Source of the DNA: Exiguobacterium aurantiacum
GTDB lineage: Bacteria > Bacillota > Bacilli > Exiguobacteriales > Exiguobacteriaceae
Length of the DNA: 64,000 nt
Direction of reading: 5' to 3'
Assembly (NCBI RefSeq): GCF_024362205.1
Contig: NZ_CP101462.1
Span: 1,454,501-1,518,500 of the forward strand
Positions within the stretch are counted from its first letter, which is position 1. Every line of letters begins with the position of its first letter. Of the stretch, positions 1 to 64,000 are shown piece by piece. The notes under the pieces are model-generated. The model saw only the letters and a program-made list of their open reading frames with translations. It searched no databases and was not told the origin of the DNA. The position numbers and the translations under genes are program-made.

Positions 1-19
1 CCGCTACAATGGGTAAAGT

Positions 20-404
20 GACTATGAGGTCTGGGCAATCGCGGGACGCAAGTCTTGAGGAAAGTCCATGCTCGCACAGCCTGTGATGGCTGTAGTGATC
101 GTGCTACACGAAAAGATAAGTGTAGGCAACGCAAGTTGACGGCAGAAGAAGCACCTAAGTCCTCGGATATGGTGCAAGCTTCTTGAAAGTGCCACAGTGA
201 CGGAGTCTGATCGGAAACGTTCAGAGTGGAACGAGGTAAACCCCACGAGCGAGAAACCCAAACTATGGTAGGGGAACTTCCTGACTGGAACCGAACGGGA
301 CGGAAGGCGCCACTCGGCGCAGATAGATGATTGTCACTCCATCGTGCCAGGGAGACCGTTATGAGCACCGGAGTACAGAACATGGCTTACAGGGCAGCAT
401 AGTC
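20..404 (+). ncRNA. rnpB: RNase P RNA, Bacillus type B
   Basis: Catalytic RNA subunit of RNase P, which removes 5' leaders from precursor tRNAs. The sequence shows the universal core: GAGGAAAGTCCATGCTCGCA near 58-77, GAAAGTGCCACAGTGACG near 185-202, the GGTAAACCCC block near 234-243, GAGAAACCCAAA near 250-261 and AACATGGCTTACAG near 379-392. The P1 helix can be drawn between GACTATG (20-26) and CATAGTC (398-404), which sets the ends. Its place before a ypsC-like gene matches the Bacillus order gpsB-rnpB-ypsC. Ends are good to a few bases. Confidence 0.97.
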
Positions 405-421
405 TCTCATTTAACATTGAC

Positions 422-456
422 CAGGAGTTCAAGCAATCCTACTTGAGCTCCTTTTT
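422..456 (+). terminator. Terminator of rnpB
   Basis: AGGAGTTCAAG (423-433) pairs with CTTGAGCTCCT (442-452) and is followed by TTTTT. It ends the RNase P RNA transcript just before the ypsC-like gene. Confidence 0.85.
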
Positions 457-500
457 ACATGACCATTTTAGGAGTAACACTTATAGAAAGTAGGGATATT

Positions 501-1664
501 ATGGCAAAACGAAAACTAATTGCCACCGCGGCAATGGGCATCGAAGCGCTCGTCGCCAAAGAAGTGCGCGACCTCGGCTACACGTGTGAGGTCGAGAATG
601 GACGCGTCTATATTGACGCAGAGATGGAAGACATTCCGCGATTGAACCTGTGGCTCCGGACGGCAGACCGTGTCAAGCTCGTCGTCGCCGAGTTCAAAGC
701 GACGACGTTCACGGAACTGTTCGACGGTGTCGTCGAATTGCCTTGGACGGACCTCATGCCGTGGGACGCCCGATTCATCGTCGACGGCCGCTCGGTCAAG
801 TCGAAGCTGTTCTCGATCCGCGACTGTCAGAAAATCACGGAGAAGGCGATTGTCGACGCGATGCAACGCGGCTACGACAAGCCGGGCGAGTGGCTCCCGA
901 AGACGGGCGCCTACTATCCGATTGAAGTCGCCTTGTTGAAAGATGTGGCGACGATCACGATCGACACGTCAGGTGACGCGCTTCACCGTCGCGGCTACCG
1001 TGAGCTCCACTCACAGGCACCGCTCAAAGAGACGATGGCCGCGGCGATGATCCAGCTGACGAACTGGAAGCCGGACATGCCGTTCTATGACGTCTTTACC
1101 GGTTCAGGAACGCTCGCTATCGAGGCGGCGCTCATCGGCCGCAACATCGCGCCGGGTCTCAACCGTGAGTTCTGTTCACAAGACTGGCCGTGCGTACCGA
1201 AGAAAGCCTGGTATGATGCCATCAATGAAGCGAACGAGAAAGCCGAGTGGGACAAGCCGCTCAAAATCTACGGTATCGACCTCGACCCACGCATGGTCAA
1301 GCTCGCCAAGGATAATGCCGAGCTCGCCGACGTCCGTGACGCGATCACGTTCGTCCACAGTGACGCGGCTGCCTTGAAGCCGAAAGAAGAGTACGGCGTC
1401 ATCATCGGCAACCCGCCATACGGCGAACGGTTGCAGACCGAGGAAGAGATTATCGACCTGTACGAGCGAATCGGCCAGCAGTTCGCCAAGTATCCGGGCT
1501 ATAGCGTCTATATGTTGACGAGCTATGAGGACTTCGAGAAGGCGTACGGCCGTCCGGCAACGAAACGCCGCAAGCTGTACAACGGAAATATCGAGACACA
1601 GTACTACCAGTTCTTCGGTAAACGTCCGCCGAGACGTCCGCTCGAGTCGACAGAGACGAAATAA
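501..1664 (+). CDS. ypsC: Class I SAM-dependent RNA methyltransferase, YpsC/RlmL type
   Basis: Predicted 23S rRNA (guanine-N2) methyltransferase of the YpsC/RlmL group; cytoplasmic. The 387-residue protein has the expected length of Bacillus YpsC. The N-terminal part (about 40-150) fits a THUMP RNA-binding domain. The C-terminal part is a Rossmann methyltransferase with a SAM-binding YDVFTGSGTLAIEAA stretch near residue 200 and a NPPYGER catalytic motif near 305. The ATG at 501 is preferred over the ATG at 459 because MAKRKLIATAAMGIEA matches the usual N-terminus; its ribosome site is weak (GTAGGGA). It follows rnpB, a conserved Bacillus arrangement. The exact modified nucleotide is inferred from family only. 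Confidence 0.9.
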   Translation: MAKRKLIATAAMGIEALVAKEVRDLGYTCEVENGRVYIDAEMEDIPRLNLWLRTADRVKLVVAEFKATTFTELFDGVVELPWTDLMPWDARFIVDGRSVKSKLFSIRDCQKITEKAIVDAMQRGYDKPGEWLPKTGAYYPIEVALLKDVATITIDTSGDALHRRGYRELHSQAPLKETMAAAMIQLTNWKPDMPFYDVFTGSGTLAIEAALIGRNIAPGLNREFCSQDWPCVPKKAWYDAINEANEKAEWDKPLKIYGIDLDPRMVKLAKDNAELADVRDAITFVHSDAAALKPKEEYGVIIGNPPYGERLQTEEEIIDLYERIGQQFAKYPGYSVYMLTSYEDFEKAYGRPATKRRKLYNGNIETQYYQFFGKRPPRRPLESTETK

Positions 1665-1687
1665 GTCAATCAGCGCAACAATCAGTC

Positions 1688-1719
1688 CAAGGATCATAGA
1701 CATTCGTCTATGGTCCTTT
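1688..1719 (+). repeat. Copy 1 of a 32-bp terminator hairpin duplicated by IS insertion
   Basis: AAGGATCATAGAC and GTCTATGGTCCTT form a 13-bp stem around ATTC, followed by TT. This is the natural terminator of the ypsC-like gene. The same 32 bases recur at 3416-3447 immediately beyond the other end of the IS, so the hairpin serves as a long palindromic target-site duplication. Confidence 0.9.
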
Positions 1720-1730
1720 CAGATTGTAGA

Positions 1731-1768
1731 CAAAGTCACGTTTCAGGCGAACTGAAACGTGACTTTGT
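1731..1768. terminator. Strong hairpin at the left end of the IS
   Basis: CAAAGTCACGTTTCAG (1731-1746) pairs perfectly with CTGAAACGTGACTTTG around a 5- to 6-base loop. It lies after the transposase stop codon and next to the terminal repeat, so it probably ends the transposase transcript or blocks read-through from outside. The U-tract is poor in both directions. Confidence 0.6.
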
Positions 1769-1806
1769 CGTTTTCGGGCCTTGAGGCGCTCTGCCCGAGC
1801 CCCTTT

Positions 1807-3174
1807 TCAGGCGGGCTGGGCGTTCTTCCATGCCCAGCCCGCCATCTTCTTGAGATTGAGGGCAGCAAAAGTAAGCATCGCCTGCATTGAAACTTTTTCA
1901 AGTCCCCGATAACGGGTCCAACGCATGCCATGCTTCTCTTTTGCGTCCGCGAACACGCGCTCGACCGTCTGTTTACGACGGTCATAGATGTTGCGGTTCA
2001 ATTCCGTGTGGCGGAGGTCTTCGACCTCGTCCATATAGGGTTGCCAGAGGTGTCGCTCGATGATCCGCTGGTGCTTCTGGCTCTTCGTGCACTGCTCGAG
2101 CAGCGGGCAGTTCACACAAACCGCGGGATTCGAGACGTACTTGCGTTTCCCCTCGCGCATCGTCGTGCTGTACGTTAATAACTCGTTGTTTGGGCAGATG
2201 TAGACGTCATGGTGCTCGTCGTAGATGAAATCCTTGGTCTTGAAGGCGCCCTTCTTACCCTTCGGGCGGGTGTATGGGAAGACCGGCAGGATCCCACGGT
2301 CAATCAACAGCTTGGCAATGGCCGGATTTTTATAGGCGGAGTCGGCGGCGACGGCGAACGGTTGAATCAGGCGGTCGGAGACCTTGTCGAGCAGATTGGG
2401 GAACGCTACACTATCGTGCACGTTACCCGGTGTGACGATAGCACCGAGCACGAACCCATGGGCGTCGCTCGCCGCATGGACAGAGTAAGCGAACTGCTTC
2501 TCACGCTCACCTTTTACGTAATATCCACTCTCAGGGTCTGTCGTGCTGACCTTGATTTCCTTCGTCTCCTCCGCCTGATTCTTTTTTGGCCCTAAGGGCT
2601 TCTTTCCACTTTCTTCGCGGTCTCGCTCGACCTCGGCATCGAGTTGTTCCTGATAGTGTTTCACCTCTTGCCGGACGGTCTTCTTGACGAGCTTCCGCTT
2701 GTTTGCGTTCGCTTTGACGTGTGTCGAGTCTACGAATAGGACGGCGCGATCGATGAACCCTGCGTCCGCAGCCTGTTCAAGGATATGATAGAAGATGTCA
2801 TCGAATAAGCTCGTGTACTGGAACCGACGCACATAGTTCTTCCCGAACGTCGAGAAATGTGGCACCTTGTCCGTGAATCCGAACCCGAGAAACCAACGGT
2901 ATGCGACGTTCGTCTCGATCTCACGAATTGTCTGTCGCATGGATCGGATACCGAACAGGTACTGAAGGAAGGCCATCTTGATCAGAACGACAGGGTCGAC
3001 GCTTGGCCGGCCACGGTCCTCAGAATATAAGTCCTCCACGAGCGGATAGATGAACTCAAAGTCGATCACCGCCTCGATTTTTCGGACCAGATGGTCCGCT
3101 GGCACAAGCTCGTCGAGCGTGACCATCTCCAGTTGTGTCCGATTGGTTTCCGATTCTGTTGATTTCCTGATCAT
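1807..3174 (-). CDS. IS1182-family transposase
   Basis: DDE transposase of about 455 residues, the normal size for IS1182 members. Seen: an N-terminal DUF772-like region (RGRPSVDPVVLIKMAFLQYL), the first catalytic Asp in FVDSTHVKANANKR, a second in AADSAYKNPAIAKLL, and the Glu in RKQTVERVFADAKEKHG, followed by ALNLKKMAGW near the C-terminus. The ATG at 3174 is chosen because GGAGG lies 8 bases upstream; a TATAAT box lies at about 3213-3208. The frame stays open upstream to 3294 but without a ribosome site. No frameshift or stop is visible, so the enzyme may be active. Confidence 0.93.
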   Translation of the reverse strand: MIRKSTESETNRTQLEMVTLDELVPADHLVRKIEAVIDFEFIYPLVEDLYSEDRGRPSVDPVVLIKMAFLQYLFGIRSMRQTIREIETNVAYRWFLGFGFTDKVPHFSTFGKNYVRRFQYTSLFDDIFYHILEQAADAGFIDRAVLFVDSTHVKANANKRKLVKKTVRQEVKHYQEQLDAEVERDREESGKKPLGPKKNQAEETKEIKVSTTDPESGYYVKGEREKQFAYSVHAASDAHGFVLGAIVTPGNVHDSVAFPNLLDKVSDRLIQPFAVAADSAYKNPAIAKLLIDRGILPVFPYTRPKGKKGAFKTKDFIYDEHHDVYICPNNELLTYSTTMREGKRKYVSNPAVCVNCPLLEQCTKSQKHQRIIERHLWQPYMDEVEDLRHTELNRNIYDRRKQTVERVFADAKEKHGMRWTRYRGLEKVSMQAMLTFAALNLKKMAGWAWKNAQPA

Positions 3175-3260
3175 CCGATTCGCCTCCATAATTGTTTCTA
3201 TATCTCTCATTATAAAAAAGCGACGACGGTACGAAAAGAGGGATTGATGCGTGGGCCGAC

Positions 3261-3369
3261 TGCGGGCACGGCGAGACTTCCAGGGGATTAGCAAGCAAAG
3301 GGAGACCCAGCAGCGACAAAGTCGCGATGCGGCTCCCTGCTTGCCCCCAGAAAAGCGAGCTGTGCCCGG
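3261..3369. other. Long imperfect stem-loop inside the IS, upstream of its promoter
   Basis: GGGCAC near 3264 pairs with GTGCCC near 3362; GCAAGCAAAGGGAG pairs with CTCCCTGCTTGC; GCGAC-AAA-GTCGC forms the tip. The approximately 110-base structure sits between the right terminal repeat and the transposase -10 box. Sequence-level pairing is clear; its role is inferred. Confidence 0.55.
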
Positions 3370-3415
3370 TCGGGCAAATAAAAAAGACTGCAGACAATGT
3401 TTTGTCTACAGTCTG

Positions 3416-3447
3416 CAAGGATCATAGACATTCGTCTATGGTCCTTT
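3416..3447 (+). repeat. Copy 2 of the duplicated terminator hairpin
   Basis: Identical to 1688-1719 over 32 bases and followed by a longer T run (TTTTT), so this was probably the intact 3' side of the original ypsC terminator. Confidence 0.9.
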
Positions 3448-3504
3448 TTGGTTTGATGCTGTTTCGTTCAAAAGCGACAGTCAGACCTCATCATGACTCG
3501 ACAC

Positions 3505-3536
3505 AAAAAACGCTCTCCCTTTAGTCAGGGAGAGCG
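3505..3536 (-). terminator. Terminator of the nuclease gene
   Basis: On the minus strand CGCTCTCCCT (3536-3527) pairs with AGGGAGAGCG (3520-3511), followed by TTTTTT. It lies about 45 bases after the nuclease stop codon. Confidence 0.85.
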
Positions 3537-3581
3537 TGACGTCGATGATTTCATCATCTCGATATAAGTCGTGCCGACAGC

Positions 3582-4457
3582 TTATTCTCCGACCATCCCG
3601 TCGCCATCATTATCGCGCATATGGGGATAGAGCCAGTGATCGCTCGTGATCGGCATGGTGAACCCCGCGTCTTTCGCCTCTTTGATCGTCACTTGACCGT
3701 TCCCGTTCGTGTCGACGCTCGTGATGTCGCCTGTTTTCGAGGGGCTGGCTGAAACCGGTGCATGCTCGGTCAGTCCGAGTTCTTCGTTCACTTCGTCCGG
3801 GTTCACGTTGTCGAACGAATCGGTAATGACATTTCCTTTGACAGTGTATGTGTACTCATAGTGTGAAGGGATTTGTGTCTCGGTGTCCGGATAGGTGATG
3901 ATGGCCTCGAAATCGGTGGCCCCACCCGCACTCCGAATGACGCTCTCCATGTACGCCTGGTCGCCGTGACGGTTGAGCGTGCTGTCTTGCGGAGTGATGT
4001 TGAAGGCGTTCGAGACGCCGCCGAGCGAGTCGGCGATGACGTGGCCTTCGTCTAGCGAGCTGTGCTCGACGCCAGGAACTTTCGCCTCGTCTGAATAATA
4101 GCGACCGGAAGACGTGACGTCCTCGAGCTCATCATTTTGCAGGATGATCTCGTCGGCGATCACTTTGACGAGTTGCCCGTGCTCGTTCGTGAACGCCCAA
4201 TACTCGCGTTCCCCGTATCCGATATCGACGACGACATTGATATCGCGGTCGCCTGACAAATCCCCGCCCTCGACTTCAATCAAGTCATAGCCCGTGAAAC
4301 GATCATTCGTTTCGGCCTGTTCGGTGGGTTCGGTCTCCACGGTGACCTGTTCTTGAGGTTCCGTCTTCGACTCGGGATTCGGTTCTGTCTCGTTCGTGCA
4401 ACCAGCCAACAAAAGCATGACCAGCGGAAAGGCAAGATAAGTAAGATTGTTTTTCAT
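3582..4457 (-). CDS. Lipoprotein DNA/RNA non-specific endonuclease with C-terminal calcium-binding-like motif
   Basis: Predicted surface-anchored nuclease. The ATG at 4457 follows a GGAG ribosome site and begins a lipoprotein signal peptide ending in LLLAGC (Cys at about 19), then a Thr/Glu/Pro-rich linker. Residues about 45-220 match the DNA/RNA non-specific endonuclease (NucA/DNA-entry nuclease, Endonuclease_NS_2) family, with the catalytic region DEGHVIADSLGG and the NITPQDSTLNRHG stretch after it. The C-terminus has DTNGNGQVTIKEA, an EF-hand-like loop, and ends with DNDGDGMVGE, which resembles an Excalibur domain. Likely jobs are nutrient recovery from DNA or DNA processing at the cell surface. 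It converges on ypsC, with the IS between them. Confidence 0.82.
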   Translation of the reverse strand: MKNNLTYLAFPLVMLLLAGCTNETEPNPESKTEPQEQVTVETEPTEQAETNDRFTGYDLIEVEGGDLSGDRDINVVVDIGYGEREYWAFTNEHGQLVKVIADEIILQNDELEDVTSSGRYYSDEAKVPGVEHSSLDEGHVIADSLGGVSNAFNITPQDSTLNRHGDQAYMESVIRSAGGATDFEAIITYPDTETQIPSHYEYTYTVKGNVITDSFDNVNPDEVNEELGLTEHAPVSASPSKTGDITSVDTNGNGQVTIKEAKDAGFTMPITSDHWLYPHMRDNDGDGMVGE

Positions 4458-4747
4458 ACTACTACTCCTATGTCTTTGATGCATACTTATCCATTCTAGG
4501 AATCTTCGATCACATTTACAAGCAATCGGATTGGAAGCGATTTCGGTCGTGCTTGCGACCGACTAGCCAGATTTTGTCACAGATTGAGGGGGCGACGGAC
4601 CAGGAACGAATGGTACAATGGGGGGGACGAGTCGCAGACGGCTCGACGGATCAGGCTCCCGTGCGATTCGTGGCGCACACCCGAGGCGTTTCAATCGTTT
4701 CGTTTCAGGCTATACATACGTATACATCGCTTGAGAGGAGACGTGTC

Positions 4748-4930
4748 ATGCAGACATATACGATTGAATATGCGTTTCAAGATAAGGAACAGACAACACG
4801 AACGTGTGAAGTCGAGCTCGACCGAACGCCGAATTTAAAGGATAATGAGCAACTCGCCGACTTATATCAAATCGTGTCGGATGCGATTCGCAAGCCGATC
4901 ACGAGTTTTGAGATTCTTGCCGTCCATTAA
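4748..4930 (+). CDS. Small protein of unknown function (60 aa)
   Basis: ATG at 4748 follows GAGAGGAGACGTGTC, a good ribosome site; the longer open frame starting at 4553 has no ribosome site. The product (starts MQTYTIEYAFQ) is soluble and acidic, with no signal peptide, membrane segment or metal motif visible. It ends just before a terminator. I do not recognise a family. Confidence 0.6.
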   Translation: MQTYTIEYAFQDKEQTTRTCEVELDRTPNLKDNEQLADLYQIVSDAIRKPITSFEILAVH

Positions 4931-4941
4931 ATGACTCATCG

Positions 4942-4969
4942 GCCCCGGGCGCACGCCTCGGGGTTTTAT
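4942..4969 (+). terminator. Terminator after the 60-aa gene
   Basis: CCCCGGGCG (4943-4951) pairs with CGCCTCGGGG (4954-4963), one bulged base, followed by TTTTATT. Confidence 0.75.
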
Positions 4970-4998
4970 TCAGTCCATCAAAGAGGAGAGATGTCGAA

Positions 4999-5904
4999 AT
5001 GAAGATCGTGGTTGTTGGGTTAGGGGATGTCGCGAAGAAAGCATATTTACCGGTCTATGCCGGATTAGAAGGGGTGGACGTCTATCTCGTCTCGAGAGAT
5101 GAGGCGAAAGCGGGGCAACTCGTCGACAAATACCGATTCAGCGGCCATTACCGGTCGTTTCAAGACGTACCACTCGATGAGGTGGATGGCGTGTTGATCC
5201 ATTCGACGACTTCGGCACACGCTGAACAGGTCGCCTACGTGCTCGAGCGGGGCGTCCATGTGTTCATCGATAAGCCGGTCACGTTTTCGCTCGATGAGAC
5301 GGAGTCGCTCGTGCGACTCGCGGCAGACAATGGGGTCGAACTCGTCACCGGGTTCAATCGACGGTTCGCGACGGCGACGGCGGCCTTGAAGGAAGTCACG
5401 GACCAAAACTTCGTCCTCATCCAAAAGAACCGCACGTATCAGCCGGCGACGCTCCGCGAGTTCATCATCGAGGACTTCGTCCACGTCGTCGACACGCTCC
5501 GTTATTTGACGGGACTTGCGCCGGTCGAAGACTTGGCGGTGCGGACGCGCCACGAAGACGGGACGTTGAAGCAGTTGCAGATTCAATTCACGGCCGGTGG
5601 GGTCGAAGCGGTCGGGATCATGAACCGTGACAACGGTTGTACGGAAGAAGTGATGGAAGTGATGTCACCGCGGTTGAAGCGGGTGTCCCGCGACGTCGAG
5701 CGCGTGTATGACTTCACGCGCGACGGCATGCTCGAACGCGCCTTGAGTCCGTGGGAATCGAACCTTATGCGTCGCGGCTTCACGACGATGATCGATGCGT
5801 TCATCAAGTTGTTGAACGGGGAACCGAACGAATCGGTGCTCGCCGATGACAGCCTGACGACACATGCCCTTTGTGAGCACATATTAGAAGAGGCGTCGCG
5901 TTGA
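4999..5904 (+). CDS. Gfo/Idh/MocA family oxidoreductase
   Basis: NAD(P)-dependent oxidoreductase family that mostly acts on sugars, cyclitols and similar polyols. The N-terminal Rossmann fold begins MKIVVVGLGDVAKKAYLP (GxGxxA-like dinucleotide site at 7-12) and the conserved EKP-type motif appears as IDKPVTFSL near residue 91-99, with the lysine expected to be catalytic. The C-terminal alpha/beta domain is present but short; total length is 301 residues against 330-380 for many members. The ribosome site AAAGAGGAGAG is strong. It is followed closely by the AlsT gene, which gives no clear substrate hint. Confidence 0.85.
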   Translation: MKIVVVGLGDVAKKAYLPVYAGLEGVDVYLVSRDEAKAGQLVDKYRFSGHYRSFQDVPLDEVDGVLIHSTTSAHAEQVAYVLERGVHVFIDKPVTFSLDETESLVRLAADNGVELVTGFNRRFATATAALKEVTDQNFVLIQKNRTYQPATLREFIIEDFVHVVDTLRYLTGLAPVEDLAVRTRHEDGTLKQLQIQFTAGGVEAVGIMNRDNGCTEEVMEVMSPRLKRVSRDVERVYDFTRDGMLERALSPWESNLMRRGFTTMIDAFIKLLNGEPNESVLADDSLTTHALCEHILEEASR

Positions 5905-5963
5905 GCGTATCGTTTCCAAGGTTCCGGGAGCGGGTAAGAACTCCATAAAAGGAGGGGATGCGC

Positions 5964-7382
5964 ATGGATATTCGTGAGCTTGTCATGCAGGCGAATGATT
6001 TACTATGGACGTACGTACTTATTTTCGTTTTGATTGCCGGAGGGATCTATTTTACGATTCGGATGGGGTTCGTTCAGTTCCGGATGTTGCCCGAGATGTT
6101 CAAGCTGCTGTTTGTCAAAGGGCTCAAACATGAAAAGGGACAAGTGTCATCGTTCCAGGCGTTCGCCATCGGGACGGCGGCCCGGGTCGGTACCGGCAAT
6201 ATCGCCGGTGTCTCGACCGCGATCGCACTCGGGGGACCGGGTGCCGTGTTTTGGATGTGGCTCATCGCGTTGATCGGTTCGGCGTCAGCGTTCGTCGAGA
6301 GCACGCTCGCCCAAGTGTATAAAGTACATGACGGCAAGGCGTGGCGTGGCGGCCCGGCCTACTATATCGAACGGGCGCTCGGACAACGATGGCTCGGAAT
6401 CGTGTTCGCCATTTTGATCACGTTCGCCTTTGGATTCGCGTTCAACTCGGTCCAGGCCAATACGATCGCCTTGTCGGTCAATAACGTCTTCGACATTGAC
6501 ACGCTTTGGATCGGGATTATATTGGCGGTCGTGACGGGGATCGTCATCTTCGGCGGGATTCGCTCCATCTCGACGCTGTCAGGAATCATCGTACCAATCA
6601 TGGCCGGCGGTTATATTTTGCTCGCCTTGTGGGTCGTCTTGACGAATTTGGACGTCGTGCCGGCCGTATTCTCGGCCATTTTCTCAGAAGGGGTGCTCGG
6701 GTTCCGACAACTGCTCGGCGGAGCGGTCGGTGCGGCCGTCTTGCAAGGGATTCGCCGTGGCTTGTTCTCAAACGAGGCGGGGATGGGATCAGCTCCGAAC
6801 GCGGCAGCGACCGCCGAGGTCAGCCACCCGGTCAAACAAGGTCTCATTCAGTCACTCAGCGTCTTCGTCGACACGTTGTTCATCTGTACGGCGACAGCGA
6901 TGATCGTCTTAATCTCCGGTGTGCCGGGTTCTGAGGAATTCCAAGGCATCGAGCTCGCCCAAGAGGCGCTCTTGACCGAGATTGGTCCGGTCGCGACATC
7001 GCTCATGACGATCGCCATTTTGTTGTTCGCCTTCAGCTCGATCTTGGCGAACTACTACTACGGGGAGACGAACATCGAGTTCATCTCGGAACGGAAAGTG
7101 TATCTCATCATTTACCGGATTGCCGTCGTTGGGATGGTATTGTTCGGTTCAGTCCGTTCGGCAGGGTTAGTCTGGTCGATCGCCGATATCTTCATGGGTC
7201 TGATGGCACTCGTCAATATGTACGCCATCTTCCGCCTCAGTAAAGTCGCGAAGCTGTTGCTCGATGATTATGTGGCGCAGAAGCGAGCGGGGCGCGACCC
7301 GGTGTTCAACCGGGACGATGTTGAGTTGCCAGGTAAAGAGCACATCGAAGCATGGGAAGCGAAACGAGAGAACATCAGTTGA
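5964..7382 (+). CDS. alsT: Sodium/alanine symporter, AGCS family
   Basis: Membrane transporter importing alanine, glycine or glutamine with Na+. About 10-11 hydrophobic helices run through 472 residues, with the family signatures GTGNIAGVSTAIALGGPGAVFWMW near residues 70-95 and NEAGMGSAPNAAA near 270. The ATG at 5964 lies 7 bases after GGAGG; the in-frame ATG at 5958 touches the ribosome site and is less likely. A terminator follows (7388-7427). In Bacillus subtilis alsT lies next to parC; here it is about 40 kb away. Confidence 0.92.
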   Translation: MDIRELVMQANDLLWTYVLIFVLIAGGIYFTIRMGFVQFRMLPEMFKLLFVKGLKHEKGQVSSFQAFAIGTAARVGTGNIAGVSTAIALGGPGAVFWMWLIALIGSASAFVESTLAQVYKVHDGKAWRGGPAYYIERALGQRWLGIVFAILITFAFGFAFNSVQANTIALSVNNVFDIDTLWIGIILAVVTGIVIFGGIRSISTLSGIIVPIMAGGYILLALWVVLTNLDVVPAVFSAIFSEGVLGFRQLLGGAVGAAVLQGIRRGLFSNEAGMGSAPNAAATAEVSHPVKQGLIQSLSVFVDTLFICTATAMIVLISGVPGSEEFQGIELAQEALLTEIGPVATSLMTIAILLFAFSSILANYYYGETNIEFISERKVYLIIYRIAVVGMVLFGSVRSAGLVWSIADIFMGLMALVNMYAIFRLSKVAKLLLDDYVAQKRAGRDPVFNRDDVELPGKEHIEAWEAKRENIS

Positions 7383-7387
7383 ACGAG

Positions 7388-7427
7388 AGGCAAGAATTGA
7401 CGCGTGGCGCCATTCTTGCCTTTCCTT
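7388..7427 (+). terminator. Terminator after alsT
   Basis: AGGCAAGAAT (7388-7397) pairs with ATTCTTGCCT (7412-7421), followed by TTCCTT. Confidence 0.7.
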
Positions 7428-7488
7428 CTCAAACAAATTTATTTCAAATACCGAATTTATAGAATAAAAACAGAAAAGAGTGCACGAA

Positions 7489-8310
7489 ATGATACAACCT
7501 TTCATTCATACATTCAAACGATTTTTTGCCGAACGATTCTTCGACCAGGCCGCCATGTTGGCCTATTATTTCATCCTGTCGACGTTCCCGTTTCTATTGT
7601 TCGTTCTCGGCATCGTCGGATGGCTCCCATTCTCGAGCGGGGATGTCATCTCCGCACTCTCATTGGTCATGCCGGAGGCGAGCTATCGCTTGCTACAAGG
7701 GAACATCGAGGCCATCTTTGACGATTCAAGGCTGCGTCTCGCCTCGCTTAGCATCCTGCCAGCATTGTGGATCTCTTCGATGGCCGTACAATCACTCGTC
7801 CGGTCGTTGAACGACGCCTATCGACTGATTCGGAACAAGGCGTTCTGGCGCGGGGTGCTGCAAGACATTGCCGTCACGCTAGCGCTCATGTTCGTGCTGC
7901 CATTCTCGTTGCTCGTCCCTGTCATCGAGACGGCGCTAAGAGAGTTGGCGACCCATATCATCTTTATTGATGACATCGTCGCCCGCTATGCCCAGATTTG
8001 GTTTTATTTCCGTTGGGTGATTGGGACGCTCATCCTGTTCAGCGTCTTCTTGCTCGTCTATAAATGGTTGCCGAGCCATCGCGGCACATTCCGGGACAGT
8101 TGGGCCGGGGCGGCGTTCGCGACAATCGGCATCTTGACAGTTTCGAACGTATTCAGCTACTATTCACAGTATGCAAACTATGAACAGTTTTACGGTCAAC
8201 TCGGTGCCTTTATCATCTTGCTGATCTGGTTCTACTTGGCGGCTTCGGTCATCCTTCTCGGGGGATTGTTGAACGCCACGCTCATCGAACAAAAAGAAAT
8301 ATCCGGTTGA
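7489..8310 (+). CDS. YihY/BrkB family inner-membrane protein
   Basis: Integral membrane protein of the YihY/virulence-factor-BrkB family (formerly annotated, wrongly, as RNase BN). About six membrane helices; the conserved N-terminal block FDQAAMLAYYFILSTFPFLLF and the C-terminal YGQLGAFIILLIWFYLAASVILLGG are typical. Biochemical role is unknown; YihY-related proteins are discussed as lipid or envelope factors. The ATG at 7489 is preferred (AAAAGAG 8 bases upstream); a GTG at 7480 lies within that ribosome site. 273 residues is normal. Confidence 0.88.
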   Translation: MIQPFIHTFKRFFAERFFDQAAMLAYYFILSTFPFLLFVLGIVGWLPFSSGDVISALSLVMPEASYRLLQGNIEAIFDDSRLRLASLSILPALWISSMAVQSLVRSLNDAYRLIRNKAFWRGVLQDIAVTLALMFVLPFSLLVPVIETALRELATHIIFIDDIVARYAQIWFYFRWVIGTLILFSVFLLVYKWLPSHRGTFRDSWAGAAFATIGILTVSNVFSYYSQYANYEQFYGQLGAFIILLIWFYLAASVILLGGLLNATLIEQKEISG

Positions 8311-8389
8311 CGTGTAAATCGTTGTTATCAATCTTTGATTCAGGGAATGATACGGTTAAGATCACATCTTTTAATCGGAGGTGGGAAAC

Positions 8390-8944
8390 ATGGATATGCA
8401 ACGGCTCGTACACAATCGTCGTTTCATCGATCAAACATTGTTTTACCTCGCCTTACAATTATGGAAGTGGGTCATGTTACTGCCGGTCTTGTTTTATTTG
8501 GACGTTGAGATGAGTAGTGCTCCGTTCACCCAGTATGTGATGGTCAGTCTCTTGCTGTACGTGGCTTTCCGCGTCATGCAGTACGTGATTGCCAGTCGAG
8601 CCTCTTTGATGGAGCTCCTCGAGTTCGGTTATGCGGTCCTATCGCTCCTGCTCGTCTTCTCTTTACTGTTTGAAGTCTCTGCCTCACCGGGTGCCATCGC
8701 CTTGATCGTCGGCGTGTTCTTGGTCCATCCGTCGCTCGCCTTGCATCACTATCGTGATTTCACGGAACGGAAGTGGTTGAACAAGCAGTTCCAATTGTTC
8801 AGCCCGATGTTACGGAAAGGTGAGATCCCGGTTCATGTGCTCGTCTTGACAGAGGATGAGATCATCATCACGGCAGAGAGTGGGAAAGAGTTCACGTATC
8901 GGCACATTTACTGGGGCGGGTTCTATATCGAAAATGTCTCATGA
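8390..8944 (+). CDS. Membrane protein of unknown function (184 aa)
   Basis: ATG at 8390 follows GGAGG with 8-base spacing. Four hydrophobic segments cover roughly residues 20-125, followed by a soluble C-terminal part of about 50 residues (LNKQFQLFSPMLRKGEI to the end) that could be a small cytoplasmic beta domain. No catalytic motif is visible. It is followed 14 bases later by another small membrane protein gene, so the two probably form one operon. I do not recognise a family. Confidence 0.65.
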   Translation: MDMQRLVHNRRFIDQTLFYLALQLWKWVMLLPVLFYLDVEMSSAPFTQYVMVSLLLYVAFRVMQYVIASRASLMELLEFGYAVLSLLLVFSLLFEVSASPGAIALIVGVFLVHPSLALHHYRDFTERKWLNKQFQLFSPMLRKGEIPVHVLVLTEDEIIITAESGKEFTYRHIYWGGFYIENVS

Positions 8945-8958
8945 AGGTGGTCTAATCA

Positions 8959-9252
8959 TTGAATAGTGTCATAGTGATGGTATTTTGGATCGTGACGTTT
9001 ATCGTATTCTTTAAAGGAGCGTTTGATATGTGGCGCGAATGGCGCACTACGAAACAACGCTCTGTATTATATTTTTTCATCGTATTGATGCTCACCTGGT
9101 TCTGGTTCAACCCGTACCAGTTGACCGCGCTCCATCCGTTCGTCTTGATGGCGTACTACTGGAATCGCAATCGTTGGATGCGCAATGCGATGCTCGTCCT
9201 TGTCTTGGTACCATTCTTCATCCAGCTCTGGTTCATGGCGAGAGCCATGTAA
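8959..9252 (+). CDS. Small membrane protein of unknown function (97 aa)
   Basis: TTG start at 8959 with AAGGTGG upstream. Three hydrophobic helices (about residues 3-22, 37-52 and 75-95) separated by short basic or aromatic loops (MWREWRTTKQR, YYWNRNRWMRN). It is the second gene of a two-gene operon and ends at a clear terminator. Function unknown. Confidence 0.6.
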   Translation: MNSVIVMVFWIVTFIVFFKGAFDMWREWRTTKQRSVLYFFIVLMLTWFWFNPYQLTALHPFVLMAYYWNRNRWMRNAMLVLVLVPFFIQLWFMARAM

Positions 9253-9259
9253 TCCAGTC

Positions 9260-9290
9260 AGACCGTAGACCTCACGTCTGCGGTCTTTTT
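9260..9290 (+). terminator. Terminator of the small membrane protein operon
   Basis: GACCGTAGAC (9261-9270) pairs with GTCTGCGGTC (9276-9285), followed by TTTTT. Confidence 0.9.
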
Positions 9291-9338
9291 CTGCTTGGGA
9301 AGATTCCTCTCGTCTGCTTCATAGATTGGAATCACGAC

Positions 9339-9376
9339 AAAAAAAGCCGCGTCCAGCAGAGCTACTGGGACGCGGC
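9339..9376 (-). terminator. Second terminator downstream of putP
   Basis: GCCGCGTCCCAGTAG (minus strand) pairs with CTGCTGGACGCGGC, followed by seven T. It comes after the hairpin at 9384-9413, so putP ends in two tandem terminators. Confidence 0.75.
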
Positions 9377-9383
9377 GAGAATC

Positions 9384-9413
9384 AAAAATGCGGGCCATTT
9401 GGCCCGCATTTTT
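9384..9413. terminator. First, bidirectional terminator downstream of putP
   Basis: AAAAATGCGGGCC (9384-9396) and GGCCCGCATTTTT (9401-9413) form a perfect 13-bp stem with A and T tracts, so it works for both strands. Confidence 0.9.
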
Positions 9414-9421
9414 GAATGAGA

Positions 9422-10903
9422 TTATTCTTTTTTCGCAACGGCGAGTTCAGCTTCCATTTCACTGAATTCACGGTTGATGCGTTTCTGCTCACGTTGACTC
9501 GTGAACGTGCTGACGAGCACGATGGCAAGCATACTGAGGAAGAAGCCTGGCACCATTTCATAGATCACGCTCGAGAGCCCAGTCACGATCCAAAGGATGA
9601 CCGTGATGGCACCGACGAGAATACCGGCAAGTGCACCTTGACGCGTCATCTTGTTCCAGTAGAGCGACAAGAGAATCGCTGGACCGAAGGCAGAACCGAA
9701 TCCGGCCCACGCATAGCCGACGAGCGTCAAAATCGTGCTCGATGGGCTGAGCGACATGAGAGTCGCGACAACTCCGACGGTCAAGACACCGATTCGACCG
9801 GCGAGGACCATCGTTTTCTCACTTGCTTCTTTATTGAAGAACTTGCGATAGAAGTCTTCTGTCAATGCCGATGAAGTTACGAGAAGCTGTGACGAGACCG
9901 TCGACATGACCGCTGCTAAGATCGCAGCTAGCAAGAATCCAGTGATGAACGGGTGGAACAATACTTCTGAGAAGCGAATGAACACCGTCTCTGGGTCAGC
10001 CAGGGCGTTCCCTTGACCACGGAAGTAGGCAATCCCGACCAGGCCGGTCATGACAGCACCGATGATTGAGACTGTCATCCAGCCCATACCGATTCGGCGA
10101 GCCGTCTTCAATGATTTTACATCGCGGATTGCCATAAAGCGGACGATGATGTGCGGTTGACCGAAGTAACCGAGTCCCCAAGCGAGGAGACCGATAATCC
10201 CTAGCGTCGACGTCCCTTTAAAGAGATCGAACAAGTCGGTGTTGAGCGTCGTTGCCGTGTTGACGGCGTTTGAAACGCCACCGACGTCAGTCAAGGCGAC
10301 GATTGGGACGAGGACGAGCGCGAGGAACATGATGACGCCTTGCGCAAAGTCTGTCCAGCTGACAGCTGTGAAGCCGCCGAAGAGCGTGTAAAGAATGACG
10401 ACACTAATCGTCACGATGACACCTGTCTGATAGTCAAGCCCGAACGAGCTTGCAAACAACTTCCCGCCCGACACAAGTCCGGCTGACGTGTAGAACGTGA
10501 AGAAGATGATGATGACGGATGCAGACAGGATCCGTAGCCAGTTCGAGTGATCTCGGAACCGATTCTCTAAAAAGTCAGGAATCGTGATCGAGTCATTTGC
10601 CATCTCCGTGAAGACGCGTAGACGGGGAGCGACTAACAAGTAGTTCAAGTAAGCTCCGATGACCAATCCAACGGCTAACCAAATCGCTGATAATCCCGTG
10701 GCATACATTGCCCCCGGAAGTCCCATTAACATCCATCCACTCATATCCGAAGCTCCGGCTGACATGGCGGTAACACCTGGCCCCATTTTGCGGCCACCTA
10801 ACATATAATCTGATGAATCGGTCGTCCGTTTATAAGCGACGTATCCGATGAGGAGCATCATCACGAGGTAAAGCGCGATGGATACCCATTCTTGCCATAA
10901 CAT
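9422..10903 (-). CDS. putP: Sodium/proline symporter
   Basis: SSS-family transporter that imports proline with Na+, for nutrition or osmoprotection. The 493-residue protein has about 13 membrane helices and the signatures MLGGRKMGPGVTAMSAGASDMSGW near residues 35-57, NYLLVAPRLRVFTEMANDSITIPDFLENRF near 87-116, and GLGYFGQPHIIVRFMAIRD near 243-261. The C-terminus is a charged cytoplasmic tail. ATG at 10903 follows AGGAGG. A 17-bp palindrome lies 58 bases upstream (10961-10977). The proline specificity is inferred from overall resemblance to PutP/OpuE. Confidence 0.9.
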   Translation of the reverse strand: MLWQEWVSIALYLVMMLLIGYVAYKRTTDSSDYMLGGRKMGPGVTAMSAGASDMSGWMLMGLPGAMYATGLSAIWLAVGLVIGAYLNYLLVAPRLRVFTEMANDSITIPDFLENRFRDHSNWLRILSASVIIIFFTFYTSAGLVSGGKLFASSFGLDYQTGVIVTISVVILYTLFGGFTAVSWTDFAQGVIMFLALVLVPIVALTDVGGVSNAVNTATTLNTDLFDLFKGTSTLGIIGLLAWGLGYFGQPHIIVRFMAIRDVKSLKTARRIGMGWMTVSIIGAVMTGLVGIAYFRGQGNALADPETVFIRFSEVLFHPFITGFLLAAILAAVMSTVSSQLLVTSSALTEDFYRKFFNKEASEKTMVLAGRIGVLTVGVVATLMSLSPSSTILTLVGYAWAGFGSAFGPAILLSLYWNKMTRQGALAGILVGAITVILWIVTGLSSVIYEMVPGFFLSMLAIVLVSTFTSQREQKRINREFSEMEAELAVAKKE

Positions 10904-11204
10904 TTGATTACCTCCTGTACGTGTTCAATTGTTGTCGTTTTATCAATCACAGTTCAATCATGTGTGAAGCTCACACAAATGGGTCAAACTTGAGTGACTT
11001 GGCGAACTTGTGACTAACCATAACGTTCCTACTCAATCATTGCAAACTGTCATCTTTTCATAAAAATGGCTCTAAAGCGCATTGTATCAATGGATAAGAC
11101 CGATATTTTTCACGATTAAAGTTTAAATATTCTGACAATTAGTCATGCCAACGTTACGCCTGTGTCATCTGATTGTCATATAAAACGTCTATATTCTTTA
11201 TCTT
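10904..11204. other. Non-coding interval upstream of putP
   Basis: AT-rich region between putP (leftward) and the dacF-like gene terminator. It should hold the putP promoter, but no strong TTGACA/TATAAT pair is convincing. The only clear element is the 17-bp inverted repeat at 10961-10977. No gene is seen. Confidence 0.5.
10961..10977. promoter_or_regulatory. 17-bp palindrome upstream of putP
   Basis: TGTGTGA-AGC-TCACACA, perfect 7-base arms. It lies in the probable 5' untranslated region or promoter of putP. There is no U-tract, so an operator is more likely than a terminator. The regulator is unknown. Confidence 0.4.
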
Positions 11205-11249
11205 TAACGCAACCACCCGCTCTTCCCTGTATAGGAAGAGCGGGTGGTT
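11205..11249 (-). terminator. Terminator of the D,D-carboxypeptidase gene
   Basis: AACCACCCGCTCTTCC and GGAAGAGCGGGTGGTT form a perfect 16-bp stem (11211-11249). The tail on the minus strand (GCGTTAAAG) is U-poor, so strength rests on the stem. Confidence 0.7.
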
Positions 11250-11258
11250 GACGTCCAT

Positions 11259-12275
11259 TTATTCATGGGGGATGCCAAAAGCAATCTGTTCAACCGAACG
11301 CATCGTCGGGAACGTCTGGCCAGATTTGGCTTGCATCGTTACCAAGGCGTATTGTTTGCTGTCGCGTTCCATCAAGAACACCATCGTGTAGCCTGATTCA
11401 TCCGTGTATCCGGTCTTCGTTGCTGTGACGAGCTCCGAATAATGGATGCTCCGCTCATTGACGGCGGAACCGAGATGATACCACCAACGACGTTTCAAAT
11501 CTCCGGCCTGATCAACAAACTTCGCCTCGTATTCGTACGTCCCGGCGATCTCAACTAACTCTGGGTACGTGCCGAACGCGTAGGTGATTTTGGCCATGTC
11601 GAGCGCGGTCGTAAAGTGTTCCGGGTCGGAATAACCATGCGCATTCTTAAATTGAGTGCCGGTCAGCCCGAGCACTTTCGAACGGGCATTCATCAAGTCG
11701 ACGAACTCGGATGTCGAGCCGCTCACATATTCGGCGAGACTATTGGCGGCGTCATTCCCCGACTCGAGCAACGTCGCATATAGCGCTTGGCGAACGGTGA
11801 GTCGGTCACCGACGGCGAGATGCACGATGTGGCTGTCCCAAGGGATCTCGAGCGTCGACTGTTTCACGGTGACGACGTCTTTGTCGAGCTCGTTCTTGTC
11901 GACCGCTGTCTCATAGGCGAGGAGTGCCGTCATCAATTTTGTTGTACTGGCGGGAAAGACCCGCTCCGATGCGTTCTTATCAACTAAAATCTGACCGTCC
12001 GTCAAATTGACGAATGCCATCGACCCGACGAGAAAATCAGCCGTATCAGGTGGTGCTATCGGTTGATGTGTCCATTCCTTGATCGGGATCTCCGGGAAGC
12101 TCGGTCCCGCTTTGACGGGAACCGCTGCCGGAGCTGGTGTCGCGGCTTTCGGTTCTGACTCTTGTTTGAAGCCAATCAAGGCAGGGATGATGGCTAGGAG
12201 TCCGATCATGGCGAGGCTGACGGTCAGTCGTCTCATGAGGTACGTTTTTCTACGGTGTCTTCGGTTTCGTTTCAC
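11259..12275 (-). CDS. D-alanyl-D-alanine carboxypeptidase, peptidase S11 family
   Basis: Penicillin-binding protein of low molecular weight that trims the terminal D-Ala from peptidoglycan stem peptides outside the membrane. N-terminal basic region plus a membrane anchor (about residues 15-35), a Pro/Ala linker, then the serine beta-lactamase-like fold with all three active-site motifs: STTK at 110-113, SGN at 172-174, KTG at 287-289. It resembles DacF/DacC-type enzymes, but at 338 residues it lacks the extra C-terminal domain and amphipathic anchor of PBP5, so anchoring must be N-terminal. Transcribed alone; terminator at 11205-11249. Confidence 0.9.
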   Translation of the reverse strand: MKRNRRHRRKTYLMRRLTVSLAMIGLLAIIPALIGFKQESEPKAATPAPAAVPVKAGPSFPEIPIKEWTHQPIAPPDTADFLVGSMAFVNLTDGQILVDKNASERVFPASTTKLMTALLAYETAVDKNELDKDVVTVKQSTLEIPWDSHIVHLAVGDRLTVRQALYATLLESGNDAANSLAEYVSGSTSEFVDLMNARSKVLGLTGTQFKNAHGYSDPEHFTTALDMAKITYAFGTYPELVEIAGTYEYEAKFVDQAGDLKRRWWYHLGSAVNERSIHYSELVTATKTGYTDESGYTMVFLMERDSKQYALVTMQAKSGQTFPTMRSVEQIAFGIPHE

Positions 12276-12437
12276 TATGTAATCGCTCCTTCATTGTTTA
12301 CTTTTCTACCATAATGGATAGGACCACTTGAAATCGTCTTCAAAATCAAGAATCAGGTCAATAATTGAGGCGTATGAAATGAATCGGAAGGGGTATACAC
12401 AGTAACAGACACTTATCTTATTAGAGGAGGTACGTTT

Positions 12438-13970
12438 ATGCATCGTCATCCATTCACCAACTCTCTCTGGCGTCAACACGACGAGACCGTCCCGTACCCA
12501 AGGCTTGAGAGCTCGGTCTCGTGTGACATCGTCGTCATCGGGGCAGGAATCGCCGGCCTCGTGACGGCGTATGAACTTCAAAAGCGCGGCAAACAAGTCG
12601 TTCTGCTCGAAGCGGCTGAGGTCGGCCGGGGGACGACTGGTCATACGACCGCGAAATGTTCCGTCCAGCACGGGGCCATTTACTCAAAATTGATTCGGAC
12701 GTTCAATCAAGAGACGGCCCGGCTCTATTATGAGTTCAACGAAGAGGCTCTTCGCTATCTGAAAGATCAAGTCGTGGACGGATTTGATATCGATTATGAG
12801 ACGAAAGACTCTTACTTATATTCCATCGAGGGGTCGAGCCAACTCGTCGCCGAACGGGAGGCGTATGAACAGCTCGGTCTCGCTGGCGGGGACGCGACGG
12901 AGGAAGTGAAGGCGGCGCTCCCGCTCCCGGTGAAACAAGCCCTCGTCATCCGGGACCAAGGCCAAATCCATCCGGTCAAGTACTTGCATGAGCTCGCCCG
13001 TCGTTTCGTCGAAGCCGGCGGTCGACTTCATGAGAAGACGCGAGCGACCGACATCATCTCCGGGCCCCGTCCGATCGTCACGACATCGACGGGCCGCCGG
13101 GTCCAGGCGAACCAAGTCGTCGTCGCCACCCATTACCCGTTCAATGACATCCGAGGACTTTACTTCTCAAAGTTCGAGGTCGAACGTTCCTATATCGTCG
13201 CTTGCGAGACCGAGCAAAGCGTACCGGCAGGGATGTATTTGAGCGTCGATACACCGAGTCGTTCGTTCCGGACGTTCCAGGAAGGGGAGAAGACGTACAT
13301 GCTCGTCGGGGGAGAGGGTCATTTGAGTGGTCACGTGACGGAGACACGCTCACGTTATGATCGACTCGATCGCTTCGCCCATGACGCGTTCGATGCGAAG
13401 AAAGCCAGCTTCCGATGGTCGTCCCAAGATTTGATTACGCTCGACCACTTGCCGTACGTTGGACAGATGTTCAGCCGGGAGCCGGATGTGTTTGTCGCGA
13501 CGGGATTCGCCAAATGGGGGATGACGAACGGGATCGCCTCGGGCCTCCTCTTGGCTGATGTGTTGACCGGACGGGAAAACCGGTTTCGGGAGCTGTTAAA
13601 TCCGCTCCGCTCGAAATTGAAGGCAGCTGATGTCGGTCAGTTCTTGAAGACGAACCTCGACACGGCAACTCAGTTCGTCAAAGGCTCCCTCGAAAAATCG
13701 GGATTGCTCGACGATTTGCAGCTTGATGAAGGGGGCATCGTCCAAGTCGACGGGAAAAAGGTCGGAGCCTATCGTGACCTCGACAACGAGTGCCACCTCG
13801 TCTCGACACGGTGCACGCACATGGGCTGTACCGTCAATTGGAACGACGCCGAACGTTCGTGGGATTGTCCGTGCCATGGGTCCCGGTTCGATACGAAAGG
13901 GAACGTGTTGGAGGGACCGGCGACGAAGCCGCTCTCATACGAGCGGAAACCCGATGCGTCGAAACAATAG
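12438..13970 (+). CDS. FAD-dependent oxidoreductase with C-terminal Rieske [2Fe-2S] domain (YhfW-like)
   Basis: Two-domain redox enzyme of 510 residues, the size of Bacillus subtilis YhfW. The N-terminal DAO-type FAD domain has VIGAGIAGLVTAYELQKRG (GxGxxG, about residues 34-52) and a second conserved block near RGTTGHTTAKCSVQHG. The C-terminal Rieske domain carries both cluster-binding motifs, CTHMGC at 459-464 and CPCHGS at 477-482. Substrate is unknown. ATG at 12438 follows AGGAGG. The FAD domain probably passes electrons to the iron-sulfur cluster. Confidence 0.9.
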   Translation: MHRHPFTNSLWRQHDETVPYPRLESSVSCDIVVIGAGIAGLVTAYELQKRGKQVVLLEAAEVGRGTTGHTTAKCSVQHGAIYSKLIRTFNQETARLYYEFNEEALRYLKDQVVDGFDIDYETKDSYLYSIEGSSQLVAEREAYEQLGLAGGDATEEVKAALPLPVKQALVIRDQGQIHPVKYLHELARRFVEAGGRLHEKTRATDIISGPRPIVTTSTGRRVQANQVVVATHYPFNDIRGLYFSKFEVERSYIVACETEQSVPAGMYLSVDTPSRSFRTFQEGEKTYMLVGGEGHLSGHVTETRSRYDRLDRFAHDAFDAKKASFRWSSQDLITLDHLPYVGQMFSREPDVFVATGFAKWGMTNGIASGLLLADVLTGRENRFRELLNPLRSKLKAADVGQFLKTNLDTATQFVKGSLEKSGLLDDLQLDEGGIVQVDGKKVGAYRDLDNECHLVSTRCTHMGCTVNWNDAERSWDCPCHGSRFDTKGNVLEGPATKPLSYERKPDASKQ

Positions 13971-14036
13971 GCAACTTGGCGTGACTATATTAAAGTAGAG
14001 AAGTAACGATATAACTGTCATAGGGGTGGAATCAGA

Positions 14037-15503
14037 ATGGAACTTACAAAGCAGTGGCGTGACCATTTCAAACAATTGCGTGCCTTCGACGAGGCAATTT
14101 CTTTATTATACTGGGACATGCGCACCCAGATGCCGGAACAATCGGCACCGTTACGGGCCGAGACGATCGGCTATCTATCGACCGAGGCGTTCAAGCGCCA
14201 GACGAGTGAATCGTTCAAGTCATTGCTTGCGGAAATGACGGAGACGGAGAACTTGACACCGATCGAGTTGCGTTCGGTCGCGGTCGCCAAGACACAATAC
14301 GAGCGGAACGCCAAAATCCCGTCATCGGAGTACCAAGAGTACGTGACGCTTGTCTCCGAGGCCGAGACGGCTTGGGAAAAGGCGAAAGACCAGGATGACT
14401 GGCACACGTTCGCCCCTTATTTGGAGAAAATCATCGGGTTTCAACGGAAATTCGCGGATTACTTCGGCTACGAGTCACATCCATATGATGCCTTGTTGTA
14501 TGACTATGAACCGGGTATGACGGTCGACCAGCTCGATAAGTTGTTCCAGACGCTACGCGACGAGCTCGTCCCGCTCATCCGCCAGTTGCCGGAACCTGTG
14601 CGAGGGCTCGACTGGTCGATGGACAAGACCGTCCAGCAACGGCTGTGTGAGGACTGGATGCGGGTCGTCGACTATGACTTGACGCGCGGCCGTCTCGATG
14701 CAACCGTGCATCCGTTCGAGATCACGATCAACCGTCGCGATGTGCGCATCACGACGAAATATGATGAGACCGATTTCCGCAACGCCTTGTTCGGCACGAT
14801 GCATGAGGCCGGACACGCGACGTATGAACAGCAAATCGACTCGGACCTCGACGAACTAGGACTCGGGGGCGGTGCCTCGATGGGGATCCATGAATCGCAG
14901 TCCCTCTTCTTTGAAAACTTTGTCGGACGGAGCGAGGCGTTTCTGAACAGTGTCTACCCGCGCCTTCAATCCGAGCATCCGCAGTTGCAGGACGTGGACT
15001 TCGAGACGTTCTATGCCGGCGTGAACGAGGCGAAACCGTCGCTTATCCGGATTGAGGCGGACGAACTGACGTACAGCCTGCATATCATCATCCGCTATGA
15101 GCTCGAAAAGAAACTCATCCAAGGCGATTTATCGGTCGACGAGTTGCCAGCGGCATGGAACGCGCTCTATAAGGAATATCTCGGTGTCGATGTGCCGAGT
15201 GACGCGAAAGGCGTCCTGCAAGACGTACACTGGGCCGGCGGGTCGTTCGGCTACTTCCCGAGCTATGCCCTCGGTCTGATTTACGCCGCTCAATTGACGG
15301 AATCACTCCGAAACGAGCATCCTGACTTCGAGACGCTCGTCAGCATGGGCACGTTCGGGCCGATTAAGCAGTGGCTCGAGGACAATGTCCACCGCCATGG
15401 GAAGGCGTTGACGCCGAACGAGCTTATCAAGCAAGTGACTGGGGAGGACATCTCGGTCCGGCCACTCATCCGTTATTTGACGACCAAATATCAAACGAAC
15501 TGA
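14037..15503 (+). CDS. Carboxypeptidase Taq, peptidase M32 family
   Basis: Cytoplasmic zinc metallocarboxypeptidase that removes C-terminal residues from peptides. HEAGH (HExxH zinc motif) is at 256-260; the DxRxT-like (VRITT) and HESQSLFFEN blocks typical of M32 are also seen. Length of 488 residues fits (Bacillus YpwA about 500). ATG at 14037; ribosome site AGGGGTGG. The glycerophosphodiesterase gene starts 12 bases after its stop codon, so they form an operon. Confidence 0.92.
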   Translation: MELTKQWRDHFKQLRAFDEAISLLYWDMRTQMPEQSAPLRAETIGYLSTEAFKRQTSESFKSLLAEMTETENLTPIELRSVAVAKTQYERNAKIPSSEYQEYVTLVSEAETAWEKAKDQDDWHTFAPYLEKIIGFQRKFADYFGYESHPYDALLYDYEPGMTVDQLDKLFQTLRDELVPLIRQLPEPVRGLDWSMDKTVQQRLCEDWMRVVDYDLTRGRLDATVHPFEITINRRDVRITTKYDETDFRNALFGTMHEAGHATYEQQIDSDLDELGLGGGASMGIHESQSLFFENFVGRSEAFLNSVYPRLQSEHPQLQDVDFETFYAGVNEAKPSLIRIEADELTYSLHIIIRYELEKKLIQGDLSVDELPAAWNALYKEYLGVDVPSDAKGVLQDVHWAGGSFGYFPSYALGLIYAAQLTESLRNEHPDFETLVSMGTFGPIKQWLEDNVHRHGKALTPNELIKQVTGEDISVRPLIRYLTTKYQTN

Positions 15504-15514
15504 GGCGACGTCTG

Positions 15515-16228
15515 ATGAAACTATACGCACATCGTGGTGTGATGGCGCGCTATCCCGAGAACACGATGTCGGCATTCCGGGCCGCGGTCGACGCCAAGGC
15601 CGACGGGATCGAAGCGGACGTCCATATGACGAAAGACGGAGAACTCGTCCTCATCCATGACGAGACGATCAATCGGACGACGGACGGTCAGGGTCGGATC
15701 GCCGATATGACGCTCGCAGAACTGCGAGCGGTCAATGTGGGTGTCATGTGTGGCGCCAATGATCGTATCCCGACGCTGGAAGAACTGATTGACCTGTGCC
15801 GAGGGACAGCGCTTCGCCTCAATCTCGAGGTCAAGACCGATATCGAGCGATATCCCGGCATCGAAGAGCGTCTAATCGACAGCCTCCGTGACCAACACGT
15901 CCCCGCCGAGCAGGTCGTGTTCTCCTCCTTTAACCATGCGACGCTGAACCGGTTGCACCAGCTGGCTCCCGAGTTCGAATGCGCCGTTCTACTGGCTCAA
16001 CCGCTCTACGAAATCGTCGCCTACTGTAAGGAAGTCGGGGCGACGTCCGTCCACCCGCACGTCCGGACATTGACCGACGATGAAATCCTCCACCTGCAAT
16101 ATGTAGGGCTTGCTATCCGGCCCTATACCGTCAAAACGGTGCCTGACCTCGAACGGTTCCGCCGGCTCGAGGTCGATGCGGTGTTCGTGAACGACATCGA
16201 TTGGGCCAAAGCATATTCGACCCCGTAA
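15515..16228 (+). CDS. Glycerophosphodiester phosphodiesterase
   Basis: Hydrolyses glycerophosphodiesters to glycerol-3-phosphate and an alcohol. The 237-residue TIM barrel starts MKLYAHRGVMARYPENTMSAF, with the catalytic HRG...PENT signature, then EADVHMTKDGELVLIHD holding the metal-binding Glu/Asp and the second catalytic His, and LNLEVKTD. The ATG at 15515 is chosen because it starts the family domain; a longer upstream frame lies inside the M32 gene. No signal peptide, so it is cytoplasmic. A terminator overlaps its stop codon. Confidence 0.92.
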   Translation: MKLYAHRGVMARYPENTMSAFRAAVDAKADGIEADVHMTKDGELVLIHDETINRTTDGQGRIADMTLAELRAVNVGVMCGANDRIPTLEELIDLCRGTALRLNLEVKTDIERYPGIEERLIDSLRDQHVPAEQVVFSSFNHATLNRLHQLAPEFECAVLLAQPLYEIVAYCKEVGATSVHPHVRTLTDDEILHLQYVGLAIRPYTVKTVPDLERFRRLEVDAVFVNDIDWAKAYSTP

Positions 16229-16250
16229 CGTTACGCGTTACGGGGTTTTT
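16221..16250 (+). terminator. Terminator overlapping the phosphodiesterase stop codon
   Basis: CCCCGTAACG pairs with CGTTACGGGG around TTACG, followed by TTTTT; the TAA stop is inside the left arm. Confidence 0.9.
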
Positions 16251-16481
16251 AAATTGAGGTGAAGGGGAAGTGAGGATAATGTAAAGAAAGCGGTTTCTTC
16301 TCCGATGTGCCCAACGGCATATTCAGAGCACACCGTCACCTTTACGCCATTGCTCCGTTGTCTTAAATTTAAGATGTCACCAGCTACATAGCAATCAGAT
16401 GTAGCACACTTTGCAGCACGCATCAAACTTGTCGTACGCAGTCAATCGGTCAACCCAAGCAGAAAAAGGAGGAAATTTCAC

Positions 16482-17279
16482 ATGAAGAAATTGATGTCTT
16501 TACTTGGTACACTCGCCTTGGCGTTCGCACTCATCGTACCGGTCAGTGCAGATGGACACGAGAACGCGATGGTACGTGTACTCCACGCTTCACCTGACGC
16601 ACCTGCGGTAGATGTGTATGTCAACGGTGAAGTCGCAGTCGAAGGCGCAGAGTTTAAAGCGCTCACAGACTACTTGACTCTCCCGGCTGGAGATTACAAC
16701 GTGGAAATCAAGCCAGCTGGTGATGCCGAGACGGTCGTCGTTGCGGCAGACCTCTCGATCGAAGCAGGCAAGTTCTACACAGCGGCAGCAATCGGCCAAC
16801 TTGAGAACATCGAGATCGCAGCGATGGAAGACGATGCGAACTTTGAAGATGGAAAATCGAAAGTCCGCGTCGCTCACTTCTCACCTGACGCACCGGCAGT
16901 CGATGTAGCCCCTAAAGGTGGCGACCCACTCTTCTCGAACCTTGAGTTCAAAGCAGTGAGTGACTACGGTACACTCGACGCTGGCACGTATGACCTCGAA
17001 GTTCGTCCAGCTGGCGCGACTGACGTCGTGAAGGCGCTTGACGGTGTTGCCCTCGAAGGCGGCAAAAACTACACGGCGTTCGCCATCGGACTCCTTGAAG
17101 GCGAACCAGCGTTTGAAGTCCTCCTCGCAGCAGACGGCGGTGAGATGGCCGGAGCTCCTGAAACAGGTCAAGGTGGCCTCGCTCAGACAGCATCAATGAA
17201 CTGGTTGCTCGCAGCAGCGGTCCTTGGTGCAGCAGCAGCTGGCTTCTACGTCTTTCGTCGTCAGAAGCAAGACGCTTAA
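16482..17279 (+). CDS. DUF4397 repeat surface protein with C-terminal sorting signal
   Basis: Secreted cell-wall protein. Signal peptide at 1-24 (cleaved near VSADG), then two tandem DUF4397 domains of about 95 residues: each starts with VRVLHASPDAPAVDVYV or VRVAHFSPDAPAVDVAP and contains an AG-Y--E-RPAG strand. The C-terminus has APETG, a hydrophobic helix (WLLAAAVLGAAAAGFYVF) and a basic tail RRQKQDA, the layout of a sortase signal with Ala in place of the usual Leu. Strong ribosome site AAAGGAGG. The next gene, a sortase, overlaps its last codons and is the likely partner enzyme. Ligand unknown. Confidence 0.85.
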   Translation: MKKLMSLLGTLALAFALIVPVSADGHENAMVRVLHASPDAPAVDVYVNGEVAVEGAEFKALTDYLTLPAGDYNVEIKPAGDAETVVVAADLSIEAGKFYTAAAIGQLENIEIAAMEDDANFEDGKSKVRVAHFSPDAPAVDVAPKGGDPLFSNLEFKAVSDYGTLDAGTYDLEVRPAGATDVVKALDGVALEGGKNYTAFAIGLLEGEPAFEVLLAADGGEMAGAPETGQGGLAQTASMNWLLAAAVLGAAAAGFYVFRRQKQDA

Positions 17280-17865
17280 GCTTCTCTTGATTGGAACGTT
17301 ATCGTTCCTCATGATTGCACCGGTCGCAGATGCACCGGATGCGGACGCGAAGCTGACGACCGTCGGCTTCGCTGAACCGCTCGTCCTTGCAGCGACCGAG
17401 ATCGACCGTCAATCTTTTCGCACCGACACGTTCGTCCCGAAACGACTGAAGATTCCGTCAATTGACGTCAATGCGGTCATCCAACCGGTCGGGAAAGACC
17501 GACTCGACCGGATGGATACGCCGACAGTCGCAGACGAGGTCGGATGGTATCGCTACGGGGCAAAAGCGGGTGCGACTGGCAACGTCGTGTTATCCGGTCA
17601 TCTCGATGACCTCCGCGGACCGGCCATCTTCGCAAACCTTGGCGAACTGCGCCTCGGAGAATCGGTGACGCTCCAGCGTAACAAAAAGGTGATCGAATAT
17701 GAGGTCGTCTCCGTCGAACGTTACCGGCTTGAAGACGTTCCGCTCGCCTCGATCTTCGCGGCGACCCAAGCGACACGGCTTCAGCTTATCACATGTGCGG
17801 GTCCTTATGACCCGGAACACGGTTATCGTGATCGAATCGTCGTCACGGCGATCGCCAAGACATGA
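17224..17865 (+). CDS. Class F-type sortase
   Basis: Membrane-tethered cysteine transpeptidase that cleaves a sorting signal and attaches the protein to the cell wall. A hydrophobic N-terminal anchor (KTLKLLLIGTLSFLMIAP) precedes a sortase beta-barrel with catalytic His in LSGHLDDL, Cys in LITCAGPYD (TLxTC-like), and Arg in HGYRDRIVV. The compact size and absence of an extra C-terminal domain fit class F. The start is uncertain: TTG 17224 or GTG 17227 gives a full signal anchor but overlaps the upstream DUF4397 gene by 56 bases in another frame, with no clear ribosome site; TTG 17287 would lack the basic N-region. Translation is probably coupled. Confidence 0.85.
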   Translation: MVQQQLASTSFVVRSKTLKLLLIGTLSFLMIAPVADAPDADAKLTTVGFAEPLVLAATEIDRQSFRTDTFVPKRLKIPSIDVNAVIQPVGKDRLDRMDTPTVADEVGWYRYGAKAGATGNVVLSGHLDDLRGPAIFANLGELRLGESVTLQRNKKVIEYEVVSVERYRLEDVPLASIFAATQATRLQLITCAGPYDPEHGYRDRIVVTAIAKT

Positions 17866-17870
17866 ACGAA

Positions 17871-17916
17871 GAAACCCTCGATCAGGGCAAATATCCTGAT
17901 CGAGGGTTTCTTTTTT
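17871..17916 (+). terminator. Terminator of the DUF4397-sortase operon
   Basis: GAAACCCTCGATCAGG pairs with CCTGATCGAGGGTTTC, followed by TTTTTT. Confidence 0.95.
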
Positions 17917-17931
17917 GTGGAAGGACATAAG

Positions 17932-17973
17932 AAAAACGACTGAGGCCGAAATGAATCAGGCCCAGTCGTTTTA
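17932..17973 (-). terminator. Terminator of the MarR-family gene
   Basis: On the minus strand ACGACTGGGCCT pairs with GGCCTCAGTCGT, followed by TTTTTC; it begins at the stop codon of the regulator. Confidence 0.8.
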
Positions 17974-18408
17974 TGCGTCCATCCGATCAAGCAGTTTTGA
18001 TAGAAGAATCAATTCGTCATCTGAAAAGTCTTCGAACACGTCCATCAAGTACTCGATTTTCATGTCTTCTAACGTCTCGAACAAGGCACGACCTTCTTCA
18101 GTCGCTTGCAATTCGACAACGCGACGATCGCGTTCGCTGCGTTCGCGTGAAATCAATCCTTTTTTTGTGAGCTCATCCGCGAGTGCCGTGATCATCGAAG
18201 CCGAGAACTGAAACTCGTTCGATAGGGCAGAGGCGATTTGAGGACTATTTTGACATAGCGACCGAAGGATGAAGAATTCGTTTCGCGTCAAGTATTGTGA
18301 GAACATCGACCGGAGGTTTTTTTTCACTCCGCGATAGTTCATGCGAATCCCTCGCTCAGCATCAGCGACGAGCTGTCGGCGGGATGCTGTTTGTACAGGT
18401 GTTGTCAT
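17971..18408 (-). CDS. MarR-family transcriptional regulator
   Basis: Dimeric winged-helix DNA-binding regulator of about 145 residues. The helix-turn-helix lies at SPQIASALSNEFQFSASMITALADELTKKGLISRERSERDRRVVELQ, with the classic wing DRR. Ligand and targets are unknown; MarR proteins often control their own gene, and the AT-rich upstream interval 18409-18498 could hold an operator. Start: AGGAGG is 11 bases before ATG 18408 and 5 before TTG 18414; either is possible. It is not next to an obvious efflux gene. Confidence 0.88.
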   Translation of the reverse strand: MTTPVQTASRRQLVADAERGIRMNYRGVKKNLRSMFSQYLTRNEFFILRSLCQNSPQIASALSNEFQFSASMITALADELTKKGLISRERSERDRRVVELQATEEGRALFETLEDMKIEYLMDVFEDFSDDELILLSKLLDRMDA

Positions 18409-18498
18409 CCTCAAGCGTACCTCCTACGTAAATATCATTATTTGCATATATTTCAGAACATAAAAACATTCTACAATAAAAACATGAAGTCTGTAAAG

Positions 18499-19557
18499 TT
18501 ATGATGGCTCTTCTCGGATGCGAAGTTCTTGGATGACTTCATCATAATGCTTCAAGTCCGGATAGAAGCGGCGGAAGAAGAACTCGATCTGTTGGTCATC
18601 CCCTTCGGCGAGCAACTTGGCAAGCACGGCATAGACGACGCCCATCCCTTGACGGGGTAACAATGACGATGGCAAGAGCGTCGCACATTGGATGGCCCGG
18701 TTGAAGTAACGATCGAGCGTGTCGCTCAAGTCCTGGAACGTCCGAATCTCGGCATAATGGAACATGCGTGTCAGCTCGATGATCGTCGACAGGTCGGTGT
18801 CGAGCAACCAATCACTTTGGAAGATGGCGTTATCGAGCTTCTCGACGGTGACATCGTTGGCGATATAATAGTTCAAGTTGTCCCGGGTGATACTCACCTT
18901 GTCCGGCGACTCGACGATGCGTTCGACCGTCTCTTGTTCGAACGTCCGCAACTGTTTGCGGATATTGACGAACTCGGAGTCGGCGATCTCGAGGAGTCCC
19001 GCGACACGGCTGAAACTGCGTTTAATCTCCGGTGGGACAGCGTTTGGGTTTTTATAGCCGAGGTCGTGCTCAATCTCGGCCCAGGCATGTTGCAAGATGG
19101 ACCGGACTTGAATCTCGGCCTCTTTTTCCTCGAACCGGCGATACTCGCCTAGGGCGAGCCGTTTGTCGTTTAAACCGACGACATAATGGACCGAGAGGTA
19201 ACCGAACTCGTTCGGATCGAGCAGAGTGGATTTATCGATCGACTGTTCGCGGTCGATTCGGAACTCGTCCTCAAGGATCTGGGCCACGGCCCGGACGTCG
19301 TCGTGGAAATAGGTCACGATCCGAATCCCCGCCAAATCTTGCACGTCGCGCAACGACCGATATTGGTACGGTTTACGGGACAGTTTGGCATAAAGACTCT
19401 CCGCTTCCTTGGCCCGGGCGACGATCGAATGGAACTGGATCCCGGCGTCGTTCAATAGCTCGCTGAGGAGCGACTTCAGCTTGGCGGCAAACGCCTCGTA
19501 ATCCTCTTTTTCATTCATATAGTCGAGCATGATCGTATTCATATCCTGTCTCGGCAT
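18499..19557 (-). CDS. RelA/SpoT-domain alarmone synthetase
   Basis: Predicted (p)ppGpp synthetase without a hydrolase domain. Residues about 40-190 match the RelA_SpoT nucleotidyltransferase domain: DVQDLAGIRIVTYF, EFGYLSVHYVV (GYxSxH), and EIQVRSILQHAWAEIEHDLGYK carrying the catalytic Glu and metal site region. At 352 residues it is longer than the usual small alarmone synthetases (about 210) because of a C-terminal extension of about 150 residues of unknown function that may be helical. It probably responds to stress rather than ribosomes, as it lacks TGS and ACT domains. Divergent from the 75-aa gene at 19670. Confidence 0.87.
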   Translation of the reverse strand: MPRQDMNTIMLDYMNEKEDYEAFAAKLKSLLSELLNDAGIQFHSIVARAKEAESLYAKLSRKPYQYRSLRDVQDLAGIRIVTYFHDDVRAVAQILEDEFRIDREQSIDKSTLLDPNEFGYLSVHYVVGLNDKRLALGEYRRFEEKEAEIQVRSILQHAWAEIEHDLGYKNPNAVPPEIKRSFSRVAGLLEIADSEFVNIRKQLRTFEQETVERIVESPDKVSITRDNLNYYIANDVTVEKLDNAIFQSDWLLDTDLSTIIELTRMFHYAEIRTFQDLSDTLDRYFNRAIQCATLLPSSLLPRQGMGVVYAVLAKLLAEGDDQQIEFFFRRFYPDLKHYDEVIQELRIREEPS

Positions 19558-19669
19558 CTACATCACTCCTTGTCTCATTAAATGTAGTATAGCATCATTG
19601 AAATCGCTGTCGCACCTGTCGCCCGTCCCTATGATACAATACGGCATGGAACGGGAAGGAGTGTCGCAT

Positions 19670-19897
19670 GTGAGAGTGAGCCATACATTGAAATCGATGG
19701 AACGCGAGAAGCTGGAGATCGTCGCCGGCCTGTTACAACAGGCGGGTTATCGGGCCGGTAAGATCGATTGGCAGACCGGCATCAATATCGTTCGTCTCAG
19801 TCGAGGAGGCATCTCTTCCGAACTGGATGAACGGGCACGCATTCAAGGCATCGTCGATCATTTCGGGATTGATGACTGGACCGCCACGTTTTCTTGA
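19670..19897 (+). CDS. Small protein of unknown function (75 aa)
   Basis: GTG at 19670 has AAGGAG 8 bases upstream; the longer frame upstream lacks a ribosome site. The product begins MRVSHTLKSMEREKLEIVAG and is soluble and charged, with probable alpha-beta-alpha character. No recognised motif. It is divergent from the alarmone synthetase gene and precedes the general stress gene, which has its own promoter. Confidence 0.6.
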   Translation: MRVSHTLKSMEREKLEIVAGLLQQAGYRAGKIDWQTGINIVRLSRGGISSELDERARIQGIVDHFGIDDWTATFS

Positions 19898-19930
19898 ATC
19901 CCGCTTTTTCAAATCGCTGACAGAAAACGG

Positions 19931-19955
19931 GTTTTACGACTCATTTTTCGGGAAT
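19931..19955 (+). promoter_or_regulatory. Sigma-B-type promoter of the general stress gene
   Basis: GTTTTA (19931-19936), 13-base spacer, GGGAAT (19950-19955). This agrees with the Bacillus sigma-B consensus (GTTTaa, 12-15, GGGtAT) and lies 46 bases before the start codon of a YflT/GSP17M-like protein, a family known to be under sigma-B in Bacillus. Confidence 0.65.
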
Positions 19956-20001
19956 AGTATATTATTCGATTTTAGAACAGCGGACGTTTAGGAGGATGAA
20001 T

Positions 20002-20325
20002 ATGTTAGAAACAAGAATCGTACGGGATATGACCTTGGTCGACCATGAAGTGAACGGGATGGTGTCAGGGGGATGTGTCAACGAGAATATTTACTTATTT
20101 GCCAAAGATGAAGAATTGACGGTGCGCCTCGCCGCGGAAGCCGGCGTGCAACCATACCGCATCACTGAAAAAGGGTTATGGGAATCGCTCATGTCGAAGT
20201 TCACGAAAAACTCGGATGACCGGCTCGACCAGCTCGAGAGCCTCGGCCTGACGAAAGAGATGGTCGAATCGCTCGAGAGTGAGATTCAGGCTGGGAAGAT
20301 CGTCCTCGTCTGTGACAAATCATAA
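20002..20325 (+). CDS. General stress protein 17M (YflT) family protein
   Basis: Small protein (107 residues) matching the YflT/GSP17M domain: the N-terminal beta-alpha region RIVRDMTLVDHEVNGMVSGGCVNENIYLFAKDEE, then LWESLMSKFTKNSDDRLDQLESLGL and a C-terminal GKIVLVCD strand. Function in the cell is unknown; homologues are induced by heat, salt and ethanol. ATG at 20002 lies 6 bases after GGAGG; the ATG at 19996 touches the ribosome site. The sigma-B-type promoter at 19931-19955 supports general stress control. Confidence 0.8.
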   Translation: MLETRIVRDMTLVDHEVNGMVSGGCVNENIYLFAKDEELTVRLAAEAGVQPYRITEKGLWESLMSKFTKNSDDRLDQLESLGLTKEMVESLESEIQAGKIVLVCDKS

Positions 20326-20326
20326 G

Positions 20327-20366
20327 AACAGCCGGAACTGATATGAATCAGTCCCGGCTGTTGTCA
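20327..20366. terminator. Hairpin between the general stress gene and the SDR pseudogene
   Basis: AACAGCCGG (20327-20335) with ACTGAT pairs with ATCAGT and CCGGCTGTT. It separates convergent genes and can serve both, though the U-tracts are short. Confidence 0.7.
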
Positions 20367-21400
20367 TTTCGTCTCATAATAGGCGTTCACGATCCGGCGC
20401 AACGAGCACTCGTTCAAATCGAGCGGTTTGAACCCGGCGTCCTGCAACAGGCGTTTCGTATTGGTGTCATTGAACGAGATGTTGCGGTTCAAGTAAGGAT
20501 TGAACACTTTCACCATCTCGTTGAACGTCTGCTCGACGTTGCTCAACGAGGACGTCGCCGTCTCGGTGATTTTGAGGTGCGGGAACTCGAGCGCCTGCTT
20601 CATGTACTCGAGCATCGTCTCGTTACGTGGCGGGGCATCATTCGTGACGTTGTAGATCGTGTTCGGACGAGCATGTTCGATGGCAGCCAGCAACACGTCG
20701 GCCACATAATCGACCGGGACGAGGTTCGACGTGCCCGTCTCAGAGCCAAGGAGACGGATCGGGCCGTCAGGGGCACCTTTCCGTTCGAGTCGGCGTTTGA
20801 ACACCTCGAGAGACGCATATAGCCGTACATGGTGAACTTCGAGTCGGCCTCGCCGGTCTTCGAGTCGCCGACGATGATGGCGGGCCGGAAGATAGAGACG
20901 GCCAAGTCATGACGTGCATCCCAGACGGCTTGTTCGGCGTGTGCCTTACTCTCCTCGTAGGGGTTGTGGAACGTTTGGTCGGTCGCATACAGCGTCTCGT
21001 CTCCGTTCTCACGTGCGCCAAGCGTATAGGCCGTGCTGACGTGGAAGAAGCGGGGGCAGTGTAGCGCCTTTGCGAGCGCGAGCGCTTGTTTCGTCCCGGT
21101 CAAGTTCGTCTCGAACAGCTCGTCGCGGAGTTCCTCATCAAATTTGACGAGCGCGGCCATGTGGAGCACCAGGTCGAAGCCGCGGTCATGGTTTGTGATA
21201 AAATCCTCGTCCGCTCCAAGGAATGGGGCCGTCAAATCCCCGGCCAGCACTGTAATCGAGCGGCGTTCGTCCTGCGAGAACATCGCCTCCACTTTTTCAG
21301 GCGTGCGGGCGAGGACGCACAGGTTATGGCCTCGATGAATCAGCTCGCGGGCAAGCCGCCCCCCTAAAAATCCGGTCGCACCGGTCATAAAAATATTCAC
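20364..21400 (-). pseudogene. Frameshifted NAD(P)-binding SDR-type reductase/epimerase gene
   Basis: Extended short-chain dehydrogenase. The first part (from GTG 21400) begins MNIFMTGATGFLGGRLAREL (TGxxGxxG site) and contains the STAYTLG and YEESKAHAEQ (YxxxK) active-site blocks. Its frame then leaves the homologous sequence after MYGYMRL, and the rest of the protein (VFKRRLERKGAPDGPIRLLG to the C-terminus) continues in another frame ending at 20364. One inserted base near 20812-20818 (CTCTCGAGG to CTCCTCGAGG) would restore a protein of about 345 residues. Either a real inactivating deletion or a sequencing error. The downstream part alone lacks a cofactor site. Confidence 0.85.
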
Positions 21401-21487
21401 AGCGTTCTTCCTCTCTTTTCAGTCTCTCCCCATCATAACAAGCAACGGCGGAATGAGCCACTTTCAACCCGATGTTTCAAATTTGGG

Positions 21488-21513
21488 GTTTAACATTTTT
21501 TAAAGTGGGTTAT
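21488..21513 (+). promoter_or_regulatory. Possible promoter of glnA, sigma-B-like
   Basis: GTTTAA (21488-21493) and GGGTTAT (21507-21513) are spaced like a sigma-B promoter (13-14 bases). The -10 is not a perfect match. If used, transcription would start near 21520, inside the structured leader. Low certainty. Confidence 0.3.
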
Positions 21514-21514
21514 G

Positions 21515-21576
21515 ACTTAAGGAGAAGCGTACGCAAGGTACGTCATGACAGTGTTGATCTGTCAAATAACTTAAGT
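21515..21576 (+). promoter_or_regulatory. Three-way-junction RNA leader of glnA
   Basis: An outer helix ACTTAAG (21515-21521) with CTTAAGT (21570-21576) encloses two hairpins: GCGTAC/GTACGT (21527-21532 with 21538-21543) and TGACAG/CTGTCA (21546-21551 with 21559-21564). The closing strand is joined to GTGAGG, the only ribosome-site-like sequence before the glnA ATG at 21593, so the fold could affect initiation. It does not match a riboswitch class I know. Confidence 0.45.
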
Positions 21577-21592
21577 GAGGTTTTTTAGAATC

Positions 21593-22888
21593 ATGGCTAA
21601 TCTATTCGGAACTGACAAGGATGGCAACAGGAAGAAGCAAGAAGAGATTGAAAAAACGGTTCAGGAGAAAGGGATTACCCAGATCCATATGTATTTCTCC
21701 GACGTGCTTGGAGACTTGAAGCTACTGACTCTCTCTGCAAAATTGTTGCCGGAAGTTTTTGAAGGGAAGACGATGTTTGACGGTTCATCCATCGCTGGTT
21801 TCTCTTCCATCAAAAACTCAGACCTATTCTTGAGACCGGATTTAGATCGTCCACGCTACGAACAGGACGGGGACGAGAGCATCCTCGCGTTCTTCTGTGA
21901 CGTCTGCACGCCAGACGGGGCACGGTATGAGTTCGACCCGCGTAACGTCTTGAAGGATGCCCTCGAGCGCGCTGCTGGCGACGGATACTCGATCTTCGTC
22001 GGCGCCGAGCCGGAATTCTTCATCTTCGACGAGAACGGAGAGTTCTATGACGAGGCGGGATACTTCTCGACACGTTCAGAAGACAAAGGCTATGAGGTCC
22101 GTCAACATATCGCCAACCGGTTGAGTGAGGTCGGCTTCAACATCGAAGCGGTCCACCACGAAGTGGCCCCGGCCCAGCACGAGATCGGTATCAAGTACGA
22201 TGACGCGTTGCATACGGCCGACAACATTCAGTTCTTTAAAGAACTCGTCACGTTGGCAGCCCAAGAGAAAAACGCGAAAGTGTCATTCTTGCCGAAACCA
22301 CTCCGTGACGTCAACGGGTCGGGGATGCACCTCAACATCTCGGTGTGGAAGAACGACAAAGACGGCAATCCGACGGTTAACGCCTTCGAAGAGCCGGAGT
22401 CTGAATACGGCCTGTCGCTCACGGCCCGCCACTTCATCGAAGGCATCTTGAAACATGCCCGTGCGACGGCCATCTTCACGAACCCGCTCCCAGAATCATA
22501 TGAGCGTCTCGTGCCAGGTTTCGAGGCACCGGTCAACATTTGCTGGAGCCCGTCGAACCGCAGTTCGATGATCCGTATCCCGGCGTCACGTGGTAGCGCG
22601 ACACGTGTCGAGGTCCGGAACCCGGACCCGAGCGCGAACCCGTATCTCGCTCTCGCGGCCTTGATCTATGCGGGACTCGAAGGCATCGAGCAACAGCTCG
22701 AGCCGTCGTCACCGAACGAGGATGATTTGTTCGAGTACTCGGCGAAACAAATCGAGAGCCAAGGCATCTCGTCACTCCCGGCGACGTTCCATGAGTCGAT
22801 CCAATCGCTCAAGTCAGATCGGTTCCATGATTACTTCAACCACGACTTGATCGACCGCTACTTGTCGCTCATCCAAGTCCGTAAATAA
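21593..22888 (+). CDS. glnA: Glutamine synthetase, type I
   Basis: ATP-dependent synthesis of glutamine from glutamate and ammonia; cytoplasmic dodecamer. All GSI signatures are present: FDGSSIAGFSSIKNSDLFLRPD near residues 62-83, VGAEPEFFIFDENGE near 142, NGSGMHLNISVW near 241, and NPLPESYERLVPGFEAPVNICWSPSNRSSMIRIP near 302-335. The adenylylation-type tyrosine region is not obvious, as usual for Firmicute GSI-alpha, which is controlled by feedback and GlnR. No glnR gene lies next to it, unlike in Bacillus. 431 residues. The start at 21593 follows a weak ribosome site inside a structured leader. Confidence 0.95.
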   Translation: MANLFGTDKDGNRKKQEEIEKTVQEKGITQIHMYFSDVLGDLKLLTLSAKLLPEVFEGKTMFDGSSIAGFSSIKNSDLFLRPDLDRPRYEQDGDESILAFFCDVCTPDGARYEFDPRNVLKDALERAAGDGYSIFVGAEPEFFIFDENGEFYDEAGYFSTRSEDKGYEVRQHIANRLSEVGFNIEAVHHEVAPAQHEIGIKYDDALHTADNIQFFKELVTLAAQEKNAKVSFLPKPLRDVNGSGMHLNISVWKNDKDGNPTVNAFEEPESEYGLSLTARHFIEGILKHARATAIFTNPLPESYERLVPGFEAPVNICWSPSNRSSMIRIPASRGSATRVEVRNPDPSANPYLALAALIYAGLEGIEQQLEPSSPNEDDLFEYSAKQIESQGISSLPATFHESIQSLKSDRFHDYFNHDLIDRYLSLIQVRK

Positions 22889-22899
22889 GCGAAGCATAC

Positions 22900-22934
22900 A
22901 AAAGCCCATTCCTCGGTTGAGGAATGGGCTTTTA
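22900..22934. terminator. Bidirectional terminator between glnA and the peptide transporter
   Basis: AAAAGCCCATTCCTC and GAGGAATGGGCTTTT form a near-perfect stem with A and T tracts on the two sides. Confidence 0.9.
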
Positions 22935-22937
22935 CGC

Positions 22938-24431
22938 TTAATGGATGCCACGCATATACTTTTTGATGACCGGGGCGAGTCCGAACAAGATCATGCTGAG
23001 CACGATGGCCGCACCACCGATAATGCCGAAGTAGAGCATCTCGTTCTCTGGTGAATAGAAGCGGACGAGCTGGGCGTTGATCCCTTGGGCCGCCGCGTTC
23101 GACAAGAACCAGAGCGACATCGTCTGGGCCGAGAAGGCCGCCGGAGCGAGTTTCGTCGTCGCCGACAGACCGACCGGCGACAGGCTGAGCTCACCGAGCA
23201 CGACAATGAAGTAACTGAGCACGAGCCAGAGCGGGTTGACGAGCGTGTCCGGGCCGCCGAAATAGGCCGGGAGCAAGATCACCAAGAAACTTAATCCTGC
23301 GAACAAAATCCCGAAGGCGAACTTCGTCGGGATGCTCGGCTCACGGTCACCAAGTCGGACCCAAAGCCATGCGAACACCGGAGCTAGCATGATAATGAAC
23401 AACGGGTTGAGCGACTGGAACCAAGCCGGCGAGAGCGTGAACCCTAAAAATTCGAGGTCGGTCCGCTTGTCGGCGTAGCTGGCCAAAATCGTCGCGCCTT
23501 GCTCTTGAATCGCCCAGAACATGACCGAGGCGATGAAGAGCGGGATATAGGCGATGATCCGTGACCGCTCCACTTCCGTCGTTTTCGGGCTGCGATACAT
23601 GACGATGAAATAAATCGTCGGGATGGCGATCCCGAACACACCGACGAGACCGATGAACGTGTTGATCGTAAACAAACCTTGTGGAATCAACACGGCCAAT
23701 AGACCACCGATGAGGACAACCGCGATCGCCGTATACTTGATTGCGTTTTTCCGTTCAGACGGTGTCAACGGGTTCGGTACATATGAGCCGGCGAGACCGA
23801 GGTTCTTTTTCTTCGTGACGAGGAAAACGACGAGACCGATGAACATCCCGACCGCGGCGAGTGCGAAGCCCCAATGGAAACCGTAACTCTTTTGGACCCC
23901 ACCGACGATGAGAGGCGAGATGAAGGCGCCAAGGTTGATCCCCATATAGAAGATACTGAACCCGGCGTCACGACGACGATCCGTCTCATTGTAAAGGTCA
24001 CCGACGATGCTCGAGACGTTCGGTTTCAAGAGACCGGTCCCGATGACGATCAACGCCATCGAGATGAACAAGAACGTCAGGCTGCCTGGAATCGACAGGA
24101 CGATATGACCGAGCATGATGAACACACCGCCGAAGAAGACGGCACGCGACGTCCCGAACACACGGTCGGCGAGCCATCCCCCAATGACCCCTGACATGTA
24201 GACGAGTGCGCCGTACACCGACATGATCGACAAAGCGACGTTCTGGTCGAGGCCGAGACCGCCTTCTGACACCTCGTAGTACATGTAGAACACGAGGATG
24301 GCACGCATCCCGTAATACGAGAACCGTTCCCAAAACTCAGTGAAGAATAGCGTGAACAAACCTTTAGGTTGTCCGAAAAATCCTTTTTGCGGTACGCTGT
24401 CCACAATTTTCTGTTTATCGATCCTTTCCAT
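22938..24431 (-). CDS. POT/PTR family di- and tripeptide transporter
   Basis: Proton-coupled oligopeptide importer of 497 residues with about 14 membrane helices (DtpT type). Signatures: FFTEFWERFSYYGMRAILVFYMYY (ExxER motif) near residues 29-52, GGWLADRVFGTSRAVFFGG near 84-102, and FSIFYMGINLGAFISPLIVG near 158-177. ATG at 24431 follows GGAGGG. Convergent with glnA and terminated by the shared hairpin. Confidence 0.92.
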   Translation of the reverse strand: MERIDKQKIVDSVPQKGFFGQPKGLFTLFFTEFWERFSYYGMRAILVFYMYYEVSEGGLGLDQNVALSIMSVYGALVYMSGVIGGWLADRVFGTSRAVFFGGVFIMLGHIVLSIPGSLTFLFISMALIVIGTGLLKPNVSSIVGDLYNETDRRRDAGFSIFYMGINLGAFISPLIVGGVQKSYGFHWGFALAAVGMFIGLVVFLVTKKKNLGLAGSYVPNPLTPSERKNAIKYTAIAVVLIGGLLAVLIPQGLFTINTFIGLVGVFGIAIPTIYFIVMYRSPKTTEVERSRIIAYIPLFIASVMFWAIQEQGATILASYADKRTDLEFLGFTLSPAWFQSLNPLFIIMLAPVFAWLWVRLGDREPSIPTKFAFGILFAGLSFLVILLPAYFGGPDTLVNPLWLVLSYFIVVLGELSLSPVGLSATTKLAPAAFSAQTMSLWFLSNAAAQGINAQLVRFYSPENEMLYFGIIGGAAIVLSMILFGLAPVIKKYMRGIH

Positions 24432-24532
24432 GAAAGATCCCTCCTTAACCGTTTTATAATAAAAAGAATCATTATGTTTGTAAAGAATAAATGAATGAAA
24501 AATTCAAAATTTAACGATTTTGAAACGAAATC

Positions 24533-24570
24533 AAAAACCACACTAAACGACTAGGTTCAGTGTGGTTTTT
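24533..24570. terminator. Terminator after the MFS exporter gene
   Basis: AAAAACCACACT (24533-24544) pairs with AGTGTGGTTTTT (24559-24570); T-rich on both strands. Confidence 0.85.
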
Positions 24571-24575
24571 ATAAG

Positions 24576-25820
24576 TCACGCTGTCTTTTGTTTCGCCTCG
24601 GCCGCACTGACGCGACGTCCGAGCTGCCAATAGATGAGGCCCGACACACAGCTGGCCGCCCCGACGAGGATCAAGGCAATATGGCCGGCCCGCTGGTCGA
24701 AGAACAGGCTTGCCATGATCGGCGCCGTCACCCCGCCGATCAACCATTGGATGCTGGCGGCCCCGTTGTAGGCCCCGCGCATGTTCTCCGGAGCGATCAG
24801 AGCGATGAACGTCTGCTGGACCGGGGACATGATCATCTCACCGAGCGTATAGAACGCGTACACCGCGAGCAAGACGCTGACGAGGACGAGGTACGGTGTC
24901 CCGAGTGAATAGAGGAGACGCGGCATGACCGCAATCAAGATCATGCCGACCCCGAAGATGGTCGCCCCGGCGAGCATGACGTTGCCGAACGGCTTGCGGC
25001 CGAGTTTCGAAGCAATCGGGAACTGGAACAACACGACCATGATGCCGTTCAAGGCGAGCATATAGGCGAACGGGTTCTCACGATCGGTGAACGATGGCAT
25101 CGACTCTCTCAAGAAGAGAGGCAGCATGCTCTCGATGAGCGAGAAGCCCATCGAGATGAAGACGCCGGCGAAAATGAAGACGAGGAAGACCTTGTCGTTA
25201 TAGAACACCCGAAGCACGTCCCGGTTCGACGGTATGTCGACATCGGTCGTCTCTGGGAGCGACTCCCGAATGTAGCGACCGAGCACGAGCGCATACAAGA
25301 CGAAGACGAGCGCGGCCGAGTAGAAGATATACTGCCGGTCGATGAACAGGACGGCGCTACCGAGGAGCGGTCCGAGCGCCGCCCCGATGTTATGGCCCAT
25401 CCTCAACAGGCCAAACGCCTCGTTCATCTGTTCAGGCTCGGTCACGTCGGCCACCATCGCGCTCGCGGCCGGATGGAACAACGAGTTCGTCAAGCCGAGC
25501 ATGGCGTTCAAGAGGAGGAGCGGCCAGAACGTCTCGGCGAAGGCGAAACCGACGAGGGCGAGGGCGTCGCCGAGAATGGCAGCCATCATGATTGGTTTGC
25601 GGCCATACAAATCCGCGAGCCGTCCGCCGACGACCGAACCGATCAGGGCCATGATCGGCCCGGTAGCCATGATGACACCGACCTGGATATAACTGTCGAG
25701 CTTGTCGCTGTAATAGAGGACGAGGAACGGCGCAATCATGAACATCATGACGCCGGTGATCGTCTCCCCGAGGAAACGGATCCAAATATTGCGGTCGAGT
25801 CGTTTGAGTGATTGAATCAT
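24576..25820 (-). CDS. MFS exporter, likely drug efflux
   Basis: Major facilitator protein of about 414 residues with 12 membrane helices. The loop 2-3 motif is GGRLADLYGRKPIMMAA near residues 65-81, matching motif A of MFS drug:H+ antiporters, and a second loop copy FPIASKLGRKPFGNVML lies in the second half. The substrate is not known. The ATG at 25820 is preferred over GTG 25829 because AGGTG lies at normal spacing. Expression appears controlled by an upstream leader peptide and attenuator (25850-25999), the kind of control used by antibiotic-inducible efflux genes in Firmicutes. Confidence 0.85.
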   Translation of the reverse strand: MIQSLKRLDRNIWIRFLGETITGVMMFMIAPFLVLYYSDKLDSYIQVGVIMATGPIMALIGSVVGGRLADLYGRKPIMMAAILGDALALVGFAFAETFWPLLLLNAMLGLTNSLFHPAASAMVADVTEPEQMNEAFGLLRMGHNIGAALGPLLGSAVLFIDRQYIFYSAALVFVLYALVLGRYIRESLPETTDVDIPSNRDVLRVFYNDKVFLVFIFAGVFISMGFSLIESMLPLFLRESMPSFTDRENPFAYMLALNGIMVVLFQFPIASKLGRKPFGNVMLAGATIFGVGMILIAVMPRLLYSLGTPYLVLVSVLLAVYAFYTLGEMIMSPVQQTFIALIAPENMRGAYNGAASIQWLIGGVTAPIMASLFFDQRAGHIALILVGAASCVSGLIYWQLGRRVSAAEAKQKTA

Positions 25821-25849
25821 TAGGTTCACCTGCTTTACTTAATAAAATG

Positions 25850-25888
25850 AAAAAAGGGACGCAGCATGCACAAAGGCATACGCGTCCC
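25850..25888 (-). terminator. Attenuator terminator before the MFS exporter
   Basis: On the minus strand GGGACGC (25888-25882) pairs with GCGTCCC (25862-25856), with GTATGC/GCATGC extending the stem, followed by six T. It lies only 29 bases before the coding start, so it would stop transcription before the gene unless disrupted. Confidence 0.8.
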
Positions 25889-25924
25889 TACGATCTTAGA
25901 CATGCCTCGGAAGGCAGGCGAACG

Positions 25925-25999
25925 TCACGGATTCAAATCACGGAGAGGCGCCTGCCGGTCAATATGGACTTGGACGTGCGAGTGTTGAATGACTGACAT
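25925..25999 (-). CDS. Leader peptide of the MFS exporter (24 aa)
   Basis: ATG at 25999 with AAGGAG at good spacing opens a 24-codon frame reading MSVIQHSHVQVHIDRQAP then LRDLNP and a TGA. It includes three His codons within seven (6, 8, 12). Codons 15-17 form arm A of a 3-arm alternating RNA structure that ends in the attenuator. Too short for homology; supported by position, ribosome site and the structures. Most likely a regulatory ORF where ribosome stalling changes folding. Confidence 0.65.
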   Translation of the reverse strand: MSVIQHSHVQVHIDRQAPLRDLNP

Positions 26000-26040
26000 C
26001 GGTACCTCTCCTTTCTGCATTGGACTGTCTTCTCTTCAAG

Positions 26041-26068
26041 ATTATGATATCTCTGTGAAATGTGTCAA
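26041..26068 (-). promoter_or_regulatory. Sigma-A promoter of the leader-MFS transcript
   Basis: TTGACA (26068-26063), 16-base spacer, CATAAT (26046-26041), about 40 bases before the leader peptide ATG. Confidence 0.6.
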
Positions 26069-26085
26069 TCTAAATCGTCAATGTG

Positions 26086-27186
26086 TCATAACAATTCATT
26101 CAAATTCTTGCGACTGAGCCGGTAGTCGATCAAGCGAGACAACACGACTTGAATCATCGCCGTCACCGGTACACTGATGAACATGCCGACGAGACCGAAC
26201 AGGCTGCCCCCGATGATGATCGACGTGATGACCCAGAACGGGGTGATGCCGACGCTGTCACCGAGAATCTTCGGTCCGAGCCAGAGCCCGTCGAATTGTT
26301 GTAGCAAGAAGATGAACAAAAGGACGATGAGCGCCGTGAACGGGTCATAGAAATAGGTGATGATGAACGCCGGGATCATCCCGAGCAACGGACCGACATA
26401 CGGGATGAAGTTCAGGACCCCGATGATGACGCCGAGGAGAAGCGCGTAAGGCGCCCCGATGATCAACAGCCCGACGACGGCCATCACCCCGATGATGAGG
26501 CAATCGAGCGACTTCCCGATGATATAGCGTTTGAAGATGTAGTCCATCTCTTGGAAGATGTCGATCGTCGTCTTGGCCGACGCGACCGGGAACATCGCAT
26601 ACAACAGACGCTTGAACATGCGGGCAAAGACTTCTTTGTCTTTCAATAGATAGATCGAGATGACGATCCCGATCAAGAAGTTGATGAGCGTCATCGTGAA
26701 ACTCGACACGTAACTGACCGACGACAAAACGGCGGTCTCGACCCAACCGGAGTAACGTTCCTCGAAGCGGCTGAAGTCGATGGCCTGGGCGATCGTCGCG
26801 TTATACTCTTTCAAGTACGTGTTCAACTGGGCGAGAAACCCGTCGATTTGCCGGATATAGAACGGGAGCTCCTCGATGAGCGAGGCCACGCTCGAATAAA
26901 TGCGCGGGAACAGCGTCACCGCAGAGATGACGAGAATTCCGATGAAAACGATGTAGACGATCAACAACCCCTGATATCGTTTTAAGTGAAACCGTTCTTC
27001 TATATAGGACAGGACGGTATTCAGGAGCAGCGCGATGGCGATCCCCATGATGATCGGCGTCAGCAACTGGAATGCGTAATGCAGCACACGAGAAATCGTG
27101 TCCGGTTCACTGATGACCTTCCAAAGGACGAGCAGAATCAGTCCGATCACGCTCAACTTCCAAATTAATTGACGGTTTAATTCCAA
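26086..27186 (-). CDS. AI-2E family transporter (YtvI/YueF-like permease)
   Basis: Integral membrane protein of the AI-2E transporter family (UPF0118). About 366 residues with seven or eight helices: two near the N-terminus, a large extracytoplasmic region (about 95-170), then the helical hairpin block and the conserved GVLNFIPYVGPLLGMIPAFI motif near residue 270, and FLLQQFDGLWLGPKILGDSVGITPFWVI after it. Members export or take up small molecules or act in Na+(Li+)/H+ exchange; substrate unknown. TTG 27186 is preferred since GAGGGG lies 8 bases upstream; the frame is open to 27264 without a ribosome site. Confidence 0.87.
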   Translation of the reverse strand: MELNRQLIWKLSVIGLILLVLWKVISEPDTISRVLHYAFQLLTPIIMGIAIALLLNTVLSYIEERFHLKRYQGLLIVYIVFIGILVISAVTLFPRIYSSVASLIEELPFYIRQIDGFLAQLNTYLKEYNATIAQAIDFSRFEERYSGWVETAVLSSVSYVSSFTMTLINFLIGIVISIYLLKDKEVFARMFKRLLYAMFPVASAKTTIDIFQEMDYIFKRYIIGKSLDCLIIGVMAVVGLLIIGAPYALLLGVIIGVLNFIPYVGPLLGMIPAFIITYFYDPFTALIVLLFIFLLQQFDGLWLGPKILGDSVGITPFWVITSIIIGGSLFGLVGMFISVPVTAMIQVVLSRLIDYRLSRKNLNELL

Positions 27187-27291
27187 TGGTCCATCCCCTC
27201 TTGGTTTAAATTTTGTAGAATAGTGTTCACTTTTTACTATGACCGTTTTTTTGCCGGGATTCAATAGGGCGCACCCATTTTCGAAAAAGGA

Positions 27292-27320
27292 TTGACAAGA
27301 TTGGTAACGTTTGGTTAACT
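27292..27320 (+). promoter_or_regulatory. Candidate promoter for the first S-box operon
   Basis: TTGACA (27292-27297), 17-base spacer, TTAACT (27315-27320), about 40 bases before the riboswitch. Confidence 0.45.
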
Positions 27321-27360
27321 AAGTGACATATTACAAAAAGACAAATCGCATATAAAAACA

Positions 27361-27463
27361 CTTTCTATCAAGAGAAGCGGAGGGACTGGCCCGATGAAGC
27401 TTCAGCAACAGATTGTTTCAATACTGTGCTAATTCCAGCAAGGTGACCTTGAGAGATGGAAAG
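27361..27463 (+). promoter_or_regulatory. SAM-I (S-box) riboswitch 1
   Basis: P1 pairs CTTTCTATC (27361-27369) with GATGGAAAG (27455-27463). The conserved core AAGAGAAGCGGAGGGACTGG, the CCCGATGAAGC P2 region, CAGCAAC, and GTGCTAATTCCAGCA are all in place. When S-adenosylmethionine binds, the downstream terminator at 27492-27522 should form and block the aminotransferase operon. Confidence 0.95.
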
Positions 27464-27491
27464 GTGGTTGTTTGAATACGTCCGTATCTCG

Positions 27492-27522
27492 ACACCCCTT
27501 TCCGCGGAAAGGGGTGTTTTTT
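27492..27522 (+). terminator. Regulated terminator of S-box 1
   Basis: ACACCCCTTTCC pairs with GGAAAGGGGTGT, followed by TTTTT; it lies before the coding start at 27540 and is the expression platform of the riboswitch. Confidence 0.92.
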
Positions 27523-27539
27523 GCATAGGAGGACTATTC

Positions 27540-28715
27540 ATGACAGACAGACGCTCACACTTATTAAAAACTTTACCGCCCCAACACTTCGTCGGACTCG
27601 CGAACGAAGTCGCCGAGCTCGAACAGGCCGGCCGTGACATCATCCGACTCGGACAAGGGACGCCCGACCTGCCGACGCCGGAGCCGATCTGTGAGGCGCT
27701 CCAGACGGCGCTCCTCGACGCCTCGACCCACCAATACGGTCCGTTCCGCGGTCAGGCCCGCCTGAAACAAGCGGTGGCGACGTTCTATTTGAACGAGTAT
27801 GGGGTCGAGCTCGACGCCGAGACGGAAGTCGCGATTCTCATCGGCTCCAAGTCCGGGCTCATCACGTTGCCGCAATGCGTGCTCGAGCCAGGCGACGGCA
27901 TCTTGTTGCCGAACCCGGGCTATCCCGACTATATCTCCGGCGCCCGGCTCGCCGGTGCCGTCGTCCATGATCTCGTCTTACGCGAGGAGAACGGTTTCCT
28001 CCCTGACTACGAGACGCTCGACACGGACGGGGCGAGACTGATGTATTTGAACTATCCGAGCAATCCGACCGGTGCCGTCGCCTCACCCGCCTTCTTTGAC
28101 GATACCGTCCGTTTCGCCCGGGAGCGGGACTTGATGGTCGTTCACGACTTCGCATATGGCAGCATCGGGTTCGATGGCCATGTTCCGCCGAGCTTCCTTC
28201 AAGCCGAAGGAGCGAAAGACGTCGGCATCGAGGTGTACACGATGTCGAAAGCGTTCAACATGTCCGGGTGGCGCGTCGCCTTCGCCATCGGGAACAAAGA
28301 CATCATCGAGGCGATCAACACGTATCAGGACCATGTGCATGTCAGCGTGTTCTCGGCCATCCAAGCGGCCGCCGTCGCCGCGCTCGAGGCGCCACGTTCC
28401 ATTCGGGACGATTTGGCTCGGCTCTATGAGGCCCGTCGTGATCGTCTCATCGAAGGGTTGAACCGGGCCGGATGGGCCGTCGAACCACCGGAAGGGTCGT
28501 TCTTCGTCTGGGCGAAAGTGCCCGAGGGTGATGCCAAATCGTTCTCACGGAAACTACTGTACGAGGCCGGTGTCGCCGTCACCCCCGGCTATTTCTTCGG
28601 CTCCGAAGGGAACGGCTACGTCCGCTTCGGTCTCGTCTCACCAGAACCGAAGATCGACGAGGCCGTCGAACGGATCGAGCGGTTGTTCGCCGCCTATGAG
28701 GAGGTGCGCGCATGA
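27540..28715 (+). CDS. PLP-dependent class I/II aminotransferase in an S-box operon, methionine/KMTB type
   Basis: Fold-type I aminotransferase of 391 residues. PLP lysine K237 in MSKAFNMSGWR, Asp in HDFAYG, substrate-anchoring Arg in YVRFGL near the C-terminus. ATG at 27540 follows AGGAGG just after the riboswitch terminator; the frame open upstream to 27456 runs through the terminator and is not used. S-adenosylmethionine control and Bacillus mtnE (YkrV) precedent suggest it converts methionine to 4-methylthio-2-oxobutanoate (KMTB) or the reverse in methionine salvage. Its stop overlaps the start of the next gene by 4 bases, so the two work together. Confidence 0.85.
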   Translation: MTDRRSHLLKTLPPQHFVGLANEVAELEQAGRDIIRLGQGTPDLPTPEPICEALQTALLDASTHQYGPFRGQARLKQAVATFYLNEYGVELDAETEVAILIGSKSGLITLPQCVLEPGDGILLPNPGYPDYISGARLAGAVVHDLVLREENGFLPDYETLDTDGARLMYLNYPSNPTGAVASPAFFDDTVRFARERDLMVVHDFAYGSIGFDGHVPPSFLQAEGAKDVGIEVYTMSKAFNMSGWRVAFAIGNKDIIEAINTYQDHVHVSVFSAIQAAAVAALEAPRSIRDDLARLYEARRDRLIEGLNRAGWAVEPPEGSFFVWAKVPEGDAKSFSRKLLYEAGVAVTPGYFFGSEGNGYVRFGLVSPEPKIDEAVERIERLFAAYEEVRA

Positions 28716-29728
28716 TCCGCCAAGCCGTCCTCGAATATGACCACGCCGATGACGCGCTCGACCGGCTCTATGAATTGGTCAGCGGACGTCGCGCCCACGT
28801 CCTGCGCGGCCAAAACGGGTACGACGTCGTCCGAGACATCTATCCGGCCATCACGGACTATCCGACGACACAGTTCCGTGGGGAGTGCACCGACGCTGAA
28901 GTCGAACGGCTGAAGCAAAAGGACATCGATGTCCTCATCGCCATCGGAGGAGGGAAGCTCGTCGACACGGCCAAACTCGTCGCCTACCAATGTAACGTTC
29001 CGCTCATCGTCATTCCGACGCTCGCCTCGAACTGTGCCGCTTTCACGCCGCTCAGCGTCGTCTATCGAAAGGATGGGAGCTATGACCGATACGACATATT
29101 CCGCGTCGTCATCGAACGGGTCATCGTCGATCCGCGGGTCATCGCGCGCTCTCCATATGAATACTTCCGAGCCGGTGTCATCGACACGGTCGCGAAGTTT
29201 TACGAGGCCCGTTACTTGAGCGGCGACAGCTCGATTGATGCCGGCGTCAACACCGGGCTCGCCTTGGCCGAGCAGTGCGGTCGTCTCGTCGAACTCGATT
29301 TGAGCAAAGCGGCCTTTGAGTCATATAGCGACGACATCCGCTTCGCGGTCGATCACGTGCTCGCCGTCGGTGGTGCCGTCGGAGGATTTGGTGACGCCGG
29401 GACACGGGTCGCCGTGGGCCATGCGGTCCATAACGCGCTCAGCCGGTTCGCGTCGACACATGCTTTCTTGCACGGGGACAAGGTCGGCTTCGGGCTGATC
29501 GTCCAGGAGCGGTTGCGCCGCTCGGCCGATGCCTCGTACTTGGAGGCCTGGTTGAAACGGTTCGGTGCCCCGACGACGCTCGAGACGCTCGGAATCGGAC
29601 CGGATGACATCCCGGTACTGGTCGACTCCGTCATGACGGAGACCGAGCTGCAACAGTTGCCGGCCCCGCTAAACAGAGGCTATTTGAAAATAATTTTTGA
29701 AAATTTGCAATTATCTATTTACAAATAA
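28712..29728 (+). CDS. GldA-like iron/zinc dehydrogenase, possible 2-oxoacid reductase
   Basis: Member of the iron-containing alcohol dehydrogenase/glycerol dehydrogenase superfamily, 338 residues. IAIGGGKLVDTAKLVA is the NAD-binding GGGxxxD motif near residues 75-90; metal ligands are expected in AGVIDTVAK (Asp), VGHAVHNAL (His) and AFLHGDKVGFG (His). Coupled to the aminotransferase (overlap ATGA). In Escherichia coli the related pair ybdH (hcxA, a 2-oxoacid reductase) and ybdL (methionine aminotransferase) are neighbours, so this enzyme may reduce KMTB or 2-oxobutyrate. The substrate is inferred from context only. Confidence 0.8.
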   Translation: MIRQAVLEYDHADDALDRLYELVSGRRAHVLRGQNGYDVVRDIYPAITDYPTTQFRGECTDAEVERLKQKDIDVLIAIGGGKLVDTAKLVAYQCNVPLIVIPTLASNCAAFTPLSVVYRKDGSYDRYDIFRVVIERVIVDPRVIARSPYEYFRAGVIDTVAKFYEARYLSGDSSIDAGVNTGLALAEQCGRLVELDLSKAAFESYSDDIRFAVDHVLAVGGAVGGFGDAGTRVAVGHAVHNALSRFASTHAFLHGDKVGFGLIVQERLRRSADASYLEAWLKRFGAPTTLETLGIGPDDIPVLVDSVMTETELQQLPAPLNRGYLKIIFENLQLSIYK

Positions 29729-29769
29729 AAGAATTGAAAGTAAGATGATAACAATTAAATAGACCGATT

Positions 29770-29872
29770 GCTTATCAAGAGTGGTGGAGGGACTGGCCCT
29801 ATGAAACCCGGCAACCAGATCATTATGATCATGGTGCTAATTCCAACAGACGAAACCGTCTGGGAGATGAGC
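29770..29872 (+). promoter_or_regulatory. SAM-I (S-box) riboswitch 2
   Basis: P1 pairs GCTTATC (29770-29776) with GATGAGC (29866-29872). The core AAGAGTGGTGGAGGGACTGG, CCCTATGAAACCCGGCAACC and GTGCTAATTCCAACA are conserved. It precedes metQ and the terminator at 29895-29930, so transport of methionine is shut off by SAM. Confidence 0.96.
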
Positions 29873-29894
29873 GTGTCCGACTTTGACTTGTCGT

Positions 29895-29930
29895 GCCCGC
29901 CACTCTGAATGAGTAGCGGGCTTTCATTTT
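29895..29930 (+). terminator. Regulated terminator of S-box 2
   Basis: GCCCGC (29895-29900) pairs with GCGGGC (29916-29921), with ACTC/GAGT inside, followed by TTTCATTTT. Confidence 0.85.
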
Positions 29931-29945
29931 GGAGGAGGAACAACC

Positions 29946-30767
29946 ATGAACATCAAACAGAAAACAGTACTCGCAGGAACATCACTACTCGCCGCCCTCG
30001 CCTTGTCGGCGTGCGGACAATCGGACGCGAGCGAGGCTCTCAGCACGGAGGCGCTCACCATCGGCGTCACGGGCGGACCACACCAACAGATTGCCGAGAA
30101 AGTGAAAGAACTCGCGGCAGAGGACGGCCTCGAACTCGACATCAAAGTGTTCAACGACTACAATACGCCGAACACGGCACTCGCCGAGGGCAGCCTCGAT
30201 GTGAACAGTTACCAGACGTTGTCGTTCCTCGAACTACAAAAATCCGACAAAGGCTATAAGATCGACGATGTGTTCAAGACCGTCGCTTTCCCGATGGGGC
30301 TCTACTCAGAGAAGTTGACCGACATCGAGGACTTGAAGGAAGGTGACAAGGTCGCCGTCCCGAACGACCCGGCGAACGAGCTGCGGGCGCTCCGTCTCTA
30401 TGAGACAGCGGGCCTCATCACGTTGAAAGAAGGCTTGACCGACAAGGCGACGAAACGAGATATCGCCGAGAACCCGCTCAACCTTGAATTCATCGAGCTC
30501 GAGGCGTCCCAGCTCCCGACCCAGCTCCCGGAAGTCGCACTCGCGGCCATCAACACGAACTTCGCGATGGGTGCCGGCCTATCGATCAATGAGGACGCCT
30601 TGTTCCACGAAGACACGGTCAATAACCCGTATCCGAACTACGTCGTCGTCCGCACCGACAACAAGGATGACGAAGTCGTCGCGACGCTCAAGTCGTACTA
30701 TCACTCGGACGAGGTCCGGACGTTCATCGAAGAGACGTTCAACGGCTCGATCGTCCCGGCGTTTTAA
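29946..30767 (+). CDS. metQ: Methionine ABC transporter substrate-binding lipoprotein
   Basis: NlpA/MetQ family lipoprotein of 273 residues that captures methionine outside the membrane. Signal peptide with lipobox LSAC (Cys at about 22), then TIGVTGGPHQQIAEKVKELA and the family block VFNDYNTPNTALAEGSLDVNSYQTLSFL, VAVPNDPANELRALRLYETAGLI. ATG follows GGAGGAGG and the S-box 2 leader. First gene of metQ-metN-metP (Bacillus order is metN-metP-metQ). Confidence 0.94.
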   Translation: MNIKQKTVLAGTSLLAALALSACGQSDASEALSTEALTIGVTGGPHQQIAEKVKELAAEDGLELDIKVFNDYNTPNTALAEGSLDVNSYQTLSFLELQKSDKGYKIDDVFKTVAFPMGLYSEKLTDIEDLKEGDKVAVPNDPANELRALRLYETAGLITLKEGLTDKATKRDIAENPLNLEFIELEASQLPTQLPEVALAAINTNFAMGAGLSINEDALFHEDTVNNPYPNYVVVRTDNKDDEVVATLKSYYHSDEVRTFIEETFNGSIVPAF

Positions 30768-30776
30768 GGAGGCCCT

Positions 30777-31811
30777 ATGATCGCACTTAAAGGAATCACG
30801 AAGACGTTCACGGTGAACAAAGGTGCCGTCACCGCACTTGACGATGTCTCGCTCACGATCGAGAAAGGCGAGATTTTCGGCATCATCGGCCGAAGCGGCG
30901 CCGGCAAGAGCACGCTCATCCGCATGATCAATCTGCTCGAACGCCCGACGTCGGGCCAGGTCGAGATCGAAGGGCAGGACATCACGAAGCTCGACAAACG
31001 TGGGCTCTCAAAACTCCGCCATCGAATCGGAATGATCTTCCAACACTACAACCTGCTCAAGACGGCGACCGTCGAAGAGAACGTCGCCATCCCGCTCCGG
31101 CTTGAAGGTCTCGACAAGGCAACGATCCGTGCTCGCGTCGACAAATACCTCGACATCGTCGGCTTGACGGACCATCGGAAACATTATCCCGAGCAACTCT
31201 CGGGCGGACAGAAGCAACGTGTCGCCATCGCCCGGGCCCTCGCGCATGAGCCGGACATCCTGCTCAGCGACGAGGCGACGAGCGCGCTCGACCCGGAGAC
31301 GACCGAGTCGATCCTCGACCTCTTGCTTGACATCAACCGCGAGCTCGGACTGACGATCTTTTTGATCACGCACGAGATGGAAGTCATCGAGCGCATCTGT
31401 GACCGGGTCGCGGTCATCGAGGCCGGCCGAATCATCGAGGAAGGGGACGTGCTCGACGTGTTCTCGGACCCGCAGCATGCGACGACACGCAAGTTCTTGA
31501 AGACGAACCTCGATGTCCCGAAAGAGGTCGTCGAAGAATTGAGCACGCACGGGACGCTCGTCAACTTGTCGTTCATCGGCCATCAAAGTGAACAGGCCGT
31601 GCTCGCCCAGTTGACGAAACGATTCGGCTTGCTCCCGAATATCATCGGGGGCGGCATCAAAAAGCTAAAAGGCGGTCTCGTCGGCAATCTGCTCGTCCAT
31701 TTGGACGGCGATGAGGCCCAGACCGACCAAGCCGTCCGTTTCTTAGAAGCGAGCGGCGTGAAAGTGAAGGAGGTGACGAACCATGCTTCAGTTTTGGGAA
31801 AATTGGGGTGA
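30777..31811 (+). CDS. metN: Methionine ABC transporter ATP-binding protein
   Basis: ATPase of the MetNPQ importer, 344 residues. Walker A GRSGAGKST near 38-46, signature LSGGQKQRVAIARAL near 140-154, Walker B DILLSDEATSAL near 159-170, H-loop ITHEM near 197. The C-terminal about 90 residues form the NIL domain, which binds methionine and inhibits transport when the cell is full. Starts 10 bases after metQ (ATG in GGAGGCCCTATG) and overlaps metP by 29 bases. Confidence 0.95.
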   Translation: MIALKGITKTFTVNKGAVTALDDVSLTIEKGEIFGIIGRSGAGKSTLIRMINLLERPTSGQVEIEGQDITKLDKRGLSKLRHRIGMIFQHYNLLKTATVEENVAIPLRLEGLDKATIRARVDKYLDIVGLTDHRKHYPEQLSGGQKQRVAIARALAHEPDILLSDEATSALDPETTESILDLLLDINRELGLTIFLITHEMEVIERICDRVAVIEAGRIIEEGDVLDVFSDPQHATTRKFLKTNLDVPKEVVEELSTHGTLVNLSFIGHQSEQAVLAQLTKRFGLLPNIIGGGIKKLKGGLVGNLLVHLDGDEAQTDQAVRFLEASGVKVKEVTNHASVLGKLG

Positions 31812-32445
31812 CTTGATTTGGACGGGAACGATCCAGACGCTCACGATGACCGGCATCGCGCTCGTCATCTCGACGTTGATCGGATTGCCGCTCGGGACGC
31901 TCCTCGTCTTGACGCGACCGAACGGCCGACTCGCCAATCGTTATCTCTACGGCATCTTGTCGAGCGTCATCAACGTCGTCCGTTCGATACCGTTCATCAT
32001 CCTCTTGTTCTTCATCCTCCCGTTCACCCGCTTCATCATGGGGACGACGATCGGCGTCCAAGGCGTGCTGTTGCCGCTCATCGTGTTCACGGCCCCGTAT
32101 ATCGCACGGCTCATGGAGTCGGCGCTACTCGAGGTCGACCGCGGTGTCGTCGAGGCGTATGAGGCGATGGGCATCTCGACCCGTAAAATCATCTGGTACG
32201 TGTTGATTCGGGAGGCCCGCTCCTCGATCGTGCTCGGTTTGACGATCGCGACGATCGGGCTCATCGGCGCGACTGCGATGGCCGGACTCGTCGGGGCCGG
32301 CGGACTCGGCGATATCGCCTATCAGTACGGGCATCTCCGATTCGAACCGGAAGTCATGTATGTGACCATCTTCGTCTTGATCCTGCTCGTGCAATCGATT
32401 CAATCGTTCGGCAACCGCTTGGCGGCCAGACTCAAGAAGGCATAA
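31783..32445 (+). CDS. metP: Methionine ABC transporter permease
   Basis: Membrane subunit, 220 residues, five helices of the MetI/ABC permease fold; the cytoplasmic EAA-like loop reads EAYEAMGISTRKIIWYVLIREARSS, which docks MetN. ATG at 31783 has GAAGGAGG upstream and lies within the 3' end of metN (translational coupling). Last gene of the S-box-controlled operon. Confidence 0.95.
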   Translation: MLQFWENWGDLIWTGTIQTLTMTGIALVISTLIGLPLGTLLVLTRPNGRLANRYLYGILSSVINVVRSIPFIILLFFILPFTRFIMGTTIGVQGVLLPLIVFTAPYIARLMESALLEVDRGVVEAYEAMGISTRKIIWYVLIREARSSIVLGLTIATIGLIGATAMAGLVGAGGLGDIAYQYGHLRFEPEVMYVTIFVLILLVQSIQSFGNRLAARLKKA

Positions 32446-32476
32446 GAAAAAGAGCTCTGCTTCGGCAGGGCTCTTA
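32446..32476. terminator. Terminator after metP, shared with the Spx-like gene
   Basis: AAGAGCTCTGC-TTCG-GCAGGGCTCTT. On the minus strand it is followed by TTTCTT; on the plus strand the U-tract is weak. Confidence 0.75.
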
Positions 32477-32869
32477 CTTGTTGTCGAGCAACCGTTTCAA
32501 CTCGGCGATGCGGTCATGACGGGGGATGAACGTCCGAATCTCTTTCTCGCTGAACCCGATTTGAATCCGATTGTCGTCGACGACGATGGGACTCTTCAAA
32601 ATCTGGGGGTGCGACGCCACAAAGCTGTACAGCTCACGGAGCGACATCTCGTCAAGTTGGTCCGCCGCTTGTTTGTACACGCTCTTTTGGACGGACAACA
32701 GGTCGGTCGTCCCGTTCTCCGTGAGGCGAAGCATGTCTTTGAACTCGGTGAACGACATCCCTTGGTCGGTCAATTTCTTCTCGATGAACGGGATGTTCTG
32801 TTCGCGTAACCAATCGATCGTCTTACGGGAAGAACTGCAGCTTGTATGTGTGAATACGGTGACCGTCAC
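32474..32869 (-). CDS. Spx/MgsR-family regulator with CxxS redox motif
   Basis: ArsC/Spx-fold protein of about 131 residues that would bind RNA polymerase alpha subunits rather than DNA. The match to Spx runs end to end (LREQNIPFIEKKLTDQGMS, MLRLTENGTTDLL, SPIVVDDNRIQIGFSEKEIRTFIPR). The N-terminal redox switch is CSSS, so the second Cys of CxxC is Ser. The Arg of the RPI motif is also changed (KSPI). It may be a redox-insensitive paralog. GTG 32869 fits the family N-terminus and lies 11 bases after AAGGAG; GTG 32878 is only 2 bases away. Confidence 0.82.
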   Translation of the reverse strand: MTVTVFTHTSCSSSRKTIDWLREQNIPFIEKKLTDQGMSFTEFKDMLRLTENGTTDLLSVQKSVYKQAADQLDEMSLRELYSFVASHPQILKSPIVVDDNRIQIGFSEKEIRTFIPRHDRIAELKRLLDNK

Positions 32870-33041
32870 GGCAACCACTTCTCCTTTACGTAAGTATGGA
32901 CTTCTCTATTTTCTCTCATACATACGTGACAGACATCGAATATGTTTCAAATCACATATACTTTTTTTGTACAAACGAACGATTTATCACTCCTCACTTC
33001 GGGTACATGACGAGAGAGACTACAAACGAGGAGGAATTCAC

Positions 33042-33425
33042 ATGTTCGATTACACGGTCAAGACGGATCAGACGGTCGAAGCGGTCGTCGAGAAGTTGAA
33101 AGCGACACTCAAAGTGGAAGAGTTCGGCGTACTCTGGGACTTTGATTTGAGTGAGACGCTCGAAGAGAAAGGACAGGCGATTGAGGGGGACTATCGCATC
33201 CTCGAGGTATGCAACCCGAAAGAAGCGAAGAAAGTCATCACGGCGCACCGGGAAGGCGGTTATTTCCTGCCGTGTAAGCTCGCTGTCTTCACGAAAGACG
33301 GGGCGACCCATGTCGGGATGCCGAAGCCGACGAAACTGATCGAGCTGATCGAGGATGAGTCGCTTCAATCGATCGCCCACGACGTTGAGACGCGACTGAC
33401 GCGTGCGATTGATCAAGCCGTATAA
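33042..33425 (+). CDS. DUF302 family protein
   Basis: Small soluble protein (127 residues) matching DUF302: FDYTVKTDQTVEAVVEKLKATLKVEEFGVLWDFDLSETL, then YRILEVCNPKEAKKVI (conserved CNP) and GGYFLPCKLAVF (conserved Cys). The two Cys could bind a ligand or heme/metal, but no function is established. ATG at 33042 follows GAGGAGG. Monocistronic; terminator at 33436. Confidence 0.88.
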   Translation: MFDYTVKTDQTVEAVVEKLKATLKVEEFGVLWDFDLSETLEEKGQAIEGDYRILEVCNPKEAKKVITAHREGGYFLPCKLAVFTKDGATHVGMPKPTKLIELIEDESLQSIAHDVETRLTRAIDQAV

Positions 33426-33435
33426 TCATCGTTGC

Positions 33436-33463
33436 ACCCGTCCAGGGAACTGGACGGGTTTTT
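33436..33463 (+). terminator. Terminator of the DUF302 gene
   Basis: ACCCGTCCA pairs with TGGACGGGT, followed by TTTTT. Confidence 0.92.
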
Positions 33464-33528
33464 CGTATTCCCTCCTAAAGTAATATAATGGTAAAATTGG
33501 TACAAATAGATGGTAAGGGGCGGATGAG

Positions 33529-34821
33529 TTGAAAAAGTTAGTCGGTTTACTTGTACTATCCACCGGGTTATTGAGCGGTTGCGGCGGGGAAAAACCAGAC
33601 GTAGTGAACTTATCGTACGTCGACGCGCATTGGACCGTCAGTAAGTATTCGTTAGAGCAACCAGAAGCCCTCGAATCGGTCGATGAGACACTACAGGCCT
33701 GTACCGGGGACTTGACGACCGAATTAAAAGGGGATTTGACCGTGTACGATACGGTCATCGCGAATCGCCATCAGATGACCGATACGGGAGATGAATATGC
33801 CTATAAATCGGTGACGTACATCAAAGGCGATGAGAATTATGCACTTTGTCGTGATATGCTCTCGGAACGCTTTCAAGCAGAGGTCATCGAGTCGTTCCCC
33901 CAATTTGTTGATACACAGAAAGGAAAGCGAATTCAACGAAACCCGTTCATCGAACCTGCCGATGAGACCACTCAAGCAACATTCCTCGATGCGGATGGAT
34001 TATTGGAGCCGAGTAATTCTGTCGAACCTTTTCCTGATACCGTCGTCACGTTCACACCAGCCTTCCACGGTGAGATGGAATTGACCATTGGAGATCGACC
34101 GGTCGCATTTCCGGTGCTGATGTTCGACCCGATGATGGCACACATAGATGAAGTCAAAGTCGCAATCGGATATCACCCCGATGAAAAGAAGCCCTATATT
34201 TTAATGATGCTCGCGGACCTCTATTTCTCGATGAGTCCGTTAGATGAGATTGTCGACCCGTTAAAAGGAGAGCTGACATATGAAGAGTTGAAAGTTAAAC
34301 GGCTGCCGCTTCATTCGGAACTGTTGCCCGACAAATCCTATCCATTGTATGAGTTCAGTTATATCCGTGACGGGAAAGCGGTGACCGAGATTGCGACCAT
34401 TACATATCGTGCCTCTGAACTGTTGACGATTTCTGAACAAAAGGCGCTCAAGGACAATCCGGACGAGCAGTATATGCCGGTTGTGTCAGGTCCACTGATT
34501 TACCTACACGAGAAACGGTTCAACAGCGAATCGATATTGACGTATCCGACCGTGCTGCGTGCGGCCGGTAACGAGATGGATGACCTCATTCAAGCAATCG
34601 ACTCTGCTGAGCCGACGAAGCGCACGGGTGATCAAGGGAACTATCCTTATCTCACAATCGTCGACGGACTCAAGGGACAAGAGTTCGAGGTGACATATAA
34701 ACAGCGCTCGAAGAAGCTGGATATTTACGTGACGGACCGATCGACCAAGGAGACGTATAAACTGACGAGCGAAGGGGCAGAGACATTCTTGTCCTACTTC
34801 CCTGATTTGAAGACGAAATGA
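33529..34821 (+). CDS. Lipoprotein of unknown function, paralog A (430 aa)
   Basis: TTG start after AAGGGG. Signal peptide with lipobox LLSGC (Cys at about 18) and a mature part of about 412 residues. It shares aligned segments with the next gene, such as VTYIKGDENYALCR versus VTYVEGDAVYALCR and GQEFEVTYKQRSKKLDIYV versus GQQFEVSYQQRSKKVDVYV. No known domain is recognised. It heads a three-gene lipoprotein cluster on the same strand. Lower GC than its neighbours by eye. Confidence 0.75.
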   Translation: MKKLVGLLVLSTGLLSGCGGEKPDVVNLSYVDAHWTVSKYSLEQPEALESVDETLQACTGDLTTELKGDLTVYDTVIANRHQMTDTGDEYAYKSVTYIKGDENYALCRDMLSERFQAEVIESFPQFVDTQKGKRIQRNPFIEPADETTQATFLDADGLLEPSNSVEPFPDTVVTFTPAFHGEMELTIGDRPVAFPVLMFDPMMAHIDEVKVAIGYHPDEKKPYILMMLADLYFSMSPLDEIVDPLKGELTYEELKVKRLPLHSELLPDKSYPLYEFSYIRDGKAVTEIATITYRASELLTISEQKALKDNPDEQYMPVVSGPLIYLHEKRFNSESILTYPTVLRAAGNEMDDLIQAIDSAEPTKRTGDQGNYPYLTIVDGLKGQEFEVTYKQRSKKLDIYVTDRSTKETYKLTSEGAETFLSYFPDLKTK

Positions 34822-34832
34822 GTGGGTGGAAC

Positions 34833-36083
34833 ATGAAGAAACGAGTGTTGATGGCCTTTTCACTGCTATGCTTGACAGCAGGCTGCTCAGAAGACGTGGA
34901 CGTCGTCCACTATGGCCATATCGAGGAACACTGGCAGGCCGAACGGGTCACGATGAACAGTCAGGAGCCTGTAGTGGATGCCGAAACAATTTTGAACCAA
35001 TGTGAAGACGAGGAACGATTGGCCGAACTAGCTGGAGAGACATTTTCTGTTCTCGGGATGGCCTACGCGACCCGGGCCCCGTTTACGACTGACGATTATG
35101 ATGGATACAGTTTCAACGAAGTGACGTATGTCGAAGGAGATGCGGTCTATGCGCTTTGTCGATCAGACCGGATGGACGGGATGTACCGGGCCGTCGAAAT
35201 TGAGGCGCGACCTGCCTATTTGAAAGACGAGGTGGGAACGGAAATCTCGTCTCTTCCGACCATTCATGTCGCGACCGACAATGAGCGGGACGCGTTACAT
35301 AAACCGGACGCCTTCTATGAGGAAGGACAAGACATCGAACCGTATCCGGTCACGCTCATGAGAATCTCGCCCGGATTTACCGGCACGGTCGAGATTGGGA
35401 TTGGAGAAGGAGGCTACTTCAACCCATCCTTCGACTTTTCGCCGGACCTTAGACCGTTCGATGTGTTTATCGCTCTAGGGCGACATACGGAGACGAACAT
35501 GCCTCTTTTACTTACGTCTTATGGCGGTGATTGGGCTCGCTATTCCTCCTCAGTTCTAGAAGATGCCGACTTGCTCAATGGGGCGGACAGTCTGACCTTC
35601 CGTCGGGTATTCGAAGGTGGAACGATGGAACCGATGACAGCCTATCCGTTATATGACCTCACGGTTGATCTGGATGGAGAAATGGTGACAAAAACCTTGT
35701 CGATGCGTTATCGACCTAGCCACCTCTATACGGATACAGTCGAGCCGAAAGAGAAGACCGTCGCTTACCTCCATAAGTATCCGTATCACCGGGAAGTCCC
35801 ACTGCCTTACCCTGATGCTGTGAACGTGAGCGGCGAGGCGTATGGTCGATTGGTCGAAGCTATCGAGACCGCGAGCCCGTCGACGAAGAGTGGTGAGACG
35901 AAAGACTATAAGTGTTTGACGCTATTGCACGGCAATCTCGGTCAACAGTTCGAGGTCAGCTACCAGCAACGATCGAAAAAAGTCGATGTCTATGTGAAGG
36001 ACGTGAAGACCGGGGAAGTATTCAAAATGTCGAGCGTCGGGGCGGAGACGTTCCAAGAACTGTTCCCACAGGCGTTCGAATGA
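34833..36083 (+). CDS. Lipoprotein of unknown function, paralog B (416 aa)
   Basis: ATG at 34833 (MKKRVLMAFSLLCLTAGC, lipobox LTAGC) lies 11 bases after paralog A's stop codon; GGGTGG is the ribosome site. It is clearly a diverged duplicate of paralog A by several shared blocks, ending GAETFQELFP versus GAETFLSYFP. Both contain a conserved ALCR and one or two other Cys that might form disulfides. Extracellular, function unknown. Confidence 0.75.
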   Translation: MKKRVLMAFSLLCLTAGCSEDVDVVHYGHIEEHWQAERVTMNSQEPVVDAETILNQCEDEERLAELAGETFSVLGMAYATRAPFTTDDYDGYSFNEVTYVEGDAVYALCRSDRMDGMYRAVEIEARPAYLKDEVGTEISSLPTIHVATDNERDALHKPDAFYEEGQDIEPYPVTLMRISPGFTGTVEIGIGEGGYFNPSFDFSPDLRPFDVFIALGRHTETNMPLLLTSYGGDWARYSSSVLEDADLLNGADSLTFRRVFEGGTMEPMTAYPLYDLTVDLDGEMVTKTLSMRYRPSHLYTDTVEPKEKTVAYLHKYPYHREVPLPYPDAVNVSGEAYGRLVEAIETASPSTKSGETKDYKCLTLLHGNLGQQFEVSYQQRSKKVDVYVKDVKTGEVFKMSSVGAETFQELFPQAFE

Positions 36084-36101
36084 ATGAGGAGGGGTGCTCT
36101 G

Positions 36102-36506
36102 TTGAAACGCATGTTGGCAGGATGTGTCATCTGTATGGGACTGCTGCTCGGCGGTTGTGCCAGTAGCGAGGAAAACTTGGACCCGTCTCGCATCGACTAT
36201 GAGACGTTAAATGCTGACGGCGACTATGGGCCGACACGCACCATTACCGATGCTGAGACGAATGCCGTACTTGCTCAAATGACCGAGGCGGTCGTTTGGG
36301 AAGACCAGCCCGTCCCAATCGAGCGGGAACCCGATGTGGAAGCGACGTTTGTCTACACGCCGGACGATGCGCCGGAGCGTTCGCTCGACTTCGGGATTTG
36401 GTACGAAGAACAGATGATCGGCGGCATCAATCCAAAGGACAGCCGGGGCGAACTCACGACCGAACAAGTCACGTTGTTGCAAGCCATCTTCGATGAATCG
36501 GAATGA
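36102..36506 (+). CDS. Small lipoprotein of unknown function (134 aa)
   Basis: TTG at 36102 lies 7 bases after GGAGGGG; the in-frame ATG at 36084 overlaps the region before the ribosome site. Lipobox LLLGGC (Cys near 19). The mature part is acidic and short. Third member of the lipoprotein cluster; it shows no clear sequence similarity to paralogs A and B. A terminator follows. Confidence 0.7.
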   Translation: MKRMLAGCVICMGLLLGGCASSEENLDPSRIDYETLNADGDYGPTRTITDAETNAVLAQMTEAVVWEDQPVPIEREPDVEATFVYTPDDAPERSLDFGIWYEEQMIGGINPKDSRGELTTEQVTLLQAIFDESE

Positions 36507-36510
36507 TCAA

Positions 36511-36540
36511 GGACTCGTGCCAGGCACGGGGCCTTTTTTT
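36511..36540 (+). terminator. Terminator of the lipoprotein cluster
   Basis: GGACTCGTGCC pairs with GGCACGGGGCC, with one A-C mismatch in the stem, followed by seven T. Confidence 0.85.
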
Positions 36541-36590
36541 GATGACCAGCTTCAAAGAGAACAATTGGAAAACACTTCAAATTCAAGATA

Positions 36591-36618
36591 TTGACTCGAT
36601 TTCAAAAACTGATACTAT
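36591..36618 (+). promoter_or_regulatory. Candidate promoter of the PAS-chemoreceptor gene
   Basis: TTGACT (36591-36596), 16-base spacer, TACTAT (36613-36618), about 95 bases before the coding start. Confidence 0.5.
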
Positions 36619-36712
36619 TCAGGACTATTATCACAAGGTACACTTGAATTCCGCTGCATTACAGGAACAAAGCACTACAGGAAATCGAGAAAAGAAGGTA
36701 GGAATAATCGGA

Positions 36713-37618
36713 ATGGAACTGACAACAACCGCTAGTCTCTCATCCCCTGACGTGCTCCGCGCCCTCGAGACCAACGTGGCGATGATTCGATTCGACCGTC
36801 AACGACGCGTCGTCGATGTGAACGACCTCTTCGCCAAGGCGATGAAATATAAACGTGAAGAAATGATTGGGATGCACCATCACTTGTTCTGTACTCCGGA
36901 TTTTGTCAGCAGCCCGGACTATCAAGCGTTTTGGAACAAACTGTTCGACGGCTTCAGCTCGGCTGACAAAATCGAGCGGATTGACGCCCGAGGTGACTCG
37001 ATTTGGCTCGAGGCGACGTATATGCCGATTTATGAACAGGACGATGTCGTCGGTGTCGTCAAAATCGCCTCCGACATCACGAGTCGCCAACAGACGATTG
37101 AGGAGTATGCGCGCTCGTTCCGTGACATGGCCGATAACCTTGACGACCGGGCCCGTCGTGGTATGGCGGAGAGTCAACAGTTGAAGCAGACGATCGAACG
37201 GCTTGACGCGGACTCGAACCAGAACTTGAAGATGCTCGCGAACTTGCAGGAGCAGGCAGCCGAAATCACGAAAATCGCCAGTACGATCAAGGAGATTGCC
37301 GCCCAGACGAACCTGTTGTCGCTCAACGCCGCCATCGAGGCCGCGCGGGCAGGGGAGCACGGTCTAGGGTTCAACGTCGTCGCGACCGAGGTTCGTAACT
37401 TGTCACGTCTCGTCGAACGCGCCGTCATCGAAGTGCGTGCGAACACGGACGGGATGAACAAAGAGCTCATCTCGATCGTCGAAGGTGTCTCTCGTTCCAG
37501 TGCAGACATTCAAGAGAGTGTCCGCATCATGGAACAGACGCTCGAACGGTTTGAGCATATCGAACAGTCGGCCGAATCGTTAAACGGCACGGCCGAGCGG
37601 TTTACGTCCGCCATCTAA
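36713..37618 (+). CDS. Soluble PAS-domain methyl-accepting chemotaxis-like protein
   Basis: Cytoplasmic signalling protein of 301 residues. A PAS sensor domain at about 15-130 (NVAMIRFDRQRRVVDVNDLFAKAMKYKREEMIGMHHHLFC, then IWLEATYMPIYEQDDVVGVVKIASDIT) is joined to a shortened MCP coiled-coil domain whose hairpin tip reads KEIAAQTNLLSLNAAIEAARAGEHGLGFNVVATEVRNLS. No membrane helix and no HAMP. It may sense redox or a small ligand inside the cell and talk to CheA/CheW. ATG at 36713 follows a weak AAGGTAGGA site; the frame is open to 36503. Confidence 0.87.
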   Translation: MELTTTASLSSPDVLRALETNVAMIRFDRQRRVVDVNDLFAKAMKYKREEMIGMHHHLFCTPDFVSSPDYQAFWNKLFDGFSSADKIERIDARGDSIWLEATYMPIYEQDDVVGVVKIASDITSRQQTIEEYARSFRDMADNLDDRARRGMAESQQLKQTIERLDADSNQNLKMLANLQEQAAEITKIASTIKEIAAQTNLLSLNAAIEAARAGEHGLGFNVVATEVRNLSRLVERAVIEVRANTDGMNKELISIVEGVSRSSADIQESVRIMEQTLERFEHIEQSAESLNGTAERFTSAI

Positions 37619-37672
37619 AAAAAACCAATCGGACATGCCCCCATGCAAGGGACACGTTCAATTGGTTTTTTT
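37617..37672. terminator. Bidirectional terminator between the MCP and the peptidase genes
   Basis: AAAAAAAACCAAT (37617-37629) pairs with ATTGGTTTTTTT (37661-37672) across a 31-base loop that folds further. Confidence 0.8.
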
Positions 37673-38314
37673 GATTTGAAGCGTATGGCCATGCTGTTTC
37701 AACCAGGCCATCGCGCCGGCGACGTCTGGATACACTGACGCAAGCTTCGACCAGAACGCTTTCGAGTGGTCGAAATGGACGAGATGGACCCATTCGTGGG
37801 CGATGACATAGTCCATGACGTCCTGCGGGGCGAGCATGAGCCGGACGTTGATCGAGATCGTCCCGGTCGAGCTGCACGACCCCCAGCGCGTCTTTTGGTG
37901 GCCGATTCGGATTCGGCTCGCCTTCACGCCGAGCTGTCGTTCATAGTGGGGGGACCTTTCAATCACATAGGCAAGGGCCCGTTCGCGGAGCCAGACCTCG
38001 TACGCTTTCCGAAGCGATGACTCGTCCCACGTAGCGGGACAGTGAAAGTTTTCACTGTCGAAACGGAACCTTGTCTCGGTATTGCTTTTGACGAGCGGAA
38101 ACGTCTCTCCGTGCAAAAACAGTCTGTCGGCTGGTATGACGTCACGCTTAGGTAGTGCAGCGAGGCGATCTTCAATCCAGCCGGCATGTTCCGTTAATAT
38201 TGTCTCGACGACCCGGTTCGGGAGCCGCGCCGGAATCCGCAGCTCGATCCCGTCCGGTGTCACGAAGAAGGCTGCTCGTTTCCGGCGTTTATGGCGGATG
38301 ACGGTCACGGTCAT
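37658..38314 (-). CDS. YgjP-like zinc metallopeptidase (DUF45/M48-type)
   Basis: Soluble protein of 218 residues of the YgjP/DUF45 family. HEWVH (HExxH) at 173-177 and the downstream HFDHSKAFW supply zinc ligands; RIGHQKTRWGSCSSTGTISINVRLMLAP precedes them and is highly conserved in the family. Biological substrate unknown. Start at ATG 38314, which follows AGGAGG; 20 further codons upstream are open but lack a site. Divergent from the PatB-like gene. Confidence 0.88.
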   Translation of the reverse strand: MTVTVIRHKRRKRAAFFVTPDGIELRIPARLPNRVVETILTEHAGWIEDRLAALPKRDVIPADRLFLHGETFPLVKSNTETRFRFDSENFHCPATWDESSLRKAYEVWLRERALAYVIERSPHYERQLGVKASRIRIGHQKTRWGSCSSTGTISINVRLMLAPQDVMDYVIAHEWVHLVHFDHSKAFWSKLASVYPDVAGAMAWLKQHGHTLQIKKTN

Positions 38315-38430
38315 CGGGTTCACCTCCTTGAAGTATCTCGGTCGATTATAGCCGACGCTCCCCGAATCCGCCATCGTTTTGCGGACTCGAACGCTCGTTT
38401 TTTGTTACAGTAGGAGTAGGAGGGATGAAC

Positions 38431-39603
38431 ATGAAATCAATCTTACATCAATCGCTTGACCGGACGGGAACGGATTCGGTGAAATGGGACGGGCTCGACC
38501 GCTGGTTCCATTTGAAAGAGGACGTCTTGCCGCTCTGGGTCGCAGACATCGATATCCGCACGGCACCGTCCATCTCGGAGGCGCTCGCGGCACGAGCCGC
38601 GACAGGGGAGTTCGGGTATACGCTGTTCTCAAGAGACGCGCAGGCTGCCGTGAGCTCCTGGTATGAGCGCCGTCACAAGCTCAAGGTCGATGCCGATCAC
38701 GTCCTGTTCTCGAACGGCGTCGTGCCTGGATTGACGCATATCGTCGAGGCGTTGACAGATGAAGGGGATGGGGTCGTCATTCAGTCGCCCGTCTATCCGC
38801 CATTTCATGAACTGGTCACTGGGTTAAAACGGGAGTTGCTCGACGCCCCGCTTCGTCAAGTCGATGGCCGCTACGAGATGGACTTTGATGCGCTCGAGAC
38901 ACAGATGCGCAAGGCGAAGCTGTTCTTGCTCTGCTCGCCGCATAACCCGGTCGGACGGGTATGGACCGAGTCCGAGCTGAAGCAAGTCGTCGAGCTGGCG
39001 CGTCGCCATGACGTCATCCTCGTCGCGGATGAGATTCATGCCGACTTGACCTATCCGTCACAGCGACACACCGCCCTCAACCGCCTTGATGACTCGGTCA
39101 TCACGGTGAGTGCCCCATCGAAGGCGTTCAATATCGCGGGGCTGTTCGCATCGTACATCATCTGTCCGGACGACGCGATGCGAAAACGGATCATCCAAGT
39201 CCAAAATAAACACCATGTGCTGCCGACACCGTTCGCGAACACGGCCATCATCGCGGCCTATACGGATTCGCGGGCCGAGCGTTGGCTCGACCAGTTGACG
39301 GCCGAACTCGAGGAGCAGGCGACGTATCTCGTCAATCGGTTCAATGAGGAACTGCCTCAATTGAAGACGTTCCTGCCAGAGGCGAGTTATCTCCTGTGGA
39401 TCGACTTCGCGGCGCTCAACCTAGAACCGGAAGCACGGAAGAAGTGGCTACATGAAGAGGTCCGTCTGTTCTTGTCGCCAGGTCGCCCGTTCGGCGAGTC
39501 GGGCCAGACGTTCGAACGGATTAATTTTGGGACGTCGCGCGCCGTTCTCGACGAGGCGTTCAAACGTCTTACGGAACATGCCGACGGAAAGGCGTTTGTA
39601 TGA
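38431..39603 (+). CDS. MalY/PatB family cystathionine beta-lyase-like aminotransferase
   Basis: Fold-type I PLP enzyme of 390 residues. PLP lysine K231 in SAPSKAFNIAGL; VADEIHADLTYP holds the PLP-binding Asp; DSVKWDG and PLWVADIDIRTAPSISEAL are N-terminal signatures of the MalY/PatB group. These C-S beta-lyases cleave cystathionine or cysteine to pyruvate and ammonia. Here the enzyme may make homocysteine or degrade cysteine. ATG 38431 has AGGAGGG at 7 bases; ATG 38425 touches it. Not linked to the S-box operons. Confidence 0.9.
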   Translation: MKSILHQSLDRTGTDSVKWDGLDRWFHLKEDVLPLWVADIDIRTAPSISEALAARAATGEFGYTLFSRDAQAAVSSWYERRHKLKVDADHVLFSNGVVPGLTHIVEALTDEGDGVVIQSPVYPPFHELVTGLKRELLDAPLRQVDGRYEMDFDALETQMRKAKLFLLCSPHNPVGRVWTESELKQVVELARRHDVILVADEIHADLTYPSQRHTALNRLDDSVITVSAPSKAFNIAGLFASYIICPDDAMRKRIIQVQNKHHVLPTPFANTAIIAAYTDSRAERWLDQLTAELEEQATYLVNRFNEELPQLKTFLPEASYLLWIDFAALNLEPEARKKWLHEEVRLFLSPGRPFGESGQTFERINFGTSRAVLDEAFKRLTEHADGKAFV

Positions 39604-39673
39604 TTCGAGAAACGGGAAAAATTTCACAATGAGCCACACTAGAACGATGGCCACGGAAAGCGAGTGAATGTGA

Positions 39674-40885
39674 ATGGAGACGATCAATTGGAAAAAGAAG
39701 ATGGAGGAACAACTGAGGCGTAGCGGATTCACGTTACAAGTCGAGAACATGGCCAACCTCGGTCTGACGGAGATTCATGCGTCATCATCCCCATTGATCT
39801 CGTATCCGCTCCGAATTCGCCTGTACGTCCGCATGGGTTGGCTCATGTGCACGGTCGATGCGACATCGGTCGACCGGAACGAAGATCATCCGCTTTTCGA
39901 ACGGATGATCGCCGCCGTGTTCGAGCGGATCGTCCGTCACCTGTATCACGCCTACGACTTCCATGTCTTGACGTATATCGGCAACACCGGTAATTACATC
40001 GCGCCAAAAGAATCAGAGACGGGAGAAATCGTGCGCTTGCTCGCGCAACTGTGGACCGACCGCTCCTATCTGCACCTCGAGACGTATGAAGAGTATCCGG
40101 CCCTATACGTGACGCCACCTTGGGCGCACCAAGCCTACGCGTTCGAGAGCACAGAGGACGAATGGATCATCTATGCGGGCCGGAGCGGCCGTCCGGCGAC
40201 GGACTATCGCGCCGACGGGACAGAACTCAAACCGCATCGCCTGGCCGAAGGAGACTTGTTCTTCCCGGTGCATCGCATCCAAAAGGACCGCGGCACGCTC
40301 GCGCTCGCCGAATGGTTGCGGCTCGAGCGCCGCGAGGTCGAGGATTTCATGCTCGCCTTCATGAAGACGATTCAGAAATTCGACCCCGCTTTCGGCTATT
40401 CCTGGGGCGGGACCGACACGTTCTTCCACGGGGTGCCGGTCGAACCGTATGCACAAGTGCTCCGACTCGAGAGCGGAAAACGGCGCTACCGGGTCATGAA
40501 CAACTCGGCTAAGCGGCTGTTCGCCGTCGGGAACGACCCGCTGGAATGTTTGAAAGAAGTGGAACAGACGCTCCGGACGGTGCGCTTGCCGGAGCAACGG
40601 GTCTCCTCGCTCGGTCAGCTCGTGATGGGCATCTGGCAACAGTTCGAGCCCGATGAATCGACCTATATCCAGGAAGTCGCCTATCGCGGCATTTCCCAGT
40701 TCCAAATCGAAGAAAAGATTGGCCACGCCTTGGCGAACCGCCAACGCGTCCGCTGGGTCGAGAAGTCCGACCCGCACCAATCCATCATCGAGTTCGCCCA
40801 TCTGCGGATTTCATTCCCAAAACGACCACCCGGTATCGTCACCGTCGAGCCGGTTGAATCTTCCTATGAGAGAGGTGCCCTATGA
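39674..40885 (+). CDS. Hypothetical protein (403 aa)
   Basis: Soluble, charged, aromatic-rich protein. No signal peptide or membrane helix. No motif I recognise. Overlaps the next gene by 4 bases (ATGA), so they are co-translated. The ribosome site is poor (GAGTGAATGTGA). Codon use matches neighbouring genes, so it is not obviously foreign. Confidence 0.65.
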   Translation: METINWKKKMEEQLRRSGFTLQVENMANLGLTEIHASSSPLISYPLRIRLYVRMGWLMCTVDATSVDRNEDHPLFERMIAAVFERIVRHLYHAYDFHVLTYIGNTGNYIAPKESETGEIVRLLAQLWTDRSYLHLETYEEYPALYVTPPWAHQAYAFESTEDEWIIYAGRSGRPATDYRADGTELKPHRLAEGDLFFPVHRIQKDRGTLALAEWLRLERREVEDFMLAFMKTIQKFDPAFGYSWGGTDTFFHGVPVEPYAQVLRLESGKRRYRVMNNSAKRLFAVGNDPLECLKEVEQTLRTVRLPEQRVSSLGQLVMGIWQQFEPDESTYIQEVAYRGISQFQIEEKIGHALANRQRVRWVEKSDPHQSIIEFAHLRISFPKRPPGIVTVEPVESSYERGAL

Positions 40886-42021
40886 GAATCGTTGACGCAC
40901 GTGCCATGTCAATCAGCCATGAGGATTTAATCGCCGTCACCGAGACGTCCGTCTACTATCGGGAGAAGACCGGCGAGACGAGTTTCTCGATTTATCGTTA
41001 TGATGAAGAGGATGGTGCCGTCACACCGATCAGTCATCGCGTCTATGAAGACTACGGCATCTCGAAACTGTTCGTCAGTGACGCCCGCGTCTACTTCTTG
41101 AACGAGACACCAGACCGGACCGGTGTCGTCCGTACGGAGTTGATCGCGTTCGACTATCGCTCCGGACAAGAGGATGTGCTGGCGACGTTCGAAAAACGTG
41201 GCAACAGCACGCTCTATTGGGTGCTCGCGGACCGTTACTTCCTCTTCTTGACGAGTTTTGGCGATACTGACGAGGCTTGGTTGTATGATGCGGAGACGGC
41301 GTTCCAAGAGCGGATCCGCGACGAGCGGCTCGTCGGGCATGCCGGCAAGTTCCGTGAGCTCTATCTGTTCTCGACCGAACTCGATGGCGTGCCATACGTC
41401 GTCTGTAACACCCGGTTGGATGAGTTTGCCTATTATGAGGCACTCGAGGGCGGACGGGTCTCTCCGGACGATGCGATCGACCATTCGGAGGCGATTCTAA
41501 TCTGTTCGCTCGATGAGGCGGTCGAGGCGATCCGGTCCCGCCAAGACGAGATTCCGTTCGAGGACTTGATTCGGCTGCATGGGGAAGGGGACACGGTCCA
41601 ATACTTGGGTGAACGGGACAAGCGTCTCCGGTTCTCGACTTTCGTCGATGAGGCGAACGAGGAGACGATTTATGAGCTGACGGCTCCGGACGTCCTCCGT
41701 GAAGTGGCCGTCGTCGACTGGGGCGCCTATGAACCGATCGACTTCACGTACGATGATGTCGGCTCGACGATTTTCATCAAGGTCGAAGAATCGGCGGACC
41801 ACACCGAACTGATTGACGCGACGACCGGCGCCCGCTTCCTCGACACGGCTCCGTTCGAGCGCGTGCTCGCCTCGAACTATTTCATCCATGAGTCGGCGGA
41901 GGGTGTCAATGGGGGCGTGAGCGTCTTCAATCTCGAGACGAACGAGCGACAAACGTTCGAAGATGCTTATTACACGGTACTCGATGAGACCATCGTCATC
42001 TTATCGACGAAACAGTTATAA
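40882..42021 (+). CDS. Hypothetical protein, possible beta-propeller (379 aa)
   Basis: Soluble, strand-rich protein with repeated aromatic-acidic patches (for example SVYYREKTGETSFSIYRYDEEDG, RVYFLNETP, YFLFLTSFGDTDEAWLYDAET), which suggests a beta-propeller. No catalytic motif. ATG overlaps the previous gene. Its terminator has been split by an IS3-family element (see 42024-43753). Confidence 0.6.
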   Translation: MRIVDARAMSISHEDLIAVTETSVYYREKTGETSFSIYRYDEEDGAVTPISHRVYEDYGISKLFVSDARVYFLNETPDRTGVVRTELIAFDYRSGQEDVLATFEKRGNSTLYWVLADRYFLFLTSFGDTDEAWLYDAETAFQERIRDERLVGHAGKFRELYLFSTELDGVPYVVCNTRLDEFAYYEALEGGRVSPDDAIDHSEAILICSLDEAVEAIRSRQDEIPFEDLIRLHGEGDTVQYLGERDKRLRFSTFVDEANEETIYELTAPDVLREVAVVDWGAYEPIDFTYDDVGSTIFIKVEESADHTELIDATTGARFLDTAPFERVLASNYFIHESAEGVNGGVSVFNLETNERQTFEDAYYTVLDETIVILSTKQL

Positions 42022-42023
42022 CG

Positions 42024-42037
42024 AAAACACCTGAACC
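42024..42037 (+). terminator. Left arm of the terminator split by the IS3-family element
   Basis: AAAACACCTGAACC, just after the stop codon at 42019-42021. It is the perfect reverse complement of GGTTCAGGTGTTTT at 43740-43753. The IS occupies the loop. Confidence 0.85.
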
Positions 42038-42039
42038 AA

Positions 42040-42042
42040 TTA
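42040..42042 (+). repeat. Target-site duplication (TTA), left copy
   Basis: TTA flanks the IS on the left; the same triplet is at 43729-43731 on the right. Three-base duplications are usual for the IS150 group. Confidence 0.7.
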
Positions 42043-42111
42043 TGATATGCTCCCCAATAGGTAGACAGATGAAATAACAAATCTGTTTATCTGATTGGGG
42101 AGTGTTTTTTT

Positions 42112-42786
42112 ATGGCGAGAAGTCGGCATTCGATCGAACAAAAACTGGCTGCGCTGCGCATGATGGAAGAAGAAACCTATACGTGGAAGGAAATCATGGA
42201 AGCGCATAACGTCTCTGAGAATACCCTCCGGGTGTGGAAAGTGAAATTCGATACCGGCGGGATCGACGCGTTGAAGGAATCGAGGACCTGGAGACATTAC
42301 ACCAAGGAACAAAAGATTGCCGCCGTCCGTGACTATCTCGATGGGGCCACCACGGTGGAAGTCCTCTCCAACCATCAAATCAGTGATGGATCTGTTCTTC
42401 GAAAATGGATTAAGAAGTATACTAGTCATAGCGAGTTAACAGATTCGAGAAAAGGGATGAATCGAGCTATGACAAAAGGAAGAAAAACTACATTCGAAGA
42501 GCGCTTCGAGATCGTGAAATACTGTTTGGAGAATGGACGCAACTACCAACAGACCGCGGAACAATATCAGGTGTCTTATGGGCAAATCTATGGCTGGGTC
42601 AAGAAGTATGACACGGACGGGGCAGAAGCGCTCCTGGACCGCCGTGGGCGTACGAAGCCAGAGGACGAACTAAGTGAAGAGGAGAAGCTGAAACGCCGGA
42701 TCCGGCAAATGGAGCTTGAGAACGAACTTCTTCGTGCGGACAACCTGTTCCTAAAAAAGTTAGAGGAGATCGAGAGGAGGTCGTGA
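42112..42786 (+). CDS. IS3-family OrfA (helix-turn-helix protein)
   Basis: 224 residues with two helix-turn-helix units: one at about 9-50 (KLAALRMMEEETYTWKEIMEAHNVSENTLRVWK) and one at about 130-170 (FEIVKYCLENGRNYQQTAEQYQVSYGQIYGWVKKY), then a coiled coil (EEEKLKRRIRQMELENELLRAD). It binds the ends of the IS. The last codons contain CTA AAA AAG, a slippery A-AAA-AAG that allows -1 frameshifting into OrfB. Confidence 0.9.
   Translation: MARSRHSIEQKLAALRMMEEETYTWKEIMEAHNVSENTLRVWKVKFDTGGIDALKESRTWRHYTKEQKIAAVRDYLDGATTVEVLSNHQISDGSVLRKWIKKYTSHSELTDSRKGMNRAMTKGRKTTFEERFEIVKYCLENGRNYQQTAEQYQVSYGQIYGWVKKYDTDGAEALLDRRGRTKPEDELSEEEKLKRRIRQMELENELLRADNLFLKKLEEIERRS
42750..42758 (+). other. Slippery heptamer for -1 ribosomal frameshift
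   Basis: CTAAAAAAG gives A AAA AAG in the OrfA frame. A shift by -1 continues as KKVRGDREEVVISQV and joins OrfB to make the fused transposase, as in the IS150 group. A GAGGAGG stretch just downstream may also start OrfB alone. Confidence 0.65.
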
Positions 42787-43682
42787 TCAGCCAGGTACGG
42801 CTACAGCAACGATATATCGCCATCAAAGAATTATACGAAGAGGAGGCCATCTCGGTCGTCCTCCTCTGTCGAGTCGCCGGCATCTCACGGGCGGCCTATT
42901 ACAAATGGTTGAACCGCACCATACCGGTGCGTCAAGAAGAGAACGAGAAGCTTCTGGAGGACATTCGTCTACTCTATGACCAGGCGAACGGCACATACGG
43001 GTACCGTCGGATCACGATGACAATCAATCGGCTGCGCCGGCAACAGAGCCTGTCCCCATTCAATGAAAAGCGAATCTATCGCTTGATGCATAGCCATGGG
43101 ATCCAATCGGTCATCCGCCGGAAGCGGAAGAGACATAAGAAGTCAACGCCGCAACATGTGGCCGAAAACCTGATGAACCGAGAATTCAGTGCGTCCCGCC
43201 CGGACGAGAAATGGTGCACCGACGTCACCGAGTTCAAGTATGGGACCGGGAAGAAGGCGTATCTGAGCGCGATCATCGACCTGTATGACGGCTCGATCGT
43301 CGCCTACCGCATCGGAAGGTCCAACAACAACGGGCTCGTCTTCCAGACGATGATGCCAGCCATCGCGGGGCTCCGTACAGGAGCACGTCCGATGATCCAT
43401 AGCGACCGAGGGTTCCAATATACCTCAAGAGGGTTCAAACGGATGGTAGAAGACGCGGGAATGACCCGCAGCATGTCCCGGGTCGGGCGTTGCATCGACA
43501 ACGCCCCGATCGAGAGCTTTTGGGGCACCTTGAAAGTGGAGATGTACTACTTGCGTGAGTTCCAGGCCTATAGCGAACTCACGAGGGCCATCGAGACCTA
43601 CATATCGTTCTACAACCACGATCGTTTCCAGAAACGACTAAACGGCTTGAGCCCTGTCGAATACAGGTCTCAAGCCGCCTAG
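42783..43682 (+). CDS. IS3-family OrfB (DDE integrase)
   Basis: 299-residue integrase-core protein. DDE residues lie in WCTDVTEFKY, HSDRGFQYTS and APIESFWGTLKVE; the N-terminal HTH_21 region (LYDQANGTYGYRRITMTINRL) and C-terminal FYNHDRFQKRLNGLSPVEYR are typical. GTG start 42783 overlaps OrfA by 4 bases. Usually made as an OrfAB fusion by -1 frameshifting. Confidence 0.93.
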   Translation: MISQVRLQQRYIAIKELYEEEAISVVLLCRVAGISRAAYYKWLNRTIPVRQEENEKLLEDIRLLYDQANGTYGYRRITMTINRLRRQQSLSPFNEKRIYRLMHSHGIQSVIRRKRKRHKKSTPQHVAENLMNREFSASRPDEKWCTDVTEFKYGTGKKAYLSAIIDLYDGSIVAYRIGRSNNNGLVFQTMMPAIAGLRTGARPMIHSDRGFQYTSRGFKRMVEDAGMTRSMSRVGRCIDNAPIESFWGTLKVEMYYLREFQAYSELTRAIETYISFYNHDRFQKRLNGLSPVEYRSQAA

Positions 43683-43728
43683 GCTGGTTTTCATTATTTG
43701 TCCTGTCTACTTGACAGGGAGCACTTCA

Positions 43729-43731
43729 TTA
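43729..43731 (+). repeat. Target-site duplication (TTA), right copy
   Basis: Matches 42040-42042; together they define the insertion point in the terminator loop. Confidence 0.7.
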
Positions 43732-43739
43732 TCGCGATC

Positions 43740-43753
43740 GGTTCAGGTGTTTT
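43740..43753 (+). terminator. Right arm of the split terminator
   Basis: GGTTCAGGTGTTTT, the perfect partner of 42024-42037. Before insertion the 14-bp stem would have ended both the 379-aa gene and, on the other strand, the recombinase gene. Confidence 0.85.
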
Positions 43754-43758
43754 ATAGT

Positions 43759-43785
43759 GGTTTACATAATAAGTTATCGTAAACC
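43759..43785. other. 27-bp dif-like site 1, overlapping the recombinase stop codon
   Basis: Reads GGTTTACATAA, a short centre, then TTATCGTAAACC: an imperfect palindrome with recombinase-arm character. On the minus strand it contains TTATGTAAAC, the right half of Bacillus subtilis dif. It includes the last codons and stop of the recombinase gene (43774-43785). It is a direct repeat of 46064-46090 with 24 of 27 bases identical. Confidence 0.7.
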
Positions 43786-44784
43786 TATCATGGCCTGTTT
43801 TTTCTTCTCATCGCCGATATGGGCATACACTTGTGTCGTCGCCACCGATTCGTGCCCGAGCAACTGTTGAATCGTCAACACGTCGATGCCGCTCATGGCG
43901 AGCCGCGAGGCGAACGTATGTCGGAGTTTATGTGGCGTGACCTGTTTATGCGTCAAGAACGGCAAATACGGTTTCAAGCGGTCGATGTGCCCCTTCAACG
44001 TGTGTTGCACCGTCCGCACCGAGATGCGCTTGCCTCGCTCCGAGTGGAACAGCGGACCTGACCCGCCACATCGATAGGCGTCGAGGAGCGGATCGAGCGG
44101 GGAGGCGATCGGGATGACCCGTTCCTTGTTACCTTTCCCGATGACCCGAATCGTCCCACTCTCGCGGTCGATATCGTTCCAATCGAGACCGACGAGTTCC
44201 GAGACGCGCATCCCGGTCAACCCGAGCAGTTGAATCATCAAAAAATCGCGGTCCCGGTTGCGCTCGTACCAGCTCGCCTCGCGGTCGGACATACCGACGT
44301 TGCTACGGACGAGCGTTGAGAAGTCGAGCCATTCCTGCTCCGTCAAATAGACCGGGTTACGTTTGGCACGCTTCGGCCGTTCGACTGCCTGGAACGGGTT
44401 ATGGGCCGTCACGCCCGTCTCGATCAAATGGTTGAACAGCGATTGCATCGACGACAATTTGCGGTTGATCACGCTCGGTGCGTTATCGAGCTCGAGGGCG
44501 AGATACGTCGCATACGCCTCGGCGCCCGCGTGGTCGAACTCGACGAACGAGTCAATCTCGACCGACGACGGGTCGACCTCGGATGCGCTGGCGGCTTCGA
44601 CCCAGCGGAAAAAGTCTAAAAAGTCGTACAGATAGCGCTGCGCGGTCTGTTCCGAATAGTGTTTGGCGGCCAGATGGTTCAGGAAACGCTGGATGAAGCT
44701 CGGCATGCGCTCGTAGCCGCTCAAGTTAAAGCGTTTCGTCGTGACCTTGGCCGGTGATTGTCCGAGTTGGCGAAAAATACTCAA
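43774..44784 (-). CDS. Tyrosine recombinase, XerS-like
   Basis: Site-specific DNA recombinase of 336 residues. The N-terminal SAM-like core-binding domain spans about 28-135; the catalytic domain has all expected residues: Arg193 (GMRVSELV), a beta-hairpin Lys near 217 (GKGNKER), His285 and Arg288 (HKLRHTFASR), His311 (LLGHESV) and nucleophile Tyr320 (TQVYAHI). The insert before the first Arg, SWYERNRDRDFLMI, recalls streptococcal XerS, a single recombinase that acts without a partner. TTG start, with AAGGAG 7 bases upstream. It follows the diguanylate cyclase gene by 15 bases. Site 1 overlaps its stop codon. Confidence 0.88.
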   Translation of the reverse strand: MSIFRQLGQSPAKVTTKRFNLSGYERMPSFIQRFLNHLAAKHYSEQTAQRYLYDFLDFFRWVEAASASEVDPSSVEIDSFVEFDHAGAEAYATYLALELDNAPSVINRKLSSMQSLFNHLIETGVTAHNPFQAVERPKRAKRNPVYLTEQEWLDFSTLVRSNVGMSDREASWYERNRDRDFLMIQLLGLTGMRVSELVGLDWNDIDRESGTIRVIGKGNKERVIPIASPLDPLLDAYRCGGSGPLFHSERGKRISVRTVQHTLKGHIDRLKPYLPFLTHKQVTPHKLRHTFASRLAMSGIDVLTIQQLLGHESVATTQVYAHIGDEKKKQAMIGLR

Positions 44785-44799
44785 AAGATCTCTCCTTGC

Positions 44800-45855
44800 T
44801 TACTGATGGATTGACGCGACGATCCGGTCCTTGCCTTCCTGTTTGCCGGCCCGGAGCCGGTCGTCCGCCTCTTTGACGAGCGTGTCGACGGCCTCGAATC
44901 CGGTCCGTGTCATGACACCGAACGTCATCGTGACGCTGAGCCGACGGCCGTCATAAATCGTCTCGAGTGCTTTAATGCGTTGCCGCAAGCGGTCAACCGT
45001 CTCCGTGGCCTCGGCTGCGGACTGGTCCGTCAAGAAGATGAGGAACTCCTCGCCGCCCCAACGGATGGTAATCCCGTCGGTTCGGGCAAGCGCGGAAGCG
45101 ACTTGTTTGAGCACGAGGTCGCCGCAATCGTGGCCGTGTTGCTCGTTGAACGCCTTGAAGTGGTCGATGTCCCCTAGGGCGACGGCATATGGCCGTCCTT
45201 TGATGACAGCCTCGCGAATCTCGTCTTCGACCAACCGGTAACCGGTCGTCCGATTATACAAACCGGTCAGTCCATCTCGTGATGCGAGCGTGTGCAACCG
45301 TTCGTTCGTCCGCTCGAGCTCGGACGTCACCTCAACGACGGACCCTTCGAAGACGAATGACAGCCCGGCGATCAAGGCGATTGTCGACAAGAGACAAAAG
45401 AGGCCCAATATTTGCTCGAAGGACGGTGTGAGCGGTTGCGTCCCTGTCGTCACATTCATATATAGAAAACCGTAGATGGTCATGGCGAGTATCGTCGAGG
45501 CTACCCGGATGGACCGACTGACGTTCGGCATGAAGAACACGCCATAGGCGACCATGATGATGAAGTAGTGAACGTTCGCACCCCAACCGAGCACGACCGT
45601 CGAGATGATGGCGTTATAGACGACCTCGATGAACAGACCGACGAAGAACGCCCGATAATATCGTTTATGTACAAAATAAAAGGATAGCGTGTAATACAGA
45701 ATGCTGAGTAAATTCGACCAGGCGAGTACCGTGACGCCGAGTTGCCAAAACGTGATCAAGAACACGACGTGGATGAGCCAAGCGAGCGCGTTCCCATAAA
45801 AAGTGATGCGATAATTATATAGTGTACCGCGACGTTCCTCATAGGCAGTTCCCAC
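44800..45855 (-). CDS. Membrane-bound GGDEF diguanylate cyclase
   Basis: Makes cyclic di-GMP from two GTP. Residues about 15-180 contain five or six membrane helices; a short linker coiled coil leads to a GGDEF domain at about 190-345 with the active-site motif RWGGEEF and the upstream DGLTGLYNRTTGYRL. The I-site RxxD is not found at the normal position (ARTDG precedes), so feedback by product may be lost. GTG 45855 has AGGAGG 7 bases upstream. Same operon as the recombinase, an unusual pairing. Confidence 0.88.
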   Translation of the reverse strand: MGTAYEERRGTLYNYRITFYGNALAWLIHVVFLITFWQLGVTVLAWSNLLSILYYTLSFYFVHKRYYRAFFVGLFIEVVYNAIISTVVLGWGANVHYFIIMVAYGVFFMPNVSRSIRVASTILAMTIYGFLYMNVTTGTQPLTPSFEQILGLFCLLSTIALIAGLSFVFEGSVVEVTSELERTNERLHTLASRDGLTGLYNRTTGYRLVEDEIREAVIKGRPYAVALGDIDHFKAFNEQHGHDCGDLVLKQVASALARTDGITIRWGGEEFLIFLTDQSAAEATETVDRLRQRIKALETIYDGRRLSVTMTFGVMTRTGFEAVDTLVKEADDRLRAGKQEGKDRIVASIHQ

Positions 45856-45963
45856 GCGAACACCTCCTGAACCTTAGTATACCGAACTGACGTCGATTTG
45901 CCCATGGGCGTTCGAGAATCGAGTCAATCCCATTCTCAAAAACGTCGTGAATACGTCGTTATG

Positions 45964-45991
45964 ATTGCGTGAAATAGATATTTCACGCAAT
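45964..45991. promoter_or_regulatory. Perfect 13-bp inverted repeat
   Basis: ATTGCGTGAAATA-GA-TATTTCACGCAAT, perfectly symmetrical. It is 109 bases upstream of the diguanylate cyclase start. No T-tract follows on either strand, so it is unlikely to be a terminator. A dimeric regulator operator is the best guess. Confidence 0.55.
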
Positions 45992-46063
45992 GTTCGCTCA
46001 CGCGGCATTTTCATCCGAGACACACATCGACCTGCCAACCGGAGGAAAAACGTAATATAATAC

Positions 46064-46090
46064 GGTTTACATAATTAGTTATGGTGAACC
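46064..46090. other. 27-bp dif-like site 2
   Basis: Reads GGTTTACATAA, centre, TTATGGTGAACC; differs from site 1 at 3 of 27 positions and has the same orientation. Minus-strand TTATGTAAAC half matches the Bacillus subtilis dif half-site. The distance between the two sites is 2,305 bases. Confidence 0.7.
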
Positions 46091-46208
46091 AATTGATTTG
46101 TTTTAAAAATTCGAAAGAGTTACAGTTGTATGATAAAAGAAAATAAAGCTTGAAACGGTGATTCATGTAAAGGTACACTGAGAACGTAAACAAAAGGGGG
46201 ATTTCAGG

Positions 46209-46613
46209 ATGGACGATCAACGTTTGAAACAATGGCTCACCGAGGCGAAGACAATTGCTGTCGTCGGTGTGTCAGCGAACCCGAACAAAACCGCAAACCA
46301 AATCGCAGACTATCTGCTATTGCAAGGTTACACGGTCATCCCTGTCAATCCGACGCTCGAGACGTGGAACGGACGCAAAGCCTATCCGACGGTCGAGAGC
46401 ATCCCGGGACGCGTCGACATCGTCGACGTCTTCCGACGCAATGAGTATTTGGCCGGCGTGGCCGAAGATGCCGTCCGACATGGGGATGTCGGTCTCGTCT
46501 TCAACCAGCTCGGGCTCACCAGCCCGGACGCCGAGCGGATCGCTCGCGATGCCGGACTCGACTACATCGAAAATCGATGCATCTATGTCGAGCACGCCCG
46601 CCTTCTCGGTTAA
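46209..46613 (+). CDS. CoA-binding protein (YneT/YccU-like)
   Basis: Small Rossmann-fold CoA-binding protein of 134 residues: AKTIAVVGVSANPNKTANQIADYLLLQGYTVIPVNP (nucleotide-binding loop), then VDIVDVFRRNEYLAGVAEDAV. Function in metabolism is unknown. ATG at 46209 with GGGGGA ribosome site. In Bacillus subtilis yneT lies directly before parE, as here. Confidence 0.9.
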   Translation: MDDQRLKQWLTEAKTIAVVGVSANPNKTANQIADYLLLQGYTVIPVNPTLETWNGRKAYPTVESIPGRVDIVDVFRRNEYLAGVAEDAVRHGDVGLVFNQLGLTSPDAERIARDAGLDYIENRCIYVEHARLLG

Positions 46614-46644
46614 GACCTACCTCCTTGGTAGGTCTCCTTTTTTT
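46613..46644 (+). terminator. Terminator after the CoA-binding gene
   Basis: AGACCTACC pairs with GGTAGGTCT, followed by CCTTTTTTT. Confidence 0.9.
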
Positions 46645-46742
46645 CACGAGCCCCGCTCGCGGAGGGAGGCTTGCCAGAATCCAAAAACAGCTATACAATA
46701 GGATAGAAAAACGAACGTGTGTTCGAAATTGAGGTGACGAAG

Positions 46743-48710
46743 ATGTCAACAGACTTATTTAATTACAATGAAGACGCCATCCAGGTGCTCGAAGGACTGA
46801 CTGCCGTTCGGAAACGTCCGGGGATGTATATCGGTTCGACCGACCATCGCGGCTTACACCATCTCGTCTATGAGATCGTCGATAACGCGATCGATGAGGC
46901 GCTCGCCGGTTTCGGCGGCCAAATCGACGTGACCATCCATAAAGATGACGCCATCACGGTGCGCGACCATGGGCGCGGTATGCCGACCGGGATGCACGCC
47001 TCTGGGAAACCGACGCCAGAGGTCATCTTCACGGTCCTCCACGCCGGAGGTAAGTTCGGCCAAGGCGGCTATAAGACGTCAGGTGGACTCCACGGGGTCG
47101 GCGCCTCGGTCGTGAACGCACTCTCGAGCAAGGTGCTCGTCACGATTTATCGCGACGGCAAAGTGTTCGAGCAGACGTTTGCCGACGGCGGGATCCCGCA
47201 GACGACGCTCCTTGAGACCGGAAAGAGCCGTCAGACGGGGACGAGCGTCTACTTCAAACCGGACGCCTCGATCTTCTCAACGACGACATACAACTACGAC
47301 ACGCTCGCCGAACGGCTCCGTGAATCGGCTTTCCTTTTAAAAGGATTGACAATCACGCTGACAGACGAGCGTTCGGATAAAGAAGAGACGTTCCACTACG
47401 AGGAAGGGATCGCCGAGTTCGTCCAATATTTGAACGACGACAAGGCGACGCTTCATCCGATCGTCTACTTCGAAGGGACGGAGAACGATATCGAGCTCGA
47501 GCTCGCCTTCCAGTTCACGGACGCCTATTCCGAGAACGTCCTCTCGTTCGTCAACAACGTCCGGACTCGTGACGGCGGCACGCACGAGGTCGGCGCCAAG
47601 ACGGCGATGACCCGCATCGTGAACGAGTACGCCCGTAAGAACGGATTGTTGAAAGAAAAAGACAAGAACCTTGACGGCGGTGACGTCCGCGAAGGCTTGA
47701 CGCTCATCGTCTCGGTAAGGATCCCGGAAGAGTTCCTCCAATTCGAGGGGCAGACGAAATCGAAACTCGGTTCGCCTGAGGCCCGCACGAGTGCTGATGG
47801 CGTCATGGCCAAACAACTGACGATCTTCCTCGAGGAGAACCCGCAGATGGCGACGATGCTCATCAAGAAGGCGATCCGTGCCGCCCAAGCCCGCGAAGCC
47901 GCCCGGAAAGCCCGGGAAGAAGCGCGTAACGGCAAGAAGAAGAAACGTTCGAGCATCTTGAACGGGAAACTGACGCCGGCGACGTCGAAGAACGCCGCCA
48001 AGAACGAACTGTTCCTCGTCGAGGGTGACTCGGCCGGCGGTTCGGCCAAACAGGGCCGCGACCGGACATTCCAGGCCATCCTGCCGCTGCGCGGGAAGGT
48101 CATCAACTCGGAGAAGTCGAAACTCCAGGACATCATGAAGAACGAGGAAATCAACACGATCATCCACGCGATCGGGGCCGGGGTCGGCCACGACTTCGAC
48201 CTTGAGGACTGCAATTTCGACAAAATCATCATCATGACCGATGCCGATACGGACGGGGCCCACATCCAAGTGCTCCTGTTGACGTTCTTCTTCCGTTATA
48301 TGCGCCCGCTCGTCGAGGCCGGCAAAGTGTTCGTCGCCTTGCCGCCGCTCTATCGCATCTCGAAAGGGAAAGGCAAGTCGGAACAGTTCGAGTACGCCTG
48401 GGACGAAGAGGCGCTCGAGAAGCTCGTCAAAGTGTATAAGAAGGGCTATATCCTCCAGCGCTACAAAGGTCTCGGTGAGATGAACGCCGACCAGCTATGG
48501 GAGACGACGATGAACCCGGACACACGGACGCTCATCCGTGTCACGGTCGATGACGCTGCCGTCGCCGACAAGCGTGTCTCGGTGCTCATGGGAGACAATG
48601 TCGCCCATCGCCGCGAGTGGATCGAGGAGAACGTCGCCTTCGGCCTCCAGGAAGATGATTCGATCATCTCCAATGAACACGTGACTAAAGCGATTGAGGA
48701 AGTGATGTAA
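46743..48710 (+). CDS. parE: DNA topoisomerase IV subunit B
   Basis: ATPase subunit of topoisomerase IV, which decatenates daughter chromosomes. 655 residues: GHKL ATPase domain (EIVDNAIDEALAGF near 44-57, GRGMPTG, GLHGVGASVVNALS), the transducer domain, and the TOPRIM domain with EGDSAGGSAKQGRDR near 420-434 and DADTDGAHI near 500. Its length and the absence of a GyrB insert favour ParE. The ATG 46743 follows GAGGTGACGA; the frame open to 46719 has no better site. Stop is 2 bases before parC. Confidence 0.96.
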   Translation: MSTDLFNYNEDAIQVLEGLTAVRKRPGMYIGSTDHRGLHHLVYEIVDNAIDEALAGFGGQIDVTIHKDDAITVRDHGRGMPTGMHASGKPTPEVIFTVLHAGGKFGQGGYKTSGGLHGVGASVVNALSSKVLVTIYRDGKVFEQTFADGGIPQTTLLETGKSRQTGTSVYFKPDASIFSTTTYNYDTLAERLRESAFLLKGLTITLTDERSDKEETFHYEEGIAEFVQYLNDDKATLHPIVYFEGTENDIELELAFQFTDAYSENVLSFVNNVRTRDGGTHEVGAKTAMTRIVNEYARKNGLLKEKDKNLDGGDVREGLTLIVSVRIPEEFLQFEGQTKSKLGSPEARTSADGVMAKQLTIFLEENPQMATMLIKKAIRAAQAREAARKAREEARNGKKKKRSSILNGKLTPATSKNAAKNELFLVEGDSAGGSAKQGRDRTFQAILPLRGKVINSEKSKLQDIMKNEEINTIIHAIGAGVGHDFDLEDCNFDKIIIMTDADTDGAHIQVLLLTFFFRYMRPLVEAGKVFVALPPLYRISKGKGKSEQFEYAWDEEALEKLVKVYKKGYILQRYKGLGEMNADQLWETTMNPDTRTLIRVTVDDAAVADKRVSVLMGDNVAHRREWIEENVAFGLQEDDSIISNEHVTKAIEEVM

Positions 48711-48712
48711 CG

Positions 48713-51118
48713 ATGTCGACGATTCAACACATTTTAAACTTGTCGCTCGAACAGGTCGTCGGTGACCGCTTCGGGCGTTACTCGAAATATATCATCCAGG
48801 ACCGGGCCCTCCCGGACGCGCGCGACGGGCTCAAACCCGTTCAGCGCCGCATCCTGTATGCGATGCACCACGAAGGCAACACGAACGAGAAACCGTACCG
48901 CAAATCGGCCAAGACGGTCGGGAACGTCATCGGTAACTATCACCCGCACGGTGACATTTCCGTCTATGAGGCGATGGTACGCCTATCGCAGGACTGGAAG
49001 TTGCGTTATCCGCTTATCGACATGCACGGGAACAACGGCTCGATGGACGGCGACTCGGCCGCCGCGATGCGGTATACCGAGGCCCGTCTGTCGAAGATTG
49101 CCGGCGTCATGCTGACGTCGATCTCGAAGAACACGGTCGACTATACGCCGAACTTCGACGATTCGACCGAAGAGCCGCTCGTCTTGCCGTCACTCCTCCC
49201 GAACTTGCTCATGAACGGGACGACGGGGATCTCCGCCGGTTATGCGACCGAGATTCCGCCGCATAACTTGACCGAGGTGCTCAATCTCGCCATCGCCCGC
49301 CTGAAAGGTGAGGTCGAGACGACAAATGACGCCTTCCGTTATATGCAAGGGCCTGACTTCCCGTCTGGCGGGATCGTCATGGGCAAAGACGGCATCTTGA
49401 AGGCGTTCGAGACCGGAAAAGGCAAGGTCATCATCCGTGCCAAATCGGTCATCGAGCCGCTCAAGGGCGGTCGTGAACAGATCACGATCACCGAGCTCCC
49501 GTATGAGGTGAACAAGGCGAACCTCGTCAAGAAGATGGAAGAGCTCCGTCTCGACCGCAAAGTCGAAGGCGTCGCCGAAGTCCGTGACGAGACCGACCGG
49601 ACCGGTGTCCGTGTCGTTATCGAGTTGAAGAAGGAAGCCGATGCGGAAGGTGTGCTCCACTTCTTCTTGAAGCATACCGACCTGCAGCTCGCCTATAACT
49701 ACAACATGGTCGCCATCGTCAACCGGACACCGAAACAGATGGGTCTCTTGTCGATTATCGACGCGTATTTGAAACACGTCGAAGAAGTCGTCACTCGACG
49801 CACGACGTTTGAGCTCGACCAGGCGAAGAAACGCGCCGAGATTGTCGATGCGCTCGAACAGGCTATCTCGGTCCTTGACGAGACACTCGAACTCATCCGT
49901 TCGGCGAAAGACAAATCTGAGGCGAAGCAGAAGCTAATGGAGCGGTTCTCGTTCTCGGACCGTCAAGCCGAAGCGGTCGTCATGCTCCAATTGTATCGTT
50001 TGACGAACACGGATATCGTCGAGCTCCAGAAAGAGGCGAAGGCGCTCCAAAAAGAAATTGCCCGCCTTGCCAACATCTTGAACGTCGATGCGACGAAACG
50101 GAAGCTCATCTCGAAAGAGTTGACCGCGCTCCGTGACGAGTTCGGCGACGCACGGCGCTCGGTCATCGAGTCCGAGGTCGAAGAGTTGAAACTGAAGACC
50201 GAGGTCATGATCGCCGTCGAGGAGACGATGGTGTTCGTCAGCCGCGATGGCTACGTCAAACGTTCGTCGATGCGCTCATATGGCGCCTCGAGCGACGAGA
50301 TGCCGGAGATGAAGCAGAAAGACCGTCCCGTCCTCGTCACCCAGGCGATGACGACGGACCATCTGCTCGTCTGGACGAACAAGGGTAGTTACTTGCTCAT
50401 CCCGGTCCATCAGATCCCGGAGTCGAAATGGAAGGACGCCGGACAGCATGTCGCCAACCTCGTTCCGATCGAAGGCGAACAAGTCGTCTCGGCCGATGTC
50501 GTCTCGACGTTCGACACCGACGCGCACTGTCTGTTCGTCACGCGTGAAGGGATGGTCAAACGGACCCCGCTCCGTGACTATGACGCCCAACGCAAGTCGA
50601 AGGCGCTCATGGCGCTCAAACTGAAAGGCGACGACGAGGTCGTCTTTGCCGGTATCAGTGACGGTCCGGGCCAACTGTTCCTCGTCTCTGAGCGTGGCTA
50701 TGGCCTCTGGTTCAAAGAAGATGACGTGCCGGTCGTCGGTCAGCGTGCCGCCGGTGTCAAAGCGATGAACTTGAAGGATGGGGACATGGTCGCCGATGCC
50801 TTCGCCTTCTTCACACCGCCGCTGTTCGTCCTCGTGACGCAGCGTGGAGCAGTCAAGAAGATGAAGCTCGAGGCTCAGTTCGACTGCACGAACCGCAACT
50901 TGCGCGGCACGATGCTCATCCGTGAGGTCAAATCGAAACCGCACCAGATTCGTCGTGTGCTCCCGGTACATGACGATGAAACGCTCCACATCATCGGGAA
51001 AGAGAAAGCGAAGACGGTCAAGACGAAGCAGTTGACGCTCTTGGACCGTTACGCCAACGGCTCATTCGTGTTTGATGAAGAGACGTTCGGAGAAATTGAG
51101 GACGTGTATCTCGATTAA
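48713..51118 (+). CDS. parC: DNA topoisomerase IV subunit A
   Basis: DNA-cutting subunit of topoisomerase IV, 801 residues. Catalytic Tyr lies in AAMRYTEARLSK near residue 120; the fluoroquinolone region reads PHGDISVYEAMVRLSQDW with the sensitive Ser and Glu (SVYE), so it is wild type there. Tower and coiled coil, then a beta-pinwheel C-terminal domain that lacks the GyrA-box QRRGGKG, supporting ParC over GyrA. ATG at 48713 overlaps the parE operon (2-base gap). Terminator at 51125-51160. Confidence 0.96.
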   Translation: MSTIQHILNLSLEQVVGDRFGRYSKYIIQDRALPDARDGLKPVQRRILYAMHHEGNTNEKPYRKSAKTVGNVIGNYHPHGDISVYEAMVRLSQDWKLRYPLIDMHGNNGSMDGDSAAAMRYTEARLSKIAGVMLTSISKNTVDYTPNFDDSTEEPLVLPSLLPNLLMNGTTGISAGYATEIPPHNLTEVLNLAIARLKGEVETTNDAFRYMQGPDFPSGGIVMGKDGILKAFETGKGKVIIRAKSVIEPLKGGREQITITELPYEVNKANLVKKMEELRLDRKVEGVAEVRDETDRTGVRVVIELKKEADAEGVLHFFLKHTDLQLAYNYNMVAIVNRTPKQMGLLSIIDAYLKHVEEVVTRRTTFELDQAKKRAEIVDALEQAISVLDETLELIRSAKDKSEAKQKLMERFSFSDRQAEAVVMLQLYRLTNTDIVELQKEAKALQKEIARLANILNVDATKRKLISKELTALRDEFGDARRSVIESEVEELKLKTEVMIAVEETMVFVSRDGYVKRSSMRSYGASSDEMPEMKQKDRPVLVTQAMTTDHLLVWTNKGSYLLIPVHQIPESKWKDAGQHVANLVPIEGEQVVSADVVSTFDTDAHCLFVTREGMVKRTPLRDYDAQRKSKALMALKLKGDDEVVFAGISDGPGQLFLVSERGYGLWFKEDDVPVVGQRAAGVKAMNLKDGDMVADAFAFFTPPLFVLVTQRGAVKKMKLEAQFDCTNRNLRGTMLIREVKSKPHQIRRVLPVHDDETLHIIGKEKAKTVKTKQLTLLDRYANGSFVFDEETFGEIEDVYLD

Positions 51119-51124
51119 CGTATT

Positions 51125-51160
51125 AACCCCTGTACAACAAGACGTTGTGCAGGGGTTTTT
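51125..51160 (+). terminator. Terminator of parE-parC
   Basis: AACCCCTGTACAAC pairs with GTTGTGCAGGGGTT, followed by TTT. Confidence 0.92.
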
Positions 51161-51219
51161 GGTTTCGATATACTAGAGGGGATAGTAAAAAGCGAATCCA
51201 TTAACGAGGAGATCATTCC

Positions 51220-51888
51220 ATGCACGATTTGCTGAACGACCCAAACATGAACAATTATCCGGAGTTCCGCACGTTTTGTGAATTGAAGCGTCGAGGGTTA
51301 CGAAAACAGGCACTTGTCGCCATGACACCGTTTCTTAAGACGGTAGAGACATGGAATTTTGATCAGCGACAGGAATTCGTTGCCTGGCTATACACGCATG
51401 ACGAATCGTCCGACCCAGATGACCCCTATAATATATTCGTGTATTCGCTCGTAACGAACGTACTACAACCGACCCTCCTTGAGTGGAAGCAGCGTATCCC
51501 GAATGATCCTCGTCCTTATCGCTGGCTACAAGAGTATGAACAGGCATTCGCACTCGGTGGGCTTTCGGAACAGATTGCAGTCCAAGCGCTCATGGATCAA
51601 AAACTATTTGCACTTTGGTTCGCATTTCATCACATTAACGAAGATCTTTATCTCAGTGAGGTCGATGAGGACAAAAGTATCATCATAGAAGCGAGACGGC
51701 TGAACCAGTCCGTATTGAGTGAAGAAAAGCAAGCGGAATATGAGGCGGAACTCAGTTACTATAGCGACTTGCTGGCGGATTGGGTGACATACACTCAGAC
51801 AGAGTCAAAAGACGAAAGTTTTCTCGACTGGTGTGAGCGATACGAACGAAATTACCCGTTCACTGAAAGCTATTATTATGAGGAGTAA
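51220..51888 (+). CDS. Hypothetical protein (222 aa)
   Basis: Soluble, acidic, all-helical-looking protein rich in Tyr/Trp, with no signal peptide, membrane segment or known catalytic motif. ATG at 51220 follows ACGAGGAG. Lower GC than parC, so possibly acquired. The intergenic hairpin at 51890 separates it from the DinB gene. Function unknown. Confidence 0.6.
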   Translation: MHDLLNDPNMNNYPEFRTFCELKRRGLRKQALVAMTPFLKTVETWNFDQRQEFVAWLYTHDESSDPDDPYNIFVYSLVTNVLQPTLLEWKQRIPNDPRPYRWLQEYEQAFALGGLSEQIAVQALMDQKLFALWFAFHHINEDLYLSEVDEDKSIIIEARRLNQSVLSEEKQAEYEAELSYYSDLLADWVTYTQTESKDESFLDWCERYERNYPFTESYYYEE

Positions 51889-51889
51889 A

Positions 51890-51917
51890 CTAAAAGACGC
51901 TCAAGGGCGTCTTTTGT
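51890..51917. terminator. Bidirectional terminator before the DinB gene
   Basis: AAAAGACGC pairs with GCGTCTTTT around TCAAGG. Confidence 0.85.
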
Positions 51918-51928
51918 TGATTGTATTT

Positions 51929-52435
51929 TTAGATTCCAGCCCCCATCAAATAGCGCTCCAAGTCGGCCTGTTGGCGCAAGTGGTGGCGGGTATGCATCTC
52001 GATGAGGTCGTACCACTCCTGGTCGTTCAGCCAGCCAAAACCGCCATGCCGGGCTTTGACGTCACGGTTCGCCGAGCGGACGAGCGGTTCAAGCCGACTC
52101 AAACGCGAAGACAACTCGTCGAGTCGTCGCTCGAGCGTCTCACGCTTGTCGGTATTGTTCGGAGGTTGGTTCATCTCGTCAGGTAAACGGATTTTGATCG
52201 GAGGGAACCCGCCGGCTTGAAACAATCGGTCACCGAACTCGGTCTTACCGAGTGGTTGTGCTTCGCGTGAGGCGAGACACCGTTCAATCTCGTCCGCATA
52301 TTCCTCGGCCACCACGATGATATGGTCGTACATCTGCCCGATTGACCAGACATCTGCTGCCGCCTGATAGCGCAACTGTCGCTCGGTATAGCCGTCCAAG
52401 TCTTCTTTGAACTGGGATAACACTGCCATCGCCAT
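51929..52435 (-). CDS. DinB-family protein
   Basis: Helical-bundle protein of the DinB/YfiT superfamily, 168 residues, usually metal-dependent thiol transferase or stress proteins. Three His sites that bind metal are at DHIIVVAEE (early) and HTRHHLRQQ (late). Central part is rich in Arg/Glu and may be a coiled region. ATG 52435 follows GGAGG 6 bases upstream. Substrate unknown. Confidence 0.8.
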   Translation of the reverse strand: MAMAVLSQFKEDLDGYTERQLRYQAAADVWSIGQMYDHIIVVAEEYADEIERCLASREAQPLGKTEFGDRLFQAGGFPPIKIRLPDEMNQPPNNTDKRETLERRLDELSSRLSRLEPLVRSANRDVKARHGGFGWLNDQEWYDLIEMHTRHHLRQQADLERYLMGAGI

Positions 52436-52574
52436 ATCGTTCCTCCTTCAACTGCTTTTTTTCAATATATCATGGGGATGATAGGTACTTTCTTGAAGGA
52501 GCGGGTATTCTTGAAAAGGAACAAGCCCTTCGTTTGGCGAATGGGGTAAGAGGACAAAACATGGGGGGATCACT

Positions 52575-53186
52575 ATGTCTCAATGGCTCGACTGGGCCAA
52601 ACGGCTCCAAGCGCTGGCACAGGCCGGATTGACGTTTACGAAAGACGAGTTCGATCGCGAACGTTACGTCGAACTGCAACGAATCGCGACCGAGATGTTC
52701 GAACGACAGTCAGACCTCGCTTTGGAGGAGGTCACGAAACTGACGCACGTCGATGGTTACCCGACACCGAAACTCGACGTGCGCGGTGTCGTCTTCCGAG
52801 ACGATGCAATCTTGCTCGTTAAAGAGCGGTCGGACGGGCTTTGGACGTTACCGGGTGGATTTTGTGAGGTCGGGTTGTCCCCGGCCCAAAATATCATCAA
52901 GGAGATTGAGGAAGAGGCCGGATTTGATGTCGTACCGGTGCGCCTGCTCGCGTTGTTCGACATGCATCATCACGACCATCCGCCGCTGTCGCAGCATTAC
53001 TATAAATTGTTCATCGAATGCGAGCTGATTGGTGGAGAGGCGCAAGTGAGCCATGAGACGAGCGAGGTCGCCTTCTTCACACGGGACAACTTACCACCTT
53101 TATCGACCGCACGGAATACACAGGAACAGCTTTATATGTGTTTTGAGGCTAGATGGCAAGAAGATTGGATCACGTTGTTTGATTAA
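52575..53186 (+). CDS. Nudix hydrolase with N-terminal regulatory-like domain
   Basis: Nucleoside diphosphate-X hydrolase, 203 residues. The N-terminal about 65 residues (MSQWLDWAKRLQALAQAGL) match the domain often fused to ADP-ribose pyrophosphatase-like Nudix proteins. The Nudix box is GGFCEVGLSPAQNIIKEI then EEEAGFDV; Lys replaces the Arg of the classical RExxEE. Start ATG 52575 after a GGGGGATC site. First of three adjacent genes on this strand (gaps of 14 and 17 bases). Confidence 0.88.
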   Translation: MSQWLDWAKRLQALAQAGLTFTKDEFDRERYVELQRIATEMFERQSDLALEEVTKLTHVDGYPTPKLDVRGVVFRDDAILLVKERSDGLWTLPGGFCEVGLSPAQNIIKEIEEEAGFDVVPVRLLALFDMHHHDHPPLSQHYYKLFIECELIGGEAQVSHETSEVAFFTRDNLPPLSTARNTQEQLYMCFEARWQEDWITLFD

Positions 53187-53200
53187 GGGGAGGGGATACC

Positions 53201-53917
53201 ATGAAAGTCACACGGATTGATCACGTCCATCAACTGACATTCTATGCACCTGTATTACCGATTAATGTCCAGTTGATTGAGCGGGAGCTCGGACTCGTCT
53301 TGATCGACACCGCCCTCGCGCGCAACGCGGAAGCGATTTTAGCGTATATCGAGGCACAGGAGCGTCCGCTGCTCGCCATCTTGCTGACGCACGCCCATGG
53401 CGATCACGTCGGTGGTGTCGACATTATCTTGAAGGCCCACCCTCACGCCGAGCTGTACGTCTCACGTCGGGATGCCCGTCTCCTCGAAGGGGACAAGACG
53501 ACCGACCCGGATGAGCGGCCGCTCAAACTAAAAGGGTCCCTCCCGACCATCCACTCCTTGCCGGATAAATTGCTCGACCCAGGTGAGCGGTTGTTCGGCC
53601 TGAAGGTCTATCCGGCAGCTGGTCATACTCCGGGCTCCATCGCCTATTTCGATGAAAAGGAGCGGAATTTGTTTGCTGGTGACGCATTTCAGACACGTGG
53701 GGGAGTCGCCGTGGCAGGGGATGTGCGTCCGTTGTTCCCGCTACCGGGTGTCGCGACGTGGGATCAACGGGCAGCGGTCGAGCATGCGGAGAAGTTGATC
53801 GACCTGGCACCGCGCCACACGTTCGTCGGACACGGACAGCCCGTCGCCGGGACACATCGGCTCTATTTGGCGCTGAAGCGTGCCAAACGCAAGCAAGCAC
53901 GTCTATTTTCACGATAA
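53201..53917 (+). CDS. Metallo-beta-lactamase-fold hydrolase
   Basis: Zinc-dependent hydrolase of 238 residues. HAHGDHVGG (HxHxDH) near residue 66 and AAGHTPGSIAYF near 145, GDAFQTRG later, supply metal ligands. Likely a glyoxalase II-like or RNase Z-like small-substrate enzyme; substrate unknown. ATG at 53201, GGGGAGGGG upstream. Middle of a three-gene operon. Confidence 0.9.
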   Translation: MKVTRIDHVHQLTFYAPVLPINVQLIERELGLVLIDTALARNAEAILAYIEAQERPLLAILLTHAHGDHVGGVDIILKAHPHAELYVSRRDARLLEGDKTTDPDERPLKLKGSLPTIHSLPDKLLDPGERLFGLKVYPAAGHTPGSIAYFDEKERNLFAGDAFQTRGGVAVAGDVRPLFPLPGVATWDQRAAVEHAEKLIDLAPRHTFVGHGQPVAGTHRLYLALKRAKRKQARLFSR

Positions 53918-53934
53918 GCCGGAGGTGCTGACAG

Positions 53935-54384
53935 ATGGAGTTACACGAGATTCAGACGACAGATTATCAACTGGCCGAGCAGATGCTCGAGATTCAACGG
54001 AACGCTTATGCGGTCGAGGCCGAGCTGATTGGATTCGATGAGATCCCGGCGCGTTATGAGACGGTCGAGGTGATTCAAAATCTGCCCGGGACGAGCTATG
54101 GCTTATATAACGACGGGCGGTTGATTGGCTTTATCACGATCGAAGCGGCTGAGAACACGGTCGAGGTCACGAAATTATGTATCGATCCGAGATATTTCAG
54201 GGCGAGGCTCGCGACGACGTTGCTCGAACACGTGCTCAGTATGCATGAAGACAAGCTTGTCTATGTACACACGGGGAAACATAACGGGCCGGCCAAGAAG
54301 CTGTACACGAAACTCGGGTTCGAACCGAGCGCTGAGTTTGAACCCGAACCGGGTGTCACATTGATTCGTTTTACGCGATCTTGA
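53935..54384 (+). CDS. GNAT family N-acetyltransferase
   Basis: 149 residues with the GNAT fold: VTKLCIDPRYFRARLATTLLEHVL is motif A (the usual RxxGxG/A appears as ARLAT), then VYVHTGKHNGPAKKLYTKLGFEPSAEF motif B. Acetyl acceptor unknown. Ribosome site GGAGGTGC; 17 bases after the metallo-hydrolase. Confidence 0.85.
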   Translation: MELHEIQTTDYQLAEQMLEIQRNAYAVEAELIGFDEIPARYETVEVIQNLPGTSYGLYNDGRLIGFITIEAAENTVEVTKLCIDPRYFRARLATTLLEHVLSMHEDKLVYVHTGKHNGPAKKLYTKLGFEPSAEFEPEPGVTLIRFTRS

Positions 54385-54410
54385 ATCCCTTTTCTCAAAT
54401 TTTAGATTCC

Positions 54411-54505
<95 letters not shown>

Positions 54506-54540
54506 TGATGTCAGATGTGACGTCTCTCCTCTCGAGAAAA

Positions 54541-55083
54541 TCAGAAAATCTTGTACCAATGCAACGTCATGTCGATGTTCGGATTGCCCGTCTGTTTGAG
54601 CGTATCTACACCGCCGAGCGCGAACCCTTCTTTCGCATAAAATCGACACGCGATCACGTTATCGTTCTGCGCTTCGAGTGACATTCCAAGCAACGATTGC
54701 TTTTTTGCCCACGTCTCGGCAGCTCCCATCAACAAATGGCCGAGTCCGCTGTGTCGATAGCTACCACGGACCGCGATGTTCTCGATATACGCAAAACGGT
54801 TCCAGTCTTTCACCACACGGATTTGTCCGATACATGTCATCTCGTCGAACGCCAAGAATACTTGTTTGTCCTCACTGTTGATATATTCATACCAGTCCAG
54901 TGAATCGTCCGGGAAGCTCGTCTCATGTGCCTTCTCATATAACTGTTCCTCATACGTCCAAACCCCGTCACAAAAGCTCGGGATGATTTCCCCGATGACT
55001 GGAAACGGATTATTGGCTTCGTTTACGACGCTGATTGAATACTCATCTAACGCTTTGATCGAGATGTTTGGGGCTTCTTCCAC
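54541..55083 (-). CDS. GNAT acetyltransferase, streptothricin acetyltransferase-like
   Basis: GNAT protein of 180 residues. The region FPVIGEIIPSFCDGVWTYEEQLYE and IENIAVRGSYRHSGLGHLLMGAAETWAKKQSLLGMSLEAQNDNVIACRFYAKEGFALGGVDT is characteristic of SatA/Sat-type enzymes that acetylate streptothricin. GTG 55083 lies 9 bases after AGGGAG. A tiny ORF precedes it (55138-55203), which may regulate expression. Activity against streptothricin is inferred from the family only. Confidence 0.8.
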   Translation of the reverse strand: MEEAPNISIKALDEYSISVVNEANNPFPVIGEIIPSFCDGVWTYEEQLYEKAHETSFPDDSLDWYEYINSEDKQVFLAFDEMTCIGQIRVVKDWNRFAYIENIAVRGSYRHSGLGHLLMGAAETWAKKQSLLGMSLEAQNDNVIACRFYAKEGFALGGVDTLKQTGNPNIDMTLHWYKIF

Positions 55084-55137
55084 TGCATCTTTCTCCCTTC
55101 GTATATAATGACCGCTCCATCCAAGAGTGACACGGTC

Positions 55138-55203
55138 TTACCAGACTAGCCAAACAGTGACGGTTATCTCTGGATTGATAGTACATCTTTCCCATTTCTC
55201 CAT
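55138..55203 (-). CDS. Tiny ORF upstream of the streptothricin acetyltransferase-like gene (21 aa)
   Basis: ATG at 55203 follows GGAGAGGAGGGCACAC, a strong ribosome site, and encodes MEKWERCTINPEITVTVWLVW. It ends 54 bases before the acetyltransferase GTG. A short hairpin can form between the two (GACCG/CGGTC). A regulatory leader ORF is possible, but chance cannot be excluded. Confidence 0.4.
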   Translation of the reverse strand: MEKWERCTINPEITVTVWLVW

Positions 55204-55243
55204 GTGTGCCCTCCTCTCCTCATTTTGATATGTTACGAATAAA

Positions 55244-55536
55244 CCTTCACTATCTATCATACATTAATTAATGATGTTCACATGCGTGGGAGTCGGCTGA
55301 TCAACACGATTATATTTTCGCTTAAACCGTATTGTTCAAACCGACATCCATTTATCTGTTTCATCACAATTAATGAACTGTGTCATTCGATTGAATCCTT
55401 CATTCATCAACATGTTAGCGCTTAATGGATTAATGTTTCAAACATAATTTTAACTCTGTTTATCCGCTCTTAGGAGTTGCCTGTAAGCGTATGTCATGCT
55501 ATTTTTAGACAGATGATAACTTAAGGAGGAACTTGA
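55244..55536. other. Long 5' region of the amino-acid ABC operon
   Basis: AT-rich, no long ORF. A weak AACTC/GAGTT pairing near 55451-55475 may form a small stem. No riboswitch core was recognised. It should hold the promoter of the ABC transporter and that of the divergent acetyltransferase. Confidence 0.4.
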
Positions 55537-56385
55537 ATGAAACGTATGACAAAAGGTTTGGCAGCATCCCTATTATTGGCTGTCCCGCTCGCGGCGTGTG
55601 GTGATTCTAGCACCGATCAGGCCGAAACTTCACGCTGGGATGAGATCAAAGAAGAAGGTACGCTCACGGTCGGTACAGCGGGTACGCTCTATCCGGCCTC
55701 GTTCCGTGAAGAGGATAGCGATACATTGACTGGGTTTGATGTCGAGCTCATGAAAGAGGTCGGGAAACGTCTCGACCTCGAGGTCCAATTCAAAGAGATG
55801 GCGTTCGACAACATGTTGACGAGCGTCCAAAACGGACAAGTCGACATCGCGGCGAACGATATTTCGGTCACAGAGGACCGCAAAGAGAAGTTCGCTTTCT
55901 CGACGCCATACAAGTACACATACGGAACGGCGATCGTTCGTAAGAGCGACCTGTCTGGTATCGAGTCACTTGAGGACTTGAAAGGTAAGAAAGCCGCTGG
56001 AGAAGCGACGACCGTCTTCATGGACGTGGCACGTCAATACGGGGCCGAGGAAGTCATCTATGACAACGCGACGAACGACCAGTATCTTCGTGACGTCTCG
56101 ACAGGACGGACCGACGTCATCTTGAACGACTACTATCTCCAGACGCTCGCCCTCGCCTTCTTCCCGGAGTTCGATATTACGATTCACCCGGATATCGCCT
56201 ATAACCCGCAGGAAGTCGCATTCTTGATGGACAAAGAGAACGCTGAGCTTCAAGAGAACATCGACCGCGTCCTTGCCGAGATGCTTGAAGACGGCACGGT
56301 GAAAGAGTTGTCGGAAACGTTCTATAACGGAGCCGATGTCTCGGTCGAACCGGACGTCGACGCGACCATCGTCGAATTGGACTAA
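55537..56385 (+). CDS. Amino-acid ABC transporter substrate-binding lipoprotein
   Basis: Polar amino-acid binding protein of SBP_bac_3 family, 282 residues. Signal peptide with lipobox PLAAC (Cys at about 21), then GTLTVGTAGTLYPASFREEDSDTLTGFDVELMKEVGKRLDLEVQF and VQNGQVDIAANDISVTEDRKEKFAFSTPY. Closest by eye to YxeM/TcyA-like cystine and related binding proteins; ligand not certain. Starts after AAGGAGG. The permease gene overlaps in an operon (6-base gap). Confidence 0.9.
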   Translation: MKRMTKGLAASLLLAVPLAACGDSSTDQAETSRWDEIKEEGTLTVGTAGTLYPASFREEDSDTLTGFDVELMKEVGKRLDLEVQFKEMAFDNMLTSVQNGQVDIAANDISVTEDRKEKFAFSTPYKYTYGTAIVRKSDLSGIESLEDLKGKKAAGEATTVFMDVARQYGAEEVIYDNATNDQYLRDVSTGRTDVILNDYYLQTLALAFFPEFDITIHPDIAYNPQEVAFLMDKENAELQENIDRVLAEMLEDGTVKELSETFYNGADVSVEPDVDATIVELD

Positions 56386-56391
56386 GCGGTC

Positions 56392-57087
56392 ATGTTCGAA
56401 GGTATGAAATGGGAAGCGATCTTTGACGTCGACCTGGCTGTGCGCTCGTTCCCTTATCTGCTAGGCGGCTTGCCGAACACGCTTTGGATCTCATTCGTCA
56501 GCATGTTCTTCGGCTTGTTGCTCGGTCTCGTGCTCGCCCTTGGGAAACTGTCACCGTCCCGGATGCTGCGGTTCCCGTCGACGTTCTATATCTCGTTCAT
56601 GCGGGGCGTGCCGATCCTAATTATCCTGTTCATCTTATATTCAGGATTTCCATTCATCGGCATCGAATTCGCGGCGCTGACGGCGGCGATCATCGGGTTC
56701 AGTCTGAACTCGGCGGCCTATATCGCGGAGATCGTCCGGGCTGCGATTCGTGCCGTCGACCCAGGACAAGTCGAAGCGGCCCGCTCGCTCGGGATGAACA
56801 AGTGGCTGACGCTGAAAGGGGTCATCTTACCTCAGGCGACGCGGATTGCCCTCCCCCCGCTTTCGAACGTGTTCCTCGATTTGATTAAAGCGAGTTCACT
56901 CGCCGCGATGATCACCGTCCCGGAGATTTTCAATAAGGCAAAAATCGTCGGAGGCCGGGAATTCGATTATATGACCGTCTATTTGGTCGTCGCCTTGATC
57001 TATTGGGGCATCTGTACGTTCATGTCGTTCTTCCAAGATTGGCTCGAACGGCATTTCGAACGCTATTTGGATACACCGAAACGATGA
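56392..57087 (+). CDS. Amino-acid ABC transporter permease
   Basis: HisM/GlnP-type permease of 231 residues with five to six helices. EAARSLGMNKWLTLKGVILPQATRIALPPL is the EAA loop that contacts the ATPase. Start at ATG 56392 (an ATG at 56404 is also possible), 6 bases after the binding protein stop. No ATPase gene follows: the next genes are unrelated, so the ATPase is encoded elsewhere. Confidence 0.92.
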   Translation: MFEGMKWEAIFDVDLAVRSFPYLLGGLPNTLWISFVSMFFGLLLGLVLALGKLSPSRMLRFPSTFYISFMRGVPILIILFILYSGFPFIGIEFAALTAAIIGFSLNSAAYIAEIVRAAIRAVDPGQVEAARSLGMNKWLTLKGVILPQATRIALPPLSNVFLDLIKASSLAAMITVPEIFNKAKIVGGREFDYMTVYLVVALIYWGICTFMSFFQDWLERHFERYLDTPKR

Positions 57088-57121
57088 CTGACTTGCCTCA
57101 TACAGGCAGGTCAGTTTTTTT
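57088..57121 (+). terminator. Terminator of the amino-acid ABC operon
   Basis: CTGACTTGCCT pairs with AGGCAGGTCAG, followed by seven T. Confidence 0.95.
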
Positions 57122-57197
57122 GTCGGGCGGTTATTGCGAAAGTGACATGGTATAGTCAACCTATTCCATCTTGTGATTCAAAGGAGATACATCACCT

Positions 57198-57371
57198 ATG
57201 CTCTCAAAATTATTATTCGGTTCATCCGTCCTCATCACACTTACATATATTTTGTTCGACGGGCCAACATGGGTCAGCGCCTTAAACCCATACACGAGTA
57301 TGATTGTCCTCTATTATTTGGTTTTTAAGCTCCCAATCCGAAAAAGAGCGAAAATGTCTTCTTCGGATTGA
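57198..57371 (+). CDS. Small membrane protein (57 aa)
   Basis: ATG 57198 with AAAGGAG upstream opens 57 codons (MLSKLLFGSSVLITLTYILF at the start) ending at TGA 57369-57371. Two hydrophobic segments (about 5-20 and 34-45), then a basic tail FKLPIRKRAKMSSSD. Unknown; plausible from ribosome site and hydrophobic pattern. It lies between the ABC terminator and the MoxR operon. Confidence 0.5.
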   Translation: MLSKLLFGSSVLITLTYILFDGPTWVSALNPYTSMIVLYYLVFKLPIRKRAKMSSSD

Positions 57372-57477
57372 CCTCGACCTACATATTTGGCAGCACCGTT
57401 CTTTAGCGTTCCATCTCGGTCCGCGAGTGTGCTATGATTTTTATAAATATTCAGAAAATAGACGGGGGACTTACATT

Positions 57478-58386
57478 ATGGTGCAACAATGGACGACACA
57501 TTTAAACGATCAAGTGATTGGGCAGTCGAAGGCGATTAAGCTATCGACGATCGCCCTTCTCTCCGGGGGGCACGTTTTGCTCGAGGACCGGCCTGGCACC
57601 GGTAAGACGACACTTGCGCGCAGCTTAGCCACGTCGGTCTCGGCCGCGTTTCAACGCGTACAGTGTACACCGGACACGCTACCGAGTGACATTTTAGGGA
57701 TGGAGCTGTTCAATCCGACGACGGGCACGTTCGAGCGCCGGACCGGACCGATCTTCACGTCGATCTTACTCGTCGATGAGATTAACCGGACGACACCACG
57801 GACGCAGTCGGCACTGTTAGAGGCGATGCAGGAGCGACAAGTGACGCTCGGTGAAGTGTCGCTTCGTCTCCCCGACCCGTTCTTCGTCATCGCGACACAA
57901 AACCCGTTCGACGGGCAAGGGACGTTCCCGTTGCCGCAGGCGCAACTCGACCGCTTCTTGTTCAAACTGTCGCTCGCCCCGTTATCTCGGGAGTCGGAAC
58001 GCCGGTTGCTGCGGAACGAGCATTTGAGTGCGGCCCCGTTCACGTTGCAACAGACCGAGCTCGCCGAGATGCAGCAAGCCGTCCGTGATGTCTTGTTCCA
58101 CGAGGCGATGGAGGACTATCTTCTCGATTTCGTCGAGGCTCTCCGTCATCACCGGGACATCGAGGTCGGACCGAGCCCACGGGCGACGCTCGCCTACACG
58201 ATGGCGGCCCGGGCGCATGCCTATATGCATGGACGAGACTACGTGTCACCGGAAGACATCCGCGTGCTCGCCTTGCCGATTCTCGGACACCGAATCGTCT
58301 TGACGGTCGAGGCGTCGCTCAAGACGAAGCCGTCCAAACTGATCAAATCTGTACTCGAGACCATCCCGGTCCCATCCGAGGTGTGA
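57478..58386 (+). CDS. MoxR-type AAA+ ATPase
   Basis: Chaperone-like ATPase of 302 residues. Walker A DRPGTGKTT near 38-46, Walker B LLVDEINRTTPRTQSALLEAM near 100-120, arginine-finger/sensor region RFLFKLSLAPLSRESE near 160. MoxR proteins are thought to help assemble or activate partner proteins; they are usually co-encoded with DUF58 proteins, as here. ATG 57478 is the family start; the open frame upstream to 57304 is not supported. One base before the DUF58 gene. Confidence 0.92.
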   Translation: MVQQWTTHLNDQVIGQSKAIKLSTIALLSGGHVLLEDRPGTGKTTLARSLATSVSAAFQRVQCTPDTLPSDILGMELFNPTTGTFERRTGPIFTSILLVDEINRTTPRTQSALLEAMQERQVTLGEVSLRLPDPFFVIATQNPFDGQGTFPLPQAQLDRFLFKLSLAPLSRESERRLLRNEHLSAAPFTLQQTELAEMQQAVRDVLFHEAMEDYLLDFVEALRHHRDIEVGPSPRATLAYTMAARAHAYMHGRDYVSPEDIRVLALPILGHRIVLTVEASLKTKPSKLIKSVLETIPVPSEV

Positions 58387-58387
58387 C

Positions 58388-59416
58388 ATGCAACTCGTCA
58401 GCCCTCGCTACCTCGAGTCCGGGTATATGTGGCTCTTGTTCGTCGTCGGGGTGTTCACCGCCCTGTACGGCAACGTCTTCCTCGCGAGTGTGATTATCGG
58501 TTTCAGCCTGTATGCATTGATCCTGCCGGAGCTTTTGTTCCGGCTCGCTGAATACGTCCATGTCGAAGTGACCGACGAGCTGAAGCTGTTCCCGAACGAT
58601 GAAGAGACGTACACAATCAAATTGGTGTCGACGGCCCCTGTCCCGCTCGGTGTCGTCCGTTTGTCAGGTTATCTCCATCCGACCGTCGAGTCGGAGGAAC
58701 ACGCCTTCTGGCGCCAGGAGAACTATATCGGACGTGAGGCGGCCGTCGCCTATACGCTCCCGCTCAAGGCGATTCGACGCGGCCCGATCCGTATGGAGGC
58801 GATCGGTATGGAGATTCGTGACCCGCTCCGCATGTTCTCGCTCTATAAGGAAGACCCGCTCGACCGTATCGGGTATGTCTTCCCAGAATTCTTGCCTTAT
58901 CCGATTCCGAAGCGTCCGCCGACGTTACCTGGCGAGGAGATGGTCCGTCATAGTGCCTATCGTGACCCGGAGACGTTCCAGTCGGTGGCGCCGTATCACG
59001 GGCAGCCGATGCGGCAACTGTATTGGTCGGCCTACGCGAAGACAGGTGAACTGCTCGCCCGCACCGAGCAACCCGTCCAAGCGAACGAATATGTCGTCGT
59101 GCTCGACTTGCTGACGAAAGACGGGCGCGCCCTCACCCATCAGATGGAGCGGTTGATCTCGCAGGCAGCAGCGTTATGCCGCGATTTCGAGAAAGAGAAC
59201 GCCAGCTATGGACTGATCGTCCCGACGTTGACGAAGGAAGGCATCACCTATGATCTCGCCCCGGGGAGCGGTGAGACACACTTCCGCAAGGTCATGACGA
59301 CGCTCGCCTGTCTGTCGGAGCGGGATTTCCCGCTCGCCCGGTCGCTGTTCGAACGGAAAGTCGCCAAATACGGTGGCAGCCAATCGATTTTACGGCTCGG
59401 AGGTGATGGCCGATGA
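58388..59416 (+). CDS. DUF58 domain protein
   Basis: Membrane-linked protein of 342 residues. Two N-terminal helices (about 15-55), a beta region, and the DUF58 signature DPLDRIGYVFPEFLPYPIPKR, then REVRPY-like block RHSAYRDPETFQSVAPYHGQPMRQLYWSAYAKTGELLARTEQP, followed by a von Willebrand A-like region. Partner of MoxR; may act in cell-wall or envelope assembly. Overlaps the next gene by 4 bases. Confidence 0.9.
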   Translation: MQLVSPRYLESGYMWLLFVVGVFTALYGNVFLASVIIGFSLYALILPELLFRLAEYVHVEVTDELKLFPNDEETYTIKLVSTAPVPLGVVRLSGYLHPTVESEEHAFWRQENYIGREAAVAYTLPLKAIRRGPIRMEAIGMEIRDPLRMFSLYKEDPLDRIGYVFPEFLPYPIPKRPPTLPGEEMVRHSAYRDPETFQSVAPYHGQPMRQLYWSAYAKTGELLARTEQPVQANEYVVVLDLLTKDGRALTHQMERLISQAAALCRDFEKENASYGLIVPTLTKEGITYDLAPGSGETHFRKVMTTLACLSERDFPLARSLFERKVAKYGGSQSILRLGGDGR

Positions 59417-60390
59417 GACTGCTTTGGTGGATTTTCGCCGCTTTCTATGTCGGTCACGTCTTTCCGCTCGTGTTTCTGTTGACGCTCCGCTTGCCGCGAA
59501 ACTGGCAACTTGTCGTTCAGACGGCCCTCAGCATCGCCGCACTCTGGTTCTCCTATGAGATGAGCGTGACATTGCTCTTGTTCACGTACGTCCACGCCTT
59601 CATCCGAACGCTCGACTGGACGGACCGGTACGCGATGGCTAGCGTACTCTTCTTGATCGTCGATTGGTTGTTCCCACCGGCTTCGCAGCCGCTCGCGATG
59701 ATTGCTTTCCCGTTCTTGTTCTTGTTTTGGCAACGGAGCCTGTATTATCGCCGTGACTATAAACGGATGTTGTCAACGCTTGTCGTCGCCCTTGCTGTCG
59801 GTCTTGGTTTGGCCGTCATCATCCGGACGATCAAAGAGTTATTGTTTGGCAATCTCATCGCCTGGATTCAGCCCATCCTGATTTGGATTGGCGGTTGGTT
59901 CGACGGAATCAACTTGGATCCGACTGACCGTGTCAATCGGATTCTCGTGCCGGACAATCCGAACATCGATGCCGAGACGATCTCGAATGAGACGTTGCTC
60001 GAATCGGCGACGAACCAGTCGCTGTTCTTGATCGTGGCTTTTCTCGTCCTCTTGGTTGGGATGGTCGCTTTGTTCATTTACTTACAACGCCGTAAAGAGA
60101 TTCAAGAGGATGTGACGGTACCGAAACAGCGCCATCAAGCGGTAGATGCCGTCCGTCGCGTCACACGGGCCCCACGGCACGTCCGCTTGCTCGATGCTGG
60201 GCGCCGGCTCGAATTGGCCCATCCTCGCCATCGTGAGGAGACGGTCATGGAATGGTTCGACCGCATCGGATTCGACGAAGGAAGCCGCTTCGCCGTCTGG
60301 CTCGAGGCTGCCGAATACGGGGAGAAAGAAGCCCCGGTGCCGATCGTCGAGGCGTTCGAACGACAAGTCACCCAGACGCTCAAAAAATAA
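59413..60390 (+). CDS. Membrane protein with DUF4129-like C-terminus
   Basis: 325 residues, about six helices at the start plus one near 215-235, and a soluble C-terminal region (about 240-325) ending EETVMEWFDRIGFDEGSRFAVWLEAAEYGEKEAPVPIVEAFERQV, which resembles DUF4129. In typical MoxR-DUF58 operons the third gene has a transglutaminase core (TgpA-like) before DUF4129; no Cys-His-Asp transglutaminase signature is seen here, so it is a reduced version. Unknown function. Confidence 0.7.
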   Translation: MRLLWWIFAAFYVGHVFPLVFLLTLRLPRNWQLVVQTALSIAALWFSYEMSVTLLLFTYVHAFIRTLDWTDRYAMASVLFLIVDWLFPPASQPLAMIAFPFLFLFWQRSLYYRRDYKRMLSTLVVALAVGLGLAVIIRTIKELLFGNLIAWIQPILIWIGGWFDGINLDPTDRVNRILVPDNPNIDAETISNETLLESATNQSLFLIVAFLVLLVGMVALFIYLQRRKEIQEDVTVPKQRHQAVDAVRRVTRAPRHVRLLDAGRRLELAHPRHREETVMEWFDRIGFDEGSRFAVWLEAAEYGEKEAPVPIVEAFERQVTQTLKK

Positions 60391-60441
60391 GACCAGTCAG
60401 TTCGTCCGGGATGATCCCGGACGGTCTGACTGGTCTTTTTT
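60389..60441. terminator. Bidirectional terminator between MoxR operon and cls
   Basis: AGACCAGTCAG...TCCGGGA pairs with TCCCGGA...CTGACTGGTCT, a stem of about 20 bases, with T runs on both strands. Confidence 0.92.
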
Positions 60442-61906
60442 AGAGGATTGGGCTGAGCAGGCGCGACACGCTTTCTTTGAAGCGAATCCATTTCGTCCGC
60501 GTCTCATAGCGTTCGAGCGTCAACCGGTCGGCGCTGGCCATGTCCCGTTCGAACGCCTCGATGACGGACTGGGCCACGACCTCGTCATAGACGAGCGCCG
60601 AAATCTCGAAATTGAGCCGGAAACTGCGCGCATCGATGTTCGTTGTCCCGATCGAGGCGACCTCGCCATCGATGACGAGCGTCTTCGCATGCAAGAACCC
60701 ACCTTCATACGTATATACTTCGGCACCGTAGCGAACGAGCTCCGCCGCATTCGTATACGTTGCCCAATAAACAAACATGTGGTCCGGTTTGTTCGGAATC
60801 ATCAGGCGGATCTTCGTCCCAGACATGAGCGCGTTGCGGCAGGCGTCAAGGAAGCTAGCGTCAGGGATGAAATATGGGGTCTGGATGTAAATCGTCTCTT
60901 TCGCCTCGGTGATCATCTTGACGAGCATGTTTTTCAAGTGCTCGGTCGACGAGTTCGGGCCTGATGTGACGATTTGTACCGGTGACCGGACTGTCTCGAG
61001 AAGGGCGGTCGGCCAAATGAAGTCCTTTTTCTCGGCTCGACGCTTTGTCGGCACGGCGCGGTTCCAATCGAGGAGGAAACGTTCGAGCAGTTCACGCACC
61101 GCTTCCCCTCTCATGCGCAGATGCACGTCGCGCCAATAGCCGAACTGCCGGTTCGTTCCTAAGTACTCATTCCCGACGTTGAAGCCACCGATATAGCCGA
61201 TCTCCCCATCGATAATACATAGCTTTCGGTGATTCCGGTTGTTGACGCGGAAGTTGATTCCAAAGCGTGACGGGAAGAACGACTTCACCTCGCCTCCGTG
61301 CGCGAGGAGCTGTTTGAAATGGGAACGTCGCAATCCCCGTGAGCCGACGGCGTCATAGAGCAGACGTACCTTGACACCTTCCTTGGCCCGGCGTGTGAGC
61401 GCTTCGATAAGCGCTTGACCGAGCGAGTCGTTTTGAATGATATAGTACTGGATGTTAATTTCACGCGTCGCCACCTCGATGTCATGGAACAACGCCTCGA
61501 ACTTCTGTTCACCGTCATGAATGACGTGAATCGCATTCTGATACGTCACGAGTGCGTTCGTGGAGGACAAATTCAAACGAGCGAGCCGCCGATATTTGGA
61601 TAAGAGCGGGTCACGGGCGAACAAACCTTCATGCGCGTCGAGTTCGGTCAATTGGTCGTCGACGTGTTTCGCGTATTCATGGCGCCGCTCCTCGTCGACT
61701 TGATAGAAGTTGTTCGTTTTGATCAATCGTCCGAAAAAGATGTAGATGAAGAAACCAAGCAGTGGAATGAAGAACAGCACGAGCAACCAGGCCCACGTCG
61801 ACCCGATATCACGCCGTTCGAAGAAGATGATGGTGACGGCGAACGTGACGTTCAAGATAATCAGTGCGATACCGAGAACGCTGAGAATGATTTCTGTCGG
61901 GATCAT
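60440..61906 (-). CDS. cls: Cardiolipin synthase
   Basis: Phospholipase D-superfamily enzyme that joins two phosphatidylglycerol molecules to cardiolipin. 488 residues, two N-terminal membrane helices (about 5-57), and both HKD motifs: HRKLCIIDGEIGYIGG near 223 and HAKTLVIDGEVASIGTTN near 400. ATG 61906 lies 7 bases after GGGAGGG; GTG 61909 is less suitable. Normal size for Cls. Confidence 0.95.
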   Translation of the reverse strand: MIPTEIILSVLGIALIILNVTFAVTIIFFERRDIGSTWAWLLVLFFIPLLGFFIYIFFGRLIKTNNFYQVDEERRHEYAKHVDDQLTELDAHEGLFARDPLLSKYRRLARLNLSSTNALVTYQNAIHVIHDGEQKFEALFHDIEVATREINIQYYIIQNDSLGQALIEALTRRAKEGVKVRLLYDAVGSRGLRRSHFKQLLAHGGEVKSFFPSRFGINFRVNNRNHRKLCIIDGEIGYIGGFNVGNEYLGTNRQFGYWRDVHLRMRGEAVRELLERFLLDWNRAVPTKRRAEKKDFIWPTALLETVRSPVQIVTSGPNSSTEHLKNMLVKMITEAKETIYIQTPYFIPDASFLDACRNALMSGTKIRLMIPNKPDHMFVYWATYTNAAELVRYGAEVYTYEGGFLHAKTLVIDGEVASIGTTNIDARSFRLNFEISALVYDEVVAQSVIEAFERDMASADRLTLERYETRTKWIRFKESVSRLLSPIL

Positions 61907-62053
61907 CACATTTCCCTCCCTTTTACTCCCTTACATACCCGTTCCCGTCAAAAAAGAAATGGGGGAATATGTGTCGAATTTTGATTGTTTCCGTTTCCGG
62001 GTAAAAACTAACAGACATGTCGGGAAATCTCAATCAGAAATGAGGACAAGACG

Positions 62054-63268
62054 ATGGAGACGATGATGATCGGCTTTAGCTTGATTGTAGCAATCGGTGC
62101 GTTGGCTCAACTGTTCGCTTGGCGATTTGACCTGCCAGCCATCATTATTATGACCGTGGCCGGAGTGCTCGTCGGACCAATCTTCGGATGGATCGACCCG
62201 GTGACGATGCTTGGAGACTTGTATAGCCCGTTGATTTCATTCGCCGTCGCCCTCATTTTGTTCGAAGGAAGTCTCGGTCTGGAATTCCGTGAAATCCGCG
62301 AGTATCGAAAAGTCATTGCCCGGCTCGTGACGGTTGGGGTGCTGCTTTCCTTTCTCGCCACTTCGGTCTTGCTGATCACCGTCGGGAACATCCACTGGCT
62401 CCCTGCATTGACACTTGGAGCTTTATTCGTCGTGACAGGGCCGACGGTCATCATCCCGCTCCTACGACAAGCCAATTTGGTGCCACATGTGGCGAACGTG
62501 TTGAAATGGGAAGGCATCATTGTCGATCCGATTGGGGCGCTCCTTGGGCTGTTCGTCGTCCAATTCGGATTCGCATTTTATCAAAATGATAGTTTAACCA
62601 CACATCTCCCGTTTCTGAGTTCGTGTGTGGCAGGAGTATTACTTGGGATTGTGTTCGGGGTCGTATTAATGCGCGCTTTTGCGAAAGGCAGAGTCCCTGA
62701 GTATTTGCAAACGACACTGACATTAAGTGGCGTGTTGCTCGTCTTCTCGATGAGCGAATGGGTCATGCATGAGGTCGGTCTGCTGGCTGTGACGGCGATG
62801 GGGCTGACGATGGCTAATTCGAAATTCGCGCGTCCGGAGATTCTCACCCATCTCCGTGAGTTTAAAGAGAACGTGTCCATCCTCTTGATTTCTTCTGTCT
62901 TCATCATTTTAACGGCCAGTTTAAGCCGTACCGATTTACTCGCCGTCTTTCAAGCCCCGATTCTGCTCTCGATTGCCGGCATCTTATTCCTCGTTCGGCC
63001 ATTCTCGATCCTTTCAGCGACGATTGGGACGTCATTAGTGAGAAACGAGCGGGTGTTCATCGGCTGGATTGCCCCTCGCGGTATCGTGGCTATGACGGTG
63101 ACCGGCTTCTTTGCAGCTGAAATCACGGAGCTCGGTGTGACGGATGCTGAAAAGATGTTACCGATGACGCTCGGTCTCGTCTTTTTATCTGTGACAATTC
63201 ACGGATTGACCATCAGACCGCTCGCAAGACGTCTCGGATTGAACAAAATCAAGAATCCTTGGAGCTGA
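62054..63268 (+). CDS. CPA1-family sodium/proton antiporter (NhaP-like)
   Basis: Membrane antiporter of 404 residues with about 12-13 helices. The ion-binding motif is in WEGIIVDPIGALLG (Asp-Pro) near residues 155-168, after FVVTGPTVIIPLLRQANL; WIAPRGIVAMTVTGF near 335 is also conserved. Cytoplasmic tail is very short. Exports Na+ or K+ in exchange for H+ for pH and salt balance. Start ATG 62054 after TGAGGAC. Confidence 0.92.
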   Translation: METMMIGFSLIVAIGALAQLFAWRFDLPAIIIMTVAGVLVGPIFGWIDPVTMLGDLYSPLISFAVALILFEGSLGLEFREIREYRKVIARLVTVGVLLSFLATSVLLITVGNIHWLPALTLGALFVVTGPTVIIPLLRQANLVPHVANVLKWEGIIVDPIGALLGLFVVQFGFAFYQNDSLTTHLPFLSSCVAGVLLGIVFGVVLMRAFAKGRVPEYLQTTLTLSGVLLVFSMSEWVMHEVGLLAVTAMGLTMANSKFARPEILTHLREFKENVSILLISSVFIILTASLSRTDLLAVFQAPILLSIAGILFLVRPFSILSATIGTSLVRNERVFIGWIAPRGIVAMTVTGFFAAEITELGVTDAEKMLPMTLGLVFLSVTIHGLTIRPLARRLGLNKIKNPWS

Positions 63269-63276
63269 ATACACAC

Positions 63277-63304
63277 AAAAAAACACCGCGCCTGCGGTGT
63301 TTTT
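63277..63304. terminator. Bidirectional terminator between the antiporter and LysM genes
   Basis: AAAAAAACACCGC pairs with GCGGTGTTTTT around GCCT; A and T runs on either side. Confidence 0.95.
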
Positions 63305-63316
63305 GGGGTAAATCGA

Positions 63317-64000
63317 TTAGTTTAAGACTTTAATTGTGATTGATTTACGACCGAAGTTGAGCGCTTGCTCTTGTGTCGGCATCAAGAGGTCGATTTTGTT
63401 ACCTTTGATGGCGCCACCAGTGTCTCCAGCGATTGCTTCACCGTAGCCTTCAACCCATACTTTAGAGCCGAGTGGGATGACTGAAGGGTCAACCGCGATG
63501 ACTTTTTGGTTCGGGTTCGAGCGGACGTCGATTCCTGTTGCCGTGATTCCTGAGCACCCTGCACAGTATGGCGTGTAAGCCGTTGCTTCCACAGTCATCG
63601 TCTTACCTGAAGCCGGAGCTTGGGTTTGCGTTGTCGACGTAGACTGTTTCGTCACTGGTGCAGATGTTGATGCTTTTGGTTTAGCGGCTGGTGCGCTGTT
63701 CGCAACCGATGCTGCTTTGGCACCTTTTACAGAGAATTGTTGACCAGGGAAAATGAGATCTGATTTAAGACCGTTCCATGTCATCAATTGGTTGACAGAT
63801 ACGCCGTTGTTTGTCGCGATGCGATACAACGTGTCGCCTGCTTTAACCGTATACGTGCTTGCTGAAGAAGAACTTGCTTTCGCTTCTGACTTCGCGAGCT
63901 TCAATACTTGATTCGGATAAATCATATTAGAGTTTAAGCCGTTCGCTTGTTTGATGTCATTTACTGATACATTGTTGTTCACGGCGATACGGTAAAGTGT
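63317..64000 (-). CDS. LysM-3D domain cell-wall protein (partial, N-terminus outside window)
   Basis: Secreted peptidoglycan-binding protein, YocH/Rpf-like muralytic family. The visible C-terminal 227 residues contain the end of one LysM repeat (TLYRIAVNNN...YPNQVL), a Ser/Ala-rich linker, a full LysM repeat (YTVKAGDTLYRIATNNGVSVNQLMTWNG), a second linker, and a 3D domain with its three Asp (GITATGIDVRSNP, IAVDPSVIPLGS, IAGDTGGAIKGNKIDLLM), a double-psi barrel resembling lytic transglycosylase MltA. The reading frame is open through the window edge. Confidence 0.92.
   Translation of the reverse strand, partial: TLYRIAVNNNVSVNDIKQANGLNSNMIYPNQVLKLAKSEAKASSSSASTYTVKAGDTLYRIATNNGVSVNQLMTWNGLKSDLIFPGQQFSVKGAKAASVANSAPAAKPKASTSAPVTKQSTSTTQTQAPASGKTMTVEATAYTPYCAGCSGITATGIDVRSNPNQKVIAVDPSVIPLGSKVWVEGYGEAIAGDTGGAIKGNKIDLLMPTQEQALNFGRKSITIKVLN

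Follow-up and report, generated by a model that had tools for sequence, protein, structure and literature searches.

A candidate ribosome-mediated attenuator upstream of a drug-exporter-like MFS gene in Exiguobacterium, with RNA arms replaced in a sister genus

The window analysed here is a stretch of 64,000 nucleotides of an Exiguobacterium genome, and the locus of interest lies on its minus strand, where an exporter gene of the major facilitator superfamily (MFS) is preceded by a short leader ORF, a set of mutually complementary RNA arms and an intrinsic terminator. The features are as follows, in the direction of transcription.

26041-26068, minus strand: promoter, TTGACA-16-CATAAT, with 11 of 12 matches to consensus
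26005-26011, minus strand: leader ribosome site SD1, GGAGAGG, part of arm S
25991-26011, minus strand: arm S, comprising SD1 and the start codons, the 5' strand of hairpin H1 (from H1 energy and pairing)
25925-25999, minus strand: leader ORF of 24 codons, MSVIQHSHVQVHIDRQAPLRDLNP, from the ATG at 25999 to the TGA at 25925
25942-25960, minus strand: 3' strand of H1, codons 13-20, including arm A (from pairing energies and conservation in the genus)
25949-25956, minus strand: arm A, GGCAGGCG, codons 15-17 (from A:B pairing)
25913-25923, minus strand: arm B, GTTCGCCTGCC, with the core CGCCTGCC at 25920-25913; alternative partners are A, C and the exporter ribosome site
25901-25908, minus strand: arm C, GAGGCATG, partner of B (off) or of T1 (antiterminator), from B:C and C:T1 conservation
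25880-25875, minus strand: TATGCC of the terminator arm
25856-25888, minus strand: intrinsic terminator hairpin T1:T2, -23.6 kcal/mol
25850-25855, minus strand: T6 tract after the terminator
25824-25833, minus strand: exporter ribosome site SD2, GCAGGTGAAC, complementary to arm B
24576-25820, minus strand: MFS exporter of 414 amino acids, DHA1-like, nearest solved chain LmrP
24532-24571, minus strand: terminator 3' of the exporter

The exporter matches PF07690 with an E value of 2e-47, placing it within the MFS fold, and also matches the MdtH, MdtG and Tet models, all far below their cut-offs. The nearest solved structures are LmrP (the best) and NorA. The protein carries a motif A, GGRLADLYGRKP, and a motif-C-like segment, GHNIGAALGPLLGS, which we take to be the signatures so named in this superfamily; with both the fold and antiporter-type motifs it resembles a DHA1 drug exporter, for which a drug-type substrate is putative. 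Plasmid-borne relatives, sought as a clue to the substrate, amounted to three remote MFS matches of 22-30% identity and were uninformative. Orthologues are 82-99% identical in named Exiguobacterium species and 66-67% identical in the E. sibiricum/undae/antarcticum group. The gene is probably transcribed alone, since a terminator follows it at 24571-24532.

A sequence-only reading of this DNA had proposed the promoter, the ribosome site, the 24-codon ORF, arms A, B and C, the terminator and the exporter, and all of these are present in the sequence where they had been placed. The leader ORF is nested in a longer ORF opening at an in-frame ATG upstream (26020), which was rejected as the true start because it is unconserved and the spacing of SD1 fits the ATG at 25999. 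Alignment of the promoter across the genus gives a -35 box of TTGACA and a second box of CATAAT or CATACA. One clade (L008 and L009) also has a perfect inverted repeat of 9 bp, TGACACATT-N5-AATGTGTCA, between the -35 and -10 boxes of the promoter. Other clades have this operator-like palindrome only in part, and it could serve a DNA-binding repressor acting in addition to attenuation. The whole leader RNA folds better than its dinucleotide shuffles (z = -3.0). A search of the leader with Rfam covariance models gave no family match, the sole weak match being to a microRNA model far below its gathering score, and a riboswitch or other known RNA family was rejected on this basis. Elsewhere in the window there are two SAM riboswitches (RF00162; 27362-27462 and 29769-29873), both on the plus strand upstream of plus-strand genes, and a bacterial RNase P class B RNA gene (27-394, plus strand).

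The leader was compared across a genome search set drawn from a single family, with 19 genomes from the genus and as many from its sister genus. The leader ORF, the arms and the terminator precede the orthologous exporter in 19 of 19 genomes of the first and in 19 of 19 of the second, so that the arrangement is not a matter of chance. A DNA search retrieved 18 of the 19 leaders of the genus, and the nineteenth (L030) is also present. A GGAG precedes the leader ATG in all 38 genomes, in every one of which the ORF is 18-25 codons long and thus short and equipped with its own ribosome site, and in both genera an intrinsic terminator stands before the gene. Most of the arm sequences have been replaced in the sister genus, yet H1, A:B, B:C and the terminator still form. 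The sequence-only reading had named relatives as the place to look for a conserved leader ORF and conserved pairing, and both are found in 38 of 38; the alternating A:B, B:C, C:T1 and T1:T2 pairing that it had ascribed to a ribosome-mediated attenuator is likewise conserved in all 38. Terminators and short ORFs may turn up in any bacterial intergenic region, and the arrangement might be nothing other than a terminator of the upstream gene accompanied by a small ORF that arose by chance. We regard this as very improbable, given the strong promoter between the upstream gene and the ORF, the fact that every one of the 38 genomes retains the ORF with its ribosome site and the arms, and the continued pairing of the replaced arms.

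Among more distant relatives of the exporter (41-50% identity, family f17, and the metagenome-assembled locus L081) the upstream regions were read and no homologous leader was recognised. Locus L089, from a different family of Bacilli, has an MFS gene of 45% identity behind a 5-codon ORF, MKTAQ*. The strand with the ribosome site can pair there with a distal one, a terminator immediately precedes the gene, and this leader is possibly an independent attenuator on a related exporter.

The leader peptides of the genus range from that of the window to MSVMNGLQTKLHTDRQAP, with 18-25 codons. Codons 1-3 and 12-14 are nearly fixed, while codons 5-11 differ in the amino acid encoded, dN and dS being of the same order, and the position of the stop codon shifts; the reading frame through codons 1-18 is kept. 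All 19 genomes of the sister genus have the ORF, encoding peptides unrelated to those of the genus (e.g. MSQSFNQQQPIHVLATTVRHPIV, MVFHQARTSVHTVFVSATTVRHPIV, MKQPQAQRQIQVSNSSAIIVRHPIV and MNQQIIARQQSSAFSNTIEVRRPAV), and the fixed portion of these leaders is the stretch encoding arm A. Because the middle codons and the stop vary while the frame of codons 1-18 is kept, and because the sister-genus peptides are unrelated, the position of the ribosome seems to matter more than the peptide made. Codon 12 (CAT, window 25966-25964) is invariant in 19 leaders of the genus as aligned on that His residue, third base included, and sits outside the predicted stems; the AA of codon 10 is similarly invariant in the genus.

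Upstream of arm A the window leader contains three codons for His and three for Val. Together with the codon 12 His (CAT) of the 19 aligned leaders, these would suit an amino-acid-starvation attenuator, in which the ribosome pauses at leader His (or Gln or Val) codons as in classical biosynthetic operons. We consider this quite unlikely: codons 5-11 vary freely, with dN of the order of dS, no regulatory codon is common to the leaders of the two genera and no codon run is conserved, some leaders of the sister genus lack a His ahead of arm A (e.g. MNQQIIARQQSSAFSNTIEVRRPAV and MKQPQAQRQIQVSNSSAIIVRHPIV), and the downstream gene resembles a drug exporter rather than a biosynthetic or uptake gene. 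Any meaning of the richness in His and Val noted in the sequence-only reading is thus not borne out, with codons 5-11 free to vary and different peptides encoded in the sister genus. It is also unlikely that a conserved leader motif stalls the ribosome in a peptide-specific manner with one class of drug, as the +x+ motif does with macrolides. Conservation of MSV and H(I/T)D in the genus, and of a terminal VRHPIV or VRRPAV in the sister genus, would be in keeping with such an arrest, but the conserved codons lie mostly inside the pairing arms, where constraint on the RNA explains most of their conservation, and no motif is common to both genera. The stops vary as well, with L018 ending at codon 18, and the only +x+ sequence is the R-L-K of L010, which is near the end of the leader and after arm A; no arrest motif is therefore conserved.

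The sequence-only reading had described a three-arm system, which falls short of what is seen: SD1 and the start of the leader ORF constitute a fourth, upstream arm that pairs with A, and the exporter ribosome site is a further arm. In the window species hairpin H1 has an energy of -24.4 kcal/mol, equalled by 1 of 2000 shuffles, and 90.4% of its cells are paired across the 19 genomes of the genus. There it is formed by GGAGAGG...GUCAGU with AYUGAY...CCUCUCC, and in the sister genus by GACGUACA with UGUACGUC. Own-partner energies are -22 to -31 in the genus and about -15 in the sister genus (S:H3 within genera, -14 to -31), and fall to between -5 and -13 when strands are combined between genera. 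In E. aurantiacum (L012) both H1 strands have changed, and its own pairing is -30.8 versus -16.6 to -24.4 when swapped with other clades of the genus; strict double compensatory changes in H1 within the genus number none. When no ribosome occupies S, H1 is predicted to form and mask arm A, which would leave the exporter off.

The duplex energies in the window species are -17.8 kcal/mol for A:B, about -8 to -10 for B:C, -12.5 for C:T1 and -23.6 for the terminator. Shuffled arms did equally well in 6 of 2000 trials for A:B and 0 of 2000 for the terminator, compared with 455 of 2000 for B:C and 100 of 2000 for C:T1. In the window species alone B:C and C:T1 are thus weak, and their support comes from conservation across the 19 genomes of the genus, where the proportion of paired cells is 98.5% for B:C, 96.7% for C:T1, 95.4% for A:B and 93.5% for B:SD2. 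The corresponding value for the terminator, 83%, is an under-count, one clade being shifted in the alignment, and helices with one partner slid out of register have 62% or fewer of their cells paired. In L013 one altered position in B (GCATGCCT) turns B:C into a perfect palindromic hairpin of 8 bp, at the cost of one A:B pair.

Comparison between the genera shows that pairing has outlasted the replacement of the arms. The A:B energy with own partners is -14 to -18 in both genera, except for -10.7 in the most divergent member of the sister genus (L038), whereas cross-genus combinations give -0.4 to -12.5. Own-partner B:C energies are -8 to -12 in the genus and -20 to -22 in the sister genus, against -3 to -10.6 across genera. 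C:T1 lies between -10 and -16 and is not genus-specific, and the terminator ranges from -18 to -24; its hairpin and T-run are kept in both genera. The antiterminator C:T1, mutually exclusive with the terminator, is conserved in the genus (96.7%), and the evidence for it in the sister genus is weaker. Strict double compensatory changes within the genus are restricted to two pairs in A:B, two in B:SD2 and one in the terminator, with none in B:C or C:T1, and only B:SD2 clearly beats the shuffle control for covariation. Such a scarcity is expected if A and B each serve two or three partners, and with so few double changes within the genus the replacement of arms between genera is the main comparative evidence.

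SD2 (25833-25824) is complementary to B (25923-25914, GTTCGCCTGC) with an energy of -18.3 kcal/mol that none of 2000 shuffles equals. When the leader is scanned for the best complement to SD2, B comes first in most genomes of the genus; in the group of L008-L014 and L030 arm A is approximately as good, and B:SD2 is weak in several genomes in which A competes for the same site. For all 19 sister-genus genomes the best-scoring segment is the one that directly follows C (e.g. CCCCTTAT:ATAAGGGG in L041). This complementarity, through which the exporter ribosome site could be sequestered in the off state though weakly in some members, likely adds a translational lock, and the on fold would occupy the SD2 complement wholly or partly in both genera and so free SD2. 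Control might even be purely translational, with B sequestering SD2 and the terminator of minor importance, and it is true that B:SD2 is the most clearly covarying helix of the genus and that in both genera the leader holds a strong complement to SD2. Maintenance of the terminator hairpin and T-run in both genera and of C:T1 pairing in the genus nonetheless makes this a rather improbable account of the locus.

Folding was also performed with the footprint of a ribosome held unpaired, giving thermodynamic sketches rather than kinetics. For transcripts of the genus extending to the end of C, H1 has 16.3 pairs and B:C 5.4 without a ribosome. A ribosome placed on codons 1-4 abolishes H1 and leaves A:B with 7.3 pairs and B:C with 0.5, and one over A allows zero A:B pairs. 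C:T1 reaches 7.2 pairs in the genus when the ribosome is on codons 1-4. On the scan scale A:B drops when the ribosome is beyond about codon 4-8, depending on the species, and returns at codons 10-12 in some. In the sister genus the expected number of C:T1 pairs goes from 1.1 to 3.9 once a ribosome is placed early; there B:C is stronger than A:B at equilibrium and is still favoured in the shorter transcript, so that the on state would have to be kinetic, with A and B made before C. Even a leader free of ribosomes can form C:T1 at equilibrium in the window species (about 0.83 on the scan scale), and the off state there must therefore rest on kinetics and on the stronger terminator (-23.6 versus -12.5). 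Constrained folding supports a choice of fold by ribosome position in the genus, and does so only partly at equilibrium in the sister genus. An early stall favouring A:B and C:T1, as the sequence-only reading had proposed, is predicted by these calculations; missing from its on/off logic were that the absence of a ribosome would also be an off state, and that the on state would require a ribosome on about codons 1-6.

With a probability of roughly three in four, we interpret the leader as a cis-acting, ribosome-mediated transcription attenuator of the MFS exporter, built of six segments (S-A-B-C-T1-T2) and sensing early arrest of translation, probably by inhibitors. In the off state S:A (H1), B:C and T1:T2 would form and transcription would stop before the exporter; any read-through RNA would likely be poorly translated, B being able to cover SD2. 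A ribosome held on about codons 1-6 would cover S and leave A free to pair with B, C would then be free to pair with T1, and the terminator would fail with SD2 remaining open. A ribosome moving on over A would block A:B and restore B:C, such that the exporter would be off under normal translation. The switch would respond to early translation being slowed or arrested in general. Ribosome-targeting antibiotics that interfere with initiation or with the first codons are the most plausible cause, since they would park ribosomes early in the ORF, and a drug-type exporter would be the response. In E. coli, tetracycline has been found to stall ribosomes at start codons (PMC12121999). We give about even odds to the fuller proposal that, with S as the first segment and B having three partners including SD2, a single early-parked ribosome unlocks both transcription and translation, forming a peptide-independent sensor whose arms were replaced between genera while its logic was kept.

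On this interpretation an environmental genus would possess an inducible exporter that has apparently gone undescribed, with inhibitors that hold ribosomes on the first codons as its predicted inducers. The locus would also be a compact natural case in which competing RNA arms are replaced in a sister genus and the circuit is kept, and as such would help to separate RNA-encoded from peptide-encoded sensing in leader ORFs.

The chain S-A-B-C-T1-T2 resembles the enterobacterial his attenuator, a six-segment chain in which one helix register is off and the shifted register is on; the his leader is marked by a run of His codons, whereas no regulatory codon run is conserved in the leaders described here. 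In its proposed trigger the leader resembles that of vmlR of Bacillus subtilis, a gene for resistance to lincosamides, pleuromutilins and type A streptogramins whose induction goes through a ribosome stalled on its uORF (PMC9226507). The anti-antiterminator hairpin of vmlR, SL-1, encloses this small translated ORF together with its ribosome site; the drug-stalled ribosome opens SL-1, an antiterminator replaces the terminator, and the SD-hiding SL-4 is also removed (PMC9226507). H1 is of the same kind as SL-1, with uORF and ribosome site inside the hairpin, the likely hiding of SD2 parallels SL-4, and the proposed logic is nearly the same. However, vmlR encodes an ABCF ribosome-protection factor behind a three-codon ORF (MIN), whereas here the gene is an MFS exporter behind an ORF of 18-25 codons, and an extra alternating helix pair (A:B versus B:C) is interposed between the ribosome-opened hairpin and the antiterminator. 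The mefA/msrD leader MefAL is similar in being a ribosome-mediated transcription attenuator of a macrolide efflux gene, but contains the macrolide-arrest motif RLR (PMC10314930), and the leaders here have no such conserved motif. In the bmrB-bmrCD attenuator of B. subtilis, which is induced by 50S inhibitors, leader translation likewise governs a terminator before a multidrug transporter, but this is an ABC transporter and the terminator is within the leader coding sequence (PMC4191407) rather than after the leader ORF. Listeria hflXr (rli80) is another Gram-positive resistance gene whose leader combines a small ORF with a terminator and an alternative antiterminator, and differs from the exporter leader here in its 14-codon ORF with an RLR motif and in encoding a ribosome-splitting factor (PMC6310831). 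A search for literature on Exiguobacterium attenuators, with subscription journals mostly outside its reach, found nothing relevant. The sequence-only reading had called the attenuator new, and this holds insofar as it has no Rfam match and no paper on it was found; it does not hold for the principle, given that mefA (MefAL) and bmrCD are known and that vmlR has nearly the same logic. Control of drug exporters by ribosome-mediated attenuation, as in mefA and bmrCD, is therefore known already, and the present leader adds to it an extra alternating helix pair and arms replaced between genera.
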